Part shown: in pieces, positions 1-64,000 of the stretch | Position numbering within the stretch: position 1 is the stretch's first letter | Layout of the letters: every line of letters begins with the position of its first letter | Assembly: GCA_905221195.1 (NCBI GenBank) | Contig: CAJNCF010000009.1 | Location: 1 to 64,000 of the forward strand | From: a bacterium | GTDB taxonomy: Bacteria; Bacillota; Bacilli; Lactobacillales; Streptococcaceae | Direction of reading: 5' to 3' | Length of the DNA: 64,000 bases | Made by a program: the position numbers and the translations under genes | The notes under the pieces: generated by a model | Databases searched by the model: none | Told to the model about the DNA's origin: nothing | What the model saw: only the letters and a program-made list of their open reading frames with translations

Positions 1-105
1 GAACAAGCCATTATAGACTATATCGATTACTACAACAACAAACGAATTAAGGTAAAACTAAAAGGACTTAGTCCTGTCCAATACAGAACTAAATCCTTTC
101 AATAA
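1..105 (+). pseudogene. IS3-family transposase, C-terminal end only (cut by window edge)
   Basis: An open frame enters from the left edge and encodes about 34 residues ending in YRTKSFQ before a TAA at 103-105. The pattern of an integrase-core tail (YIDYYNNKRI, then KLKGLSPVQYR) is typical of the second reading frame of IS3-family transposases (IS150-like). The matching terminal inverted repeat follows directly. Whether the full element is intact cannot be judged from this window. Confidence 0.8.
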
Positions 106-110
106 TTATT

Positions 111-135
111 TGTCCAACTTTTTGGGGTCAGTACA
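111..135 (+). mobile_element. Right terminal inverted repeat of the IS3-family element
   Basis: The 25 bases from TGTCCAACTT to GTCAGTACA lie six bases after the transposase stop codon. Read on the other strand they begin TGTACTGACCCC, a form I associate with streptococcal IS3-family ends. The element therefore ends about 50 bases past the stop of yidD. The target duplication cannot be checked because the other end is outside the window. Confidence 0.7.
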
Positions 136-186
136 AACCTGATAGGATGCGTTTTTATCATTTCACTAAAATATTTTTGCCCAGAC

Positions 187-429
187 TCATTCTCCTTCTT
201 GATTTCGTTTGAGGGAAAAGTGGTCTGGGACGGGGTCCTTGCCTGTTTTCGACCAGGGATGGCAACGTAAAATCCGAGACAAGCCCATCAAGACACCCTT
301 AAAGCCATGTTTTTCAATAGCCTGAATCATATAGTTGGAACAAGTAGGCTCAAAGCGACATGAGGGCGGAAAGGCTGGTGAGATAAAACGTTGGTAAAAG
401 CGCACAGGCGCTATTAAAATTCGTTTCAT
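187..429 (-). CDS. yidD: Membrane protein insertion efficiency factor YidD
   Basis: An 80-residue basic protein of the YidD family (UPF0161), thought to assist YidC/Sec insertion of membrane proteins at the inner face of the membrane. The conserved core is visible: [24 protein letters not shown], with two cysteines in a CRF-PTC arrangement, then an amphipathic segment ending in RCHPW. It is the last gene of the murI-to-yidD run; its ATG overlaps the rluB stop by one base (TAATG), implying translational coupling. Normal length for the family. The IS end lies just downstream. Confidence 0.93.
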
Positions 430-1151
430 TATTTCTTGGTTACAGCCATAGTGTGTAGTTGGCTGATTTCTTTTTTGTTAAGGCGACGGGCTTCACCTGG
501 ACGAAGACCTGTCAAGTCTAGATGTCCAAAACGTGTACGAGACAGTTTATCTACTTGAAGACCGACAGCTTCAAACATCTTTTTAACCTGATGGTTACGC
601 CCTTCGTGGATGGTCAACTGTACCACAGAGCGATTTTTAACTGGATCCACTTTGAGAATTTCATAAACAGCTGGCTTGGTTTTCTTGCCATCAATCTCAA
701 GACCACGAGTCAAGGGACGGAGATTGTCCTTATTAGCCACACCTTTAACACGCGCAACATAGACCTTATCAATCTCATTACGAGGGTGAATCATCTCATC
801 CGTGAAATCCCCATCATTGGTCAAAATCAAGACACCTGATGTATCCCAGTCCAAACGACCTACAGGGTAAATGCGCTCTTTCACATTGAGCAAGAGATCG
901 ACAACCGTCTTACGACCCTTGTCATCTGTCACACTGGAAATGACTCCGCGTGGTTTGTTAAGCAGATAGTAGACCTTTTCTTCGTTGTAGATAGGTTGAC
1001 CTTCCACTTCGACCTTGTCGCCTGATTTAATTGTCGTTGCTAGCTCACGTACCACTTGGCCGTTAACCGTCACCAAGCCTTGCTTGATCAACTCTTCTGC
1101 TTTTCTCCTACTGGCCACACCTGCGTGGGCAATATACTTATTGATTCTCAT
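429..1151 (-). CDS. rluB: Pseudouridine synthase, RluB family
   Basis: 240 residues. It isomerises a uridine in 23S rRNA (helix 80/89 region in the family). An N-terminal S4 RNA-binding domain (residues 1-60, [16 protein letters not shown]) is followed by the RsuA/RluB catalytic domain with [11 protein letters not shown]; the expected catalytic aspartate is D101. The gene overlaps scpB by 14 bases upstream and touches yidD downstream. The scpA-scpB-rluB order is common in Firmicutes. No oddities. Confidence 0.95.
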
Positions 1152-1707
1152 CTTCTTCTATCCTTTCACCAAATAATTGGCTTTCTTGGGCTTGAATCTC
1201 AAGCTCATCAATCACTGGTAATTCTTCCAAATGATTTATCCCCATGTAATCTAGGAAATAATCCGTAGTCACATAGAGGTTGGGACGCCCCAACACTTCT
1301 TTTTTTCCGTCTTCTTTAATCAAGTCAAAAGCCTGCAACTTTGCCAAGGCCCCACTCGAGTTGACCCCACGGATAGCATCAATCTCTATCCGTGTGATGG
1401 GCTGTTTGTAAGCAATGATGGACAAGGTCTCAAGGGCAGCCCGAGACAGGCTCTGATTGATAGGCGCCTTAGAATATTCCTTCAAAATCTCTGAAAACTG
1501 AGGCTTGGTCACCAATCTATAAGCACCCCCTGTCTCAATCAGAGCCAAACTGGAATCTGGGTCCTTTTCATACTTCTGGACTAATTTTTCTAAACTCTGC
1601 TGGATGCCTGTCGGTGGCAGAGAGAGGAGTTCAGCTAACTGGCGGACCCTAATCCCATCTTCACCCGCTACAAACAAGAGCGCTTCTATTTTTGCTAAAG
1701 TACTCAT
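1138..1707 (-). CDS. scpB: Segregation and condensation protein B
   Basis: 189 residues, the kleisin-associated winged-helix subunit (kite protein) of the Smc-ScpA-ScpB condensin that compacts and segregates the chromosome. Two winged-helix domains are recognisable: [22 protein letters not shown] near the start and [24 protein letters not shown] in the middle. The C-terminal tail is acidic. It starts 18 bases after the scpA stop and overlaps the start of rluB, so partner subunits are produced from one transcript. Confidence 0.96.
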
Positions 1708-1725
1708 CTTTCCTCTCTATCAAGT

Positions 1726-2454
1726 CTAGCTTTGGGCTACTTGACTTTCTTCCTTCTTTTCCATGAGATAGATATCTCCGAAACTCTCCTCTTGCACTAG
1801 GACCAGCTCCTGGGTTTTGATTAACTCTAGGGTTGCCAAAAAGAGGGTAATGACCTCTTGGACATTCCGGGCTTCCTTGAATAAATCCTGCAAGCGCAAC
1901 TGATCTCGTCCAGTCAAGGACTCTTTCACGATGACCATCATGTCCTCAATCTTATACTCATCTCGCAAGATAGTCGTGTGATTCTGTGCAAACTCCTCTT
2001 TTTTCTTGGCTAGGATATTTGAAAAAGCCAAAAAGAGGTCAATGGTCGTCTTGTCATGCACAAGCTCCGCATCTTCGTAAATCAACTCAGTCGGCGCTTT
2101 GGAATAGTACTGGGCCCGTTCTTGGTGCTTGGCTTCCAAGTGCTCCCCCAAAAGCTTGAACTTGCGGTATTCTTCGATTTGAGAGAGAAGATCCTGCTCT
2201 AGGTCATCCTCCAAGTCTGTCACTTCTGCCACCTTTGGCAAGAGCTTGCGGCTCTTGATTAGCATCAACTGACTGGCCATGACCATGTACTCACCCGTAA
2301 CTTCCAGACGCATGGCCTGCAGAGTTGAGACATAGGCTAGATACTGCTCAATGACTTCTGTGATGGGCACATCGTAGATATCCATCTGGTACTTGGAAAC
2401 CAGGTGCAAGAGCAAGTCCAGAGGCCCTTCAAAATCTTTTAATTTAATATCCAT
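1726..2454 (-). CDS. scpA: Segregation and condensation protein A
   Basis: 242 residues, the kleisin subunit that bridges the Smc heads. The N-terminus [31 protein letters not shown] is the diagnostic ScpA motif, and the C-terminal winged helix ([27 protein letters not shown]) binds the Smc head. The start codon overlaps the stop of the XerD-like gene by one base. Length is normal. Confidence 0.96.
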
Positions 2455-3188
2455 TATCTATATTTTTCTAAGGTCAGGACTGTTTTTAATCCTAATTTTT
2501 TTGCAATTTCGTACAAATCGACCTTGTTTTCAATTTGTCGTAGAATGAACTGTTCCCGCAAGGCTTGAGCTGATAGGGTTGGAAAACCTTTCTCCTTTAC
2601 AAAAGATTCTAACTGACGGAAGGCCCACTGACGAGAATAGGCTTTTCCTGCCCTTTCAAAAAGATAGGTCTGCCCCATCAAGGGTTCCAATTCTGAAAGC
2701 AAGGTCGTGGGAATGGTGACAATCCTCTGTTGGGAAGCCTTGTTAATTCGCAACACCTGAAAATCCAGATTAATATCCGCAACCTTGAGGGCTAAAATCT
2801 CACTTGGCAAGAGCCCTATTTCCAAGATAAGAAGCGCCAGTAAGCGTCCCTCTGGATAGTCGCTTTCCTGCCAAAAAGAGTCTAGATCTAAGAGTTCTGG
2901 CTTTTCTGTCTTCTTTTCAGCTTGTTTGGCTAATTCCAAACGGTAAAAGCTATCCACTTCTCCTTTTTGATAGAGAAAGTAAAGAAATTGATTACAGGCC
3001 GAAATCTTACGCTTCTGGGCGCTAATTTTTAGATTGGCTAGCTGGGCTTGGTAAATCTTGAGACTGGTCTCAGAAATCCGCTCGCCCACAATGTCTAAAA
3101 ATTGCTCCAAATCATACTTATAGGACTGCTTGGAATTGGCAGATAAACCCTGCTTTTCCTCTAAAAAGGCTGAAATCCTATCTCTCAT
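2454..3188 (-). CDS. XerD-like tyrosine recombinase family protein (probably not a canonical recombinase)
   Basis: 244 residues. It has a SAM-like N-terminal DNA-binding domain (about 1-75) and a tyrosine-recombinase fold ending in LTLEKYR, where the final Tyr is the expected nucleophile. The first catalytic arginine is not obvious: the normal GLR-SE motif reads GLLPSEIL, and the LRHTFA box reads [10 protein letters not shown]. It is therefore likely a diverged paralogue; streptococci resolve chromosome dimers with XerS. The start at 3188 is chosen because it gives an ATGA overlap with cbpB; an in-frame ATG at 3194 adds two residues. Operon position next to scpA suggests a chromosome-biology role, which is inference. 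Confidence 0.85.
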
Positions 3189-3646
3189 TTGCATCGAATC
3201 TCATAGTCCTTATTAAAGTCATGCAAGAGAGCATTGACAGCCTTGAGGATAGACTTACGCGTAATAATCCCTTGGAAAATACCCTCTGCATCCACAACTG
3301 GCAAGAAAGATTCATCTACCAGCTTGTGCAAGACCTCCGTAATAGTAAAATCAGGCGAGGCGACCGCTACGTCCGTTTTGGTCATATGAACGATATCCGT
3401 ATCTGCCATGATTTCTTGACTCAAGTCATGCTCCATCTGATAAGCCATAATATCTCTGAGCCCAATAGTCCCAACAAATTGTTTCTCATCTGTCACAACG
3501 GGAACACGGGTATAGGTCATCTGACTGAGCAAGAGGGTCGCATGATCCGCATTGTGGGTATCAATCAACACAGCTAGATTTTCAGCAGGGGTCAAAAAAG
3601 TTTCCTCTTGACCCAACAAGAAAGTCTCAAACTCCTTGGCAATCAT
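3185..3646 (-). CDS. cbpB: CBS-domain protein, CbpB-like (possible c-di-AMP sensor)
   Basis: 153 residues made almost entirely of two CBS motifs (about 15-70 and 80-140; TRVPVVTDEKQFVGTIGLRD and FLPVVDAEGIFQGIITRKSI). In Listeria and Bacillus, CbpB/DarB of similar build binds cyclic di-AMP and, when free, stimulates the stringent-response enzyme Rel. Here the link is by family resemblance only. It overlaps its neighbours by four bases on each side, so it is part of the murI-to-yidD transcript. Confidence 0.85.
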   Translation of the reverse strand: MIAKEFETFLLGQEETFLTPAENLAVLIDTHNADHATLLLSQMTYTRVPVVTDEKQFVGTIGLRDIMAYQMEHDLSQEIMADTDIVHMTKTDVAVASPDFTITEVLHKLVDESFLPVVDAEGIFQGIITRKSILKAVNALLHDFNKDYEIRCK

Positions 3647-4164
3647 CTGCTAAACTCCTTGGACAAGTCTGGATACACCTCGTGGTTTCGTGTCAAAAAG
3701 TCCACTTTGAAATAACTGTCATCAATCTCCACACGTGCATAGAGACATTCTCTGATAGTCCCACGTGGTTGACTGATGGAACCAGGATTTAGAAAGAGGG
3801 TCTTGCCTTCCATCCAAGCACTTGGCACATGTAAGTGACCATAGAGGCAGATATCGGCTTCTTCTTCCTGAGCCCAGTAGTCCAACTTTTGAAAGTTGAA
3901 ATTGATGTCAAAGAGGTGTCCATGGGTTTGGATAATCTTGGTCGAACCAAGCTCAGTCACCAAACGTTCTGGGTAGCCTGCATAGAAGTCCATATTCCCT
4001 TTAACAACACGGATTCCCTCCCAAAGTGGAGAATCGGGACGCAGTTCAGAATCGCCGTTATGAAAAACGGCGTCAACTTTGCCCACATAGCGATCACGGA
4101 TTTCTTCCACAATCAAGCTATCTCCATGGGAATCGCTCATTACAATGATGGTTTGCTTTGCCAT
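3643..4164 (-). CDS. YfcE/MJ0936-family metallophosphodiesterase
   Basis: 173 residues of the calcineurin-like phosphoesterase fold. Metal-binding motifs are visible in order: MSDSHGD (about residue 9), FHNGDSE, VKGNMD, THGH and YGHLHVPS, with NPGS near the C-terminus. Family members hydrolyse phosphodiesters with Mn2+; the cellular substrate is unknown. It overlaps rdgB by 25 bases and cbpB by four. Confidence 0.92.
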
Positions 4165-5111
4165 GATGGAAATACCTCCAAAAGTTTCTTAACGGCTAAG
4201 GCACGGTGAGATTGACTATTTTTTTCTTCAAGGGTTAATTCAGCTGAGGACTTGCCTGTCTCTCCTACAAGGAAGAGAGGATCGTAACCAAATCCATTTT
4301 CACCCTTAGGTTCAAAGTTAATGTAGCCTGGCCAGTCTGCTTCAACAACCAAACTTTCCTTGTTTGGGCTGGCTACGACTAGGGTTGTATGGAATTGAGC
4401 CGAGCGGTCCTTGAGTTCAAAGACCATGGCCAATTCGTGCAAGAGTTTAGCATTGTTTTCACGGTCAGTTGCACCCACACCTGCGAAACGAGCTGACCAG
4501 ACACCTGGCAAACCGCCCAAAACATCTACTTTAAGTCCAGAGTCATCCGCCAGAACCATCTTGCCCGTTAATTGAGAAATAGTTTCTGCCTTAAGGCGGG
4601 CATTTTCTTCGAAGGTCATGCCTGTTTCTGCTACTTCAGGTAGGTCAGGATAGTCATTGAGATTTTCCACATCGTAGCCTAGCTTGTCAAAGATAGCTCG
4701 AAATTCCTTGGTCTTGCCCTCGTTACGAGTCGCAATCAACAAGGTTTCTCTAACCTTGTTTGTCTCAAAGAAATCATGAACATTGACCCCTTCTTTGGGC
4801 AATTCCACATACAAGAGTTGGCCATTTTCAACCAAGAGCAGAGCCCCCTGACGTTGAATGACTTTCAAATTTCGGCCCATTTCTTGGCTAAGGATATCTA
4901 CCACAAAAGACAATAAACGGTAGCGAGAACCATAGCGTAAAACAGTAACCGAAATAGGAAAACCTCGCTCCTCATCTCGAAAGATTTTGGCCAATCCAAC
5001 CAGAGGAAAATCCAAGTCTTCATCCGTCAACGTCCGGACGCCACCAAAAATACTATAGGACCCGACATACCAGTCCTGGTCATCCTTGTATTCATAAATT
5101 TTATTTGTCAT
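4140..5111 (-). CDS. rdgB: XTP/dITP diphosphatase with N-terminal extension
   Basis: 323 residues. The C-terminal 200 residues (from about 122, [16 protein letters not shown]) are a complete RdgB/HAM1 house-cleaning enzyme that hydrolyses non-canonical purine triphosphates (XTP, dITP); [29 protein letters not shown] and SHRALA are present. The first 120 residues are an extra domain I do not recognise and that E. coli RdgB lacks. The start at 5111 is chosen because its ATG overlaps the murI TGA (ATGA); an upstream in-frame ATG at 5150 lies inside murI. Confidence 0.93.
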
Positions 5112-5902
5112 AATTCTACATGCTCCACATGAATTTCTTTTTCCAGCCATTCTTCACCAATTTGTGCAAAACTTTGGCTGCTGGCTGTTGTGTAAAAACG
5201 GTGATGGAGTGGTCCAGCATCGCGACCACGATTGATTTCAAAATAATTGAGTAAGACTGAAATGTCCCGTACGCACTCTGCACCACTATCGATGAGCTGA
5301 ACCTTTGGCCCCATGACATTCTGGATGATAGGGCGAAGGAGTGGGTAATGGGTACAGCCTAAAATCAGGCTATCCACCTTTCCAACCAAGGGACGCAGGG
5401 TTTCATAGACTACTTTCTTAGTGACACTGGTTGACAGGGCCCCAGACTCGACCAAGGGTGCAAACTTGGGACAGGCCAAACTCTCCACCTGTAAGTCTGG
5501 ATCCAGATCATGGATTTTCTGACGGTAAATGTCTGATTGGACCGTCATGGGCGTTCCAATAACCCCGATTTTCCCACCTTGGCTGGACTTGATGGCTGCC
5601 GAAGCTCCTGGCAAAATCACACCTAGGACGGGAATGTTGAGTTGAGCCTTGATTTCTTCCCAGACGACCGCAGTCGCAGTGTTACAAGCAATGACAATCA
5701 TCTTGACATCCTTGGTCAAGAGAAAGTTGACCAGCTGCCAAGTATATTCACGAATTTGCTCAGCAGGACGGGGACCATAAGGCGCCCGCGCCGAATCTCC
5801 AATATAGACGATTTCTTCATGGGGAAGCTGGCGCATAAGCTCACGCACAACGGTCAAGCCCCCGACACCCGAATCCAAAAAACCAATCGGTCGATTATCC
5901 AT
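5108..5902 (-). CDS. murI: Glutamate racemase
   Basis: 264 residues. It makes D-glutamate for peptidoglycan in the cytosol. Both catalytic cysteines are visible: IACNTATAV (C73) and LGCTHYPLL (C183). The substrate-binding start [13 protein letters not shown] and the GDSARAPYG loop are intact. It is the first gene of the nine-gene minus-strand run. No clear -35/-10 pair was found in the 200 bases upstream. Confidence 0.97.
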
Positions 5903-6104
5903 ACAGTCTTCTTTCTAGTCTTTTTTCTGATTGATAGTTCATTATGATTACCGTTCCTTATGAACTGAATAATGACAGCCTAATCAATAACCATCTCTCT
6001 TAATCATAATCAAATATCAATAGAATGCAAGGAAAAAGTCTCACCCCTAAACCATAGCCAACATAGTGAGAAGTCTGGAACTTTCATCCCAGACTTTTCC
6101 TTAT

Positions 6105-6353
6105 TTATTTTTTCTTTTTATTGTTAGCAAGAGCTGCTTTTTGTTGGCGGATGATTTGGTGGTAAACTTGTTGTACCTTGGCTTCGCTTGGTTTTTGACC
6201 ATTTGCACTCAAAAGAGTACGAACTGCTTCAGCATTCAAACGTGGGTTGTCAGCGAATTCTTTTTCGATTTGCTTACGAACCAAGTACATTCCTCCAAGA
6301 GCTCCTCCTAGAAAAGCTAGCACAATCAATACAATTGCTAAAAGTAAATCCAT
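6105..6353 (-). CDS. yneF: YneF-family small membrane protein (UPF0154)
   Basis: 82 residues: one N-terminal membrane helix ([19 protein letters not shown]) and a basic cytosolic tail with [13 protein letters not shown], ending in KKKK. Function is unknown; the family is conserved across Firmicutes. The sequence has tandem ATGs at 6356 and 6353. The second gives seven bases to the AGGAG site, so 6353 is preferred. It stands alone between the murI run and trpXYZ. Confidence 0.88.
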
Positions 6354-6529
6354 CATTTTTCTCCTGTTTCTTTTTGAGTCTCTTCCATTATACCATAAAC
6401 TAGCCACCCTGACCAGTTTGTTCTACACTTTCAGGAATGGAATAGGCAGCAAAAAGAACCCTGCTTTTCTGAGAAAGAGGGCTTCTTGTTGCGTTTAATT
6501 TACATAAATAGCTAGTGTAAGAAATAAAA

Positions 6530-6560
6530 GACTGAAACACTAGATTTCAGCCTTTTTCTT
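6530..6560. terminator. Terminator after trpZ, probably bidirectional
   Basis: An eight-base-pair stem (GACTGAAA at 6530-6537 with TTTCAGCC at 6545-6552, one G-U pair) has T-rich runs on both sides. On the minus strand it follows the trpZ stop directly. Confidence 0.75.
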
Positions 6561-7363
6561 TATCCCAAAACCAATTCATTACTGACCAGACTTTGGCCAC
6601 TATTTTTCTGGAAGAGATGCATGAGATCTTCAACCGTCAGATGCTTTTTCTCCTCTCCCTTGACATCCACCACTATCTTGCCTTGATAGAGCATAATGAG
6701 ACGATTGCCGTACTCAATCGCATGATTCATATCATGGGTAATCATCAGAGTAGTCAACTGATGGTGGTCCACAATCTTTTGCGTCAAGTCCATCACCATT
6801 TGACTCGTTTTCGGGTCAAGTGCCGCAGTGTGTTCATCCAACAATAAGAGCTTAGGTTTTACCAAGGCTGCCATGACTAGGGTCAAGGCCTGTCTCTGCC
6901 CTCCTGAAAGGTATTGAGTATCCACTTTCAAACGATTTTCAAGACCAATATTCAACTCTTTCAAGGCCTCTTGGAACTGGATTCTGTCCTTCTCCTTCAC
7001 GCCCCAGCCAAGTCCTCTCTTCTGTCCGCGCCTCAAGGCAATAGCCATATTCTCCTCAATCGTCAAACGAGAAGCTGTTCCCATCTTAGGATCCTGAAAA
7101 ACACGGGCAATATCCTTGGCTCTCTTTCGTACACTCAGATTTTTAATGGATTTCCCTTCCAACAAAAGATCCCCTTCGTCCACAGATAGATTTCCAGCCA
7201 AGATATTCATTAAAGTGGATTTCCCTGCGCCATTTCCACCAATCACAGAGATAAAATCTCCCTCTTCAACCTCTAAATCTAATCCTTTGAGGACATGGTT
7301 TTCATTGACCGTCCCTGCTTCAAATGTTTTGTGAATATTTTCAAGTGTTAACAAGCTTGCCAT
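6560..7363 (-). CDS. trpZ: ABC transporter ATP-binding protein of the TrpXYZ-type system
   Basis: 267 residues, the ATPase of an amino-acid ABC importer. Walker A GGNGAGKST (about 42-50), Q-loop RVFQDP, signature YLSGGQRQ, Walker B LLLLDEHTAALDP and H-loop THD are all intact. Note LDEHTAAL where most ABC proteins have LDEPT. It lies 12 bases after trpY. The PF04392-type binding protein (trpX) marks this as the family PGAP calls tryptophan transporter; real specificity is not proven. Confidence 0.88.
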   Translation of the reverse strand: MASLLTLENIHKTFEAGTVNENHVLKGLDLEVEEGDFISVIGGNGAGKSTLMNILAGNLSVDEGDLLLEGKSIKNLSVRKRAKDIARVFQDPKMGTASRLTIEENMAIALRRGQKRGLGWGVKEKDRIQFQEALKELNIGLENRLKVDTQYLSGGQRQALTLVMAALVKPKLLLLDEHTAALDPKTSQMVMDLTQKIVDHHQLTTLMITHDMNHAIEYGNRLIMLYQGKIVVDVKGEEKKHLTVEDLMHLFQKNSGQSLVSNELVLG

Positions 7364-7375
7364 AACTTTCTCCTC

Positions 7376-8269
7376 CTATTCATTTCTTAGTTTCAAACCA
7401 CGAATCTTTAATCTCTTTTGCAATTCTGGCGCAAATAAAACCAAGGCTAGCAAGATCGCATTAAAGAGACGAACTAGATTTTGATCTAAATTTGGAATTT
7501 CATAGATATTTAAAATAATCAAACGATAAACAATAGCACCGATTCCGATGGATAACAAGCGGCCTCCAATGGTCAAATCGTGAATCAAGACTTCTGCAAT
7601 AATGACTGCACTCAAACCAACAACGATGGTTCCTGTCCCAGAAGTTACATCTGAAAATCCATCATTCTGAGCAAATAAGGAACCACATAGGGCAATCAAA
7701 CCATTTGAAATCATGTAACCAACAATCTTCATCGTGTCTACATTGACCCCATTGGCCTCACTCATCGGAATATTGTCCCCAGTCGAACGCAAGACTAATC
7801 CAATCTCCGTTTTCATCAAAAGAGTCAAGACCAAACAAACAAGTAAGAGACAGGCTAAACTGAATGAGAAAACAGCTTCTTCAGTTGTCAGCCCCAAGCG
7901 CGCCAACTGTTTAAAGACAGTTGAAGAATCTCCCAAGGAAAGATTGGGCACACTTCCCATGATTTTAATATTGATTGAATAGAGCCCGGTCAAGGTCACA
8001 ATCCCTGTCAAGAGAGCTGGGATTTTCATCTTGGTGTGGAGCATTCCTGATACAAGACCAGCAATCATACCTGCCAGCACAGCAAGTAAGGTCGCAATCC
8101 AAGGATTAGCCCCTGCCTGTATCTGCGATACAACGACAGCTGCACCCAGAGGAAAGGCTCCTTCAGCAGTCATATCCGCAATATCCAAAATACGGAAAGT
8201 CAAGTAAACTCCAATGGCCATAATCGACCATAGCAAACCTTCTGATAAACTAGATAATACAAAACTCAT
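7376..8269 (-). CDS. trpY: ABC transporter permease of the TrpXYZ-type system
   Basis: 297 residues with about eight to nine hydrophobic segments. The fold resembles the BPD_transp_2/branched-chain permease family; SEGLLWSIMAIGVYLTFRILDIADMTAEGAFPLGAA at the N-terminus is characteristic of permeases paired with PF04392 binding proteins. It sits between the binding protein (10 bases upstream) and the ATPase (12 bases downstream) in one operon. Confidence 0.88.
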   Translation of the reverse strand: MSFVLSSLSEGLLWSIMAIGVYLTFRILDIADMTAEGAFPLGAAVVVSQIQAGANPWIATLLAVLAGMIAGLVSGMLHTKMKIPALLTGIVTLTGLYSINIKIMGSVPNLSLGDSSTVFKQLARLGLTTEEAVFSFSLACLLLVCLVLTLLMKTEIGLVLRSTGDNIPMSEANGVNVDTMKIVGYMISNGLIALCGSLFAQNDGFSDVTSGTGTIVVGLSAVIIAEVLIHDLTIGGRLLSIGIGAIVYRLIILNIYEIPNLDQNLVRLFNAILLALVLFAPELQKRLKIRGLKLRNE

Positions 8270-8279
8270 CTTAAACCTC

Positions 8280-9257
8280 CTATTCCTTGCTCTCTAACTT
8301 ACTAATATCAATTCCTAGTGCATCTGCCATTTCTTGATTGGTATGCAATTCCAGTTTTTCAGGCAACTCAACTGCCATATTTTCTGGCTTCTCACCTTTT
8401 AAAACACGAATCAACATACGGGCTGTCTGTCTTCCCAATTCTTCATAATTGGTTCCGTAGTTATACAAACCACCAACAGCAATCATTTCTGTTGAACCAC
8501 CAAATACTGGAACCTTGTGTTTAATAGAAACCTGCTTGACTGTTTCCATGGTTGACGAAATGATATTGTCCGTTGGTACAAAAACCATATCCACTTCTGC
8601 CATCAAACTCTCTGCTGCCGCCTTGACGTTGTTACTGTCCAAGATTGTTTTTTCAACAACGGTAAAGCCTTTTTCTTCTAGAAGACGCTTAGCTTCATCC
8701 TTTTGGACAACTGAGTTTGGCTCGCTCTGAGTATAGAGAATTCCAATTGTTTTAGCCTTTGGTAACACTTTCTTTATCAAATTGATTTGGGTTGAAATGG
8801 CATCTGATGACTGGTCGCTTGTTCCAGTTACATTGCCCCCAGGATGTTCTCTTGACTCAACCAGCTTGGCACTGACAGGATCTGTTACAGCTGAAAAGAT
8901 AACAGGAGTCGTTTGTGTTGTATTAGCCAAGCTCTGAGCAGAAGGCGTTGCGATGGCTAGAACGACATCACTAGATTCTGCTAGTTGCTGGGAAATGGTT
9001 TTTAGATTTCTTTGTTCTCCCTGTGCATTTTGCAAATCAATCTCAATATTTTTCCCTTCCACATAGCCTTGCTTGGCCAGCTCATCTACAAAACCTTCTC
9101 TAGTAGCGTCTAGGGACTGGTGGGTAATAAACTGCGAAATCCCGATACGAAACACATCTTTTTTCTTATCTGCCTTCAACTGATGCAAACTAATCAGAGA
9201 GGTCAAGAGGATCCCCACCACCAAGAGGGGGGCTAGTAATTTTCGAACAACTTTCAT
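8280..9257 (-). CDS. trpX: ABC transporter substrate-binding protein (PF04392, TrpX type)
   Basis: 325 residues. An N-terminal hydrophobic segment (LLAPLLVVGILLTSLI) lacks a lipobox cysteine, so the protein is probably held by an uncleaved anchor rather than a lipid. The rest is the ABC_sub_bind fold: FRIGISQFITHQSLD, PVIFSAVTDPVSAKLV, GNVTGTSDQ. Database naming is tryptophan transport, but the leader peptide upstream is rich in Phe and Tyr codons and has no Trp codon, so phenylalanine/tyrosine uptake is also possible. RBS AAGGAG. A BOX element and an attenuator lie between promoter and start. Confidence 0.87.
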   Translation of the reverse strand: MKVVRKLLAPLLVVGILLTSLISLHQLKADKKKDVFRIGISQFITHQSLDATREGFVDELAKQGYVEGKNIEIDLQNAQGEQRNLKTISQQLAESSDVVLAIATPSAQSLANTTQTTPVIFSAVTDPVSAKLVESREHPGGNVTGTSDQSSDAISTQINLIKKVLPKAKTIGILYTQSEPNSVVQKDEAKRLLEEKGFTVVEKTILDSNNVKAAAESLMAEVDMVFVPTDNIISSTMETVKQVSIKHKVPVFGGSTEMIAVGGLYNYGTNYEELGRQTARMLIRVLKGEKPENMAVELPEKLELHTNQEMADALGIDISKLESKE

Positions 9258-9283
9258 AATGAAACTCCTTCTCAGAAAAGATA

Positions 9284-9387
9284 ATACTCAATGAAAATCA
9301 AAGAGCAAACTAGGAAACTAGCCGCAGGCTGTACTTGAGTACGGCAAGGCGACGTTGACGTGGTTTGAAGAGATTTTCGAAGAGTAT
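9284..9387 (-). repeat. BOX element, boxA-boxC form without boxB
   Basis: 104 bases bounded by ATACTC and GAGTAT. The boxA core (CGGCAAGGCGACGTTGACG) and the boxC part (CAAACTAGGAAACTAGCCGC) are present; boxB is absent. It lies inside the trpXYZ transcript, between the leader terminator and the trpX start. Confidence 0.9.
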
Positions 9388-9389
9388 AA

Positions 9390-9563
9390 AACAAAAAACC
9401 GCCTAGATAATATCTAAACGGATGCTTGAAATAATCTAACAAGTTATAACTTTGCTAGTCCATTTAGATATTCATCTATATGGACCACAATCAAAAATCT
9501 TAGCCACATAGATACAAACAAATTGCTTGAACTGTTTGCATCCATGGTGACATGTCTACAAAC
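9390..9563 (-). promoter_or_regulatory. Candidate transcription attenuator of trpXYZ (alternative RNA hairpins plus terminator)
   Basis: Reading the minus strand, the segments are: a hairpin at 9563-9534; s3 ATCTATGTGG ending at 9504; s4 CCATATAGAT (9483-9474); s5 ATCTAAATGG (9469-9460); s6 CCGTTTAGAT (9421-9412); s7 ATCTAGGCGG (9408-9399) followed by six Ts. s6:s7 is an intrinsic terminator. s5 pairs with s6 over ten bases (antiterminator) and also with s4. s4 pairs with s3 with one G-U. So s3:s4 plus s5:s6 (read-through) excludes s4:s5 plus s6:s7 (stop). The T-box motif GGUGGNACCGCG is absent. The pairings are seen; the regulatory function is inferred. Confidence 0.72.
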
Positions 9564-9564
9564 A

Positions 9565-9624
9565 CTATCTAAAGTAGCTAAAGTAAAAGTTTTGATTCAT
9601 TGTTACAGCTTGTCTTTTATTCAT
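9565..9624 (-). CDS. Predicted leader peptide rich in Phe and Tyr
   Basis: A 19-residue reading frame, MNKRQAVTMNQNFYFSYFR, lies 33 bases after the -10 of the trpXYZ promoter and ends two bases before the first hairpin of the attenuator. Five of its last seven residues are aromatic (F13, Y14, F15, Y17, F18; positions 9571-9588). A second in-frame ATG at 9600 would give an 11-residue version. Neither start has a strong Shine-Dalgarno sequence. The position and codon bias are what a ribosome-stalling attenuation peptide would show. Translation is not proven. Confidence 0.6.
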   Translation of the reverse strand: MNKRQAVTMNQNFYFSYFR

Positions 9625-9656
9625 TTCTTTTTCTGCTTTCTTTTTTGATGTTTCCT

Positions 9657-9685
9657 ATCTTACCACCTTTTTCATCAGCTGTCAA
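9657..9685 (-). promoter_or_regulatory. Promoter of the trpXYZ leader
   Basis: TTGACA (9685-9680), 17-base spacer, TAAGAT (9662-9657) on the minus strand. Perfect -35. It lies 400 bases upstream of trpX, which is what reveals the long leader. Confidence 0.88.
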
Positions 9686-9805
9686 GAATATTTCAGAATT
9701 TTTTAAATTTTTTCGAAAATTCTTTCAGATCCCTTTCAAAACGAGTCCAACAAAAAAAGTTTTATAATTCCCATAAAAATTGACATGGAAATTATAAAAC
9801 CATTA

Positions 9806-10732
9806 TTAGTTTAATCCTTGTTTGTATCGTGCCAATTCGGCTTGATTAGCCCAAACATAGTGACCTGGACGGATTTCAACCATGGATGGCTTATCAGTCT
9901 CATAGTCGTGTTGACTTGGGTCGTAAACCTTCAAGATCTTCTTGCGTTCCAAGATTGGATCTGGAATTGGTACCGCTGAAAGCAAGGCCTGAGTATATGG
10001 GTGAATTGGATTGTTAAACAATTCTTCTGTTTCTGCAACCTCTACAATAACACCCTTATAAATAACTGCGATACGATCTGAAATAAAGCGAACGACCGAC
10101 AAGTCATGGGCGATAAAGAGATAGGTCAAACCGAGCTCTTTTTGGAATTTTTTAAGCAAGTTCAAGACTTGGGCACGAACAGAAACGTCCAAGGCTGAAA
10201 TTGGCTCATCCGCAATAACAAAGTCTGGTTGCATGACCAAAGCACGGGCAATACCGATACGTTGACGTTGACCACCTGAAAACTCATGAGGGTAACGAGT
10301 CAAATGCTCGGCAAGAAGACCCACTTCACGGATAATATTTTTAACTTTCTCTTTACGTTCTTCTTCATCCTTAAACAGACTGTGATTGTAAAGACCTTCA
10401 GAAATAATATAATCAACAGTCGCACGTTCATTCAAACTTGCCGCAGGGTCTTGAAAAATCATCTGGATACGACGAATCAATTCCGCGGCTTGTTCACGCG
10501 ATTTCTTACCATTGATCTTTTGACCTTCAAAAATGATATCTCCATTACTTGTATCATTAAGACCGATGATAGCACGACCAATAGTTGTTTTCCCACTTCC
10601 TGACTCACCTACAAGCGAGAAGGTTTCTCCCTTGTTGATAAAGAAGTTAGCATTTTTAACCGCGACAAACTTCTTACTTCCTTCACCGAAGGAAATTTCT
10701 AAATCTTTGATTTCTACTAATTTTTCAGACAT
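9806..10732 (-). CDS. amiF: Oligopeptide permease ATP-binding protein AmiF
   Basis: 308 residues, the second ATPase of the Ami oligopeptide importer. Walker [11 protein letters not shown]-loop MIFQDP, signature FSGGQRQR, Walker B FVIADEP and the OppF-type C-terminal extension ([17 protein letters not shown]) are present. The start at 10732 is supported by GGAGGAAGG just upstream; an in-frame ATG at 10801 lies inside amiE. Last gene of the ami operon, 10 bases after amiE. Confidence 0.96.
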
Positions 10733-10742
10733 TTCCTTCCTC

Positions 10743-11810
10743 CTAGTCTGCCAGATGAGCAAATCCCATTTTATCACGGATCTTATCGTGAAGATTTGCA
10801 ATCACAGCTGGTTTTTCTACTTTTGGAGCATCCTCATGAAGAAGCCAAGTTTTAGCCCAATGCGTCTCTGATACTGAGAATTGAGGAGCTTTTTGTTCAA
10901 AGTCAATTTGCATTGCGTAGTCTGAACGCAAGGCAAAGGCATCCCCTTTCAGGTCAGTATAAAGTGACGGAGGTGTTCCTGGGATTGAGTAAAGTTCCCC
11001 TTTATCATCAGCAAGCTGAGGCAAGCTAGACAAGAGACTCCATGTATATGGATGGCGAGGGTCATAGAAGACTTCCTCAACAGTTCCATATTCAACGATT
11101 TCTCCTGCATACATAACCGCTACCTTATCCGCAATACTTGCTACCACACCAAGGTCGTGGGTAATAAAGATTGTTGTGAAATGGTACTCGTTTTGTAATG
11201 ATTTGAGCAAATCAATAATCTGTGCTTGGATAGTCACATCCAAGGCTGTCGTTGGCTCATCACAGATCAAGACATCAGGTCGGCAGGCAAGGGCAATAGC
11301 AATAACGATACGTTGACGCATTCCTCCAGAATATTGGAATGGGTATTCATCAAAACGTCTATCTGCGTCTGGAATCCCAACCTTATTCATGTAGTCAATG
11401 GCCAATTCTTTTGCTTCTTTAGCTGTTTTTCCTTGGTGTTTTACAATAACTTCTGTAATCTGACTACCAATGGTTTTAATTGGGTCCAAACTAGTCATTG
11501 GGTCCTGGAAGATAGTCGCAATCTTAGCACCACGAATTTGTTCCCAATCCTTATGAGAAGACAAGGCTGTCAAATCCTGACCACGATAGTCAATGCTACC
11601 TTGAGCAATACGACCATTTTCTTCAAGCATACCTGTGAAAGTCTTTGTCAAAACAGATTTACCTGATCCTGACTCACCTACCAAGGCCAACACTTCGCCT
11701 TCAACTAGTTCAAGGGAAACGCCGCGAATGGCTGTCAATACTTTGTCACGAACGTCAAATTCCACGACAATATCGCGAGCAGTCAAAATTACATTTTTTT
11801 CTTTTGTCAT
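10743..11810 (-). CDS. amiE: Oligopeptide permease ATP-binding protein AmiE
   Basis: 355 residues, the first ATPase of the Ami system. Walker [10 protein letters not shown] (about 40-48), Q-loop [12 protein letters not shown], signature YSGGMRQR, Walker [13 protein letters not shown] and the OppD-type [14 protein letters not shown] tail are present. It couples ATP hydrolysis to peptide import, including signalling peptides, and works with the AmiA/AliA/AliB binding proteins. Eight bases after amiD. Confidence 0.97.
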
Positions 11811-11818
11811 TTCTACTC

Positions 11819-12745
11819 CTATCTATGTGTACGTGGATCACTAGCATCCGCTAAGTTTTGACCAACTACGAAAAGGGACAAGGATACCAAGACAAGAGTT
11901 GTCAATGGAATCCAGAACAAGTAAGCATTGGTTGTCACGTTTTGTGAATAATCCGAAATCAAACGACCCAAACTTGGCACTGTAATCGGTAATCCCAAAC
12001 CGAAGAAAGATAAGAAGGCTTCGTACGAGATAAAACTTGGAAGCATCTGAGTCATCGTTGTCACAATAACAGATACCAATTGTGGCATGATATTTTTGGC
12101 AACAATCTTCAAGGTTGGGGTTCCCAAAGTACGTGATGCCAAGTTGTATTCCAAATCACGATAACGCAAGATTTGCACACGGATCATGAAGGCAATCCCG
12201 ATCCATGTTGTTACACTCATGGCAAAAATCAGATTCCAGAATCCAGCTCCGATTGAGTAAGTCAAGACAATGACAATCAAAAGAGATGGGATGTTTGAGA
12301 TGACGTTATAAACTTCCATCATGACACGGTCAACTGATTTTGAAATTCCCCAAATACCACCGACAAAGACACCGATAACCAAGTTAATCACTGTTGCAAT
12401 TACAGAAATGAGGATAGAGTTACGAGCTCCAAACCAGACACCGTCAAAGAGCGATTTCCCGTTACTGTCAGTACCGAACCAATGCTCAGCATTTGGCTTG
12501 ATATAACGAGCACTAAAGTCGTTTACCTTGCTGACATCATTAAAATCAAACTTAGAAAACATTGGGTAGATGAAACTCATTAAAATGATAGCTACCAAGA
12601 TTCCCAACATGACTACAGTTGATTTTTTCTTCATAAACTGTCTAAACACTGATCCCCAGTATGAATATGCTGGCGCATCAATGGCTTCAGAGGCAAAATC
12701 GTCACGTTTTACGAACTGAAATTTTTCTTTATCGATTGTAGACAT
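11819..12745 (-). CDS. amiD: Oligopeptide permease transmembrane protein AmiD
   Basis: 308 residues, OppC-type permease. A cytosolic N-terminus, one membrane helix ([17 protein letters not shown]), an OppC_N region with [24 protein letters not shown], then five more helices with the coupling motif [14 protein letters not shown]. The start overlaps the amiC stop by one base. Normal length for the family. Confidence 0.96.
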
Positions 12746-14241
12746 TATTTGCCTCCTTTCTCAGTCAATTTAATACGTGGGTCAATAATAGTCATCCAAA
12801 TATCTCCCAAAAGAAGTGAGAAGATAGAAATACATGTAAAGATGAAGACAAGACCTACGACCATAGAGTTGTTAGATGCTTTTACAGAGTCAATCAACAT
12901 TTTACCCATACCTGGGAAGGCGAAGACTGTTTCAGTAAGAGTTGCACCACCGATAACCCCGATAACAGCACCAGGAATTCCTGAAACCAGTGGAACCATG
13001 GCATTTTTAAAGATGTGTTTGTTTGAAATTTCTTTTTCAGACAAACCTTTTGCACGAGCAAAACGTACAAAGTCTTGTGATTGCAAGTCAATCATATAAC
13101 GACGAATCCAAATAGCTGTACCAGGAGCCCCCAATAAACCAAGGATAACTGCTGGTAAAACATATGAACGCCAATCACCAGCACCCAAGATAGGGAATGA
13201 ATCTGGCAAGCCGATTGAAGAACCAGCCAAACGAACGATATAAACCAAGGCAATTGTTGGAAGAGCCATCAAGAAGGTCAGAGCCCCTGTTGAAAAGCTA
13301 TCAATCCAAGTGTTCTTGAAGCGAGCCATAGCTGAACCAAGTGGCACGGCAATCGCATAAGAAATCACCAAACCAATCAATCCAACGACAGCAGAGCTGG
13401 CAATCATAGAAGGATATTGGTAGTTACTTTCAGTAGCTGTATAAGGATCATCTTTCCCGTAGTTAGCTACTTCACGAGAATCAGCCTGACTAGGTGATTT
13501 GTAGGTTCTTGAGTAAATATTTACAGAAGAAGTTTTCTTACCTGTTGGGAACTGAACTTGACTCGTTTTTGTTTGCCCTTGTCCCTGAGTAATAACCTGT
13601 AAAACAGGACTATTAGCATAGGTTGGATAAGAGTCACCTAAATTAATGTTCACAAAGTTTTGATGCACAAATGGGAACTGACTGTTGAAGTACAAGAGAT
13701 ATTTGTGTTTAGTACCTGAACCGACCAAGGACCATCCGATAGCTGGATCATTTTCAAAACGAAGATAACGTTTCAAGTCTGGATTCTCAGGGTCTTGAAT
13801 TTTATTTGTATGGTCAATGTCAATCAAGTTAGCATAGAATTTGAAAACACGTTCAAAAATTGGGATTTCACGAGTAGCGTAGAATTGACCACTTTCAGTA
13901 AATTCTCCCAAGGTCCAACCATGACCGATTTGTTTGATGTATTTTTCATAGATAGCCTTGTTGGTGTCATTAGCTTCAACTGTTACAGAAGAATCTATCT
14001 GGCTAGCTTTTTCTTGCAACTCTTTGGTATCGTAGTACTCGATATAGCCCATACGCTCATAAACGGTATTTTCATAGTTATCACGTTTATCAGCCGTTGT
14101 CGCAATCTTGTTATAGTTGGTATCCTGTTTGAAAATCAATTTTCGAGGAACCATTGTATAGATAATCGTGTAAGTCAAGGTAGTTACTAAGAAGATAGAA
14201 ACCAATGACCGCAAAACACGCATAAAAATATATTTTTTCAT
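12745..14241 (-). CDS. amiC: Oligopeptide permease transmembrane protein AmiC
   Basis: 498 residues, OppB-type permease. The first helix ([20 protein letters not shown]) is followed by an unusually long extracellular stretch (about residues 35-275), then five helices with the coupling region [20 protein letters not shown]. The large outer loop is a known trait of streptococcal AmiC and explains the length beyond the usual 310-residue OppB. Confidence 0.96.
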
Positions 14242-14265
14242 ATCATTTCCTTTAAAAATCCCAAA

Positions 14266-14295
14266 AGAACCTTCTCCTCATGGAGAGAAAGTTCT
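14266..14295 (-). terminator. Hairpin between amiA and amiC (partial terminator or mRNA stabiliser)
   Basis: AGAAC at 14266-14270 pairs with GTTCT at 14291-14295, with an inner CTTCTCC/GGAGAGA stem around a four-base loop. On the minus strand it is followed by TTTTGGGATTTTT. Such a hairpin would let amiA be expressed in excess of amiCDEF; that is inference. Confidence 0.6.
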
Positions 14296-14307
14296 ATTGA
14301 AAATTAT

Positions 14308-16296
14308 TTACTTCACATGACTTGCCAATTCTTTTTGAGCTTTCTCGTTTGACTCAGTCTTTTCTTTCAACCATTTTTCACGAGCTTTTTCATACTCTTC
14401 TTTGGTGATTGCTTTTTCACCAACTTGAGTATACTTCAAGTATCCTGCATTTTCACCTTTAAGGCCAGCTACAGAATATGAAGAGCTAAATGGTAAAACC
14501 TTTGAAACAAATGAAACGGCTGTTTCTTTAGGAGTAGCCATTACTGGAATTGTCAAAGCATTATCAGTCAACCAAGCTTGTGCTACTGCGTATTTTTCAT
14601 AACGTTTTTGAACATCTTGGTTTTCGCTGTTTGCGTCATCAAGTAATTTTCCATACTCAGCCAAACCAAGTTTACTTACTACTGATGCATCCGTTTTTTG
14701 GTCAATACCAAGGTAAAGGCGAGTGTTTCCTCCCTTGATGACAAACTGATCCAAGAAAGTAGACGGATCTTGATAGTCAGGGGTCCATCCTATCAAAGTA
14801 TGGATATCCCAGTCTTGCTCTTTAGCTGTTGGAGCACTAAATGAAATTGGTAAAGCTTCTGCTTGAGTCATTTGTTGCAAGTCTACAACAACATTATCTG
14901 AACCCAATACTTTTTCAATTGATTGCTTCAATGATTGAACACGGTTTACAACCGCTGTTGATTCTTGAATAACCAAGGCATCTAAGTGGATTGGGAATTC
15001 AACACCTTCAGCTTGTAGACTTGATTTAGCTTTAGCAAATACCTCTTTAGCTTTTTCTTCATTATAAAGCCCATTTTGAGAATCAGCTAGAGAAACCTTA
15101 GCCCAAGTAGAAGAATTTGTCTTAGCCAAGCTATCTTGTACCAATTCACCAAATGTTTTCTTACCAACTTGAAGATTATATGGTGCAAATGTATTACGGA
15201 TGGCTACTGCAGCACCATCAGTACCATTTGTTTGAGCTGAATAAGAATTACGATCTACCGCAAAGTTCAGGGCTTGACGGAACTCCTTGTTCAACAAGGC
15301 TTTTTGAGTAGAGGTCTTTTGTGCTTCACTTGTCTTAGCAGTGTGGTTATAAGTTGTACGGCCATAGTTCAAGCTGACAGTCGCAACACCCGCACCTGGT
15401 TCGTTAAAGTAAATGTTATCTTTGAAGTCAGCTGCATATTTTTCATATGTTGAACTTGTAGGGAAGATACGAGCTTTGCTATATTGACCATCAGCAAAAC
15501 CTTTAGCAATCACATCTTGATCCTTACCATCCCAGAAAGTGAACTTAACATTCTCAATTTTTACATTTTCTTTATCCCAGTAAGCGTCATTTTTAGCCAT
15601 CTCGATAGATGATTTCGGAGTTACAGCTTTCAAAACAAATGGACCATTATAGAGAATAGAGTTAGCATCTGTTGGAGCCCCAAATCCTTCACCTTTTGAA
15701 GCTAAAAACTCTTCATTAACTGGCATCATGACACCGCTAGTTGTCTTATCATTCCAGAAAGTTTCTGGTTGATTCAAGGTATATTCTAAAGTTTGATCAT
15801 CAAGTGCTTTTACACCAACCGTTGAAAAGTCTTTTGTTTCACCCTTGATATATGCATCCAATCCCTTGATAGAAGAGCTAACGATTGAAAGTCCTTTTGA
15901 TTTTCCATCTACAGCATGTTTCAAACCAGTAACGAAGTCTTTAGCAGTTACAGGAGCATATTCTTCTCCCTCTGCTGTCACCCATTTAGCATCCTGACGG
16001 ATTTTATAGGTATACGTCAAACCATCTTTTGAAACTGTCCATGATTCGGCAATAGAAGGAACTAGATTACCATATTTATCATTAGCTAATAAACCATCTA
16101 CAGCATTTGTTGTAATAAATGATGTAGAATCAATATTGCTAACAATATAATCCAAGGTTTCTGGATCTATTTGATAAACATATTGGTAATCTTTTGCTAA
16201 TTTCGCATTATTTGAACTAGTGTTTGAACACGCAGCTAGAACTCCTGACACTAATAAGGTAGCTCCCGCTACAGCAAGCACTTGACTTTTTTTCAT
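14308..16296 (-). CDS. amiA: Oligopeptide-binding lipoprotein AmiA
   Basis: 662 residues, SBP_bac_5 family. Signal peptide with lipobox VLAAC near residue 22, so it is tethered to the membrane outside. Family features: LDYIVSNIDSTSFITTNAVDGLL, KDGLTYTYKIRQDAKW, and the C-terminal EKAREKWLKEK helix. It delivers peptides to AmiCDEF. First gene of the operon with its own promoter at 16333-16361. A second binding protein of this family lies at 43435-45399. Confidence 0.94.
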   Translation of the reverse strand: MKKSQVLAVAGATLLVSGVLAACSNTSSNNAKLAKDYQYVYQIDPETLDYIVSNIDSTSFITTNAVDGLLANDKYGNLVPSIAESWTVSKDGLTYTYKIRQDAKWVTAEGEEYAPVTAKDFVTGLKHAVDGKSKGLSIVSSSIKGLDAYIKGETKDFSTVGVKALDDQTLEYTLNQPETFWNDKTTSGVMMPVNEEFLASKGEGFGAPTDANSILYNGPFVLKAVTPKSSIEMAKNDAYWDKENVKIENVKFTFWDGKDQDVIAKGFADGQYSKARIFPTSSTYEKYAADFKDNIYFNEPGAGVATVSLNYGRTTYNHTAKTSEAQKTSTQKALLNKEFRQALNFAVDRNSYSAQTNGTDGAAVAIRNTFAPYNLQVGKKTFGELVQDSLAKTNSSTWAKVSLADSQNGLYNEEKAKEVFAKAKSSLQAEGVEFPIHLDALVIQESTAVVNRVQSLKQSIEKVLGSDNVVVDLQQMTQAEALPISFSAPTAKEQDWDIHTLIGWTPDYQDPSTFLDQFVIKGGNTRLYLGIDQKTDASVVSKLGLAEYGKLLDDANSENQDVQKRYEKYAVAQAWLTDNALTIPVMATPKETAVSFVSKVLPFSSSYSVAGLKGENAGYLKYTQVGEKAITKEEYEKAREKWLKEKTESNEKAQKELASHVK

Positions 16297-16332
16297 TTCT
16301 TTACTCCTCTTATAAAATATAGGTCGTTATCA

Positions 16333-16361
16333 ATTATATCATAGATTTCAAGAAAAGTAAA
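16333..16361 (-). promoter_or_regulatory. Promoter of the ami operon
   Basis: TTTACT (16361-16356), 17 bases, TATAAT (16338-16333) with an upstream TGA giving an extended -10. It lies 37 bases from the amiA start. Confidence 0.8.
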
Positions 16362-16412
16362 CGAATTTTCAGAATATTTAGGCTTATTCATACAAAAAAT
16401 CTGAAAAAACTA

Positions 16413-16441
16413 TTGACTGAGAATGATTTTCAAGGTATAAT
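16413..16441 (+). promoter_or_regulatory. Promoter of tRNA-Cys
   Basis: TTGACT (16413-16418), 17-base spacer, TATAAT (16436-16441). It ends 12 bases before the mature tRNA, a strong stable-RNA promoter. Confidence 0.9.
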
Positions 16442-16453
16442 AATAAACGTTAA

Positions 16454-16524
16454 GGCGGTATAGCCAAGTGGTAAGGCACGGCTCTGCAAAAGCTTGATCG
16501 TCGGTTCAAATCCGTCTACCGCCT
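16454..16524 (+). tRNA. tRNA-Cys (GCA)
   Basis: 71 bases folding into a cloverleaf: acceptor GGCGGTA pairs with TACCGCC, the anticodon loop CTCTGCAAAAG has anticodon GCA, and the T-arm is GGTTCAAATCC. Discriminator T follows; CCA is not encoded. Confidence 0.96.
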
Positions 16525-16560
16525 TCTATAACTTGATTTATCAGGTTTCAAATAAATAGA

Positions 16561-16590
16561 AAGCCCAGCTTGGAGGGCTTTTTTATTTTT
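16561..16590 (+). terminator. Terminator after tRNA-Cys
   Basis: AAGCCC (16561-16566) pairs with GGGCTT (16575-16580), followed by a long T-rich run. Confidence 0.85.
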
Positions 16591-16682
16591 TCTTCGGATA
16601 AATACGGATAGATTTAGAAAAGTTTTGGGGCGAATTTGGGGCTGAGTTTTTCGAGGATACTATTCCCTTTTAAAATCAACTG

Positions 16683-16714
16683 AAAAAAGCTTTGTCACGC
16701 ATGATGACAAAAGC
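16683..16714 (-). terminator. Terminator of hlyX
   Basis: On the minus strand GCTTTTGTCA pairs with TGACAAAGC around a seven-base loop and is followed by six Ts, directly after the hlyX stop. Confidence 0.82.
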
Positions 16715-16721
16715 CTCTAGT

Positions 16722-18053
16722 TTACTCTGTTTCTTCTTCTATTTCAACTTCTGTGATTTGGACTTTTACTTTGGTAACACGTCCATTTTTCACTTTATCA
16801 TTGGTTAAGATAAGCTGTTTGTTTTGACTGACCAATTCATAGCTAAGTTTTTCAGTCGTTGGAATGGTCCCCACTCCTGTCAAATAATAACCAGCGATGG
16901 TATCAACGTCATCACTTTCCAGTTCAACATCAAAGTAATCATTGAAATCATTAAGATTCATGGTACCTTGAACAATATAGGTATCTTCTCCGATTTGATG
17001 GACTTCTATTTCAGCCTTATCTGTTTCGTCATCGATTTCCCCAACGATTTCCTCTAAGAGGTCTTCTAAGGTCACCAAACCAGCCATCCCACCGTATTCA
17101 TCTAGCAAAATTGCCATTTGTCTTTGGGTATTGCGCAATTCTTTTAACAAGTCATCCACAAAAATAGTTTCAGGAACAAAAAGTGGATCTTGTAAAATTC
17201 TCTTCCATACAATGTTATCAAAACCGTCTACAAAGGCTGCCTTAAGAAGACTCTTGGTATGAATGATTCCAATCACATTGTCCTTATCCCCATCATAAAC
17301 TGGTATACGGGAAAAGTTTTGTTTTAAAATGCTTTGGATAATGGTTTGACTATCATCCTGAATATCCACCATAAAGGCATCCGTTCGAGGAACCATGACT
17401 TCTCTGGCCATCAATTCGTCCAATGAAAAAATCCCCTGTAACATCTCAATTTCGTCAGCATCAAGTGTTTCTTCACTATTTGTCAGCATGTACTCAATTT
17501 CATCACGGGTCATTTTTTCGTCAGCATCGTCAAAGGTCATAGGAGTCAAGTGACTCAAGAGATTGGTAGATGCAGACAAGAGCCAGACAAAAGGACTAAC
17601 GAGTTTCCCAAGCCCAATGATAACTGGCGCTGTACGAATCGCCAAGGCATCCTTTAGATTAAGAGCGATTCTCTTAGGATACAATTCCCCAAAAACGATG
17701 GAAATATAAGTCAAAAATGCTAAAGATAGAAAACTTGCTACGGCATAAGCTGTTTCGCCATTTCCAAGCCAAGATGCAATTTCTCGTCCCAGAGTTTCTG
17801 CCAAACTCGCCCCTGACAAAATCGTAATCAGGGTAATCCCTACTTGAATGGTTGATAAAAAATGGTTAGGATTTTCTAGTACCTTCAGCAAACGGATATA
17901 GCGTCTATCTCCTTCTTCTGCCTTTTGTTCAACTCGCGCACGGTTAAGTGAAACCATGGCCATTTCTGTGGCTGAGAAAAAGGCATTTAATACCGTCAAA
18001 ATAAACAATAAAACAAATTGTAGCAACAAATTCTGACTACTTGGGTCTTCCAT
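16722..18053 (-). CDS. hlyX: HlyC/CorC family transporter (DUF21-CBS-CorC)
   Basis: 443 residues. An N-terminal CNNM/DUF21 membrane domain (about 1-195, four helices with LNAFFSATEMAMVSLNRARV and FGELYPKRIALN), two CBS motifs (about 205-330; MVPRTDAFMVDIQ and LLDEYGGMAGLVT) and a CorC/HlyC C-terminal domain. Family members act in Mg2+ and other cation efflux; the older haemolysin name is historical. A candidate extended -10 (TATAAT at 18086-18091, minus) lies upstream. Single-gene unit with its own terminator. Confidence 0.92.
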   Translation of the reverse strand: MEDPSSQNLLLQFVLLFILTVLNAFFSATEMAMVSLNRARVEQKAEEGDRRYIRLLKVLENPNHFLSTIQVGITLITILSGASLAETLGREIASWLGNGETAYAVASFLSLAFLTYISIVFGELYPKRIALNLKDALAIRTAPVIIGLGKLVSPFVWLLSASTNLLSHLTPMTFDDADEKMTRDEIEYMLTNSEETLDADEIEMLQGIFSLDELMAREVMVPRTDAFMVDIQDDSQTIIQSILKQNFSRIPVYDGDKDNVIGIIHTKSLLKAAFVDGFDNIVWKRILQDPLFVPETIFVDDLLKELRNTQRQMAILLDEYGGMAGLVTLEDLLEEIVGEIDDETDKAEIEVHQIGEDTYIVQGTMNLNDFNDYFDVELESDDVDTIAGYYLTGVGTIPTTEKLSYELVSQNKQLILTNDKVKNGRVTKVKVQITEVEIEEETE

Positions 18054-18158
18054 AGTTCTTCTCCTAAAATAGTATCTTACCCTCTATTATATCACAAAAT
18101 GTAGTCCAGTACATATTATTTTTTATCAGTGTCTATTCTAGTCCTACTTAAATGGTCC

Positions 18159-18196
18159 AAAAAAGAACTCCTACATCCACAAGTGACGTAGGAGTT
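18159..18196 (-). terminator. Terminator of the murA-epuA-endA operon
   Basis: Nine-base-pair stem AACTCCTAC (18166-18174) with GTAGGAGTT (18188-18196). The T-run follows on the minus strand, just after endA. Confidence 0.9.
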
Positions 18197-18212
18197 TATC
18201 TTATCTTTTCTT

Positions 18213-19256
<1,044 letters not shown>

Positions 19257-19264
<8 letters not shown>

Positions 19265-20540
19265 CTTCATCACTTGCCTCAATCCGCTGAATCTTAGCAC
19301 CCAGCTGCGCTAACTTATCATGGAATCGGTAGTAACCTCTATCCAAGTGAACCAATTTACCAACCACAGTTTTTCCTTGTGCTACCAAACCTGTCAAAAT
19401 CAAGGCTGCGCTGGCACGAAGGTCAGTTGAAAGAACTTCTGCTCCCTGCAAAGGCTGTCCACCAACAATACGAGCTGTGTCACGGATAATTTCAGAGTGC
19501 AAGCCCATGCGGCGCATTTCTTCTAAATGTTGGAAACGATTTTCGAAAACTGTCTCCACCATAGTTGATTCGCCTTTTGCGACGGTCATCAAGGCTGTAA
19601 ATTGAGCCTGCATATCTGTTGGAAATCCTGGATGGGGCAAGGTTTTCACATGGACAGCTTTTAGATTTTCTAGTTGAGAGCGAACTCGAATTCCTTCGGT
19701 CTCCTCCGTCACTTCCACTCCCATTTCAAGCAATTTGGCAATCAAGGGACGGTTGTGCTCCCAAACAGCATCTTTAATCAAGACATCACCACCAGTCATG
19801 GCAGCAGCCACCATAAAGGTTCCAGCTTCGATACGGTCTTGGACCACATTGTGAGTCGTACCGTGAAGTTTCTCCACACCAGTAATGGTAATGGTCTCTG
19901 TACCAGCACCTTTGACTTTAGCTCCCATTTCATTTAAGAGAATGGCTAGGTCCACAATCTCAGGCTCACGCGCAGCATTTTCAATCACTGTCACCCCATC
20001 AGCTAGAGTCGCCGCCATCATCAAGTTCTGCGTAGCACCAACACTTGGGAAGTCCATGTAGATATGAGCTCCATGTAAGCGATCAGCCTTGGCTTCGATG
20101 TAACCAGCTGTCTGACTAATCTTAGCACCCATAGCTTCTAGACCTTTCAAATGAAGATCAATAGGACGGCTACCAATCGTACAACCACCTGGCATGGATA
20201 CCTTAGCATGACCTACACGGGCAAGAATTGGCCCCAAGACAACGATGGATGCGCGCATCTTGCTGACATACTTGTAGGGAGCTTCCTCAGTGATATCGCC
20301 AGTCGCATCCACCTCGACAAGATGGGCTTCTTCATCAAAATCCACCTTGGCATTCAATCCACGAACCACCTGATTCATAGTGAAAACGTCTGACAAGATA
20401 GGAACATTCTGCAAGACAGTCTTTCCTTCACTAGCTAGAATAGTCGCTGCCAATAAGGGCAAGACTGCATTCTTTGCCCCTTCAATCATAACACTTCCTA
20501 CCAGACGATTATCGCCACCTTGAACCACAATTTTTTCCAT
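19257..20540 (-). CDS. murA: UDP-N-acetylglucosamine 1-carboxyvinyltransferase
   Basis: 427 residues. It transfers enolpyruvate from PEP to UDP-GlcNAc, the first committed step of peptidoglycan synthesis. The fosfomycin-target cysteine is present ([13 protein letters not shown]120), as are the N-terminal [12 protein letters not shown] motif and RHFP-equivalent region HPGFPTDMQ. Streptococci carry two MurA paralogues; which one this is was not determined from sequence, but the epuA-endA context matches the pneumococcal murA1 locus. Confidence 0.96.
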
Positions 20541-20562
20541 ACTTATTTCCTTTACATTGATT

Positions 20563-20793
20563 TTATAATAATCCTCTAAGCGCTTCTTGCCACAACTGAT
20601 ATAGGCTGATAAAGAAAGAACTCAAAATATAGCCCATTACAATGCTGAAAAAGGCTACTAATAAACGAACTTTTCCTGTATTCTCAGCTGTCACTTTTAA
20701 GACCTTTTCCCATCTAACAAGATTCTTTAAAAGGTAAAAACTCACATAAATAAAGAGCATGTGACTGCTTAGAGTGAATAATAATTGAACCAT
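20563..20793 (-). CDS. DUF1146 family membrane protein (YwzB-like)
   Basis: 76 residues with two predicted membrane helices ([21 protein letters not shown] and [24 protein letters not shown]). Function unknown; the family often sits beside murA, as here (22 bases upstream). The start codon is only six bases from a TATAAT -10 box and has no Shine-Dalgarno sequence, suggesting a leaderless mRNA. Confidence 0.87.
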
Positions 20794-20799
20794 TTGACT

Positions 20800-20808
20800 A
20801 TTATACCA
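20800..20808 (-). promoter_or_regulatory. Extended -10 promoter abutting the DUF1146 start
   Basis: TGG-TATAAT (20808-20800, minus), then six bases (AGTCAA), then the ATG at 20793. The expected transcription start coincides with the A of ATG. No good -35 is visible. Confidence 0.65.
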
Positions 20809-20851
20809 TCTTCTCTGTTTGTGCGCTAGTTTGGAAAACTTCCCTTAAAAA

Positions 20852-21889
20852 CTAGGGATTGTTTTTCAAGTAATCAATTGCATCCTGTAGGGTTTTAACT
20901 GGCACAATTTTCATATCTGTCTTAATTGTTTTGGCTGCTTCCAGAGCTGTTTGGTAGTTGTTTTTAGCATCTGGATGCGCTTTTTGTTCTTCTTCGCTAA
21001 CAGGGTTATCAGGGGCAAAGAAAATCGCAGCACCTTCTCTAGCCGAAGCTACAACTTTCTTATCAACACCTCCAATGTCCCCCACATTGCCATCGCGGTC
21101 AATGGTCCCTGTACCAGCAACGATACGGCCGTTACGAAGGCCTGGGTCAGCTATTTGAGTATAGATGGCCAGACTAAACATGAGACCAGCACTTGGACCG
21201 CCGATACCAGCTGTTGAAAAACGAATTGGGACATCACTAGTTACTTCTGTACGGTCAATCAAACCGATTCCAATTCCATTTTTGCCATTTTCCAAAGTGA
21301 TAATCTTACCTTCTGCAGACTTGGTTTGCCCATCCTCTTCATAGGTGACCTTGACGGAGTCCCCTAGTTTTTGAGAATTGACGTAATCAATCAAATCTTT
21401 GGAACTGTCAAAAGTCTGATCATTGACTGCTGTGACTGTATCAGAGATGTTGAGAATCCCTTTAAAGGTTGAATTATCTGTCACAGTCAAAACATAAACC
21501 CCAAGGTATTTGAGTTCAATATCCTTACCAGCTGTTTTTAGCCCTTGATACTTGGCCATATTTTGCGATGTTTGCATGTAGAATTGATTGATTCGCATAA
21601 ATTCAACATCGGAAGTTCCCCCTGTAGTCTCCTGAGCACTACGAATATCTGTAAAAGGCGTCAACCAGGCATAAATCATATGGGCTAAAGTAGCATGCTG
21701 AACACCAACCGTAACGAATTGATAGGCACCTGCTTCCTTATCTTCTGTATCATTGACTTTAAGGACTTGGCGAATATCTTCCGAACCACCTGGAACCTCT
21801 ATATAGTAGGGCAAGGGCACTACAAATGCCAAGAAAGTCGCTATCAAGGCCGCAATAACGTATAAGGGCCATCTAATCTTTTTTTTCAT
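20852..21889 (-). CDS. sepM: SepM-family PDZ and Lon-type serine protease
   Basis: 345 residues. An N-terminal membrane anchor ([21 protein letters not shown]), a PDZ domain (about 135-205, [24 protein letters not shown] region) and a C-terminal Lon-like S16 domain with the Ser in [13 protein letters not shown] and the Lys in [11 protein letters not shown]. In S. mutans SepM trims the competence peptide outside the cell; the substrate here is unknown. It overlaps coaD by 17 bases and is the last gene of the rsmD-coaD-sepM set. Confidence 0.92.
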
Positions 21890-22361
21890 TTCTTATTTCC
21901 TCCAAAATACTCTCGGGAACATAACAGGCAACATCCTGACCAAACTTCAAAAGCTCTCTAACGCCTGATGAACTGATATAGAGATGTTCAGGTCGGCTAT
22001 GTAAATAAATAGTCTCTATATTAGGAGACAGCTGATGGTTGTAGTAATCAAAACTGGCTTCATATTGCAAATCCGTTGCATTTCTCAAACCCCGCACTAG
22101 GCAAGTAGCCTCCAGTCTTTTTGCAACATCAACCACCAATTCATCATGAGAAGACACAACTTCAACATTTCCCAAATATTTCACAGCCTTTTCTAGTCCC
22201 CGTTTCCGATTTTCGATGGTGAGAAATCCTTGTTTGTGAGGATTAAAAAAAATACCCACATAGAGCTTATCAAAGAGTTTGCTAGCCCTCTCAATCATAT
22301 CCAAATGCCCATTTGTCATCGGATCAAATGAACCTGTGAATAAACCAATCTTATCTGACAT
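21873..22361 (-). CDS. coaD: Phosphopantetheine adenylyltransferase
   Basis: 162 residues. It makes dephospho-CoA from phosphopantetheine and ATP. Nucleotidyltransferase motifs: [14 protein letters not shown] (T/HxGH) near residue 8 and [14 protein letters not shown] (ISSS signature) near 127. It overlaps rsmD by 11 bases; the rsmD-coaD pairing is conserved in Gram-positives. Confidence 0.97.
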
Positions 22362-22890
22362 ACACTGTCACCTTACTAATTCCATAAATTTTTTCCTTCC
22401 AGATGCCCAGGCAGGCAATTTCTTCTGGAAGTTCCACGGCTTTATCCGTCTCACACACGACCATGACATCCTCAGACAAAAGCTCTCTTTCAGCCATTTT
22501 TTCAATATCTGCTACGATTTGTTCCTTGGCATAGGGAGGGTCTAAGAAAATGAGGTCGAAGGGTCCAGACACCTGCTCCAAGGCTCTTTCCGCCTCCATC
22601 TTGAGGAGTTGAAATTTTCCAACTTCCTTGGTCATCTGGATATTTTCAGCCACGATTGCCTGAGCCTTACGGTCTCGCTCTACCAAAACAGCGCTGGACA
22701 TGCCACGCGAAACTGCCTCTATAGATAAACCACCACTACCTGCATAAAGGTCCAAGACTCGTCCCCCTTCAAAATAGGGACCAATCATATTAAAAATGGC
22801 TCCCCTAACCTTATCCGAAGTGGGTCTTGTTGTCTTTCCTTCTAACGTCTTGAGGGGGCGTCCCCCATAGATTCCTGATACGATTTTCAT
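22351..22890 (-). CDS. rsmD: 16S rRNA m2G966 methyltransferase
   Basis: 179 residues. It methylates guanine 966 of 16S rRNA using SAM. SAM-binding [19 protein letters not shown] and the catalytic [10 protein letters not shown] (DPPY) are clear, and the N-terminal [24 protein letters not shown] is diagnostic. The ATG at 22890 follows a TATAAT by seven bases with no Shine-Dalgarno site. Confidence 0.96.
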
Positions 22891-22897
22891 ACCGTTT

Positions 22898-22906
22898 ATT
22901 ATACCA
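22898..22906 (-). promoter_or_regulatory. Extended -10 promoter abutting the rsmD start
   Basis: TGG-TATAAT (22906-22898, minus), then seven bases and ATG at 22890. It predicts a transcript starting at or one base before the start codon. Confidence 0.65.
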
Positions 22907-22925
22907 AATTATAGGCAAAAAGAGA

Positions 22926-22950
22926 AAGAAAACCGAACCTTGCGGTTCGA
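22926..22950 (-). terminator. Terminator of asnA
   Basis: On the minus strand CGAACC, loop GCAA, GGTTCG, then GTTTTCTTTCTC. The tetraloop hairpin lies five bases after the asnA stop. Confidence 0.8.
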
Positions 22951-22954
22951 TTCT

Positions 22955-23947
22955 CTACAAAATATTTTCGTAAGTATCGCGAACTTCTTGAGGCCAAACA
23001 CTTGTTTGCACTTCTCCGATATGTTTCTTGCGAAGTAGGAACATGGCCATACGAGATTGTCCAATTCCTCCACCGATTGTCAATGGGAATAGACCATTCA
23101 ACAAAGCCTTGTGCCATTCCAATTCCAAGCGGTCTTCATCACCTGTGATTTCTACCTGACGGCGAAGGGTTTCTTCATCTACACGAATCCCCATAGAAGA
23201 CAACTCAAAGGCTCCACCTAGAGACTCATTCCAGACAAGAATATCGCCATTTAGACCCTTGTAGCCATTTTCAGACTCACTTGTCCAGTCATCATAGTCT
23301 GGTGCGCGTCCATCGTGTGGTTTACCATCTGGCAACTCGCCACCGATACCAATCAGGAAGACAGCTCCGAATTCTTTACAGATCGCATTTTCACGTTCTT
23401 TTGGAGTCAAGTCTGGGTAGCGTTCTACCAACTCTTCTGTATGGATAAAGGTGATTTGTTTTGGCAAGATAGACTCGATGTCATAGCGAGCTTCAACAGC
23501 TAGTTCTGTCAAACGAATGGCCTTGTAAATCTTCTCAACTGTTTCTTTTAGGTAAGCAATGTTGCGTTGACCATTTGGAATGACCTTTTCCCAGTCCCAC
23601 TGATCCACAAAGACAGAGTGGGTTGCATCCAGCGAGTCTTCGTCTGGACGAAGGGCCTTCATGTGGACGAACAGACCTTCACCCTCACCGAAACCAAAGC
23701 GAGCCAGGGTATGACGTTTCCATTTAGCAAGTGAGTGCACCACTTCATAGGTTTCATCAGGAATCTGCAAAACCTTGACAGATACTGGATTTTCCACACC
23801 AGACAGGTTATCCTGCATCCCGTCACCGACCTTGCTCAAGATAGGACCTTGAACTTCGACAACTTCTAGCTTGTCTTTCAAATACTGGGTAAAAGTGTTT
23901 TTAACAAAGGAAATTTCTTCTTGTTGATGGATAAAACTTTTCTTCAT
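22955..23947 (-). CDS. asnA: Aspartate-ammonia ligase (asparagine synthetase A)
   Basis: 330 residues. It makes asparagine from aspartate, ammonia and ATP in the cytosol; class-II tRNA-synthetase-like fold. Diagnostic stretches: [23 protein letters not shown] near the start and [23 protein letters not shown] near the end. RBS GAGGAG upstream. Single gene with its own terminator. Confidence 0.97.
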
Positions 23948-24013
23948 AAACTACTCCTCAAAAATTTAATTAAAAGCATTATACAACTATTTCCAAGAAA
24001 AGAAAAGAGAAAA

Positions 24014-24048
24014 TTTAAAAAAATCAGTGTCACTCAAAACACTGATTT
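24014..24048 (-). terminator. Terminator of the Bax-inhibitor-like gene
   Basis: AAATCAGTGT and ACACTGATTT form a ten-base-pair stem around an eight-base loop; seven Ts follow on the minus strand. Confidence 0.9.
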
Positions 24049-24058
24049 CATAGACCTT

Positions 24059-24742
24059 TTAATCATTGCGACCAAAGATACGTAAAATACTTAGGAAGAG
24101 ATTGATAAAATCAAGATAGATACTGAGAGCCATTGACACAACCCAACCTGTCGCTACACGACCTTGCGATTGTTCATAAGCATAGCGAATTCTTTGGTTG
24201 TCCCAAGCAATCAGCCCAGAAAAGACCAAAACCATGGCTACGCTGATCATATAATCAAAGAAACCGCTAGCCAAGAAAATATTAACTACCATGGCAATAA
24301 TCAATCCGATTAGAGCTGCCATCATTGCTCGACCAATCCCACTCAAGTCTTTCTTGGTAAAGATACCAACTGCCGCCATGACAAAGAAGAGAAGGGCGCT
24401 CGACACAAAGGCAGATAAAACTGTACCTGGAGTATAGAAGGCTACCACAAAACTAAGGGTAAAGCCGTTTAATACTGAGTAAAGTAAAAATACTGGAAGA
24501 GCAGCTGGACTATTCTTTGAAGCCATACTGCTGGCAACAAAGACCAGAGCTAGCTCTGCAAAGGTTGCAATGGTCAACCAGAGACGCCCCTGCATCAAAA
24601 AGTAAACCAACTGAGACTGAAAGACCGTCAACATAAGACCTGATACCAAAGCGGATAGTCCGATTCCCAGACCAACAAAGGCATAGACCTTAGCGTAAAA
24701 TTGATTGAGACCTGCTCGGTCGTGAATAATAGTGTGATTCAT
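24059..24742 (-). CDS. Bax inhibitor-1/YccA family membrane protein
   Basis: 227 residues with seven predicted membrane helices and the family ending SIYLDFINLFLSILRIFGRND. The first residues (RAGLNQFYAKVYAFVGLGIGLSALVSG) match the YccA/YbhL group. Related BsYetJ is a pH-sensitive calcium leak channel; the role here is not known. Single gene. Confidence 0.9.
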   Translation of the reverse strand: MNHTIIHDRAGLNQFYAKVYAFVGLGIGLSALVSGLMLTVFQSQLVYFLMQGRLWLTIATFAELALVFVASSMASKNSPAALPVFLLYSVLNGFTLSFVVAFYTPGTVLSAFVSSALLFFVMAAVGIFTKKDLSGIGRAMMAALIGLIIAMVVNIFLASGFFDYMISVAMVLVFSGLIAWDNQRIRYAYEQSQGRVATGWVVSMALSIYLDFINLFLSILRIFGRND

Positions 24743-24796
24743 CTTTTCTCCTTTTCTATGAACATCTTTCCTTGATTATAACAAAGAAAGTTAAAA

Positions 24797-25537
24797 TTAG
24801 CTTAAATGGAAAATCAAAATACCTGCTGCAACTGCAACATTCAGACTCTCGGCCTGACCCTTCATGCTAATATGGACCAACTGATCTGCACTTTCAGCCA
24901 TGAGGGAACTAATTCCTTGACCCTCATTCCCCATAACCAAGACAAACTGATCTAAATGAGGCAAGTCACGATAGTCTTTAGAATCCTTGGAAAGAGTGGT
25001 CGCTAGGACTGAAATACCTGCCTTTTTAGCTTCCTCAAGAAGCGTTTGACTAGACATTCGATAAATGGGCAGATGAAAATGACTGCCTTGCATAGAACGG
25101 AGGGTCTTAAGACTATATATGTCTGCTGACTTATCTGAAACAATCACTCCTGTAAAGCCTGCTGCATCCGCAGTCCGAATGATGGTTCCTACATTACCAG
25201 GATCTTGCACATCTTCCAAAAACAAGAACTTACCCTGACTAAAATCAGCTTGCCCTATTTCTTCTTTTTGAACCACGGCAACAATTCCCTGTGGAGTCTG
25301 AGAATCTGCCAAATCTAGCAAAATATCCTCTGACACCCAGACAGTTTGCGGAAAAGCAGCTAACTGATCTCGGTAACTTTCTAGGGCAAAGATTTTCTCA
25401 ATCGTCACTCCAGCTTGAACAGCTTCTTCAAACAAGTGCCAGCCTTCAATCAAATAGGCAGACTTGCGGTATTTTTTTTGGTGTAATTTCTTGGCATTTT
25501 TTACCACAGAATTGGCTTTTGAGGTTATAATAGTCAT
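24797..25537 (-). CDS. TrmH/SpoU-family RNA 2'-O-methyltransferase
   Basis: 246 residues. An N-terminal substrate-binding domain (SKANSVVKNAKKLHQKKYRKSAYLIEGWHL) is followed by the SPOUT knot with FLEDVQDPGNVGTIIRTADAAG, VMGNEGQGIS and AESLNVAVAAGILIF, the three SpoU motifs. The substrate (rRNA or tRNA) is unknown. The start is set at 25537; an in-frame ATG at 25555 lies upstream of the -10 box and cannot be on the transcript. Divergent from acyP. Confidence 0.93.
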   Translation of the reverse strand: MTIITSKANSVVKNAKKLHQKKYRKSAYLIEGWHLFEEAVQAGVTIEKIFALESYRDQLAAFPQTVWVSEDILLDLADSQTPQGIVAVVQKEEIGQADFSQGKFLFLEDVQDPGNVGTIIRTADAAGFTGVIVSDKSADIYSLKTLRSMQGSHFHLPIYRMSSQTLLEEAKKAGISVLATTLSKDSKDYRDLPHLDQFVLVMGNEGQGISSLMAESADQLVHISMKGQAESLNVAVAAGILIFHLS

Positions 25538-25543
25538 AGAAAT

Positions 25544-25552
25544 ATTATAACA
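25544..25552 (-). promoter_or_regulatory. Extended -10 promoter abutting the TrmH-family start
   Basis: TGT-TATAAT (25552-25544, minus), then six bases (ATTTCT), then ATG at 25537. Same spacing as at DUF1146. A separate TATAAT on the plus strand at 25526-25531 may serve acyP. Confidence 0.62.
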
Positions 25553-25570
25553 CAATCAAAGGGGTTTGGT

Positions 25571-25849
25571 ATGCAAAAGGTTAGAATGATTGCGCAAGGT
25601 AGAGTGCAGGGAGTTGGATTTCGTTGGGGAGTTTGTAGCCTTGCTCTTGAAATTGGTGGCATCACGGGCCGAGTATGGAATAACGACGATGGCACAGTGG
25701 AAATCTTAGCTCAAGCAGACTCATCTGCTACCATGGCGAAATTTATCCAAGAAATCCGAAAAGGACCCACACCTTTTTCAAAAGTCAGCTACTTAGATGT
25801 CCAACTGAGCAACTTCCCTCCCTACCCTGACTTCAAAATTGCAAATTAG
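25571..25849 (+). CDS. acyP: Acylphosphatase
   Basis: 92 residues. It hydrolyses carboxyl-phosphate bonds such as acetyl phosphate. The active-site motif GRVQGVGFRWGV (Arg and the following Asn in RVWNNDDGTVEI) is intact. Start preceded by AAAGGGG. It is transcribed away from the methyltransferase and lies 78 bases before yidC1. Confidence 0.96.
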   Translation: MQKVRMIAQGRVQGVGFRWGVCSLALEIGGITGRVWNNDDGTVEILAQADSSATMAKFIQEIRKGPTPFSKVSYLDVQLSNFPPYPDFKIAN

Positions 25850-25927
25850 GTCTCTAGAACTATTGTATATTTTGTAAAAAAACAGTAGAATAGAAAGGTA
25901 TAATTTTTTAAAGAAGGAATAAAAACA

Positions 25928-26854
25928 GTGAAATCTATTAAACGTTTTGCACTCTCGGCTATGGGAGTGGCTATATTGCTTGTCTTGACTGGCTGTGTTA
26001 GCGTCGATAAAGCAACAGGAGAACCCACAGGATTTATTTGGAATACTTTCGGAGCGCCTATGGCTGAAGCTATCAAGTACTTCGCTACTGATAAAGAGCT
26101 AGGATTTGGTATGGCTATCATTATCGTAACTATTATCGTGCGCTTGATTATCTTGCCACTTGGTATCTACCAATCATGGAAGGCGACACTTCACTCTGAA
26201 AAGATGAACGCCCTCAAGCACGTCCTCGAGCCACACCAAACTCGTCTCAAAGAAGCAACAACTCAAGAAGAAAAACTAGAAGCTCAACAAGCTCTCTTTG
26301 CCGCTCAAAAAGAACACGGCATCAGCATGTTTGGTGGTGTAGGATGTTTCCCTATCCTCCTTCAAATGCCTTTCTTCTCTGCAATTTACTTTGCTGCCCA
26401 ACATACTGAAGGGGTTGCTCAAGCAAGCTACCTAGGCATTCCTCTAGGTTCTCCAAGTATGATGTTGGTTGCCTTCGCTGGTGTCCTTTACTATCTTCAA
26501 TCACTCCTTTCACTTCACGGAGTAGAAGATGAAACGCAAAGAGATCAAATCAAGAAAATGGCTTACGTGAGCCCAATCACGATTGTCGTCTTCTCCCTCA
26601 TTTCACCAGCCAGTGTCACACTTTACTGGGTTGTCGGTGGTTTCATGATGATTCTCCAACAGTTTATCGTCAACTATATCGTTCGTCCAAAACTTCGCAA
26701 AAAAGTCCGTGAAGAATTGGCGAAGAACCCACCAAAAGCAAGTGCTTTCTCAACAGCAAACGGACGAAAAGACGTGACCCCTGAACAACCAACTGCTATC
26801 ACAAGCAAGAAAAAACACAAAAATCGCAACGCTGGAAAACAACGTTCGAGATAA
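25928..26854 (+). CDS. yidC1: Membrane protein insertase YidC1 (lipoprotein form)
   Basis: 308 residues. Starts with GTG (RBS AAGGA). Signal peptide with lipobox VLTGC (C23), then the YidC/Oxa1 core of five helices: FGMAIIIVTIIVRLIILPLGIYQSWKA carries the conserved arginine in the hydrophilic groove, and CFPILLQMPFFSAIYFAAQ follows. The basic tail KKKHKNRNAGKQRSR probably contacts the ribosome. Gram-positives normally have a second paralogue elsewhere. Co-directional with acyP. Confidence 0.95.
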   Translation: MKSIKRFALSAMGVAILLVLTGCVSVDKATGEPTGFIWNTFGAPMAEAIKYFATDKELGFGMAIIIVTIIVRLIILPLGIYQSWKATLHSEKMNALKHVLEPHQTRLKEATTQEEKLEAQQALFAAQKEHGISMFGGVGCFPILLQMPFFSAIYFAAQHTEGVAQASYLGIPLGSPSMMLVAFAGVLYYLQSLLSLHGVEDETQRDQIKKMAYVSPITIVVFSLISPASVTLYWVVGGFMMILQQFIVNYIVRPKLRKKVREELAKNPPKASAFSTANGRKDVTPEQPTAITSKKKHKNRNAGKQRSR

Positions 26855-26862
26855 GAAGAAAA

Positions 26863-26891
26863 AGGCTTAGCTAGTTTGCTAAGTCTTTTTG
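26863..26891 (+). terminator. Terminator of yidC1
   Basis: AGGCTTAGC (26863-26871) pairs with GCTAAGTCT (26878-26886), followed by five Ts. Confidence 0.88.
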
Positions 26892-27076
26892 CGATATCAA
26901 AAAAAGGAAAAACACTGATTAATAAGAAGCAAAACGTACCCACTAAAGCTTTACAAAGTTAGACAAAGCCTTGTTTTGAATCCCCATATGAAATCTATGT
27001 AGTCAGTAAGACTCTTAGAAAGATATGACGCTCGCATCGTTTAAAAATGCCCCATAAACGAACAGTCCTCGCATGA

Positions 27077-28165
27077 CTATGATTTAATACACTTCACAGT
27101 TATTAAAACTTCTGCTCCCTCGTCTCTATTTCTAAGCTCAACTCGGCCTTTGTGTAGTTTTGCAACTCTACATACAAAACTAAGCCCAATACCATAATGT
27201 TGCTCTTTATACGATCTAGCTTTATCCATACGATAAAAGAGCTTCCCAAAATTAGTTAAAACTTCATCTGGAAATTCAGAGCCATTATTCCATATACCTA
27301 TTTTCAATTCCTTTCCCTCTTGCTCTACTCTAATTTTAATTTTAGGATTCTGTTTATCGGCGTATTCCAAAGCATTTGTTAAAATATTTTGTATTGCACG
27401 AATCAGAAGAGATGGATTTATATAATAGTTTTCAGTTCCTTTCACATTTTGTTCAAAAGAAAACTTCATCTGATTTTTTATCAAAAAAGAGACTTCTTTC
27501 TCTAATTCATTGATAAAATCTGAAGAGGAATACTCCGTCCAACCTGTCTCATCATCATAATAGGTTTTGGAATAGTGAATCAATTGATTGAAATAATCTA
27601 GTAACTGTTGACTAGCTCTTTCTATATCTGCTAAGCATTCTTGAGATTGGTCGTTTTCAGTTATCGCCTGCAAAAATTCCACATTCCCCCTAATAATGGT
27701 TAAGGGAGTTTTTAAATCATGAGAAGCTGCTGAAACCTGAAACATCAAATCTTCTTTCTGTTCTTTCTCATCAATTATTAATTGTCGAATTCTATCTTGC
27801 ATCACAATAATCCGATTTCCTGTCTCACGAAATTCTTTAACCGTTAATCTTTCTGTACATTCCCTCTCTAACCATATACTATTTTCATAAATCAAATTCA
27901 TTTCATAACTCAGTTTTTTCAACAATTTTCCAATGTGATAACTTATTAGAATAATCAATAAAACACAAATATATATCCATGATGATACATTGAAAAAGAT
28001 TGATAGAACACTACTATTGTTTAGAGGTTTCCCATCTTCATTTATTTGTATAGATACTGAAGCTAAGGGAATAATATAGGCCATTAGTAAGCCAAGACTA
28101 AACTGCCAAATAATTCTCCAACAGGTTTCTCGAATTAATTGTCTAAAACTTTTGATTCTACCCAT
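27077..28165 (-). CDS. Sensor histidine kinase of an ABC-linked two-component system
   Basis: 362 residues. Two membrane helices near the N-terminus (about 17-37 and 62-77) frame a short outer loop of about 25 residues, the small-loop type that often senses through a partner ABC transporter. HisKA H-box SAASHDLKTPLTIIRGN (H149), N-box IQNILTNALEYADK, G2 HYGIGLSF. The G1 box reads IWNNGSEF rather than DNG. It overlaps the response regulator by 31 bases. The trigger is unknown; by context, an antimicrobial peptide is plausible. Confidence 0.9.
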   Translation of the reverse strand: MGRIKSFRQLIRETCWRIIWQFSLGLLMAYIIPLASVSIQINEDGKPLNNSSVLSIFFNVSSWIYICVLLIILISYHIGKLLKKLSYEMNLIYENSIWLERECTERLTVKEFRETGNRIIVMQDRIRQLIIDEKEQKEDLMFQVSAASHDLKTPLTIIRGNVEFLQAITENDQSQECLADIERASQQLLDYFNQLIHYSKTYYDDETGWTEYSSSDFINELEKEVSFLIKNQMKFSFEQNVKGTENYYINPSLLIRAIQNILTNALEYADKQNPKIKIRVEQEGKELKIGIWNNGSEFPDEVLTNFGKLFYRMDKARSYKEQHYGIGLSFVCRVAKLHKGRVELRNRDEGAEVLITVKCIKS

Positions 28166-28821
28166 TGATATCCTCCACCGTACAAGGTTTTAATTGGATT
28201 TAATTGATAAGGTTTCAGCTTTTGACGAATTTGATAAATATACTCTGAAACCGAACGTAAAAGAGCTTCGGAACTTTGTGGATATAGATAATTATAAATT
28301 TCCTCTATAGAATATATTTTACTTGGGTTGCTTGCCAAAAGATTCACTATGTCAAATTCCCTCCTTGTCAGAGCAATCTTATCATCGTTTACAAATAGTT
28401 CCTTACTATCCGTATATAGTATAAGCTTCCCAATCTTTATTTGATGAACATTTCCTTTAGTCCTTTCTTCACGACGTAAGTGCATTTTAACACGTGCTAA
28501 CAATTCTTGCATACTAAAGGGCTTCATAATATAATCATCAGCACCTGCATTGATTCCAGCTACTAAATCTTCATCCATATCCTTGGCAGTTATAAAACAG
28601 ATAGGAACAGTTATCTGCTCGCGAATCATCTGACAGATTTCTAAACCACTAACAGGCATCATAATATCTAATAAAATCAAGTCAAATCCTGTAAAATCAC
28701 AAAGATCAATCTCTTCTATCTTATTTCGTATGACTACTTCATATTTTTCATATTCTAGTACTTTTTTTATTAGGCGAAGAATAGCAAGATCATCATCTAC
28801 CACCAAAATTTTATAAGCCAT
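28135..28821 (-). CDS. OmpR-family response regulator
   Basis: 228 residues. Receiver domain with VVDDD (9-11), phospho-acceptor D52 in LILLDIMMP, FITAKD and MKPFSMQEL; then a winged-helix DNA-binding domain (about 130-225; LTRREFDIVNLLASNPSKIYSIEEIYNYLY). It follows the second permease by 61 bases and overlaps the kinase, so it is probably co-transcribed with the ABC exporter and may autoregulate it. Confidence 0.93.
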   Translation of the reverse strand: MAYKILVVDDDLAILRLIKKVLEYEKYEVVIRNKIEEIDLCDFTGFDLILLDIMMPVSGLEICQMIREQITVPICFITAKDMDEDLVAGINAGADDYIMKPFSMQELLARVKMHLRREERTKGNVHQIKIGKLILYTDSKELFVNDDKIALTRREFDIVNLLASNPSKIYSIEEIYNYLYPQSSEALLRSVSEYIYQIRQKLKPYQLNPIKTLYGGGYQWVESKVLDN

Positions 28822-28882
28822 AACTCACCCTCCTAACTATATTATAGCACTAACCGAGAAAAAGACAGGATATCCCCTGTCT

Positions 28883-29611
28883 TTAGCCTACATTTCTTCC
28901 TATAAGTATCAGTGTAGCAAATAGAAAAACAATTAATAACCAAACTATTTGTATCCCTAAGCCTTGCCACACTGGATAATAAAGAGACACTGGATAGGTA
29001 TAAAAACAATTCATACTAGCCAGTAATGGTAAATTTCTAAAAAAAGAACTGAATTGTAATAACATTTGTCCCAACCCCAATAAAAGGGATAAACTGCTTC
29101 CCAAAATTAAGATAAAAGACTGGGAAATAAATACAAAAATACCACTTAAAAGAGAGAAGGTTAGAATAGAAATACAAGCTGGAAATAGAATTGTTAGAAC
29201 ATGTTTAATATTACTCAAAAGATTGATGTTGTAGTACCCTTGGGCGATTAGTATGCATAATGATATTACAGCAACCAATAATACAATTTCCATACATAAT
29301 AGAATAGCTAGTTTACAGATTATAAATTTCAAACGATTTGGACATGTAAGAAAACTGGTACGAAGGCTAGAACCTGTAAATTCTTGACCTATAAATAGAA
29401 CCGCTAGACTAACGAAACCTGCCTGTCCTAAATAGAGACTTTGCAGTAGCTGTTCCAAAACAAACTGTAGGGTCAACTGGTCTGGCTTACTATTTAAAAA
29501 AATAACCATCGCCGGAACACACAGTAACATAGCACCTATAATCAACCAGTGCCAAGGATTCATCATAAACTTGAGATACTCACTTTTAAGTTGCTCTTTC
29601 AACTTATTCAC
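28883..29611 (-). CDS. ABC exporter permease subunit 2 (peptide-resistance or lantibiotic-immunity type)
   Basis: 242 residues, about six membrane helices, ABC-2/LanG-like architecture. It shares with its upstream partner an N-terminal LK-EYLK amphipathic start and a cytosolic motif (GSSLRTSFLTCPNR here, GSAIRTSLLSITNR in the partner), so the two arose by duplication and probably form a heterodimer. Function by homology class: expulsion of membrane-acting peptides or drugs. It overlaps the upstream gene by eight bases. Confidence 0.8.
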   Translation of the reverse strand: MNKLKEQLKSEYLKFMMNPWHWLIIGAMLLCVPAMVIFLNSKPDQLTLQFVLEQLLQSLYLGQAGFVSLAVLFIGQEFTGSSLRTSFLTCPNRLKFIICKLAILLCMEIVLLVAVISLCILIAQGYYNINLLSNIKHVLTILFPACISILTFSLLSGIFVFISQSFILILGSSLSLLLGLGQMLLQFSSFFRNLPLLASMNCFYTYPVSLYYPVWQGLGIQIVWLLIVFLFATLILIGRNVG

Positions 29612-30389
29612 CTCCTCCGATATCTGACTTAAGTAAGCGGTAGATTGCTAAAGCCAAGAATGAGAAGTTCCAACAAAGTAAAAGTAAAATATGTTGCAAA
29701 CTACTATGTTCTAACATTTGAGGAGATGTAGCAATCAATCCTTGCCCCAATGCAACTGGAAGAAATTTTGCAACCGATATATAGTTTGCTAAGAATGTTC
29801 CTAAATTGTAGACTTGAGGAAGCAAAAATAATAGAGGAACAATGGCTGTTTTAAATGTCAAAGCCATAATATAGGCTAGCAGTCCCAATAAAGTCCAAGC
29901 TATACTGGATAAAAATATATAGAACCAAACTGTCCCATTTAGTGAAAAAAGCAATAAGCCATCTTGTCCTAAAACATAATGTGTCATGTTAATCGTAAGG
30001 AATATTGATAGAAAGGAAATGAAAAAAGAAAATACAAGCCAAACTAATGTTTTTGAAACTAGAAAAGTACTTCGATTTGTAATAGAGAGGAGGCTTGTAC
30101 GAATAGCAGAGCCTTTATACTCCTCGGCTCCGTAAATTGATCCTAGGATAATCATAATAAAAACACCAAATAAAGTGACGTCAAAACCTAAAAATTCAAT
30201 AGGAGGTATAGCTTCTGCTAATTCTGGATTTGTCTCTGGTGTAGCATGAATACCAACTGAAACAATTTGAGAAGCACCAATATTTGCTAAAAACGTTTGA
30301 AATACCAGTATCAAGAATAGTACAACATGAGTAGCTCTCTTATAAAGTAATTTCAATATTTCAGAATGAAGAGAGTAAATAAGTGCCAT
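29604..30389 (-). CDS. ABC exporter permease subunit 1 (peptide-resistance or lantibiotic-immunity type)
   Basis: 261 residues, about six membrane helices; the first outer loop is longer (about residues 42-70, HATPETNPELAEAIPP). The motif YGAEEYKGSAIRTSLL after the second helix is typical of BcrB/LanE-type permeases. Starts one base after the ATPase stop. Base composition is visibly AT-rich compared with the flanking yidC1 and pflA regions. Confidence 0.8.
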   Translation of the reverse strand: MALIYSLHSEILKLLYKRATHVVLFLILVFQTFLANIGASQIVSVGIHATPETNPELAEAIPPIEFLGFDVTLFGVFIMIILGSIYGAEEYKGSAIRTSLLSITNRSTFLVSKTLVWLVFSFFISFLSIFLTINMTHYVLGQDGLLLFSLNGTVWFYIFLSSIAWTLLGLLAYIMALTFKTAIVPLLFLLPQVYNLGTFLANYISVAKFLPVALGQGLIATSPQMLEHSSLQHILLLLCWNFSFLALAIYRLLKSDIGGGE

Positions 30390-30390
30390 G

Positions 30391-31101
30391 TTACTTTCCT
30401 CCTTCTGTTAAACTAAAGAAGACTTCTTCTAGTGAAGAAAGATTTTTCATCACTTCTTGTAAAGTCCCTTTTATAAGAACTTTTCCTTTATTTATGATAA
30501 CTACATCATCTGTTACTGCTTCCACTTCCGATAGTATATGAGATGATAGCAAGACTGTCTTCCCTTCTTGAGCTTGTTTTTTTATAAACTCTCTAAACCA
30601 CCGAATTCCTCTTGGATCCAATCCATTAGTCGGTTCATCCAATATCAGATATTGAGGATTTCCTAATAGAGCTGTTGCAATTCCCAAGCGTTGTCCTTCT
30701 CCTAATGATAATTTCCCAATTTTAGATTTTTTCTTATGACTAATATCCACCATATCCAAAACTTGCTCAATTCGCTGACTGGATATCCCATTACTAGCAG
30801 CAACAATTTTCAAATGTTGATAAACAGTTCGATCATCAGGAGCTCCTACACTGTCAAATGAAGCTCCTACAGTCTTTAGAGGAAATTTTAATTCCTTATA
30901 AGTCTGATCTCCAATTTTGGTAAGACCAGATGTTGCTTTGTCTAATCCTAATAAAATACGTAAGGTTGAACTTTTACCAGCTCCATTTGGACCTAGGAAA
31001 GCAGTCACTCTACCTGCTTTTGCTTCAAAAGAAATATATTTTAAAATTTGAGTTTGGCCATATGACTTACATAAATTTTTAATGGTAATACTTTGTTCCA
31101 T
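30391..31101 (-). CDS. ABC exporter ATP-binding protein (BcrA/LanF type)
   Basis: 236 residues. Walker A GPNGAGKSS (about 36-44), Walker B YLILDEPTNGLDP, H-loop SSH. The signature is SLGEGQR rather than SGGQ, and the position normally held by the Q-loop glutamine reads GASFDS, an acidic substitution like the E-loop described for lantibiotic-immunity ATPases. First gene of the five-gene set. A single ATPase serving two permeases fits the LanFEG stoichiometry. Confidence 0.87.
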   Translation of the reverse strand: MEQSITIKNLCKSYGQTQILKYISFEAKAGRVTAFLGPNGAGKSSTLRILLGLDKATSGLTKIGDQTYKELKFPLKTVGASFDSVGAPDDRTVYQHLKIVAASNGISSQRIEQVLDMVDISHKKKSKIGKLSLGEGQRLGIATALLGNPQYLILDEPTNGLDPRGIRWFREFIKKQAQEGKTVLLSSHILSEVEAVTDDVVIINKGKVLIKGTLQEVMKNLSSLEEVFFSLTEGGK

Positions 31102-31197
31102 GATGTTCTCCTATTCTATTTAATATTTCTAAAAGTAACTATATCTTACACATTCTTTTTCGGATTTTTTTCAGAATTTAGAGAGTAAAAAAGATTT

Positions 31198-31310
31198 ATA
31201 GTCAATGAAAATCAAAGAGCAAACTAGGAAGCTAGCCGTAGGTTGCTCAAAGCACTGCTTTGAGGTTGCAGATAAAGCTGACGTGGTTTGAAGAGATTTT
31301 CGAAGAGTAT
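31198..31310 (-). repeat. BOX element with degenerate boxB
   Basis: About 113 bases: boxC-like GAAAATCAAAGAGCAAACTA, a shortened boxB (GCTCAAAGCACTGCTTTGAGG) and the outer part of boxA (ACGTGGTTTGAAGAGATTTT). It separates the accessory ABC cluster from pflA. Confidence 0.85.
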
Positions 31311-31354
31311 AAAATTTTGTTTTATTTAATTATATATATTTGTGTAAACTTAAA

Positions 31355-31378
31355 AGCCCGATGTTCCCATCAGGCTTC
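31355..31378 (-). terminator. Terminator of pflA
   Basis: Minus strand GCCTGATG, loop GGAA, CATCGGGC, then TTTT. It lies five bases after the pflA stop; T-runs on both sides suggest bidirectional action. Confidence 0.85.
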
Positions 31379-31382
31379 TTTT

Positions 31383-32177
31383 TTATCCATGTACACGTTT
31401 CATATAGTCTTGATAACTTTCGGTATCCATGAGTTTTTTAGCGTTCTTGACGCGATCTGGTGTTGGTGGTTTAACCCCTTCGAGCGAATAAGGGATTCCC
31501 AATTCACGCCACTTGAACTCACCCATGGTGTGATAAGGTAGAATTTCAAACTTATCCACATTTTTGAGGGTCTTGACGAACTTACCAAGTTCAATCAAGT
31601 CATCATCTCTGTCTGTCAAACCTGGAACTAGCACGTGGCGAATCCAGACAGGCTTTCCAATATCTGATAGATACTGGGCACAGGCCAAGATGTTTTTATT
31701 GGTTTGGCTAGTAACGATCTTGTGCTGTTCTTCGTTGATTTCCTTGATATCTAAGAGAACCAAGTCAGTGACAGCCATGAGTTTGTCAAATTTCTCAAGG
31801 TAACGTGGTTTATTACGGAAAGGAAGGGCACAGGTATCCAAGGTACAGTGGATTCCTTGTTCTTTGGCCTTGGTGAAGAGGGCAATCAGGAAATCAATCT
31901 GCAAGAGGGCTTCTCCCCCACTGACTGTAATACCGCCCTTATTTCCCCAGAAACCGCGGTAGCGCAAGGCCTCTGCCAAGACATCATCTACCGTCCGTTC
32001 ACGTGATTTATTGGACTCCATAGCCCAAGTGTCTGGGTTGTGGCAGTACTGGCAACGCATGTGACAGCCCTGCAAAAAGACAATAAAGCGAATACCAGGT
32101 CCGTCTACCGAACCAAAGCTCTCCGTTGAATGCACCATTCCTGTCACTTGTCCATAATCAATTGTTTCTTCAGACAT
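31383..32177 (-). CDS. pflA: Pyruvate formate-lyase activating enzyme
   Basis: 264 residues, a radical-SAM enzyme that installs the glycyl radical in pyruvate formate-lyase under anaerobic conditions. The iron-sulfur motif CHMRCQYC (CxxxCxxC) follows FGSVDGPGIRFIVFLQG; GGEALLQ and DIK motifs are present. The promoter at 32212-32239 carries an overlapping catabolite-response element just downstream, consistent with sugar and redox control of mixed-acid fermentation. Confidence 0.95.
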   Translation of the reverse strand: MSEETIDYGQVTGMVHSTESFGSVDGPGIRFIVFLQGCHMRCQYCHNPDTWAMESNKSRERTVDDVLAEALRYRGFWGNKGGITVSGGEALLQIDFLIALFTKAKEQGIHCTLDTCALPFRNKPRYLEKFDKLMAVTDLVLLDIKEINEEQHKIVTSQTNKNILACAQYLSDIGKPVWIRHVLVPGLTDRDDDLIELGKFVKTLKNVDKFEILPYHTMGEFKWRELGIPYSLEGVKPPTPDRVKNAKKLMDTESYQDYMKRVHG

Positions 32178-32191
32178 ATCGTTACCTTCCT

Positions 32192-32205
32192 TGAAAACGT
32201 TTTAT
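32192..32205 (-). promoter_or_regulatory. Candidate CcpA site (cre) ahead of pflA
   Basis: TGAAAACGTTTTAT on the plus strand; near-palindromic around CG, with one or two differences from the cre consensus. It lies at about +1 to +13 of the predicted transcript, a position that would block transcription. Confidence 0.55.
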
Positions 32206-32211
32206 AGTTTT

Positions 32212-32239
32212 ATTATATCACGACTTGAATGAAAAACAA
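32212..32239 (-). promoter_or_regulatory. Promoter of pflA
   Basis: TTGTTT (32239-32234), 16 bases, TATAAT (32217-32212) with TGA before the -10. Confidence 0.75.
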
Positions 32240-32302
32240 GATTTTTGTCTATTTTTTAGAAAGCAATCTGTTTTTCAATTTCATTTTCAATCTATTCTCA
32301 GA

Positions 32303-33553
32303 TCATTCTTCAAAATCAAAACCATACAAGGTTGCAAAATAGTCCTCAGGGCGCTCTGCACGGCGAATTTGGAGAGCTTTGCCTTCTTCAGTATAAAGGA
32401 TTTCCGCAGAGCGAAGTTTGGCGTTGTACTGGTAGCCCATTGAAAAACCATGTGCACCTGTATCATGAATAACCAACAAATCACCGATTTCTGTATGAGG
32501 CAACTCGCGATTCACTGCAAATTTATCATTGTTTTCGCAGAGTGAACCGACCACATCTACCACTTCAGCTGGTCCATCTGGATGTGTCAGATTAGTGATA
32601 TGGTGGTAGGCTCCGTACATAGCTGGACGCATGAGGTTGACTGCTGATGCATCCACACCTAGATAGGTACGGTAGGTTTTCTTCTTATGAGTGACTCTTG
32701 TGACGAGAGCACCGTGAGGGGCTAACATAAAGCGACCCAATTCTGTAAAAATCTTAACCTGACCAAGACCTGCTGGTGTAAGGACCTCTTCATACACCTT
32801 ACGAACTCCCTCACCAATCAAGGCAATATCATTTGGCTCCTGCTCAGGACGATAGTTGACTCCAATACCGCCAGAAAGATTGATAAAATCTAGCGAAATG
32901 CCCAACTTTTCCTTGATTTCAACAGCCAATTCAAAAAGCTGACGAGCCAACTCTGGATAATAGAGATGAGTGACGGTATTAGATGCTAGGAAGGAGTGAA
33001 TCCCAAAAGTCTTGGCTCCTTTTTCCTTCAAGATAGCAAAGGCTTCAAAGAGCTGATCCTTAGTCATGCCAAACTTAGCCTCTCCAGGATTGTCCATGAT
33101 GTCTGTCCCCAGTTCAAAAACACCACCAGGATTGTAACGACAAGAGATAATTTCTGGAATACCTGCTGCACGCTCTAGATGTTCAATATCTTCAAAGGCA
33201 TCCAAGTTAATGGTCGCCCCCAATTCACGCGCATAGGCATATTCCTTGTCTGGCGTGTTGTTAGAGGAGAACATGATCTCAGACCCTGGAAAGTCCAGTT
33301 TATGGCTCATTAAAAGCTCTACATAACTAGAGCAATCCACACCACAACCTTCCTCTTGGAGGATTTTCAAGATAGCTGGTGTTGGAGTAGCCTTAACTGC
33401 AAAATATTCCTTAAAGCCCTTATTCCACGAAAAGGCTTGGTTGACAGCTCTTGCCTTCTCACGAATCCCCTTCTCATCATACAAGTGAAAGGGAGTCGGG
33501 AACTCGGCAACAATCGCTTCTAACTCTTCTCTATTGATAAATGGTGTTTTCAT
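32303..33553 (-). CDS. lysA: Diaminopimelate decarboxylase
   Basis: 416 residues, PLP-dependent fold III enzyme making lysine from meso-diaminopimelate. PLP lysine in KEYFAVKATPTP (about K54), GVDCSSYVEL, NLSGGIGVNYRPE and the SLCENNDKF cysteine at the dimer active site are visible. RBS AGGAAG. It stands between purR and pflA. Confidence 0.94.
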   Translation of the reverse strand: MKTPFINREELEAIVAEFPTPFHLYDEKGIREKARAVNQAFSWNKGFKEYFAVKATPTPAILKILQEEGCGVDCSSYVELLMSHKLDFPGSEIMFSSNNTPDKEYAYARELGATINLDAFEDIEHLERAAGIPEIISCRYNPGGVFELGTDIMDNPGEAKFGMTKDQLFEAFAILKEKGAKTFGIHSFLASNTVTHLYYPELARQLFELAVEIKEKLGISLDFINLSGGIGVNYRPEQEPNDIALIGEGVRKVYEEVLTPAGLGQVKIFTELGRFMLAPHGALVTRVTHKKKTYRTYLGVDASAVNLMRPAMYGAYHHITNLTHPDGPAEVVDVVGSLCENNDKFAVNRELPHTEIGDLLVIHDTGAHGFSMGYQYNAKLRSAEILYTEEGKALQIRRAERPEDYFATLYGFDFEE

Positions 33554-33576
33554 AAGCTTCCTTCTATTCTATTTGC

Positions 33577-33606
33577 AAAGAAAGGCTGGGACAATCGTTC
33601 CAACCT
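33577..33606 (-). terminator. Weak terminator after purR
   Basis: Minus strand AAAGGTTGG pairs with CCAGCCTTT around a loop, followed by only a short T-rich tract (TCTTTGC). Confidence 0.5.
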
Positions 33607-33619
33607 TTAGTTCTATCTC

Positions 33620-34447
33620 TTATTTATCTTCGTCAAAGATATTGCCAACCTCAACATCGATGGCTTGGTTCTTGACATCAATATTGGTTACCTTCAAGAG
33701 TGACTTGTAGTCAAATTGCTTTTCACGCTCTTCTTGGGCATTGTCTGCAAAGACCGCTACACCAGCCAATTCTGAATCAAACTCACGCAAGAGACTAATC
33801 ATCCCATTGACCGTTCCTCCGCCTTTTAAGAAGTCATCCACAATCAAGACACGGCTTCCTGCCTTAAGACTGCGTTTTGAAAGGAACATTTTCTCAATAC
33901 GGTCACCACTTGAACCTGATACATAGTTGACGCTGACAGTTGAACCTTCGGTAATTTTCAAGTCACGGCGCACAATGACAAAAGGAACGTTTAGGACATT
34001 GGCAACTGCATTTGCAAGTGGCACACCCTTGGTCGCTACTGTCATAACCGCATCAATTTTTTGGTCCATAAAGCTCTTGGCAATAATGCGACCAATATTT
34101 TTCAAGATAGCTGGTGTGCTAAGCAAATCAGACAAGTAAATATAGCCACCTGGCAAGATACGGTCACTTTCTGACAACTTGGCACGCAAGTCCTCAACCA
34201 TTTCCTTGGCATCATGACTTGAGATTGATGGTGTGAAGATGACACCTCCACCAGCACCAGTTACTGTTTGGATATGGCCGATTTCAATTTCCTCAAAGGC
34301 GCGTTTGATAATCACAATATCTTCTGAGATGGATGATTTAGCAGATTCATACTTTTCAGCAAAAGTATTGAGACTAGTTAGTTTATAAGGATTATTAATC
34401 AAATAGTTGGAAATGACAACCATCCGATCACTTCTTCTTAATTTCAT
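33620..34447 (-). CDS. purR: Pur operon regulator PurR
   Basis: 275 residues. An N-terminal winged helix (MKLRRSDRMVVISNYLINNPYKLTSL) and a C-terminal phosphoribosyltransferase-like domain with the PRPP loop VLIVDDFLKGGGTV. PRPP level controls its action on purine genes; in lactococci and streptococci the homologue acts as an activator or repressor depending on species. The start at 34447 keeps the conserved N-terminus; an in-frame ATG at 34465 adds six residues. A TGG-TATAAT lies about 40 bases upstream. Confidence 0.92.
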   Translation of the reverse strand: MKLRRSDRMVVISNYLINNPYKLTSLNTFAEKYESAKSSISEDIVIIKRAFEEIEIGHIQTVTGAGGGVIFTPSISSHDAKEMVEDLRAKLSESDRILPGGYIYLSDLLSTPAILKNIGRIIAKSFMDQKIDAVMTVATKGVPLANAVANVLNVPFVIVRRDLKITEGSTVSVNYVSGSSGDRIEKMFLSKRSLKAGSRVLIVDDFLKGGGTVNGMISLLREFDSELAGVAVFADNAQEEREKQFDYKSLLKVTNIDVKNQAIDVEVGNIFDEDK

Positions 34448-34552
34448 TTCTATTTCCCATTTCATTTTATTTTGATATTTTCTCCATTATACCATATTCA
34501 TATAAAAAAACGAACATTCTTATCCTAAAAAATGCTCATTTTTCTTAAATTA

Positions 34553-35494
34553 TTAATCTAAATCTGGTTTATAGAAGGAACGATTGTCCATAGCGAAGAT
34601 TTTATTGGTCATCTCTCCTTTATCCACCAAAGCTAGAGCTGTTGACATCATCATCATGCTAGCATCCAGATTATCAATCATATGGATAATCTCTGCCTCC
34701 ATGATACGTGGACGGACTGGGCTACCATACTCCAGTAAGCCGTGGTGGCTGAGAATAACATGGCGAAGCAGAACGACTTCTTCCTTGGTATCATCGATGC
34801 CGAGTTCCATCACTGTCTTGGTAATTTCACTATCAATCAGAGCGATATGACCAAGAAGATTGCCTCTGACTGTATACTCAGTCTGGTCTGGCCCCGTCAA
34901 CTCAATGACTTTAGCCAAGTCATGTAGCATAATCCCCGCATAAAGCAGACTCTTATTGAGCTGAGGATAGACCTCGCTAATAGCATCTGCCAAACGCACC
35001 ATGGTCGCCGTATGATAGGCCAATCCCGTCTCAAAGGCATGGTGGTTGGTCTTGGCAGCTGGATAAGAGTAGAACTCCTTATCATACTTGGTGTAGAGAT
35101 TTCGGACAATTCGTTGCCAAACAGGATTTTCTATTTTGAAAATCATCTGAATCATATACTCTCGGATTTCCTTGACATCAACTGGCGACTTAACCTTGAA
35201 ATCAGCTGGATCATTGGGTTCCCCAGGTTGAGGCAGGCGGAGAGTAATTTGATTGACTTGAGGGGTGTTGTTATAAACTTCTCGGCGCCCTTTCATGTGG
35301 ACAACCTTACCTGCTGTAAAAGCCTCAACGTTATGAGGTTGGGCATCCCAGAGTTTCCCTTCAATCTCGCCACTATCATCTTGGAAGGTAAAGGCTAGGT
35401 AATTTTTCCCAGCGCGAGTTTGTCTCAGGTCAGCTGACTTGATTAGGTAAAAGCCTTCAAACAGCTCATCTCTTTTCATGTGACTAATCTTCAT
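34553..35494 (-). CDS. yhaM: 3'-5' exoribonuclease YhaM (Cbf1 type)
   Basis: 313 residues. An OB-fold nucleic-acid-binding domain (about 10-100; GKNYLAFTFQDDSGEIEGKLWDAQ) and an HD domain with HHAFETGLAYHTATMV and LHDLAKV metal ligands. It trims 3' ends of RNA in the cytosol; in pneumococci it is known to shorten small-RNA and mRNA ends. The start at 35494 has GAGGAAG three bases upstream and overlaps the rmuC end by 11 bases. Confidence 0.93.
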   Translation of the reverse strand: MKISHMKRDELFEGFYLIKSADLRQTRAGKNYLAFTFQDDSGEIEGKLWDAQPHNVEAFTAGKVVHMKGRREVYNNTPQVNQITLRLPQPGEPNDPADFKVKSPVDVKEIREYMIQMIFKIENPVWQRIVRNLYTKYDKEFYSYPAAKTNHHAFETGLAYHTATMVRLADAISEVYPQLNKSLLYAGIMLHDLAKVIELTGPDQTEYTVRGNLLGHIALIDSEITKTVMELGIDDTKEEVVLLRHVILSHHGLLEYGSPVRPRIMEAEIIHMIDNLDASMMMMSTALALVDKGEMTNKIFAMDNRSFYKPDLD

Positions 35495-36740
35495 ATTCTT
35501 CCTCATTTTCTTGGAAATGGAGTAGATCAAGCGCAGGCTCACCTTCTGATAACTCAATGTGACGGAGCGTCCGCTCGATAGCTGTAGTGCGACGGTTTAA
35601 TAGTTCATCAATATTGCCAGAGGCATGTTGGAGGTGTTTTTGTGCCTTGACCAGAATGCCACCAAACTTGCCAAACTCGGTCTTAACACTAGCAAGGGTC
35701 TTACTGATATGGTCGGCACTCTTTTGTATATTGAGGGTTTTGAAGCCAACTGATAGGGAATTGAGGAGGGCTGATAGGGTACTTGGTCCTGCGACAATAA
35801 TCTGCTCCTCCCGTCTCAAATCATCAAAGAAGACAGGATTGCGAACAATTTCTGAGTAGAGACCTTCTGTCGGAACAAATAAAACTCCAAAATTGGTCGT
35901 CCGAGGCGGTGATATGTACTTGTTCCTAATATCCTTGGCAAAGCGCTTGACGCTTGCTAGGAGTGACTTACGACAGCGTTCGATTTCATCCTTGTCACCC
36001 ACTTCATAAGCTTCTTCCAAGCGGTAATAATCCGCCAGTGGAAACTTGGAGTCAATTGGTAAGTAGACATATTCCTGATCACCTTGCCCAGGTAACTTGA
36101 TAGCATACTCTACTCGCTCACTAGAGTTTTCAACTGTTGCGTATTCTCGTTCATACTGGGCAGGGGTCATGATGTCTTCGATGATCTGCCCCAGTTGCAA
36201 TTCGCCCAGAATTCCTCGCGTCTTGGTTCCAGAGAGAACCTTGTTGAGGGCTCCGACATCGCGGGCAACTGTCTGCATTTCTCCCAGACCACGATTGACC
36301 GACTCCAGTTGCTTAGAAACTGTCTCAAAGGAAGCCTGTAAGCGTGTCTGCAAGGTCTTTTCCAACTTTTCCTCGACCGTCTGACGCATTTGCTCCAAGC
36401 GTTGCTCATTTGATTCCTGCAAGGCTTGAAGACGTTGGTCAGTCTTGTCTCTAGTTTGCAAGAGATTATCTGTCATTTCTTGACGGACTTGCATCAGGCC
36501 TTGGTGCAATTCTATTCGCACTTCTTGCAAGCGGTCACTGACAGCCACTTCCAAATCTTTTTGGTCTAACTGGCTGGCTTGTCTGGCTTGTTCAAAGCGA
36601 TAATCCAACTGGTCTGATAAATGATCTGCCTGATCCTCCAAGCTCTTACTTAAGTGTTTTTCCTGCTTATCCTGCCTTTGCCAAATGAGAAAAAGCCCAG
36701 CTAGGTTGGCAATTAATAATAGAACAAGTAAACTTTCCAT
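35484..36740 (-). CDS. rmuC: DNA recombination protein RmuC family
   Basis: 418 residues. An N-terminal membrane anchor (SLLVLLLIANLAGLFLIW), a coiled coil (about 25-150, rich in Q, E, L and R), then the RmuC nuclease-like domain (TRGILGELQLGQIIEDIMTP, LPIDSKFPLADY, FVPTEGLYSEIV). Genetics in E. coli links it to suppression of inverted-repeat rearrangement. Start at 36740 chosen for AGGAGGTAGG. One base after thiN. Confidence 0.93.
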   Translation of the reverse strand: MESLLVLLLIANLAGLFLIWQRQDKQEKHLSKSLEDQADHLSDQLDYRFEQARQASQLDQKDLEVAVSDRLQEVRIELHQGLMQVRQEMTDNLLQTRDKTDQRLQALQESNEQRLEQMRQTVEEKLEKTLQTRLQASFETVSKQLESVNRGLGEMQTVARDVGALNKVLSGTKTRGILGELQLGQIIEDIMTPAQYEREYATVENSSERVEYAIKLPGQGDQEYVYLPIDSKFPLADYYRLEEAYEVGDKDEIERCRKSLLASVKRFAKDIRNKYISPPRTTNFGVLFVPTEGLYSEIVRNPVFFDDLRREEQIIVAGPSTLSALLNSLSVGFKTLNIQKSADHISKTLASVKTEFGKFGGILVKAQKHLQHASGNIDELLNRRTTAIERTLRHIELSEGEPALDLLHFQENEEEYED

Positions 36741-36741
36741 C

Positions 36742-37404
36742 CTACCTCCTGTCCTTGCTATGCAAGACAACTACATAGCCATCTGGGCAAGTCACCGACA
36801 CTTCCCTATCTATATATTCGTTAGAAGCGTACACTTTTTTAAAGAAAAAATTTTCCTCAGTTAACTCATACTTGGCTCCTAGAATGGTCAGCTGGCTATC
36901 CCGAACTGGCAAAAAGGCTAGGTAGTCATAGTCTGAACGGGGTTCTAGCTGACTGGTTCCTTCTGGACAATAGGCAATCAAGTTTTGTCCATCCTCAATC
37001 GCTATCTGGCGCATATAGGGGGCCAACTTGGGATTGCTTGGCAGAAAGACATTGGCCAGCATGTGGTCAATACGACCACCCAAAGCACCGAAAATAGTGA
37101 CCTGAGCCTGAGAATTCTTCTCAAAAATGGTCAAGAGAGCCAATTCCAAATCAGTATCATCTTTTTCTGGTCGGGCTTGAACAAAATGCTGGGCATTTTT
37201 TTGAATCAACTGACACTCTTCTGCAGTTACAGAATCAAAATCTCCAACTGCTAGGGCGAGAGGAAGTCCTTCTTCCAAGACCCAGAGCGAGCCTCGATCC
37301 ACACCGACAAAGCAATCAAAATCCGTTCGGTAGTGACCGCGATCTCCGCCTGCAAAAACTGCAATCCTAGTCCAGTTGTTTTCTGAGAGTTTGTACTCGC
37401 TCAT
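36742..37404 (-). CDS. thiN: Thiamine diphosphokinase
   Basis: 220 residues. It transfers pyrophosphate from ATP to thiamine. Motifs: FAGGDRGHYRTDFDCFVGVDRGSLWVLEEG, VGDFDSVT, RPEKDDTDLELAL and GALGGRIDHMLAN. The start at 37404 lies inside rpe (38-base overlap), so translation is coupled. C-terminal half ends in the conserved YDYLAF to EVSVTCPDGYVVV region. Confidence 0.93.
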   Translation of the reverse strand: MSEYKLSENNWTRIAVFAGGDRGHYRTDFDCFVGVDRGSLWVLEEGLPLALAVGDFDSVTAEECQLIQKNAQHFVQARPEKDDTDLELALLTIFEKNSQAQVTIFGALGGRIDHMLANVFLPSNPKLAPYMRQIAIEDGQNLIAYCPEGTSQLEPRSDYDYLAFLPVRDSQLTILGAKYELTEENFFFKKVYASNEYIDREVSVTCPDGYVVVLHSKDRR

Positions 37405-38023
37405 TGACTTCTCCCTTAAAGACATAGGAACCTGCTACAAAAACGGTCGCACCAGCTTCTTTGGCTTGAGCAATAGTTTGGTCATCAATCCCACCATCCA
37501 CTTCAATCTCAAATTTCAAACCTTTTTCCTCACGAATGGCAACCAACTCACGAACCTTATCCATAGTTTCTGGCAGAAAAGCTTGTCCACCGAAGCCAGG
37601 GTTCACTGTCATGACTAAGACTTGGTCAACTAGATGAAGGACATGCTTAATGGCTTCAACAGGCGTACCAGGGTTAATGACAACCGAAGGTTTGACACCG
37701 AGCGAACGAATCTTTTGGAGAGCACCATGAATATGAGGCGTTGCTTCTACATGGATGCTGATGATATCTGCCCCTGCACGCGCAAAATCTTCTAAATGAT
37801 GCTCTGGATTAGCTACCATCAAGTGGCAGTCAAAGACCATCTTACTATGTGGTCGAAGAGCTTCGACCACACCTGCACCAAAACTGATTTGTGGTACAAA
37901 GTGCCCATCCATGATATCGATATGGGCATATTCTGCCCCAGTTGCTTCTAGGTGTTTGATTTCACGTTCAAAGTTGGCATAATCTGCTGCCAGAATTGAC
38001 GGAGCAATCTTGTATTGAGACAT
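37367..38023 (-). CDS. rpe: Ribulose-phosphate 3-epimerase
   Basis: 218 residues, TIM barrel of the pentose phosphate pathway. YKIAPSILAADYANF, HIDIMDGHFVPQISFG, VMTVNPGFGGQAF and EVDGGIDDQT carry the metal and catalytic residues. Start at 38023 matches the family; longer in-frame starts lie inside rsgA. Ten bases after rsgA. Confidence 0.96.
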   Translation of the reverse strand: MSQYKIAPSILAADYANFEREIKHLEATGAEYAHIDIMDGHFVPQISFGAGVVEALRPHSKMVFDCHLMVANPEHHLEDFARAGADIISIHVEATPHIHGALQKIRSLGVKPSVVINPGTPVEAIKHVLHLVDQVLVMTVNPGFGGQAFLPETMDKVRELVAIREEKGLKFEIEVDGGIDDQTIAQAKEAGATVFVAGSYVFKGEVNERVQTLRKQLD

Positions 38024-38033
38024 AGGTTTCTCC

Positions 38034-38912
38034 TTATTTTGGAATTTTTTTGCTGACTTTTTTATAGGTTTCTCTGCGATTTTCAATTTCACTGAGGAAT
38101 TGCAGGTAGTTGTCAAAACGGAAGGTGGCAATGGCGCCCTCTTCAACAGCTGGCTTCACTGCACAGGATGGCTCATGGGTATGGGTACAGCTACGAAATT
38201 TGCAGTCTCGACTGACAGTGGCAATCTCTGGAAAGGCCTGATTGAGGTCTTCAGCCATTGATACTTCATAGTCCAATGATGAAAATCCTGGCGTGTCTGC
38301 TATTTTACCCCCATTGAGATTGTAAAAACTAACAGCTCGAGTGGTATGACGACCACGACCTAGACTATCTGAGATTTCTCCTGTCTCAAGATTGAGATCA
38401 GGTGCGATTTTATTGAGAAGAGTTGATTTACCAACACCTGTCTGCCCCATAAAAACTGTAATCTTGCCTGTCAACAAGGGCAGGAGTTCCTCTTTACTGG
38501 TCACAAAGTCATAACCAATGGCGCCGTAAGTCTGCTGGTAAAAATCCAGCTCTCCCCTATCTTCCAGCAAGTCCATTTTAGAAATATAAACAATAGGATG
38601 GATGCCCTTGTGTTCCAAAAGAACCAAGAACCGATCCAGCAAATTGCTGTTAAAATCAGGTTCCTTGACGGACATGATTACCACAGCTTGATCGATATTG
38701 ACAATGGGCGGACGAACCAGACTGTTTTTCCGTTCGTGAATCTTGAGGATATAGCCTTCTGAATTTTCCTCGGCAGAAAAATCTACCCAGTCCCCAACGT
38801 AGGGGGTATGGCCTTTTTTACGGAAATTCCCACGCGCCCGTGTTTGATAAACCTGACCATCACACTCCACATAGTAGAAGCCTGCCAAGGCTTTAATGAT
38901 TTGTCCCTGCAT
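38034..38912 (-). CDS. rsgA: Small-subunit ribosome biogenesis GTPase RsgA
   Basis: 292 residues. An OB fold (1-60), a circularly permuted GTPase with ISKMDLLED (G4), [16 protein letters not shown] (G1) and DTPGFSS (G3), and a zinc finger with [14 protein letters not shown]. It checks late 30S maturation. One base after rsmA. Confidence 0.97.
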
Positions 38913-38913
38913 C

Positions 38914-39786
38914 TTAGAACCCTTGCCCTTTAAGCGCGTCTGCTAGGCTGGCAAATTCTGCCAAGCTGAGAGCTTCCCCACGTACACTTGGTGACAAGCC
39001 CGCTTGATCCAAGGCCTTGGTCAATTTATCCTTAACTTCTTCAGTCTTCCCAAAGTAGCCTGTCAAATTGTTCCACAAGGTCTTACGACGATGAGTGAAA
39101 CTAGCCTTGGAAACCTTAAAGAAGAAGTTCTCGTCTTCCACTGCTACAGCTGGCTCTGGACGGCGCACCATTTTCAAAATAGCAGAGTCCACGTTTGGCG
39201 CTGGCACAAAAACCGTACGAGGTACGATGAAGGCAACCTTGGCAGTCATGTAGTACTGAACCGCAATCGACAAGCTACCATAAGCCTTGGTATTCGGTTG
39301 AGCGGAAATGCGGTCAGCTACCTCTTTTTGCATCATGACGACAAACTCACTAAACGGAATGCCACTTTCGATCAAGTGCATGAGAATAGGCGTCGTGATG
39401 TAATAAGGCAAATTAGCTACTACCTTGATTGGCAGGTCAGGATTTTTGAAATTCTGAATATGCTGCGCCAAATCAACTTTGAGAATGTCCTCGTTGACTA
39501 CGGTCACATTGTCAAAATCACGCAGGGTATCCGCCAAAATCGGTACCAAACGGTGGTCGATCTCAAAAGCCATGACTTGAGCTGCACGCTCAGCCAAAAA
39601 CTCCGTCAAGGCACCAATCCCTGGCCCGATTTCGATGACATTAACCTGGCCATCAATCTCAGCCGTATCCACAATTTTTTGTAGGATATTGGTGTCCGTC
39701 AAGAAATTTTGCCCGAAGGACTTTTTAAAGGTAAAATCGTGACGCTCCAGCACTGCCTTGGTCACGCTATAATCTGCAATTCTCAT
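38914..39786 (-). CDS. rsmA: 16S rRNA dimethyladenosine transferase
   Basis: 290 residues (KsgA). It dimethylates A1518 and A1519 of 16S r[15 protein letters not shown] at the N-terminus, SAM motif [15 protein letters not shown] and catalytic [11 protein letters not shown] are intact. It heads the rsmA-rsgA-rpe-thiN-rmuC-yhaM run. Loss confers kasugamycin resistance in other species; this copy looks complete. Confidence 0.97.
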
Positions 39787-39850
39787 CTATTCTCTTTTCT
39801 ATTATCTGTTACTACTATTGTAACACATTCCCCTTGTATTTGGGGTCTGC

Positions 39851-40417
39851 TTAGCTGTTCTCATAAGATTTCATAGCTTCTTCCACTTCTGCCAAGGTAA
39901 CTCCAAACAACTCTAAGCGTTTGAGGAGTTGCTTGCCGTTGGAATAGCCAATTCGGAGAGCCTCTCCTAGATATTCTCGTCGCTTACGGCTATCTGCTCC
40001 TGCTAGAAAACCAAGGCGGATCAAGTCGCTACGACTGATGTCAAACTGGCTCTCATATTCAAATTGTTCCGTCACCTGAGCTAGAGCCGTTTTCAGGTCT
40101 TCATAGCTGGCATGCTCAATTCCCAGAGACCGCCCCTTGGTCTTGGATTTAGGAACAGCTTCATCTCGTTTGAGAAAAGCATGTTGCACTGTTGGAATGG
40201 CCGTCATAATCATGCGACGAATCCGCTCCCCATTTAAATCTGGGTCTGTAAAAACAATGACCCCATGACGCTGGTGCAGGCGCTGAATCCGCTCTATATC
40301 CTGGTCATTGATGGCAGAACCTCGTGTCTCATAGGTCTCTACATCGAAATAACGTTTGAGATTGGCCGTATCATCGCGCCCTTCGACCACGATAACTTGG
40401 GAAATTTTCTCTTTCAT
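39851..40417 (-). CDS. rnmV: Ribonuclease M5
   Basis: 188 residues. Toprim nuclease maturing 5S rRNA, with VVEGRDDTANLKRYF and FTDPDLNGERIRRMI carrying the catalytic acids. Starts one base inside the tatD stop and sits upstream of rsmA, a common Firmicute arrangement. Confidence 0.95.
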   Translation of the reverse strand: MKEKISQVIVVEGRDDTANLKRYFDVETYETRGSAINDQDIERIQRLHQRHGVIVFTDPDLNGERIRRMIMTAIPTVQHAFLKRDEAVPKSKTKGRSLGIEHASYEDLKTALAQVTEQFEYESQFDISRSDLIRLGFLAGADSRKRREYLGEALRIGYSNGKQLLKRLELFGVTLAEVEEAMKSYENS

Positions 40418-41190
40418 TACTTGCTGTCCAATCCAAAAATTCGTTCTGCATTTGCGGTCGTTGCCATCGCTAGCTCTTCTGTCGTCATGCCACGCAAATC
40501 CGCGATAAAATCTACTACATAGCGCGTATAGGCTGTTTTGTTTTCACGACCACGTTTAGGAACAGGAGCCAAGTAGGGAGCATCCGTCTCCACCAAAATC
40601 TTGTCCAAAGGAAGTTCTCTAGCCGCCTCTTGGATATCAGTTGCCTTCTTGAAAGTCACCACTCCTGAGAAAGAAATGGTCATACCAAGCTCCACAAACT
40701 TCTCTGCCCATTCAAGAGTTCCCGAAAATGAATGCATGATACCACCACGAGGACCAACGCCCTCGCTCTTGATAATTTCATAGGTATCTTCCAGCGCATC
40801 ACGGGTATGGACAACAAAAGGCAAATCCAAGTCCTTAGATAACTGAATCTGACGGCGAAAAACCTGCTCCTGCACCTCTTTGGGCGCTGTCATCCAATGA
40901 TAATCCAAACCAATCTCACCCAAGGCAACTACCTTTGGATGCTTGAGCTTATCAAGCAAGTAGGCTTCAATCTCCTCTGTATAAGTCCCAGCTTCTGTAG
41001 GATGCCAACCAATAGTCGCGTAAAGTTGGTCATACTCATCTACCAACTCCAAGGCACGCTCAATCGTCGGTTTATCAAAACCTACAATATTCATCTGTGT
41101 CACCCCCATCTCAGCAGCCAAGGCAATTTCTTCTGCCTCACGACCCGCAAATTCTTCTACATTCAAGTGTGTATGTGTATCAAAAATCAT
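40417..41190 (-). CDS. tatD: TatD-family metal-dependent hydrolase
   Basis: 257 residues, TIM-barrel DNase-type hydrolase. DTHTHLN at the N-terminus, GEIGLDYHW, VVHTRDA, HSFSG and VETDAPYLAP hold the metal ligands. Thought to act in DNA degradation or repair. Operon with rnmV. Confidence 0.95.
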   Translation of the reverse strand: MIFDTHTHLNVEEFAGREAEEIALAAEMGVTQMNIVGFDKPTIERALELVDEYDQLYATIGWHPTEAGTYTEEIEAYLLDKLKHPKVVALGEIGLDYHWMTAPKEVQEQVFRRQIQLSKDLDLPFVVHTRDALEDTYEIIKSEGVGPRGGIMHSFSGTLEWAEKFVELGMTISFSGVVTFKKATDIQEAARELPLDKILVETDAPYLAPVPKRGRENKTAYTRYVVDFIADLRGMTTEELAMATTANAERIFGLDSK

Positions 41191-41283
41191 CTCTTCTAAC
41201 CTCGTTTTCTATCTTCTATTATAGCAAAAAAACTGACCTCTCTCCTCATCTGTAAAAAATATTCTAAAATCCATCATCATCTC

Positions 41284-41312
41284 TTGACGCTCTTTTTCCA
41301 AAGCAGTATAAT
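41284..41312 (+). promoter_or_regulatory. Promoter of kimA
   Basis: TTGACG (41284-41289), 17 bases, TATAAT (41307-41312), 35 bases before the start codon. The leader is too short to hold a ydaO-type riboswitch. Confidence 0.85.
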
Positions 41313-41347
41313 AACACTTATTGAATTTTTCAACAAAGGAAACAACT

Positions 41348-43192
41348 ATGTTTACAAAATTAAAACAGACCTTTATCGGTCGTCCTCTTAAGTCCTTAAC
41401 CGAAGGCGAAGGGGGACTACTGGGAAAAATGCAGGCACTGGCCATGTTGTCAAGCGACGCTCTGTCCTCCATTGCCTATGGACCTGAGCAAGTAGTCCTC
41501 GTCTTGGTTAGTCTCTCTCCTCTTGCTATATGGTGGAGCCTTCCCATCGGCCTCTTTGTCCTCCTGCTTCTGGCTAGTCTGACCGTTTCCTACCGTCAAA
41601 TTATCCACGCCTACCCTCAAGGAGGAGGGGCCTATATGGTTACTCGAGAAAATCTATTTCCCCAACTTGGCTTGATTGCTGGAGGTAGTCTGCTGGTTGA
41701 CTACATGCTGACCGTAGCAGTATCTGTTGCATCTGGAGCTGATGCTATTACAGCAGCTCTCCCTGCTCTCCACCCTTACAACCTCCACATTTCCATTTTT
41801 CTAGTTTGCTTGCTCATGCTCTTGAACTTACGGGGCTTAAAAGAATCTGCCAGCTCACTGATGATTCCTGTATATCTCTTTATCATCAGTACTGTCTTTC
41901 TCTTGCTCTATGGAATCTTTCAACTAATGACAGGATCTCTCAGCTATCAGGCAACTTCACCTATTGGGCATGCTGTACCGAGTCTATCTATCGTTCTCAT
42001 TCTAAGAGCTTTTACCAGCGGATCTGCCTCTCTGACAGGGGTTGAAGCTATTTCAAATGCCGTTCCCTTTTTCAAGGCTCCAAAAGAAAAGAATGCCGCT
42101 CAAACCTTGACCATTATGTCACTGATTTTAGGATTTCTTTTTGCTGGTATCACCTTCCTAAACTACTGGATGGGGATTATGCCTCAACACGGAGAAACTA
42201 TTCTTTCACAGATGGCTCAAGGTATCCTTGGTAATTCTTTCTTAGGCCACCTTGGCTATTATATTTTCCAATTTTCCACAGCCTTGATTTTGGCTGTAGC
42301 TGCAAATACTGGCTTTTCAGCCTTTCCTATGCTGGCTTACAATATGGCTAAAAACAAATACATGCCCCATCTCTTTATGGAAAAAGGAGACCGCCTAGGC
42401 TACTCCAACGGTATCTTAACTCTGGCTTTTGGGGCTATGATTCTTCTTCTCATTTTTAATGGCAATACCGAACGCTTGATTCCTCTTTATACTATCGGGG
42501 TCTTCGTTCCCTTCGCCCTATCTCAGACTGGGATGATTCGTCATTGGAAAAAAGAAAAAGGGGCAAATTTCTTAAAACCTGCTCTTGCTAATATCATTGG
42601 GGCAATCATTTGCTACGCTATTGTGCTCATCCTGCTCTTTTTCCGTCTCAGTGATATCTGGCCTTTCTTCCCGATTATTCTCGTACTCACCCTACTCTTC
42701 TTGGCCATTCACAGTCATTACCAAAAAGTGGCCCAACAATTGCGTCTCTATGAAGGAATCGAAAAACGTACCTACGATGGCAATCTTGTCCTCGTTCTAG
42801 TAGGAAATGTCACCCGAGTCAGCGTTGGAGCCATTAACTACGCTCAAAGTATCGGTGACGAAGTCCTAGCCATGCATATTTCTACCAAGGAAACAGCAGA
42901 AAAAGATCAAGAAATTCTCCAAGAATTTGCCGATTACTTCCCAACCATTACTCTGAAAAACATCAAGACCAGCTATCGTGACATCATCACGCCTACTGTA
43001 AAGTATGTCAAACGGATTTCCGAGGAAGCCCAGAAAAAAAACTATACAGTCACTGTCCTCGTTCCACAGTTTATCCCTAATAAACCTTGGCAGAATATCC
43101 TGCACAATCAGATGAGTCTCAAACTCAAATACGCCCTTCGTTGGCACCAAGACGTCGTTGTCGCTAGCTACTCCTATCACTTAAAAGAATAA
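41348..43192 (+). CDS. kimA: KimA-like potassium importer (APC superfamily)
   Basis: 614 residues. Twelve predicted membrane helices then a cytosolic domain of about 150 residues. Close in motif content to Bacillus subtilis KimA (YdaO): KALAMLSSDALSS-like MQALAMLSSDALSSIAYG, SYRQIIHAYPQGGGAYMVTRENL, LTGVEAISNAVPFFKAP and AANTGFSAFPMLAYNMAK. KimA is a proton-coupled K+ importer shut by c-di-AMP. Start at 41348 chosen for AAAGGA upstream. Potassium specificity is inferred from similarity recalled, not tested. Confidence 0.85.
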   Translation: MFTKLKQTFIGRPLKSLTEGEGGLLGKMQALAMLSSDALSSIAYGPEQVVLVLVSLSPLAIWWSLPIGLFVLLLLASLTVSYRQIIHAYPQGGGAYMVTRENLFPQLGLIAGGSLLVDYMLTVAVSVASGADAITAALPALHPYNLHISIFLVCLLMLLNLRGLKESASSLMIPVYLFIISTVFLLLYGIFQLMTGSLSYQATSPIGHAVPSLSIVLILRAFTSGSASLTGVEAISNAVPFFKAPKEKNAAQTLTIMSLILGFLFAGITFLNYWMGIMPQHGETILSQMAQGILGNSFLGHLGYYIFQFSTALILAVAANTGFSAFPMLAYNMAKNKYMPHLFMEKGDRLGYSNGILTLAFGAMILLLIFNGNTERLIPLYTIGVFVPFALSQTGMIRHWKKEKGANFLKPALANIIGAIICYAIVLILLFFRLSDIWPFFPIILVLTLLFLAIHSHYQKVAQQLRLYEGIEKRTYDGNLVLVLVGNVTRVSVGAINYAQSIGDEVLAMHISTKETAEKDQEILQEFADYFPTITLKNIKTSYRDIITPTVKYVKRISEEAQKKNYTVTVLVPQFIPNKPWQNILHNQMSLKLKYALRWHQDVVVASYSYHLKE

Positions 43193-43196
43193 AGAA

Positions 43197-43238
43197 AAGG
43201 CCCTACCAGAACCAAAAAGCTCTGGTAAGGCCTTTTTC
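43197..43238 (+). terminator. Terminator of kimA, likely bidirectional
   Basis: GGCCCTACCAGA (43199 onward) pairs with TCTGGTAAGGCC, followed by five Ts. An A-run on the other side makes it a possible stop for aliB transcripts too. Confidence 0.88.
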
Positions 43239-43258
43239 TGAATCCAGTTACTATGCTT

Positions 43259-43409
43259 ATACTCTTCGAAAATCTCTTCAAACCACGTCAGCTTCACCTT
43301 GCCGTAGGTATGGTTACTGACTTCGTCAGTTCTATCTACAACCTCAAAGCAGTGCTTCGAGCAGCCTGCGGCTAGCTTTCTAGTTTGTTCTTTGATTTTC
43401 ACTGAGTAT
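43259..43409 (+). repeat. BOX element, boxA-boxB-boxC
   Basis: About 151 bases in A-B-C order on the plus strand with one complete boxB (GACTTCGTCAGTTCTATCTA onward). It lies between convergent kimA and aliB. Confidence 0.9.
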
Positions 43410-43434
43410 TAACTGAAAAGCACGACTAGGAATA

Positions 43435-45399
43435 CTATTGAATGTGGTTAGCTAAATCTTCCTGAGCTTTTTTATTTGACTCAGCTTTTTCTTTTAGCCA
43501 TTTTTCATAGAGTTCTTGGTACTGTTTAGCAGTTACTGGCTCTTTTTGCAGTTCAACATATTTATAGTTGTCTGAATTTCCTTTATTCCCAACGAATGAG
43601 AATGGGCCTGTAAACGGTACAGTCTTGCGGAAGATTGGGTTGGCTCCACCACTTTGAACTGGTAGGAAGAGGGCACTATCTGTCAACCAAGCTTGAGCTT
43701 CAGCGTATTTTTCATAACGAGCCTGAGTATCTGTGATTTCCACGTCAGCCTGATCCAAGAGTTTCTTGTAGTCAGAAAGACCAATCTTGTCCTTGACTTC
43801 CTTGTCTTTTCCTTCAGACAAGCCCATATTTTTCAACTGAGAACCTGTTTCTGGATCAAGGATCGCTAGGTAAGTCTTAGGATCTGAGTAATCTCCGCCC
43901 CATCCTGAGATGTCGATGTCATAGTCTTTTTGTTCTGCTGTATCTGCAAAGTAGGTTGCTTGGTCTTTTTCATCTGGAGAAAGTTGGATAACATCGATAA
44001 CCACATTATCCTTACCAAGAGTTGCTTCTACTGTTTGCTTGAAAGAGCCAGCCTGTTGTACATCTAACTTAGCAGTCTGGTCAACTGGCATATCCAAATG
44101 AATTGGGAAGGTTACTCCCTGTGCTTGCAGGCTTTCTTTGGCCTTCGCAAATTTCTCTTTGGCCTTGTCAGGGTTCAAGAAGGCTTGCTTACCATCGTTT
44201 AGGTTGATATTGGTCCAATCTTTACCGTAGTTGACAATTTTTTCATTGACAAGGTCACCAAAGTTCTTATCACCAACTTGGACAAAGTTACTTGGTGTAA
44301 CCGTGTTACGCAAGATACGGTCTGCTCCATCTTCACCATTTGTCTGTGCTGCATAAGCATGACGGTCAAAGGCAAAGTTGATGGCCTGACGGAAATCTTT
44401 ATTCTGCATAGCTGCGCGTGAATCTGTCTTTTCCTTATCAGACTGTTTCATAGTCTGCTTGTAGCTTTGACGATTGACGTTGAAAAGATAGTAGAAAGTA
44501 ACTGAGTTTTGTGGCGTATAGGTAATCTTGTCCTCATTTCCCTTCTTGAGTTCAGCAAAAACTGAACTTGTTGGGAAGATACGACCATCTGTATAGTTTC
44601 CTTCCAAGAATCCTCTTGCAATGCTGTCTTGGTCAGAACCGTCAAAGAAAGAGAGCTTCACTTTCTCGATTTTAACATTGTCCTTATCCCAGTAGTTAGG
44701 ATTTTTGTCAAACTCAATCAAAGATTTTGATGTGAAGGACTTAAACAAGTAAGGACCATTTGACAAGATACTTGATGGTGTCACACTTCCAAAATCGTCT
44801 CCTTTAGACTTCAAGAAGGCTTCGTTTACAGGATTAAGGATACTTGCTGTTGTTTTAGAGTTCCAATAAGTCTCAGGTTGGTTGAGGGTGTATTGGAGTG
44901 TGTAATCATCCACTGCCTTAACACCAACAGTTCCAAAATCAGATGATTTCCCTTCAACATAGTCTGCCAGCCCCTTGATAGAGTCTTGCACCAAGTACAA
45001 GTTTTCAGCCTTTTTATCAGCCGCATACTTGAGACCAGTTACAAAGTCATGAGCTGTTACATCCGCATACTCTTCTCCTTCAGAAGTGTACCATTTAGCT
45101 CCCTGACGAATTTTATAAGTATAAGTCAAGCCATCTTTTGACACAGCCCATGACTCAGCCATAGATGGAATGAGATTGCCATACTGGTCATTTTCCAACA
45201 AACCATCAATCAAGTTGGTTGTGATACTAGATGTAGAGTCTCGGGTAGAGGTAATATAATCCAAGGTATCTGGGTTATTGACAAAGATATAAGAGTAAGT
45301 CTTGTCAGCATTACTTGATTGAGATGATCCACACGCTGCTAGAGCTAGACCTGCTGTCAAAGCCATAGCTCCAAACAGCATCACTTTTGATTTCTTCAT
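43435..45399 (-). CDS. aliB: Oligopeptide-binding lipoprotein, AliB type
   Basis: 654 residues, SBP_bac_5 family, with lipobox LALAAC (C23). Domain pattern matches AmiA throughout: LDYITSTRDSTSSITTNLIDGLLENDQYG, KIRQGAKWYTSEGEEYADVT, DFRQAINFAFDR. No permease genes are nearby, so it probably feeds AmiCDEF. AliA and AliB are both plausible names; AliB is preferred from the N-terminus (MKKSKVMLFG) by memory. Different Ali proteins bind different signalling peptides. Own promoter (TATAAT at 45432-45437, minus). Confidence 0.82.
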   Translation of the reverse strand: MKKSKVMLFGAMALTAGLALAACGSSQSSNADKTYSYIFVNNPDTLDYITSTRDSTSSITTNLIDGLLENDQYGNLIPSMAESWAVSKDGLTYTYKIRQGAKWYTSEGEEYADVTAHDFVTGLKYAADKKAENLYLVQDSIKGLADYVEGKSSDFGTVGVKAVDDYTLQYTLNQPETYWNSKTTASILNPVNEAFLKSKGDDFGSVTPSSILSNGPYLFKSFTSKSLIEFDKNPNYWDKDNVKIEKVKLSFFDGSDQDSIARGFLEGNYTDGRIFPTSSVFAELKKGNEDKITYTPQNSVTFYYLFNVNRQSYKQTMKQSDKEKTDSRAAMQNKDFRQAINFAFDRHAYAAQTNGEDGADRILRNTVTPSNFVQVGDKNFGDLVNEKIVNYGKDWTNINLNDGKQAFLNPDKAKEKFAKAKESLQAQGVTFPIHLDMPVDQTAKLDVQQAGSFKQTVEATLGKDNVVIDVIQLSPDEKDQATYFADTAEQKDYDIDISGWGGDYSDPKTYLAILDPETGSQLKNMGLSEGKDKEVKDKIGLSDYKKLLDQADVEITDTQARYEKYAEAQAWLTDSALFLPVQSGGANPIFRKTVPFTGPFSFVGNKGNSDNYKYVELQKEPVTAKQYQELYEKWLKEKAESNKKAQEDLANHIQ

Positions 45400-45479
45400 G
45401 ATTATTCTCCATTTTTTACAGTATGTGAAATATTATACACCATTCAAGCAAAAATATAAAGTATTTTGTACTTTTTTAC

Positions 45480-45518
45480 AAAAATAAAAATCAGTAGACT
45501 CGAGTTCCTACTGATTTT
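45480..45518 (-). terminator. Terminator of rpmH
   Basis: Minus strand AAAATCAGTAG and CTACTGATTTT form an 11-base-pair stem, followed by a T-rich tract. It lies directly after the L34 gene. Confidence 0.88.
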
Positions 45519-45536
45519 TGATAGAATTCGTTTGGA

Positions 45537-45671
45537 TTATGCAGCCAAAACTTTGCGTCCTTTACGACGACGAGCTGCCAATACGCGACGACCGTTTTTA
45601 GTTGACATACGGTTACGGAATCCGTGTTTGCGCGCACGACGAAGTTTACTTGGTTGATAAGTACGTTTCAC
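45537..45671 (-). CDS. rpmH: 50S ribosomal protein L34
   Basis: 44 residues, starting [11 protein letters not shown] after a GTG start codon and ending GRKVLAA. Arg/Lys-rich as expected for L34. The GTG start is set by the AGGAGG site seven to eight bases upstream (45680 region). Not adjacent to rnpA or dnaA here, unlike in many bacteria. Confidence 0.95.
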
Positions 45672-45745
45672 GATGAATACCTCCTCATAGATTTTGTATT
45701 CGTTTAGCCGGCTATAAAGTGATCAGTTACTAAACATACTTTACT

Positions 45746-45774
45746 ATTCTATCTGATTCTTTTACTTTTGTCAA
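45746..45774 (-). promoter_or_regulatory. Promoter of rpmH
   Basis: TTGACA (45774-45769), 17 bases, TAGAAT (45751-45746). Strong promoter as expected for a ribosomal protein. Confidence 0.88.
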
Positions 45775-45815
45775 TAGCTCTAGGCAAATGTTTCCTGCTT
45801 TTTCGAATGTAAGCC

Positions 45816-47030
45816 CTATCTGCGATACTGTTTCAAGAAACGAGTCATCTTTTCTTGGATTTGGGCTAGTTCATCGACACGAGGAAGGTAAACGATACGG
45901 AAGTGGTCTGGCTCCTGCCAGTTGAAGCCTCGACCATGAACCAAGAGAACCTTTTCCTGCTTCAAGAAATCAAGGACAAACTGCTCATCATCATCGATAC
46001 GGTACATATTGCGGTCGATTTTAGGGAAGATATAGAGCCCAGCTTTGGGTTTAACCGCAGACAAACCTGGAATATCTTGGATGGCATTGTAGATGAAGTT
46101 TCTTTGTTCATAGATTCGTCCACCAGGAAGGAGTAATTCATCAACTGATTGGTGGCCACCCAAGGAAGTTTGTACGACTTGTTGAGCCAGAACGTTAGAA
46201 CAAAGGCGCATATTGGACAACATATTAAGCCCTTCGATATAGCCTTTAACGTGTGTCTTAGGACCAGACAAGACCATCCAACCCACACGGAAACCAGCGA
46301 TACGGTGCGATTTTGACAGACCATTCATGCTGACACAGAAGACATCTGGTGCCAAGCTCGCCACAGGCGTATGCACATGCCCATCCATTACCATGCGGTC
46401 ATAGATTTCGTCCGCAAAGATAATCAAATCGTTTTGACGGGCAATTTCAATGATTTCCAATAAGAGTTCCTTAGGATAAAGGGCTCCAGTTGGGTTGTTT
46501 GGATTGATAAGGACGATTGCCTTGGTATTGGAAGTGATTTTTGACTTGATATCGTCAATATCTGGATACCATTCTGCAGCTTCATCACAGATATAGTGAA
46601 CGGCATTTCCTCCAGCTAGACTGACAGCGGCTGTCCAAAGAGGATAGTCTGGCATAGGCACCAAAACCTCATCTCCATTGTCCAAAAGCCCCTGCATAGA
46701 CATGACAATCAGCTCACTGACACCATTTCCAAGGTAAATATCATCAATATCCACGTTTGGGAATTTCTTCAATTGGCAATACTGCATGATAGCCTTACGG
46801 GCTGAGAAAATCCCTTTAGAATCAGAATAGCCTTCACTATCACGCGCATTCATAATCAAGTCATGAATGACCTCGTCTGGCGCTGTAAAGCCAAATTCTG
46901 CTGGATTTCCTGTATTCAGACGTAAAATCTTTTCTCCGTTTGCTCGCATCCGCATGGCTTCTTCCAATACAGGACCACGGATATCATAAGCAACATGCTC
47001 TAACTTACTAGACTTGTTATATTCTTTCAT
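45816..47030 (-). CDS. alaA: Pyridoxal-phosphate aminotransferase, AlaA/AlaT type
   Basis: 404 residues, class I aminotransferase. The N-terminus (KLEHVAYDIRGPVLEEAMRMRANGEKILRLNTGNPAEFGF) and the PLP-lysine region MNGLSKSHRIAGFRVGWM are typical of glutamate-pyruvate transaminases such as E. coli AlaA. NPNNPTGALY and the ADEIYDRMV Asp are intact. Promoter at 47061-47089. Confidence 0.9.
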   Translation of the reverse strand: MKEYNKSSKLEHVAYDIRGPVLEEAMRMRANGEKILRLNTGNPAEFGFTAPDEVIHDLIMNARDSEGYSDSKGIFSARKAIMQYCQLKKFPNVDIDDIYLGNGVSELIVMSMQGLLDNGDEVLVPMPDYPLWTAAVSLAGGNAVHYICDEAAEWYPDIDDIKSKITSNTKAIVLINPNNPTGALYPKELLLEIIEIARQNDLIIFADEIYDRMVMDGHVHTPVASLAPDVFCVSMNGLSKSHRIAGFRVGWMVLSGPKTHVKGYIEGLNMLSNMRLCSNVLAQQVVQTSLGGHQSVDELLLPGGRIYEQRNFIYNAIQDIPGLSAVKPKAGLYIFPKIDRNMYRIDDDEQFVLDFLKQEKVLLVHGRGFNWQEPDHFRIVYLPRVDELAQIQEKMTRFLKQYRR

Positions 47031-47060
47031 CTTGTTTCCTCAATTCATCAGGATAGTAAC

Positions 47061-47089
47061 ATTATACCACTAGAAAGAGAATGCGACAA
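47061..47089 (-). promoter_or_regulatory. Promoter of the alaA-type gene
   Basis: TTGTCG (47089-47084), 17 bases, TATAAT (47066-47061). Confidence 0.8.
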
Positions 47090-47117
47090 GTTTACTGAAA
47101 TGTGTTACTAGATTTGG

Positions 47118-47147
47118 ATAAAAGAAAAGCCTCACTAAAAGCGAGGC
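47118..47147 (-). terminator. Terminator after the small membrane protein gene
   Basis: Minus strand GCCTCGC, loop TTTTA, GTGAGGC, then TTTTCTTTTA. Confidence 0.85.
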
Positions 47148-47186
47148 CATGACAGGGGAGATAGCAGGTGTTTTGCGAGAGACACA

Positions 47187-47486
47187 TCACATCCCAAAAG
47201 ATAACCCTAGAAAAAGCAAGCCTAGAAAGGAGTCATAGAGAAGATTGAACATGAGGAAGAGCCCCCATATCATCAAGTAATCCCAGCGACCACTTCGCTT
47301 TGCAACTAGGAATAATAGCAGATGGTAGAATAGGTGAAAGACTAAAAATCCAATAAAACCTGGATAGAGAAGCGGAATTAGCTTCTCTAATTGCCAGATC
47401 ATAATCACTTCTACCAAGACTGAAACCAGGATGATTCCATAATAAAGGAAATTTGATTTTTTTGTTTCTTGAAAAGAGTTTTTCAT
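47187..47486 (-). CDS. Small membrane protein of unknown function
   Basis: 99 residues (100 if the tandem ATG at 47489 is used) with about four hydrophobic segments (LYYGIILVSVLVEVIMIW, LLYPGFIGFLVFHLFYHLLLFL, LMIWGLFLMFNLLYD, SFLGLLFLGLSF). I do not recognise a family. GGGAGGGAGA lies just upstream. It stands alone between alaA and the stress protein, with its own terminator. Confidence 0.7.
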   Translation of the reverse strand: MKNSFQETKKSNFLYYGIILVSVLVEVIMIWQLEKLIPLLYPGFIGFLVFHLFYHLLLFLVAKRSGRWDYLMIWGLFLMFNLLYDSFLGLLFLGLSFGM

Positions 47487-47591
47487 CATTCTCCCTCCCT
47501 TCACTTCTTCCCTGCTATCCTTTCTTTTATTTTATCATATATTTATATAGATTTTAAGCGCTAATATTCTTTTGAAAAATACTTTTTTTAC

Positions 47592-47620
47592 TTTACTTCT
47601 ATAGTGAAAAGGTTTACAAT
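47592..47620 (+). promoter_or_regulatory. Promoter of the universal stress protein gene
   Basis: TTTACT (47592-47597), 17 bases, TACAAT (47615-47620), with AGGAGG at 47638 before the ATG. Confidence 0.75.
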
Positions 47621-47650
47621 TATAGTAAGAAAATTTCAGGAGGTTTCATT

Positions 47651-48103
47651 ATGGCACAACGTTACCAAAATATTATGGTCGCAATCGATGGTTCTAAAGA
47701 AGCAGACTTGGCTTTTGTCAAGGGAGTTCATTCTGCTCTACGAAACGACGCTAAACTTACCATCGCACATGTCATTGACACACGCGCACTCCAAAGCGTA
47801 TCCACCTTTGATGCTGAAGTTTACGAAGAACTCCAAGTCGACGCTGAAAGTCTGATGAAAGAGTACGAAAAACGTGCTAAAGATGCTGGTGTGACAGATG
47901 TTCACATCGTCATTGAAATGGGAAATCCAAAGACCATCTTGGCACGTACTATTCCTGATGCTGAGGAAGTGGACCTCATCCTTGTTGGCGCAACTGGTCT
48001 CAACGCCTTTGAACGCCTCTTGGTCGGCTCTTCATCTGAATACATCCTCCGCCATGCTAAGGTCGATTTGCTAGTTGTGAGAGAACAAGAAAAAACCTTA
48101 TAA
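47651..48103 (+). CDS. Universal stress protein family (UspA fold)
   Basis: 150 residues. An alpha/beta nucleotide-binding fold with the ATP motif GATGLNAFERLLVGSSS (G-x2-G-x9-G-S) near residue 112 and the starting strand NIMVAIDGSKEADLAF. The ATP-binding type is predicted. Its physiological role is unknown. Single gene with promoter and terminator. Confidence 0.92.
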   Translation: MAQRYQNIMVAIDGSKEADLAFVKGVHSALRNDAKLTIAHVIDTRALQSVSTFDAEVYEELQVDAESLMKEYEKRAKDAGVTDVHIVIEMGNPKTILARTIPDAEEVDLILVGATGLNAFERLLVGSSSEYILRHAKVDLLVVREQEKTL

Positions 48104-48113
48104 ATACGAAGAA

Positions 48114-48137
48114 AAGGAGCTCAGCGCTCCTTTTTGT
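48114..48137 (+). terminator. Terminator of the universal stress protein gene
   Basis: AGGAGC, loop TCAGC, GCTCCT, then TTTTTGTTT. It lies at the convergent junction with the HAD-MazG gene. Confidence 0.88.
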
Positions 48138-49526
48138 TTACTGTTTATTTCTCTCTTTATGGCGTTCATAAGCCTTGAGCTGGCGCTGCAGTTCCTTTTT
48201 AATAGCAGGTTCTGGAGCATATTTTTCTTCCCAATCATCTGGTTTTAAGATTTTATGGGTCACTGGATCAAAATGAGCCTTGCCATCTGGGAAAATTTTC
48301 CCCATATTGGCCTGATGGACGATATCAAAAATACGTTCTGGATCCACCCCCATCAAGACAAAACTACCATAGGTAAAGTAAAGCGTGTCAATCAAGGCAT
48401 CCACCTGCCCTACCAAATCTTGCTGGGCAGGCGTCTTCTTGGCCACCTTATCTGCTGCCTTATCAAGGGCCTGATGAAGTTGCGATAGAGCTTGAGCAAA
48501 ATCCTCTTCCGAAGGACTGGCAGCTCGAACAAACTCCACCAATTCTTCCATCTTAAAGCCAGCCCTATGGGTTGCACCTTCTAAATCCCAAGCTTGAGGT
48601 TCTTCTTGGGTCCGTTCATCCATCATGTGGTGGAAGGTCTTGACCTTATTGAAATGATAGTCACGACTGACAAAGACTTTTTCTGAAGCCAGAACACCAA
48701 AATGTTCCAGAGCCTTGTGGATTCCGTCTTGCTGATTGCTAGTGGTAATGTGTTTGGCGACTTCCTTAACACTGCTACTACCATTTCCCATAGCGACCGA
48801 CATACCGACACCAGCCAGCATTTCTAGGTCGTTATCCGAGTCACCAAAAGCCATGACTTGGTTAAGGTCAAAACCATATTCTTTCCCAACTCGGCGAATA
48901 CCTTCCAATTTAGAATTTCCTTGATTGATGACATCCGCAGCAAAAGGATTGCTGCGTGTCAATTTCAAGTCTTCAAAATCAGCTGCCGCCTTCTCAGATT
49001 CTTCTGGCGTCATCAGCATCAAAACTTGGTAGATAGGCTGATTCATCAGGTGAAGTAGGTCTTCTTCCTTTTGAGGAACAACCTTGCTGACCATACGATT
49101 AAAGGAATGACTTACTGTCCGAGTTAAAACAGAGGGAACGAAGCGACTGATTCGTTGGGAAAAGGAACCCAGACCAAAAGACATGATTTTAGAACCCAGC
49201 ATGGCATCCTTGGTCCCTAGAGCAATCTCCTTGCCCTCTTTTTTAGCATAGTTAATTAGATGGCGCAAATGTAACTTGGAAATAGGGCTCGTGAACAAGA
49301 CTCTGTCTTTAGTAAAGATATACTGGCCATTGTAGGTTACCGCAAAGTCCAGATCCAAATCGTCCATCAATTCCTTAACAAAAAAAGGTCCTCGTCCTGT
49401 CGCTACGCCAACCAGCACCCCTTGTTCTTTGACAATCTTAATCGCGTCCTTAGTGGATTTCAAAACACTCTTGCGATCGTTAACCAAGGTTCCATCGATA
49501 TCAAAAAAAACAGCTTTGACTTCCAT
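48138..49526 (-). CDS. HAD phosphatase fused to a MazG-like pyrophosphohydrolase domain
   Basis: 462 residues in two parts. Residues 1-270 are a Cof-type HAD phosphatase (FFDIDGTLVNDR, ATGRGPFF, FGDSDNDLEML). Residues 300-440 look like an all-alpha NTP pyrophosphohydrolase: HRAGFKMEELVEFVRAA (E-x2-E), then VDALIDTLYFTYGSFVLMGVDPERIFDIVHQANMGK (E/D-x2-D helix). Together they could hydrolyse a nucleotide and then its monophosphate, which is inference. Start at 49526 chosen as the family N-terminus; TGG-TATAAT lies at 49559-49567. Confidence 0.82.
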   Translation of the reverse strand: MEVKAVFFDIDGTLVNDRKSVLKSTKDAIKIVKEQGVLVGVATGRGPFFVKELMDDLDLDFAVTYNGQYIFTKDRVLFTSPISKLHLRHLINYAKKEGKEIALGTKDAMLGSKIMSFGLGSFSQRISRFVPSVLTRTVSHSFNRMVSKVVPQKEEDLLHLMNQPIYQVLMLMTPEESEKAAADFEDLKLTRSNPFAADVINQGNSKLEGIRRVGKEYGFDLNQVMAFGDSDNDLEMLAGVGMSVAMGNGSSSVKEVAKHITTSNQQDGIHKALEHFGVLASEKVFVSRDYHFNKVKTFHHMMDERTQEEPQAWDLEGATHRAGFKMEELVEFVRAASPSEEDFAQALSQLHQALDKAADKVAKKTPAQQDLVGQVDALIDTLYFTYGSFVLMGVDPERIFDIVHQANMGKIFPDGKAHFDPVTHKILKPDDWEEKYAPEPAIKKELQRQLKAYERHKERNKQ

Positions 49527-49591
49527 CCTATCCCAATCTCCCCTTTTGTGATACAATGATTATACCACATTTCAGAAAGAGTGAGTAAATC

Positions 49592-50554
49592 ATGCCTAAG
49601 AAAATCCTTGTTTTACATACGGGTGGGACTATTTCCATGCAGGCCGATGCTTCTGGCGCTGTTGTGACTAGTTCAGATAATCCCATGAACCATGTGTCCA
49701 ATCCCCTCGAAGGAATCCAAGTCCACGCCTTAGACTTTTTTAACCTGCCAAGCCCCCATATCAAACCCAAGCATATGCTGGCTCTCTACCAAAAAATCAA
49801 AGAGGAAGCGAATAACTACGATGGGGTGGTGATCACACACGGGACTGATACTTTGGAAGAAACAGCTTATTTCCTTGATACCATGGAAGTTCCCCACATG
49901 CCCATCGTTCTAACAGGGGCCATGCGCAGCTCCAATGAACTCGGTAGTGACGGGGTTTATAATTACCTAAGTGCTTTACGGGTGGCTAGCGATGACAAGG
50001 CTGCTGACAAAGGAGTTTTGGTCGTTATGAACGATGAAATCCACGCTGCCAAGTATGTTACCAAAACACATACGACCAACGTCGGCACCTTCCAGACTCC
50101 TACCCACGGCCCCCTTGGTCTGATCATGAAACAGGAAATCCTCTACTTTAAAACAGCTGAACCCCGTGTTCGCTTTGACCTTGATCACATACAAGGCTTA
50201 GTCCCTATCATCTCGGCTTATGCTGGTATGACAGATGAGCTGATTGATATGCTGGATTTGGAACAATTGGACGGTTTGATTATCCAAGCCTTCGGAGCTG
50301 GTAATGTTCCCAAAGAAACAGCTCAAAAATTAGAAAGCCTTCTGCAAAAAGGAATCCCAGTCGCCCTGGTTTCACGATGTTTTAATGGTATTGCAGAACC
50401 TGTTTATGCCTACCAAGGTGGGGGCGTGCAGTTGCAAAAATCTGGTGTCTTCTTTGTTAAAGAACTCAACGCCCAAAAAGCCCGCTTAAAACTCCTCATC
50501 GCTCTCAATGCTGGACTAACAGGACAGGCTTTGAAAGACTATATGGAAGGCTAA
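49592..50554 (+). CDS. ansA: Type I L-asparaginase
   Basis: 320 residues. It deamidates asparagine to aspartate. The two threonine motifs are intact: HTGGTISM (T near residue 12) and THGTDTLEETA (T near 88). Length fits cytosolic type I enzymes and no signal peptide is seen. Divergent from the HAD-MazG gene; convergent with ccpA. Confidence 0.94.
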   Translation: MPKKILVLHTGGTISMQADASGAVVTSSDNPMNHVSNPLEGIQVHALDFFNLPSPHIKPKHMLALYQKIKEEANNYDGVVITHGTDTLEETAYFLDTMEVPHMPIVLTGAMRSSNELGSDGVYNYLSALRVASDDKAADKGVLVVMNDEIHAAKYVTKTHTTNVGTFQTPTHGPLGLIMKQEILYFKTAEPRVRFDLDHIQGLVPIISAYAGMTDELIDMLDLEQLDGLIIQAFGAGNVPKETAQKLESLLQKGIPVALVSRCFNGIAEPVYAYQGGGVQLQKSGVFFVKELNAQKARLKLLIALNAGLTGQALKDYMEG

Positions 50555-50576
50555 GTCTCTTCTCCAGAAAGCAAAA

Positions 50577-50607
50577 TCAGGAAATCTTCACGATTCCCTG
50601 GTTTTTT
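50577..50607 (+). terminator. Terminator between convergent ansA and ccpA
   Basis: CAGGAAATC (50578 onward) pairs with GATTCCCTG around TTCAC, followed by six Ts on the plus strand. Confidence 0.8.
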
Positions 50608-51618
50608 CTATTTACGTTTTCGTGTGGAACGACGTTCTGTCAAACCATGAGGTAAGAGAACTTCACGTTCTTCCAACTCTTCCTTGTGCATAATCTTCGT
50701 CAACATACGCATGCTAATAGCTCCAAGGTCATAAAGAGGTTGGGCAATAGTTGTCAAATTTGGACGGGTAAAGCGTGAGACTTGCGAATCATCACTAGTA
50801 ATGATTTCAAACTCTTCTGGTACTGACACACCCTTATCAGCAAGACCGTTCAAGACACCTGCCGCCAATTCATCACCTGTTACAACTGCTGCAGTTGCAT
50901 TTGATGAAATCAAGCGTTCTGCCAAGGCATAGCCATCTTCATAAGTATATTTAGACTCAAATACCAATCCTTCGCTATAAGAAATCCCTGCTTTTTTCAA
51001 GGCTTCCTTGTAGCCAACCAAGCGAACCTTGCCATTGATGTCATCCACTAGTGGACCGCTAACGAAAGCAATGCGCTCGTTCTCTTTAGCAAGGTAGGTC
51101 ACTGCATCAATCGTAGCTTGTTTGTAGTCAATATTGACACTTGGAAGTTGATGTTCTACATCCACTGTCCCTGCAAGAACAACTGGTGTCCGAGAGCGAG
51201 AAAACTCTGAACGAATTTTTTCAGTCAAGTGGTAACCCATAAAGATGATACCATCCACTTGCTTAGAAAACAGTGTATTGACCACCGAAACTTCCTTGTC
51301 ATCATCCTCATCACTATTGGCAAGGACGATATTGTACTTGTACATTTCAGCGATATCATCAATCCCTTTAGCAAGCGTTGAGAAGTAGCCATTGGTAATA
51401 TTTGGGATCACGACACCGACAGTGGTTGTCTTTTTACTTGCAAGACCACGCGCCACGGCATTTGGACGGTAATCCAAACGATCAATTACCTCAAGCACTT
51501 TTTTACGGGTGTTCTCTTTTACATTCTTATTGCCATTGACTACACGGCTAACCGTCGCCATTGAAACCCCTGCTTCACGGGCGACATCATAAATCGTTAC
51601 TGTATCGTCTGTATTCAT
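50608..51618 (-). CDS. ccpA: Catabolite control protein A
   Basis: 336 residues, LacI family. N-terminal helix-turn-helix (TIYDVAREAGVSMATVSRVVNG) and hinge helix, then the sugar-binding-like core that binds HPr-Ser46-P. With HPr it represses or activates sugar genes through cre sites, several of which are visible in this window (pflA, manL and its own promoter). Full length and unbroken. Confidence 0.97.
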   Translation of the reverse strand: MNTDDTVTIYDVAREAGVSMATVSRVVNGNKNVKENTRKKVLEVIDRLDYRPNAVARGLASKKTTTVGVVIPNITNGYFSTLAKGIDDIAEMYKYNIVLANSDEDDDKEVSVVNTLFSKQVDGIIFMGYHLTEKIRSEFSRSRTPVVLAGTVDVEHQLPSVNIDYKQATIDAVTYLAKENERIAFVSGPLVDDINGKVRLVGYKEALKKAGISYSEGLVFESKYTYEDGYALAERLISSNATAAVVTGDELAAGVLNGLADKGVSVPEEFEIITSDDSQVSRFTRPNLTTIAQPLYDLGAISMRMLTKIMHKEELEEREVLLPHGLTERRSTRKRK

Positions 51619-51668
51619 TCCATTTCCTTTCTATATCATACCTCACGAGACTCCAAAAAAGAGACGGT

Positions 51669-51687
51669 ATGAAAATTTCGTTTTCAT
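51669..51687 (-). promoter_or_regulatory. Second palindrome in the ccpA leader (cre-like)
   Basis: ATGAAAA, five bases, TTTTCAT on the minus strand, containing AACG; an inverted repeat 16 bases downstream of the ccpA -10 box. Confidence 0.45.
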
Positions 51688-51702
51688 GATTCTACTTATT
51701 CC

Positions 51703-51731
51703 ATTTTATCACTATTTGTAAACACTTTCAA
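51703..51731 (-). promoter_or_regulatory. Promoter of ccpA with overlapping cre
   Basis: TTGAAA (51731-51726), 17 bases, TAAAAT (51708-51703). The bases 51717-51731 read TTGAAAGTGTTTACA, one mismatch from cre and overlapping the -35, which suggests autoregulation. Confidence 0.75.
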
Positions 51732-51800
51732 GCATTTTTTGAAGATTGTTTGAAAAAAATTTCATAGAAAACTATGTTTATGAAGAAAAAATCGCCTTTT

Positions 51801-51829
51801 CTTGATTTTTAATCCTATTTGCTGTATGA
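51801..51829 (+). promoter_or_regulatory. Promoter of the DUF960 gene
   Basis: TTGATT (51801-51806), 17 bases, TATGAT (51824-51829), 26 bases before the start. Confidence 0.78.
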
Positions 51830-51855
51830 TAAGGGAAAAGAAAGGGGGCAGAGAT

Positions 51856-52173
51856 ATGGCTTTTACCAATACCCAGATGCGGTCGGCTAGTTTTGGCATT
51901 GTTACCAGCTTGCCTGATGATGTTATTGACTCTTTTTGGTATATTATTGACCACTTCTTAAAAAATGTCTTTGAATTAGAAGAAGAACTCGAGTTTCAAT
52001 TGCTCAATAACCAAGGAAAAATTACCTTCCACTTTTCAAGTCAGCACCTCCCTACAGCCATTGATTTTGACTTTAGCCATCCTTTTGACCCTCTTTATCC
52101 GCCAAGAGTACTGGTTTTAGACATGGACGGTAGAGAGACTATCCTCCTCCCAGAAGAAAATGACCTATTTTAA
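51856..52173 (+). CDS. DUF960 family protein
   Basis: 105 residues. MAFTNTQMRSASFGIVTSLPDDVIDSFWYIID at the N-terminus and FHFSSQHLPTAIDFDFSHPFDPLYPPRVLVLDMDGRETILLPEE near the end are the parts I associate with DUF960. No function is known. Start at 51856 is preceded by AAAGGGGG. The TAA stop shares its last base with the BOX element that follows. Confidence 0.8.
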   Translation: MAFTNTQMRSASFGIVTSLPDDVIDSFWYIIDHFLKNVFELEEELEFQLLNNQGKITFHFSSQHLPTAIDFDFSHPFDPLYPPRVLVLDMDGRETILLPEENDLF

Positions 52174-52323
52174 TACTCAAGGAAAATCAAAGAACAAACT
52201 AAGAAGCTAGCCGCAGGCTACTCAAAACACTGTTTTGAGGTTGCAGATAGAACTGACGAAGTCAGTAACCATACCTACGGTAAGGAGACGCTGACGTGAT
52301 TTGAAGAGATTTTCGAAGAGTAT
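52173..52323 (-). repeat. BOX element, boxA-boxB-boxC
   Basis: 151 bases in C-B-A order on the plus strand with one boxB. The boxA core reads CTACGGTAAGGAGACGCTGACG, two changes from the typing-primer sequence. Directly abuts the DUF960 stop. Confidence 0.9.
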
Positions 52324-52370
52324 AAAAACTCTAGCCTTCAGTTGCAAGTGACTGAAAACTAGAGTTTTTT
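52324..52370. terminator. Bidirectional terminator between DUF960 and folBK
   Basis: AAAAACTCTAG (52324-52334) pairs with CTAGAGTTTTTT (52359-52370), with an inner stem CTTCAG/CTGAAA. T-runs occur on both strands. Confidence 0.88.
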
Positions 52371-53183
52371 CTATTTTTTCAAAGCATCATACAAGTGACG
52401 GATAGGTTGCTTTAATGTCGGATGGATAAAATGAGGCGCAATTTCTTGTAGAGACTCAAGGACAAACAGGCGTTCTGCTATGTAAGGATGGGGCAAGATG
52501 AGGTCGTCTGTATAAATGACCTGGTCCTCTACAAAGAGCAAGTCCAAATCAATCAAACGAGGTCCCCAATGCACTTCTCTCACCCGTCCCATCTCTGACT
52601 CAATAGTCAACAAGGTTTCTAACAAGACTGGGGCAGGCAACCAGGTTTCCACCTCAACCACTTGATTTGCAAAACTATCCTGCTCTACTCCACCCCAAGG
52701 CTCCGTCGCTAAGACACTGGACTCTTTGAGAATATGGATGCCACGAGATCGCAATTTGTCAATGGCTTGCTCCAAATTCGCTTGCTTATCTCCCATGTTG
52801 CTTCCCAGGGCGATAAAGGCCCGTTGCTTGCGACGATGAATGGTCACCGAGCAAGTATCTAGTGGCAAATGAACTGGCGCCCAAGGTTTTTTGAGTTCCA
52901 GCTTGATTTCTTGGACAAGAGGATAAGCCTCAAAAGTACGTTCTACCAGTTTATAGGCCACCGTTTCAATCAGGTCTTCAGTTGTTTCCTGAAACCAAAT
53001 CGTCCACTTCTGACACAGTTCTCCGTAATGGACAGAGGCTGTTAAATCCAAATCTGTAGCCGCCTTGGTCATATCATAGGATAGGATGGCTGAAACGACA
53101 AACTTCTGCCCCAACTCTTTCTCACTAGGGAACAGACCATGGTAGGCAAAAATTTCCAAATCTTTAATCTGCAATTGATCCAT
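52371..53183 (-). CDS. sulD: Bifunctional dihydroneopterin aldolase / HPPK (SulD)
   Basis: 270 residues, a fusion. Residues 1-115 are FolB ([25 protein letters not shown]), residues 120-270 are FolK ([41 protein letters not shown]). It converts dihydroneopterin to 6-hydroxymethyl-dihydropterin pyrophosphate for folate. The fused form is characteristic of pneumococcus and relatives. Last gene of the sul operon, 158 bases after folE with a BOX in between. Confidence 0.95.
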
Positions 53184-53227
53184 AACTAGTCCTTTCTAGA
53201 AAAATCCGCTTGAAGCGGATTCTTTTT

Positions 53228-53342
53228 ATACTAAATGAAAATCAAAGTGCAAACTAGGAAGCTAACCGCAGGCTGCTCAAAACACTGTTTTGAAGCTGCA
53301 GATGGAAGCTGACGTGGTTTGAATTTGATTTTCGAAGAGTAT
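53228..53342 (-). repeat. BOX element inside the folate operon
   Basis: 115 bases, boxC plus a partial boxB (GCTCAAAACACTGTTTTGAAG) and a shortened boxA (GCTGACGTGGTTTGAA). It fills the gap between folE and folBK; the last base of the BOX is also the last base of the folE stop codon. Confidence 0.85.
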
Positions 53343-53896
53343 TATAGTCCCATTAAACGATAAGCCTGATCTCGAAGGTCCTTATCTGTTTCAAATATAC
53401 CACGAGCTACTGTTGTCAAGGTGGCAGTTCCTGGCTTTCTGACACCACGCATGCTCATACACATATGTTCTGCCTCAATGACAACAAAGGCTCCCTTAGC
53501 ACCCAGATATTCCATCAAGGCATCGGCCACTTCGATATTCAAACGTTCTTGAATTTGTGGTTTCTTAGAATAAACTTCAACCGTACGGGCTAGCTTAGAC
53601 AAGCCCGCCACACGACCATCTGGAATGTAGGCAATATGCGCTCTACCATAAAATGGCAGAAAGTGGTGCTCACACATGGTATGGAAAAAGATATCCTTTT
53701 CTACTACCATGTTGTCATCAATAATCTCAAAGGATTTTGACAAATGTTCCTCCGCAGTTTGACCAAGACCTGAAAAAATCTCTTGGTACATACGGGCTAC
53801 ACGAGCAGGTGTTTCCTGCAAGCCCTCGCGGTTAGCATCCTCTCCTACAGCCTCGATAATCATTTTTACAGCTGCTTCAATCTTTTGTGTATCCAT
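53342..53896 (-). CDS. folE: GTP cyclohydrolase I
   Basis: 184 residues (SulC). First folate step, GTP to dihydroneopterin triphosphate. Zinc and catalytic residues in [22 protein letters not shown] and [14 protein letters not shown] are intact. It overlaps folC by 20 bases. Its stop codon lies at the BOX edge. Confidence 0.97.
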
Positions 53897-55199
53897 TCTC
53901 GTTCTTCCTCTCCATCAGATAGGCTCTCACTTGGCTCAAGAAATACAAGGAACCTGTGACAATCCTAACTGTTTGTTTCTCTTCTTTTTTATCTGTCAAT
54001 TTCTGCTCTAGAAAATCCTGCCAACCTTGGTAGCTGAGATTTCTAGACTTGGCTGTCTCTTTCAGCACACTTTCATCAGTAGCCCGACTATCATCAAAAT
54101 GTGTCAGAGTAAGCTCGGTATCTGACATGCCCCCCAGCAAGTCCAACATATCCTCCAAGGCCTTGGTTTTGATGCAAGTAAAGAGGATTTCCTTATGATA
54201 ACCCGCAAAACGTTCTTGTAAGGTTGCTATTAAAGCCTTGATGGCATGAGGATTGTGGGCTCCATCCAAAATCATCAAGGGGTCTCTCGACACAACTTCC
54301 AAACGTCCTGGCCATCTGGTTTCTTCCAAGGCTTGAGAAACCAAGTCATTACTCGCTAGCTCTCGACCATCTTCTTGACAAAAAGTATCAAGTAAAGCTA
54401 TGGCCATCCCTGCATTCTCTATCTGGTGCAAACCAAGCAGGCCAGTCTGGAAACGACCTTGTCTGATAGAACTGGTATAGTCAAATATTTCGCCTATTAC
54501 CACACTCTCTTGATGACAAACCTGATAATCTCTATCATATCTAATTCTCGGTGCATTTTTAGCTACTGCAATAGAATCAATCACAGCCAAAGCTTCTGGA
54601 GCGATACGACCTGTTACCAAGGGAATACCTTGTTTGATAATACCAGCTTTCTGCTCTGCTATGGCTTCCAAGGTGTCACCAAGTAGGGCTACATGGTCCA
54701 GTCCAATGGTCGTAATCCCTGTCAAAATTGGTTGGCAGACATTGGTACTATCCAAGAGTCCCCCCATACCAACTTCCATGATGGCCACATCTACTTGTTC
54801 AGAAGCAAAATAATCATAGGCTATAGCTGTAATTATCTCAAACTCAGTTGTCCCCTGTAAATTTGCAGTCGTTTCTCCCTCCAGCAAAGATCGATAGTCT
54901 GACATGAGAGCTTCTAGTCTCGCTTCTGGGATAGATTCCCCATTGATGCTAATCTGATCCGTATAATGAATGAGATAGGGCGAGCTAAACACGCCAACTC
55001 TCAGCCCTAGCTTTTCCAGCATATTTTTCAAAAAAGCAATGGTCGAACCCTTGCCATTGGTTCCTCCGATATGGATGACCTTGAGTTTGAGATGGGGATT
55101 GCCACGCAGAGCTAATAGTTCCACCATGCGTTCCAAGCCAAAATGCGGTTGGTCCGTCCGGTAGTTGGCAATCCACTGATTGTTTTGAATTTCTTTCAT
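53877..55199 (-). CDS. folC: Dihydrofolate/folylpolyglutamate synthase
   Basis: 440 residues (SulB). It adds glutamate to dihydropteroate and folates. P-loop [14 protein letters not shown] (about 44-57), [14 protein letters not shown] and the C-terminal LDGAHNPHA are present. It starts one base after folP with only a weak Shine-Dalgarno site, so translation is probably coupled to folP. Confidence 0.95.
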
Positions 55200-55200
55200 C

Positions 55201-56190
<990 letters not shown>

Positions 56191-56192
56191 CT

Positions 56193-56201
56193 ATTTTACC
56201 A
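56193..56201 (-). promoter_or_regulatory. Extended -10 of the folate operon
   Basis: TGG-TAAAAT (56201-56193, minus), 42 bases before the folP start. No convincing -35. Confidence 0.5.
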
Positions 56202-56208
56202 TAAAAAG

Positions 56209-56240
56209 AAAAAGATGGACACGATTGCATTCATCTTTTT
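56209..56240 (-). terminator. Terminator downstream of the CPBP gene
   Basis: AAAAAGATG (56209-56217) pairs with CATCTTTTT (56232-56240). A second imperfect hairpin (GGAAGCAATTT with AAATTGCCTCC) lies at about 56250-56286. Confidence 0.7.
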
Positions 56241-56346
56241 CACAGTTGAAGGAGGCAATTTCTCCCTCAAGAAAAATTGCTTCCATTTAGCAGAACCATT
56301 TCTCCCATTTTTAAAATATTGCCCTTAACTTTTAAAGTAGAGAACC

Positions 56347-57054
56347 TTAAATAGGCACGCCAAAGGTTCTACTAACAATAATCACAAGTGCAAACAAGCA
56401 AAAGACTACTCCGTTAACAATCATATGAAGTAAGATAGACATTTCTAAACGTTGGGTTTTATAGACAGTCCACGTTAAAACCGATGACATGCCACCATAG
56501 ATTAAAAGAGAAGGCAGATTTGTTGGTAGATGCAGCAAAGCAAATACAATTGCACCTATTATGTATCCCAAATTTTCATTTCCTCTAAAAATCTTTTTAG
56601 GAACAATCCCACGACACAAGATTTCCTCACAAATCGGAGCAAGCAAAGCTAGCAAGAAGAAACTGGAAATCAGAGAACTATTTTGAACCATATCGTTAAT
56701 CTGAGACTGATTACTTGTTGTCGTCTCATTTGACAGTTGCAATAAAATGGAACCAAGTATATTTGACCCGATAATGACTAGATAACTCAAACCCAATCGT
56801 GCCAAATCCTTAGCTCTAAAAAAAGAAAAATTAAAACTTGCTAATTGCGTTTTACGAGCTCCAATGATAAATAGCGCTAAAATCACAATTGAAATACCAG
56901 CAACTATCAGCCCTGACTGTAACAGTGGTACTTCATGTAAAGCTAAAATGAAAGTAACTGCTAAAGGAACCTGATATAAAATTGTCGCCAGCAAAAAAAT
57001 TAACAGCCAACCTGCACGATTCAACAATTCTTTCCACATACTTTGCTCTTCCAT
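56347..57054 (-). CDS. CPBP-family intramembrane glutamic protease (CAAX/Abi)
   Basis: 235 residues, about seven membrane helices. The CPBP motifs are present: ICEEILCRG (EExxxR), FALLHLPTN (FxxxH) and LHMIVNG (HxxxN). Related proteins in lactobacilli and streptococci act in bacteriocin self-immunity or membrane protein processing. The substrate is unknown. AAAGGAG precedes the ATG. Downstream of the purine permease by 52 bases, behind its terminator. Confidence 0.88.
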   Translation of the reverse strand: MEEQSMWKELLNRAGWLLIFLLATILYQVPLAVTFILALHEVPLLQSGLIVAGISIVILALFIIGARKTQLASFNFSFFRAKDLARLGLSYLVIIGSNILGSILLQLSNETTTSNQSQINDMVQNSSLISSFFLLALLAPICEEILCRGIVPKKIFRGNENLGYIIGAIVFALLHLPTNLPSLLIYGGMSSVLTWTVYKTQRLEMSILLHMIVNGVVFCLFALVIIVSRTFGVPI

Positions 57055-57072
57055 CAGCTATCTCCTTTGTAT

Positions 57073-57095
57073 TAAAAAAGGGGGGAAATCCCCCT
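57073..57095 (-). terminator. Terminator of the purine permease gene
   Basis: Minus strand GGGGG, short AT loop, CCCCC, then TTTTTT. Confidence 0.82.
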
Positions 57096-57106
57096 GGGTC
57101 ATCCTA

Positions 57107-58525
57107 TTATAGAGCCATACTGATGTAGTTAAGGATAAACAAGGCATCCAAAATCCAAATCATGACATGGACATCTTTAGCTTGACCTTTAACAATCTTA
57201 GTCAAAGTGTAAGTCAAGAAACCAACTGCAATACCCTGAGTGATAGAGTAGCTGAATCCCATAAAGATAGATGTGAAGAAAGCAGGAACCGCTTCAGACA
57301 TATCATCCCAATGAATATTTTTCAAGCTAGCCAACATCATAATCCCAACAATAATTAAGATTGGAGCTGTAGCAGCTGTTGGTACAATCGCTAAAAGTGG
57401 GCTAAAGAAGCTTGCAATTGCAAAACAGATAGCCACAACCAAGGCTGTCAAACCAGTACGTCCACCTGCACCGATACCTGCAGCAGACTCAACATAAGTC
57501 GTTACGTTTGAAGTACCAGCTACTGCACCAATTGTTGTAGCAATTAAATCAGAATAAAGAGCTTTGTCCAATTTAACTGATTCATTGTTTTCACCCTTAG
57601 AAGCAATGATCCCAACTTTTTCACCAGTACCAATTAGAGTACCAATTGTATCGAAAATATCTGTTAACGAGAAGGCTAGAATAGCCATAAGAGTCTCAGG
57701 TAAGCGAGCTGTATCTGAAATCAAAGCTCCCAAACCTTCTGAACCAAGAGCTGCACCAAAAATTTTCTTCAAATCTTCTACCGCAGCACCCAAGTGATTA
57801 TTTGAAAAATCAATGCTAGAAATATTAACTAAACCTACCGCAATTGCAAGAACTGTTGTTGTTAAGATAGAAAGGATAATCCCTCCCTTAATCCCTTTGA
57901 TGACAAAGAAGATAGTAATGGCAAGTCCTGCAAGAGCCACCAAAACAGCTGGGTTATTAAAGTCAACCAATCCTGGAACCGCTGAAGAGTTTGCTGCAAT
58001 CGTTGCTTGAGCTTTGTCAGCACCTTCTCCTACAACAGTATAGTTACCTGGATCAATCGTGAATTTCAAAAGTCCAGCATTCTTAATCCCTACGTAAGCA
58101 AGGAAGACACCGATACCTGCTGAAATAGCTGAACGAAGAGCAGTAGGAATGGATTCAATGATCATTTTGCGTACATTTGTCAAAGTAATAATCAATGAAA
58201 TAATACCACACATAAAGACCATAGCCAAGGCTTCTTGCCAAGTATAACCAAGTCCAAATACAACTGTAAAGGTAAAGAAGGCATTCAGTCCCATACCTGG
58301 CGCTTGGGCATATGGTAAGTTGGCATAAAAAGCCATCATAAGGGTTCCTACCACAGAACCAATAATCGTTGCTAGGAAGATACCCTGAGCAGGCATTCCT
58401 GTTTGCGAAAGAATTTGTGGGTTTACAAAGAGAATATAACTCATTGCAAAGAAAGTTGTTAAACCAGCGAGAACCTCTGTACGAACGTCTGTACCGTTCT
58501 CTTTTAGTTTAAATAATTTGTCCAT
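57107..58525 (-). CDS. NCS2-family (AzgA-like) purine permease
   Basis: 472 residues, about 12 to 14 membrane helices, guanine/hypoxanthine class (PbuG/PbuO): DVRTEVLAGLTTFFAMSYILFVNPQILS, QAPGMGLNAFFTFTVV and GTSNVTTYVESAAGIGAGGRTGLTA. It imports a nucleobase with protons. The start at 58525 is preceded by AAGGAG. The leader is short and lacks a purine riboswitch. Confidence 0.92.
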   Translation of the reverse strand: MDKLFKLKENGTDVRTEVLAGLTTFFAMSYILFVNPQILSQTGMPAQGIFLATIIGSVVGTLMMAFYANLPYAQAPGMGLNAFFTFTVVFGLGYTWQEALAMVFMCGIISLIITLTNVRKMIIESIPTALRSAISAGIGVFLAYVGIKNAGLLKFTIDPGNYTVVGEGADKAQATIAANSSAVPGLVDFNNPAVLVALAGLAITIFFVIKGIKGGIILSILTTTVLAIAVGLVNISSIDFSNNHLGAAVEDLKKIFGAALGSEGLGALISDTARLPETLMAILAFSLTDIFDTIGTLIGTGEKVGIIASKGENNESVKLDKALYSDLIATTIGAVAGTSNVTTYVESAAGIGAGGRTGLTALVVAICFAIASFFSPLLAIVPTAATAPILIIVGIMMLASLKNIHWDDMSEAVPAFFTSIFMGFSYSITQGIAVGFLTYTLTKIVKGQAKDVHVMIWILDALFILNYISMAL

Positions 58526-58562
58526 TATCAATCTCCTTTTAATTTTTACGAACAATAATAGA

Positions 58563-58591
58563 ATTATATCATTTATCATTCACTTTTTCAA
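58563..58591 (-). promoter_or_regulatory. Promoter of the purine permease gene
   Basis: TTGAAA (58591-58586), 17 bases, TATAAT (58568-58563) with TGA before it. Confidence 0.85.
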
Positions 58592-58666
58592 TATATTTGT
58601 TTAATTTATTTAAGAATTTGATACAATTTCATTTTTTGTTTCGAATCTGCTTTTCTGCCTGCTTTT

Positions 58667-58675
58667 TGTTATAAT
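58667..58675 (+). promoter_or_regulatory. Extended -10 promoter of the HAD phosphatase gene
   Basis: TGT-TATAAT at 58667-58675, 39 bases before the start codon; no good -35. Confidence 0.6.
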
Positions 58676-58714
58676 AGTAGACATCTTATCAGAAAAGACA
58701 CTAGAAAGGTTCAT

Positions 58715-59527
58715 ATGACGAAGAAAATTATTGCAGTTGATTTGGATGGAACCCTGCTCAACTCAGACAGTCAAATTTCTGACTTTACCAAAGAAACCAT
58801 TAAAAAAGTTGCTGAAAAAGGCCATCAGATTATTATTACGACAGGTCGCCCTTACCGCATGTCAAAAGATTTCTATCGCGAATTAGACTTAGACACTCCT
58901 ATGATTAATTTCAACGGCTCCCTTACTCATTTACCAGACCGAATTTGGGACTTTGAAAAATGTTTGACTGTAGACAAAAAATATCTTTTAGACATGGTTC
59001 AACGTTCAGAAGATATTCAAGCCGATTTTATCGCTGGTGAATATCGTAAAAAATTCTACATTACAAATCCTAATGAAGAAATTGCCAATCCCAAACTATT
59101 TGGTGTAGAAGCTTTCCAGCCTGAAGATCAATTCCAACCTGAATTGGTGACCAAAAATCCTAACTGTATCCTGTTACAGACCAGAGCTAGTGACAAGTAT
59201 GCCCTGGCAAAAGAAATGAATGCTTTCTACCAATATCAACTGTCTATCAATACTTGGGGTGGTCCGCTCAATATCCTTGAGTGTACCCCAAAAGGTGTCA
59301 ATAAGGCCTTCGCCTTAGACTACTTGCTTAAAGTAATGAACCGTGACAAAAAGGATTTAATTGCCTTTGGAGATGAACACAATGATACCGAAATGCTCGC
59401 TTTTGCTGGAAAAGGTTTTGCAATGAAAAATGCCAATCCAGAGCTACTCCCTTATGCAGATGAGCAAATTTCCCTGACCAACGACCAAGATGGGGTTGCC
59501 AAAACCCTACAAGACTTATTCTTATAA
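58715..59527 (+). CDS. Cof-type HAD-IIB phosphatase
   Basis: 270 residues. HAD motifs: AVDLDGTLLNSD (nucleophile D8), TTGRPYR, and FGDEHNDTEMLAFAGKGFAMKNA. A C2-type cap lies in the middle. Such enzymes dephosphorylate sugar phosphates, FMN or PLP; the substrate is unknown. AGAAAGG precedes the start. The large BOX begins ten bases after its stop. Confidence 0.92.
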   Translation: MTKKIIAVDLDGTLLNSDSQISDFTKETIKKVAEKGHQIIITTGRPYRMSKDFYRELDLDTPMINFNGSLTHLPDRIWDFEKCLTVDKKYLLDMVQRSEDIQADFIAGEYRKKFYITNPNEEIANPKLFGVEAFQPEDQFQPELVTKNPNCILLQTRASDKYALAKEMNAFYQYQLSINTWGGPLNILECTPKGVNKAFALDYLLKVMNRDKKDLIAFGDEHNDTEMLAFAGKGFAMKNANPELLPYADEQISLTNDQDGVAKTLQDLFL

Positions 59528-59536
59528 CCTATACTG

Positions 59537-59957
59537 ATACTCAATAAAAATCAAAGAGCAAACTAGGAAGCTAGCCGTAGGTTGCTCAAAGCACTGCTTT
59601 GAGGTTGTAGATGAAACTGACGAAGTCAGCTCAAAACACTGTTTTGAGGTTGCAGATAGAACTGACGAAGTCAGCTCAAAACACTGTTTTGAGGTTGCAG
59701 ATAGAACTGACGAAGTCAGCTCAAAACACTGTTTTGAGGTTGCAGATAGAACTGACGAAGTCAGCTCAAAACACTGTTTTGAGGTTGCAGATAGAACTGA
59801 CGAAGTCAGCTCAAAACACTGTTTTGAGGTTGCAGATAGAACTGACGAAGTCAGCTCAAAACACTGTTTTGAGGTTGCAGATAGAACTGACGAAGTCAGT
59901 AACCATATATACGGCAAGGCGAAGCTGACGTGGTTTGAAGAGATTTTCGAAGAGTAT
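59537..59957 (-). repeat. BOX element with seven boxB units (A1-B7-C1)
   Basis: 421 bases. On the plus strand: boxC 59537-59583; one diverged 45-base boxB (59584-59628); six identical 45-base boxB copies (59629-59898), each GCTCAAAACA to GACGAAGTCA; boxA 59899-59957 (59 bases). The identical units create long spurious open frames on both strands. It lies downstream of the HAD gene and upstream of adh. Confidence 0.95.
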
Positions 59958-59985
59958 GACCAGCTTGCGAGCTGGTCTTTGTGTT
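59958..59985 (+). terminator. Terminator after the HAD gene and BOX
   Basis: GACCAGCT, loop TGCG, AGCTGGTC, then TTTGTGTTCTTTT. It begins at the base after the BOX. Confidence 0.8.
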
Positions 59986-60042
59986 CTTTTCACAGTCTCA
60001 TCAACCAGTTAATCGATTGTTCTATTTTTTACCCCCAAAACC

Positions 60043-60071
60043 TTGGAAAAGGCTTTCTTTTGTGATATACT
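60043..60071 (+). promoter_or_regulatory. Promoter of the alcohol dehydrogenase gene
   Basis: TTGGAA (60043-60048), 17 bases, TATACT (60066-60071). The leader is about 95 bases and the start has AAGGAGG upstream. Confidence 0.8.
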
Positions 60072-60077
60072 TCACAT
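60060..60077 (+). promoter_or_regulatory. Candidate Rex operator over the adh -10 box
   Basis: TTGTGATATACTTCACAT: the half sites TTGTGA and TCACA are inverted around six bases, two changes from the Rex consensus TTGTGAA-N4-TTCACAA. It covers the -10 box, so bound Rex would block transcription until NADH rises. Confidence 0.65.
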
Positions 60078-60173
60078 ATAAATACAAGAGAGCTCGTCAC
60101 ACTCGACTCTGTTGACACAAAATCAATCCAGTCTTGTTGTCCCTGTTCTCGGCCAATATCAAGGAGGATAGCT

Positions 60174-61193
60174 ATGAAAGCTGTTGTTGTAAATCCAGAA
60201 AGCACTGGTGTTGCTATTGAAGAAAAAGTACTCCGTCCACTTGAAACTGGGGAAGCACTTGTAGAAATTGAATACTGTGGTGTTTGCCACACTGACCTTC
60301 ACGTTGCCCATGGTGACTTTGGTCAAGTACCAGGACGTGTTTTAGGACATGAAGGTGTTGGTATCGTTAAGGAAATTGCCCCAGATGTTAAAAGCCTTAA
60401 AGTCGGCGACCGCGTCAGCGTTGCTTGGTTCTTTGAAGGATGTGGCACTTGCGAATACTGTACAACTGGTCGCGAAACCCTTTGCCGTACAGTGAAAAAT
60501 GCTGGCTACTCAGTAGATGGTGGTATGGCTGAACAGTGTATCGTAACTGCAGACTATGCCGTTAAAGTTCCTGACGGACTTGACCCAGCCCAAGCTTCTT
60601 CTATCACATGTGCTGGTGTAACAACCTATAAAGCTATTAAGGAAGCAAAAGTTGAACCAGGCCAATGGGTTGTTCTTTATGGTGCTGGTGGACTTGGTAA
60701 CCTAGCCGTTCAATATGCTAAAAAAGTATTCAATGCTCATGTCATCGCAGTTGATATCAACAATGACAAACTTGCCCTTGCAAAAGAAGTCGGTGCTGAC
60801 ATTGTTATTAACGGCCTAGAAGTTGAAGATGTACCTGGACTTATCAAGGAAAAAACTGATGGTGGAGCTCATTCAGCTGTCGTAACTGCTGTATCTAAAG
60901 TTGCCTTCAATCAGGCTGTTGACTCAGTTCGTGCTGGTGGTCGCGTAGTTGCTGTTGGTCTCCCTTCTGAAATGATGGAACTCAGCATCGTTAAAACAGT
61001 CCTAGATGGAATCCAAGTTATCGGTTCTCTTGTTGGAACTCGTAAAGACTTGGAAGAAGCCTTCCAATTCGGTGCAGAAGGTTTGGTAGTTCCAGTTGTC
61101 CAAAAACGTCCAGTAGAAGATGCCGTAGCCATTTTCGACGAAATGGAAAAAGGTCAAATCCAAGGGCGTATGGTACTTGATTTCACAAACTAA
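60174..61193 (+). CDS. adhP: Zinc-dependent alcohol dehydrogenase, AdhP type
   Basis: 339 residues. NAD-linked ethanol dehydrogenase class: catalytic zinc ligands in [15 protein letters not shown] and GHEGVG, structural zinc ligands in [15 protein letters not shown], Rossmann motif [14 protein letters not shown]. It reoxidises NADH by reducing acetaldehyde, in keeping with the Rex-like operator. Single gene ended by a strong terminator. Confidence 0.95.
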
Positions 61194-61211
61194 TTCAATA
61201 AAAACATATAC

Positions 61212-61242
61212 AAAAAAGTTGGATGTTTCTTCCAACTTTTTT
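61212..61242 (+). terminator. Terminator of adhP
   Basis: AAAAAAGTTGGA pairs with TCCAACTTTTTT, a 12-base-pair stem with a seven-base loop. Confidence 0.92.
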
Positions 61243-61350
61243 ATATTAAATTTTAATATAAAAAATTACTATGTCTTCTTGAAACCTTATTATATCAATA
61301 TTATTAAATACACTATTTAAATATTTTCTTGAATATTTTATATCAATTAG

Positions 61351-61379
61351 TTGATTTTTTTATGAAAACGGTTTATACT
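61351..61379 (+). promoter_or_regulatory. Promoter of manLMN with a cre between -35 and -10
   Basis: TTGATT (61351-61356), 17 bases, TATACT (61374-61379). The bases 61362-61376 (ATGAAAACGGTTTAT) match cre with one mismatch, so CcpA would act at the promoter itself. Confidence 0.75.
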
Positions 61380-61441
61380 AATCTAGTCTTAAAGTTTTCT
61401 TAAACAATGGGCACAACATTTTATAAGGAGGAATGACAATA

Positions 61442-62431
61442 ATGAGTATCGGAATCATTATTGCGAGCCACGGCGAATTCGCTGCAGGTATTCATCAGTC
61501 AGGATCTATGATTTTTGGTGAACAAGAAAAGGTTCAAGTTGTAACCTTTATGCCAAATGAAGGTCCAGATGACCTATATGCTAAATTTAACAACGCTGTG
61601 GCTGCATTTGACGCAGAAGATGAGGTGCTAGTTTTGGCTGATCTTTGGAGTGGTTCTCCATTCAACCAAGCTAGTCGCGTGATGGGAGAAAATCCTGATC
61701 GTAAGTTTGCCATCATCACAGGACTTAACTTACCGATGTTAATCCAAGCCTATACAGAGCGCCTCATGGACGCTACAGCAGGTGTGGAAAAAGTCGCTGC
61801 GAATATTATCAAAGAAGCCAAAGATGGCATCAAAGCTCTTCCAGAAGAGTTAAATCCAGTTGAAGAAGTTGCAAGTGCTGCAGCTGCTCCAGTTGCCCAA
61901 GCTGCTATCCCAGAAGGAACTGTTATCGGTGACGGTAAACTGAAAATCAATCTTGCCCGTCTAGACACTCGTCTACTTCACGGTCAGGTTGCAACTGCTT
62001 GGACTCCAGATTCAAAAGCAGATCGTATCATCGTTGCTTCAGATAACGTTGCCAACGACGATCTTCGTAAAGAATTGATTAAACAAGCTGCTCCAAATAA
62101 TGTCAGAGCTAATGTTGTTCCAATTCAAAAATTGATCGAGGTTGCAAAAGACCCACGATTTGGAGAAACACATGCCCTTATCTTGTTTGAAACACCTCAA
62201 GATGCTCTTCGTGCAATCGAAGGTGGCGTGCCAATCAAGACCCTTAACGTAGGATCAATGGCTCACTCAACTGGTAAAACAATGGTCAACAATGTTTTGT
62301 CTATGGACAAAGAAGACGTTGCTACATTTGAAAAAATGCGTGACCTTGGTGTTGAATTTGACGTACGTAAAGTACCAAACGACACCAAAAAAGATTTGTT
62401 TGACTTGATTAACAAAGCCAACGTTCAATAA
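61442..62431 (+). CDS. manL: PTS mannose/glucose-family IIAB component
   Basis: 329 residues. IIA domain (1-130) with the phosphorylated histidine H10 in [12 protein letters not shown]; an Ala/Pro-rich linker (about 138-160); IIB domain with [17 protein letters not shown] carrying the second phospho-histidine. It takes phosphate from HPr and passes it to sugar. The start at 61442 gives proper spacing to AAGGAGG; the ATG at 61433 is too close. Confidence 0.96.
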
Positions 62432-62504
62432 TAAACATCAAACTATAGAAGAATTCTAAGAAAATTTTTCACTTTATATAATTAAATAGAAAAGGAATAA
62501 AACC

Positions 62505-63317
62505 ATGTCAGATATTTCAATTATTTCTGCTGTCTTGGTTGTAGTTGTTGCCTTCCTTGCAGGTCTTGAAGGTATCCTCGACCAATTCCAATTCCATCAA
62601 CCAATCGTCGCATGTACCCTTATCGGGCTTGCAACTGGTAACCTAGAAGCAGGTGTTATGCTTGGTGGATCACTTCAAATGATCGCCCTTGGTTGGGCAA
62701 ATATCGGAGCTGCCGTAGCTCCTGACGCTGCTCTTGCATCTGTTGCCGCAGCAATCATCTTGATCAAAGGTGGTAACTTTACTACTGAAGGTATCGCCGT
62801 TGCAACAGCAACAGCTATCCCTCTTGCCGTAGCTGGACTTTTCTTGACTATGATTGTTCGTACAATCTCAGTTGGTTTGGTTCACACTGCAGATGCTGCT
62901 GCTAAAGAAGGAAATATTGCGGCTGTTGAGCGTGCTCACTTTATCGCACTTCTTCTTCAAGGTCTTCGTATTGCTATCCCTGCAGCCTTCCTTATCGCTA
63001 TCCCTGCTTCTGCCGTTCAAGATGCTCTTAAATTGATGCCAGACTGGTTGAACGGTGGTATGGCTGTCGGTGGTGCTATGGTCGTTGCCGTTGGTTACGC
63101 TATGGTTATCAACATGATGGCAACTCGTGAAGTATGGCCATTCTTCGCAATCGGTTTTGCTTTTGCTGCCATTTCTCAATTGACTTTGATTGCCCTTGGT
63201 GTAGTCGGTGTTGCCCTTGCTTTCATCTACCTTAACCTTTCAAAACAAGGTGGTAACGGTGGCGGCGGAGCTGTAACTTCTAACGACCCAATCGGTGATA
63301 TCCTAGAAGACTACTAG
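62505..63317 (+). CDS. manM: PTS mannose/glucose-family IIC component
   Basis: 270 residues, membrane channel part: VVVVAFLAGLEGILDQFQFHQPIVACTLIGLATGNLEAGVMLGGSLQMIALGWANIGAA is the IIC_Man signature region. In lactic acid bacteria the man IIC/IID pair is also a docking site for class IIa bacteriocins. 73 bases after manL. Confidence 0.96.
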   Translation: MSDISIISAVLVVVVAFLAGLEGILDQFQFHQPIVACTLIGLATGNLEAGVMLGGSLQMIALGWANIGAAVAPDAALASVAAAIILIKGGNFTTEGIAVATATAIPLAVAGLFLTMIVRTISVGLVHTADAAAKEGNIAAVERAHFIALLLQGLRIAIPAAFLIAIPASAVQDALKLMPDWLNGGMAVGGAMVVAVGYAMVINMMATREVWPFFAIGFAFAAISQLTLIALGVVGVALAFIYLNLSKQGGNGGGGAVTSNDPIGDILEDY

Positions 63318-63331
63318 AAAGGGGAACAATC

Positions 63332-64000
63332 ATGACTGAAAAACTTCAATTATCAAAATCAGATCGTAAAAAAGTTTGGTGGCGTTCACAATTCCTTCAA
63401 GGTTCTTGGAACTACGAGCGTATGCAAAACTTGGGTTGGGCTTACTCATTGATCCCAGCTATCAAAAAATTGTACACTACTAAAGAAGACCAAGCTGCTG
63501 CTCTTGAGCGCCACCTTGAGTTCTTTAACACTCACCCATACGTAGCTGCTCCAATCATGGGGGTTACTCTTGCACTTGAAGAAGAACGTGCGAACGGTGT
63601 TGAAATCGACGATGCTGCTATCCAAGGGGTTAAAATCGGTATGATGGGACCTCTTGCTGGTATCGGTGACCCAGTATTCTGGTTTACAGTTCGTCCTATC
63701 CTTGGAGCTCTTGGTGCATCACTTGCTGCATCTGGTAACTTGGTTGGTCCACTTCTCTTCTTCTTCGGATGGAATGCTATCCGTATGGCCTTCCTATGGT
63801 ACACACAAGAGTTTGGTTACAAGGCTGGATCTGAAATCACTAAAGACATGTCTGGTGGTATCTTGAAAGACATCACTAAAGGAGCTTCTATCCTTGGTAT
63901 GTTCATCCTTGCTGTTCTTGTACAACGTTGGGTATCTATCAACTTCACTGTTAACCTTCCAGGTAAACAATTAGCTGAAGGTGCCTACATCAACTTCCCA
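63332..64000 (+). CDS. manN: PTS mannose/glucose-family IID component (cut by window end)
   Basis: 223 residues are visible and the frame is open to the last base. KVWWRSQFLQGSWNYERMQNLGWAYSLIPAI and LEFFNTHPYVAAPIMGVTLALEE match the IID family, usually about 300 residues. GAAAGGGG precedes the ATG. Third gene of the operon, 14 bases after manM. Confidence 0.96.
   Translation, partial: MTEKLQLSKSDRKKVWWRSQFLQGSWNYERMQNLGWAYSLIPAIKKLYTTKEDQAAALERHLEFFNTHPYVAAPIMGVTLALEEERANGVEIDDAAIQGVKIGMMGPLAGIGDPVFWFTVRPILGALGASLAASGNLVGPLLFFFGWNAIRMAFLWYTQEFGYKAGSEITKDMSGGILKDITKGASILGMFILAVLVQRWVSINFTVNLPGKQLAEGAYINFP

Follow-up and report, generated by a model that had tools for sequence, protein, structure and literature searches.

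In the trp and pheA attenuators of Escherichia coli, a leader peptide carries codons of the sensed amino acid, and a ribosome stalled there masks an RNA segment so that the terminator is avoided. Gram-positive leader-peptide attenuators with branched-chain codons are described for Listeria Rli60, which was at first predicted to be a riboswitch or a small RNA, and for the Staphylococcus aureus ilvD leader; the published descriptions, as far as their accessible parts go (PMC5864092, PMC5794164), set both apart from the scaffold considered here by their folds, and predicted leaders in Lactococcus and Streptococcus are cited in the second of these papers. Sensed-codon leader peptides also precede amino-acid genes in the His attenuators of Firmicutes (PMC9413887) and aroF in an Acholeplasma uORF motif (PMC8632094), systems that the available portions of these reports describe as belonging to other bacterial groups and other motifs. 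In the bacteria treated below, the sensing of tRNA charging is ascribed chiefly to T-boxes. One of these, the Trp T-box of streptococcal trpX (accessible text of PMC9382623 and PMC10942264), resembles the present case as proposed here, in that tRNA charging is sensed and a paralogous importer is controlled. Finally, Putative_sRNA_2410 of Enterococcus faecium Aus0004 is reported, in the part of PMC5593968 available, as a 195-nt transcript with two transcripts on Northern blots; judging by the name, Rfam family RF02863 (sRNA_2410) would derive from it.

Here we consider a leader switch located between amiF (9806-10801, a name we assume from position and fold) and the genes of an ABC importer, on the minus strand of the window, that is, the whole 64,000-nt stretch of DNA analysed. 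We interpret this element as a ribosome-mediated transcription attenuator that probably senses Phe/Tyr (probability roughly 0.85). The likeness to the E. coli attenuators lies in the leader rich in sensed codons and in the masking of a segment by a stalled ribosome, with the terminator avoided. In contrast to them, the relay here is longer (L plus seven segments), the leader codons themselves pair inside the switch, and one scaffold appears re-coded for several amino acids. Attenuators of this kind are known; the literature surveyed, as far as its accessible parts go, did not yield a description of the scaffold, of the relay or of re-coding inside a single RNA family. In that survey of titles and abstract openings, mostly outside subscription papers, no title described this scaffold, a search for the peptide phrase YFSYFR gave no match, and the available parts of PMC3166299, PMC2887815 and PMC6296669 contain nothing on this locus. 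The features are listed below in the order of transcription (an asterisk marks a stop codon; segments A to G bore the numbers 1 to 7 in the preliminary description).

9680 to 9685, minus strand: -35 hexamer TTGACA (promoter scan and sequence)
9657 to 9662, minus strand: -10 hexamer TAAGAT with TG extension, spacer 17 (promoter scan)
9565 to 9624, minus strand: leader ORF of 19 codons, MNKRQAVTMNQNFYFSYFR* (Shine-Dalgarno (SD) pairing about -6.5 kcal/mol)
9565 to 9582, minus strand: segment L, the last codons TTT AGC TAC TTT AGA TAG, 5' strand of the L:C helix
9551 to 9564, minus strand: segment A, partner B
9533 to 9546, minus strand: segment B, partner A or C
9501 to 9519, minus strand: segment C, partner L, B or D
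9473 to 9485, minus strand: segment D, partner C or E
9458 to 9472, minus strand: segment E, partner D or F
9410 to 9424, minus strand: segment F, 5' arm of the terminator, partner E or G
9397 to 9409, minus strand: segment G, partner F, 3' terminator arm with a T run after it
8280 to 9257, minus strand: substrate-binding protein (PF04392), nearest solved relative CD0873, predicted to bind Phe/Tyr (Ser255, Tyr271)
7376 to 8269, minus strand: importer permease (PF02653)
6560 to 7363, minus strand: importer ATP-binding protein (many ABC ATPase models, all listed ones under their cut-offs)

The promoter claimed earlier is present in sequence as TTGACA-17-TAAGAT with TG at 9685-9657, but the site by itself is within chance, because the scan found 3 such sites where 2.9 were expected. 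From the position of the -10 hexamer, transcription would start near 9650; GGTAAGATAG at the -10 region is common to the loci L001, L004 and L006. The terminator-like hairpin at 9421-9399 with its T run is one of 2 such sites in the scan (0.7 expected), and the 261 nt from 9650 to 9390 fold at -74.9 kcal/mol versus -48.4 (sd 4.4) for 200 shuffles (z -5.96). The other of the two terminator-like hairpins (9758-9801, minus strand) lies directly 3' of amiF and sets the ami genes apart from the switch. A repeat at about 9281-9385 (minus strand), which we take to be RUP-like, separates the terminator from the importer gene; its core has two further copies in the window, at 43280 and 59910. The distance from leader to gene is 105 bases shorter in L001 and L003 than in the window.

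The Rfam scan proposed in the preliminary description matched the window to a known family, RF02863, at 59.0 bits (E 2.5e-9, model positions 1-196 of 196), the gathering score of 61 not being reached. The features of that family, namely the junction helices UUAGCUA/UGGCUAA and UAGAUA/UAUCUA followed by the D:E hairpin, are all found in the window element, which on this evidence is a divergent relative of RF02863, a homologue just under the curated cutoff. The element of an Enterococcus durans importer (L121) scores 145.3 bits. For 9370-9700, no other Rfam family gave anything convincing; as noted earlier, there is no T-box: the window yields none at the Rfam gathering score, and 9370-9700 yields none at E<=10. 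The RNA is the same as that of RF02863, but Rfam files the family as an sRNA gene. The mechanism had been thought a rarity in streptococci, a view that does not hold for an element occurring across the order and already present in Rfam.

Relatives were compiled in two sets. A BLAST search with 9390-9690 found matches in 33 of 59 relatives' genomes; 27 of the 30 loci derived from it have the exact leader motif, and the three without it (L017, L020, L030) were left out. A pattern scan of named genomes added at least 119 stretches, and together with the BLAST loci and the window these make up the first set of at least 147 rows. Among the matches listed, the leader peptide occurs in 131 of 147 rows, including all 127 with the downstream helix motif, and the remaining 16 come from records not named as Lactobacillales; the 131 leader-bearing rows, again among the matches listed, comprise 75 distinct cores. 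The search itself required TTTAGATA(A/G), which is why this motif does not vary. We analyzed 54 non-redundant elements, including the window, 46 of them in a full-length alignment in which D and E were taken from alignment columns (the hairpins are bulged). The 46 were chosen for having a terminator, and eight elements were left out, either with an unsure terminator (L026, L028, L040, L055, L101) or with segment C outside the pattern (L068, L087, L089). The second set contains 195 elements (216 matches less 12 overlapping weaker ones and 9 duplicates), two of which repeat first-set elements (L183=L097, L256=L028). Element counts are not independent, because rows share ancestry.

By model R1, the element is found in 253 of 395 sampled genomes and in 60 of 80 genera of the order; in a phylum sample it occurs in 3 of 299, all three inside the order. 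The broader model R2 detects it in 49 of 76 genomes of one family (f4) and 77 of 201 of another (f9). In a sample of the class, 20 of 200 genomes carry it, and five of the 20 lie outside the order. Members outside the order (L306-L312, in genomes G730, G835, G862 and G881) lie ahead of importer, transketolase, aminotransferase, DAHP synthase and PheA genes.

The window element has a short ORF with a start codon, an SD sequence and codons of the presumably regulated amino acids: as previously noted, five of the last seven residues encoded by 9624-9565 are Phe/Tyr. Conservation of the frame among relatives was confirmed, as an in-frame ATG ORF ending at the conserved stop is present in 54/54 elements (other frames 0 and 2), with variable N-termini. 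An SD match (dG<=-5 kcal/mol) precedes it in 53/54, versus 0.16 at random positions. Phe/Tyr codons outside the search motif occupy three positions in 54/54 elements and a fourth in 49/54; the peptide filter also required one of the three (-3), without removing any row that has the helix motif. In the second set the ORF is in frame in 192/195 (other frames 2 and 14), the stop there being chosen partly by the SD. Eight leaders (L241, L248, L249, L252, L254, L260, L261, L316) run past the usual stop and end three codons later (..FRCCL*, ..FRSCL*, ..FRVCL*); such an extension would move the position of the terminating ribosome.

Each of the pairings L:C, A:B, B:C, C:D, D:E, E:F and F:G is more stable than -8 kcal/mol in at least 45 of the 46 elements. 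The two alternatives proposed in the preliminary description, 3:4 with 5:6 (terminator blocked) and 4:5 with 6:7 (terminator formed), are both present and kept in relatives. We then asked whether cognate strands pair better than swapped ones. They do for L:C, A:B, D:E, E:F and F:G (p 0.0005 each, n=46); B:C (p 0.27) and C:D (p 0.97) have no such advantage in the same 46. With swaps confined to four sequence groups, the five pairings hold at p<=0.001. Within eight groups, D:E, E:F and F:G hold and A:B gives p 0.01, whereas L:C cognates are no better than swapped pairs (p 0.76); therefore, L:C co-variation in the first set lies between clades, and overall confidence is slightly lower because of this loss. 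The retention of F:G is partly selection, since the 46 elements were chosen with a terminator. Among eight pairings that had not been proposed, A:C (p 0.0025) and D:G (p 0.013) were also low; the A:C signal is gone within groups, and D:G stays (p 0.001 and 0.006), as expected if D resembles F.

Counts by alignment column likewise indicate that bases change together, as the preliminary description had anticipated. For the structure expected without a ribosome, 90.1% of cells are paired and double-change cells number 79 versus 27.3 in shuffled alignments. The antiterminator structure shows no excess of paired cells (90.2% versus 90.0% shuffled); its double-change cells number 13 versus 7.9 (12 of 500 shuffles were as high). 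Pairing is poor in parts of D:E (75.5%), F:G (62.0%) and E:F (60.3%), with bulges and alignment accounting for some of this. Mutually exclusive terminator and antiterminator structures linked to the ORF are thus found, the antiterminator being weaker by column counts. A divergent alignment of 79 rows included four that are the wrong strand of another row (L184, L185, L186, L235); in 77 distinct divergent rows (fitted alignment), L:C plus A:B are 94.5% paired, with 189 double-change cells versus 64.6 shuffled. In this set both strands vary at every one of the seven pairs in the outer L:C helix. Some of the changes are Phe/Tyr codon exchanges, e.g. U-A to A-U and C-G in columns 14-102 and 15-101. 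Segment L, then, encodes peptide and helix at once. The constant Ser/Gly, Arg and stop codons sit in the L:C helix with the sensing codons between and around them, and the latter can change given matching changes in C.

How the position of the ribosome could reach segment 3 had been left between two candidates, one of them the 3' end of the leader paired with segment 5. The leader 3' end is probably involved, but its partner is segment 3 (L:C) and not segment 5: for L:E (mean -9.6 kcal/mol), cognate pairs are no better than swapped ones (p 0.87). Since segment 3 pairs either with the last leader codons (L:C) or with segment 2 (B:C), ribosome position can set the relay. In the proposed mechanism, a ribosome stalled at a Phe/Tyr codon for want of charged tRNA would cover L and leave A free. 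A:B could then form, C would pair with D and E with F, which would keep the terminator F:G from forming and let transcription run on into the importer. With amino acids plentiful, a ribosome at the stop codon would cover A as well; B would take C, D would pair with E, and F:G would terminate. Without a ribosome, L:C with A:B nested in it, then D:E and F:G, would likewise keep the importer off.

We folded the 46 elements with ribosome-covered bases blocked and the transcript ending behind F. E:F is ahead of D:E in 37-39 of the 46 when the ribosome stalls at one of the first four aromatic codons, in 30 at the last aromatic codon, in 23 at the stop and in 25 without a ribosome. Averaged over the 46, a ribosome at any of the first four aromatic codons leads to A:B, C:D and E:F; the last Phe codon yields a mixture (B:C 9.3 and A:B 2.8 pairs), the stop codon B:C, and the absence of a ribosome L:C. 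In the cut window transcript, C:D (9.9 expected pairs) and E:F (11.6) are preferred over L:C (1.9) without a ribosome, and even with the ribosome at the stop codon E:F (8.5) remains above D:E (3.2). Once G is part of the fold, E:F is ahead of D:E in no more than 2 of the 46 in any state, and 44-46 of the 46 favour the terminator side; the window element retains its antiterminator only when the stall is at the first or second aromatic codon. Stalled states would therefore also terminate at equilibrium, and because the equilibrium folds are contrary to the model, the order of folding during transcription must decide. Comparison among relatives supports the ORF with its frame, the helices and the match of leader codons to the downstream gene, and we infer the stalling on uncharged tRNA, the order of folding and the three-state readout. 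It might be argued that the leader acts through two states only, L:C against C:D, with the stop-codon state B:C having no role of its own. B:C hardly co-varies, which fits that simpler logic. However, across 54 sequences B:C stays paired in 97.4% of cells, with 2 double-change cells versus 0.2 shuffled (7 of 500 shuffles), and it is the pairing left once a ribosome at the stop covers L and A. We consider the two-state version less likely than the three-state one.

The strongest evidence for the attenuator reading is the re-coding of the leader. Second-set elements were labeled from the leader alone (Phe/Tyr 152, Ile/Leu/Val 22, Phe/Tyr with Trp 15, Trp 5, other 1; L298 was relabeled Trp by eye), and downstream genes were clustered separately from leaders, representatives being named by Pfam and NCBIfam. 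Ahead of branched-chain genes (LivJ-type 11, IlvE 5, IlvA 3, IlvB 2), 21 of 21 elements have Ile/Leu/Val leaders (e.g. ATIISIIR*, NIIISIIR*), versus 1 of the 174 elements ahead of other genes (an OppA-like one; n=195). Downstream of all five Trp leaders (WQ[SG]WHR*) lie TrpX-type importers. A Phe/Tyr leader that also contains a Trp codon is found at 4/4 transketolase, 2/3 AroE and 9/13 class I/II aminotransferase genes, and behind Phe/Tyr leaders there are 112 importers, PheA (7), DAHP synthase (3), AroC (2) and others. At Enterococcus-type loci of the first set, the switch lies ahead of runs of aroE, DAHP synthase, aroB, aroC, tyrA and aroA (run checked in L037; aroK and pheA in L040). The match of codons to function could not be judged for BcaP-like permeases (2), DASS-like (3) and MFS (6) transporters, SBP_bac_3 (4), D-2-hydroxyacid dehydrogenases (3) and one OppA-like protein. 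That leader codons track the downstream gene is hard to explain without a translating ribosome; together with frame conservation and paired base changes, it supports the ribosome-sensed attenuation suggested at the outset.

An automatic check for C:D, D:E and E:F was passed by 20/22 Ile/Leu/Val, 14/15 Phe/Tyr with Trp, 123/152 Phe/Tyr, 1/5 Trp and 0/1 other elements; in the Trp element L224, a CAAACTATG:CATAGTTTG pairing into the terminator loop was seen by eye and left uncounted. RF02863 does not match the Trp-type elements L224, L225 and L291 at E<=0.01. Three of six Ile/Leu/Val-type elements tested (L204, L207, L194) match it at 40.6-48.9 bits, under the cutoff, and the other three (L209, L211, L215) do not match. 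Five loci (L208, L324, L326, L343, L359) have two switch copies about 1.3-1.5 kb apart on the same strand, each with its own leader. In L194 (1-239), downstream of an Ile-type switch and on its strand, there is a T-box-like match (68.5 bits, gathering 93) truncated by the end of the locus. DASS-like (L217, L212, L282) and MFS (L226, L371, L373, L375, L376, L382) transporters are found behind Phe/Tyr leaders, which suggests an aromatic-related role for them.

The importer of the window had been named trpXYZ. In the accessible part of PMC6816091, Gln at the position of SP1069 Gln-284 is said to admit Trp, and Tyr (CD0873, VC_1101) to exclude it. Behind Trp leaders, the pocket residue is Gln in 5/5 importers; the 110 proteins picked behind Phe/Tyr leaders have 98 Tyr, 11 Phe, 1 Ile (L281, a permease picked in error) and 0 Gln, and in the first set 102 proteins (redundant, the window's counted twice) have Tyr (100) or Phe (2). 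The window protein has Tyr271, not the Gln of TrpX, and Ser255 at the Glu-263/Ala position, a residue that cannot tell Phe from Tyr. Its score against NCBIfam NF041285 (TrpX), 333.6 and under 390, is not discriminating, because scores of 320.6 and 335.1 were obtained for two proteins that follow Trp leaders and have the Gln pocket. The trpXYZ identity was therefore rejected on the pocket residue, the NF041285 score leaving it undecided; the name is probably a misnomer and the importer Phe/Tyr-specific. In 7/7 Streptococcus genomes, all chosen because they hold the switch, the switch lies ahead of importers with a Tyr/Phe pocket, and a separate paralogue has the Gln pocket and an upstream T-box match (RF00230; 4 at gathering score, 3 below). 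The Trp T-box of trpX thus differs from the present element both in the RNA and in the paralogue controlled.

The same comparisons bear on readings in which the leader codons are not the sensor. Nascent chains can arrest ribosomes, as TnaC does with Trp, and a peptide ending in ..YFR* might stall the ribosome on free Phe/Tyr and so set the switch. The FR* C-terminus of the first set agrees with this idea. However, the invariant Arg and stop codons belong to the L:C helix, and the search partly fixed them. The N-terminal parts differ among leaders, and with a different gene the sensing residues change to Ile, Leu or Trp, as codon sensing predicts; arrest is accordingly improbable. Still less credible is the idea that the junction is a riboswitch or a protein-binding site responsive to a small molecule, the ORF being incidental: the junction is highly conserved, yet the ORF is in frame and has its SD in nearly every element, and the codons of the leader match what the gene does. 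A small RNA acting in trans, the class under which Rfam files the family, would fit the short E. faecium transcript seen by RNA-seq and Northern blot (available text of PMC5593968), but it has a similarly slight chance, since a terminated leader would look the same and, at the loci read, the element lies in sense ahead of a gene, mostly one for amino-acid transport or synthesis. The element may have an additional role in trans besides that in cis, and the two-transcript Northern blot, as given in the part of PMC5593968 accessible, is the sole hint on terminated leader ends.

Beyond attenuation in the window, we think it likely that the family is a modular, re-codable switch: one conserved scaffold with a plug-in sensor whose specificity depends on about five codons (zzz[S/G]zzR*), distributed across the lactic acid bacterial order and present in a few other Bacilli, serving Phe/Tyr, all three aromatics, Trp or Ile/Leu/Val, replacing T-boxes at some genes and read out in three states. 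If this is true, an Rfam 'sRNA' becomes a cis regulator, and the naturally re-coded sensor provides a ready-made codon-swap series for testing attenuation. It would also present a stretch in which codons and a helix are under joint constraint, and leader codons could suggest the substrates of importers and of unknown transporters.
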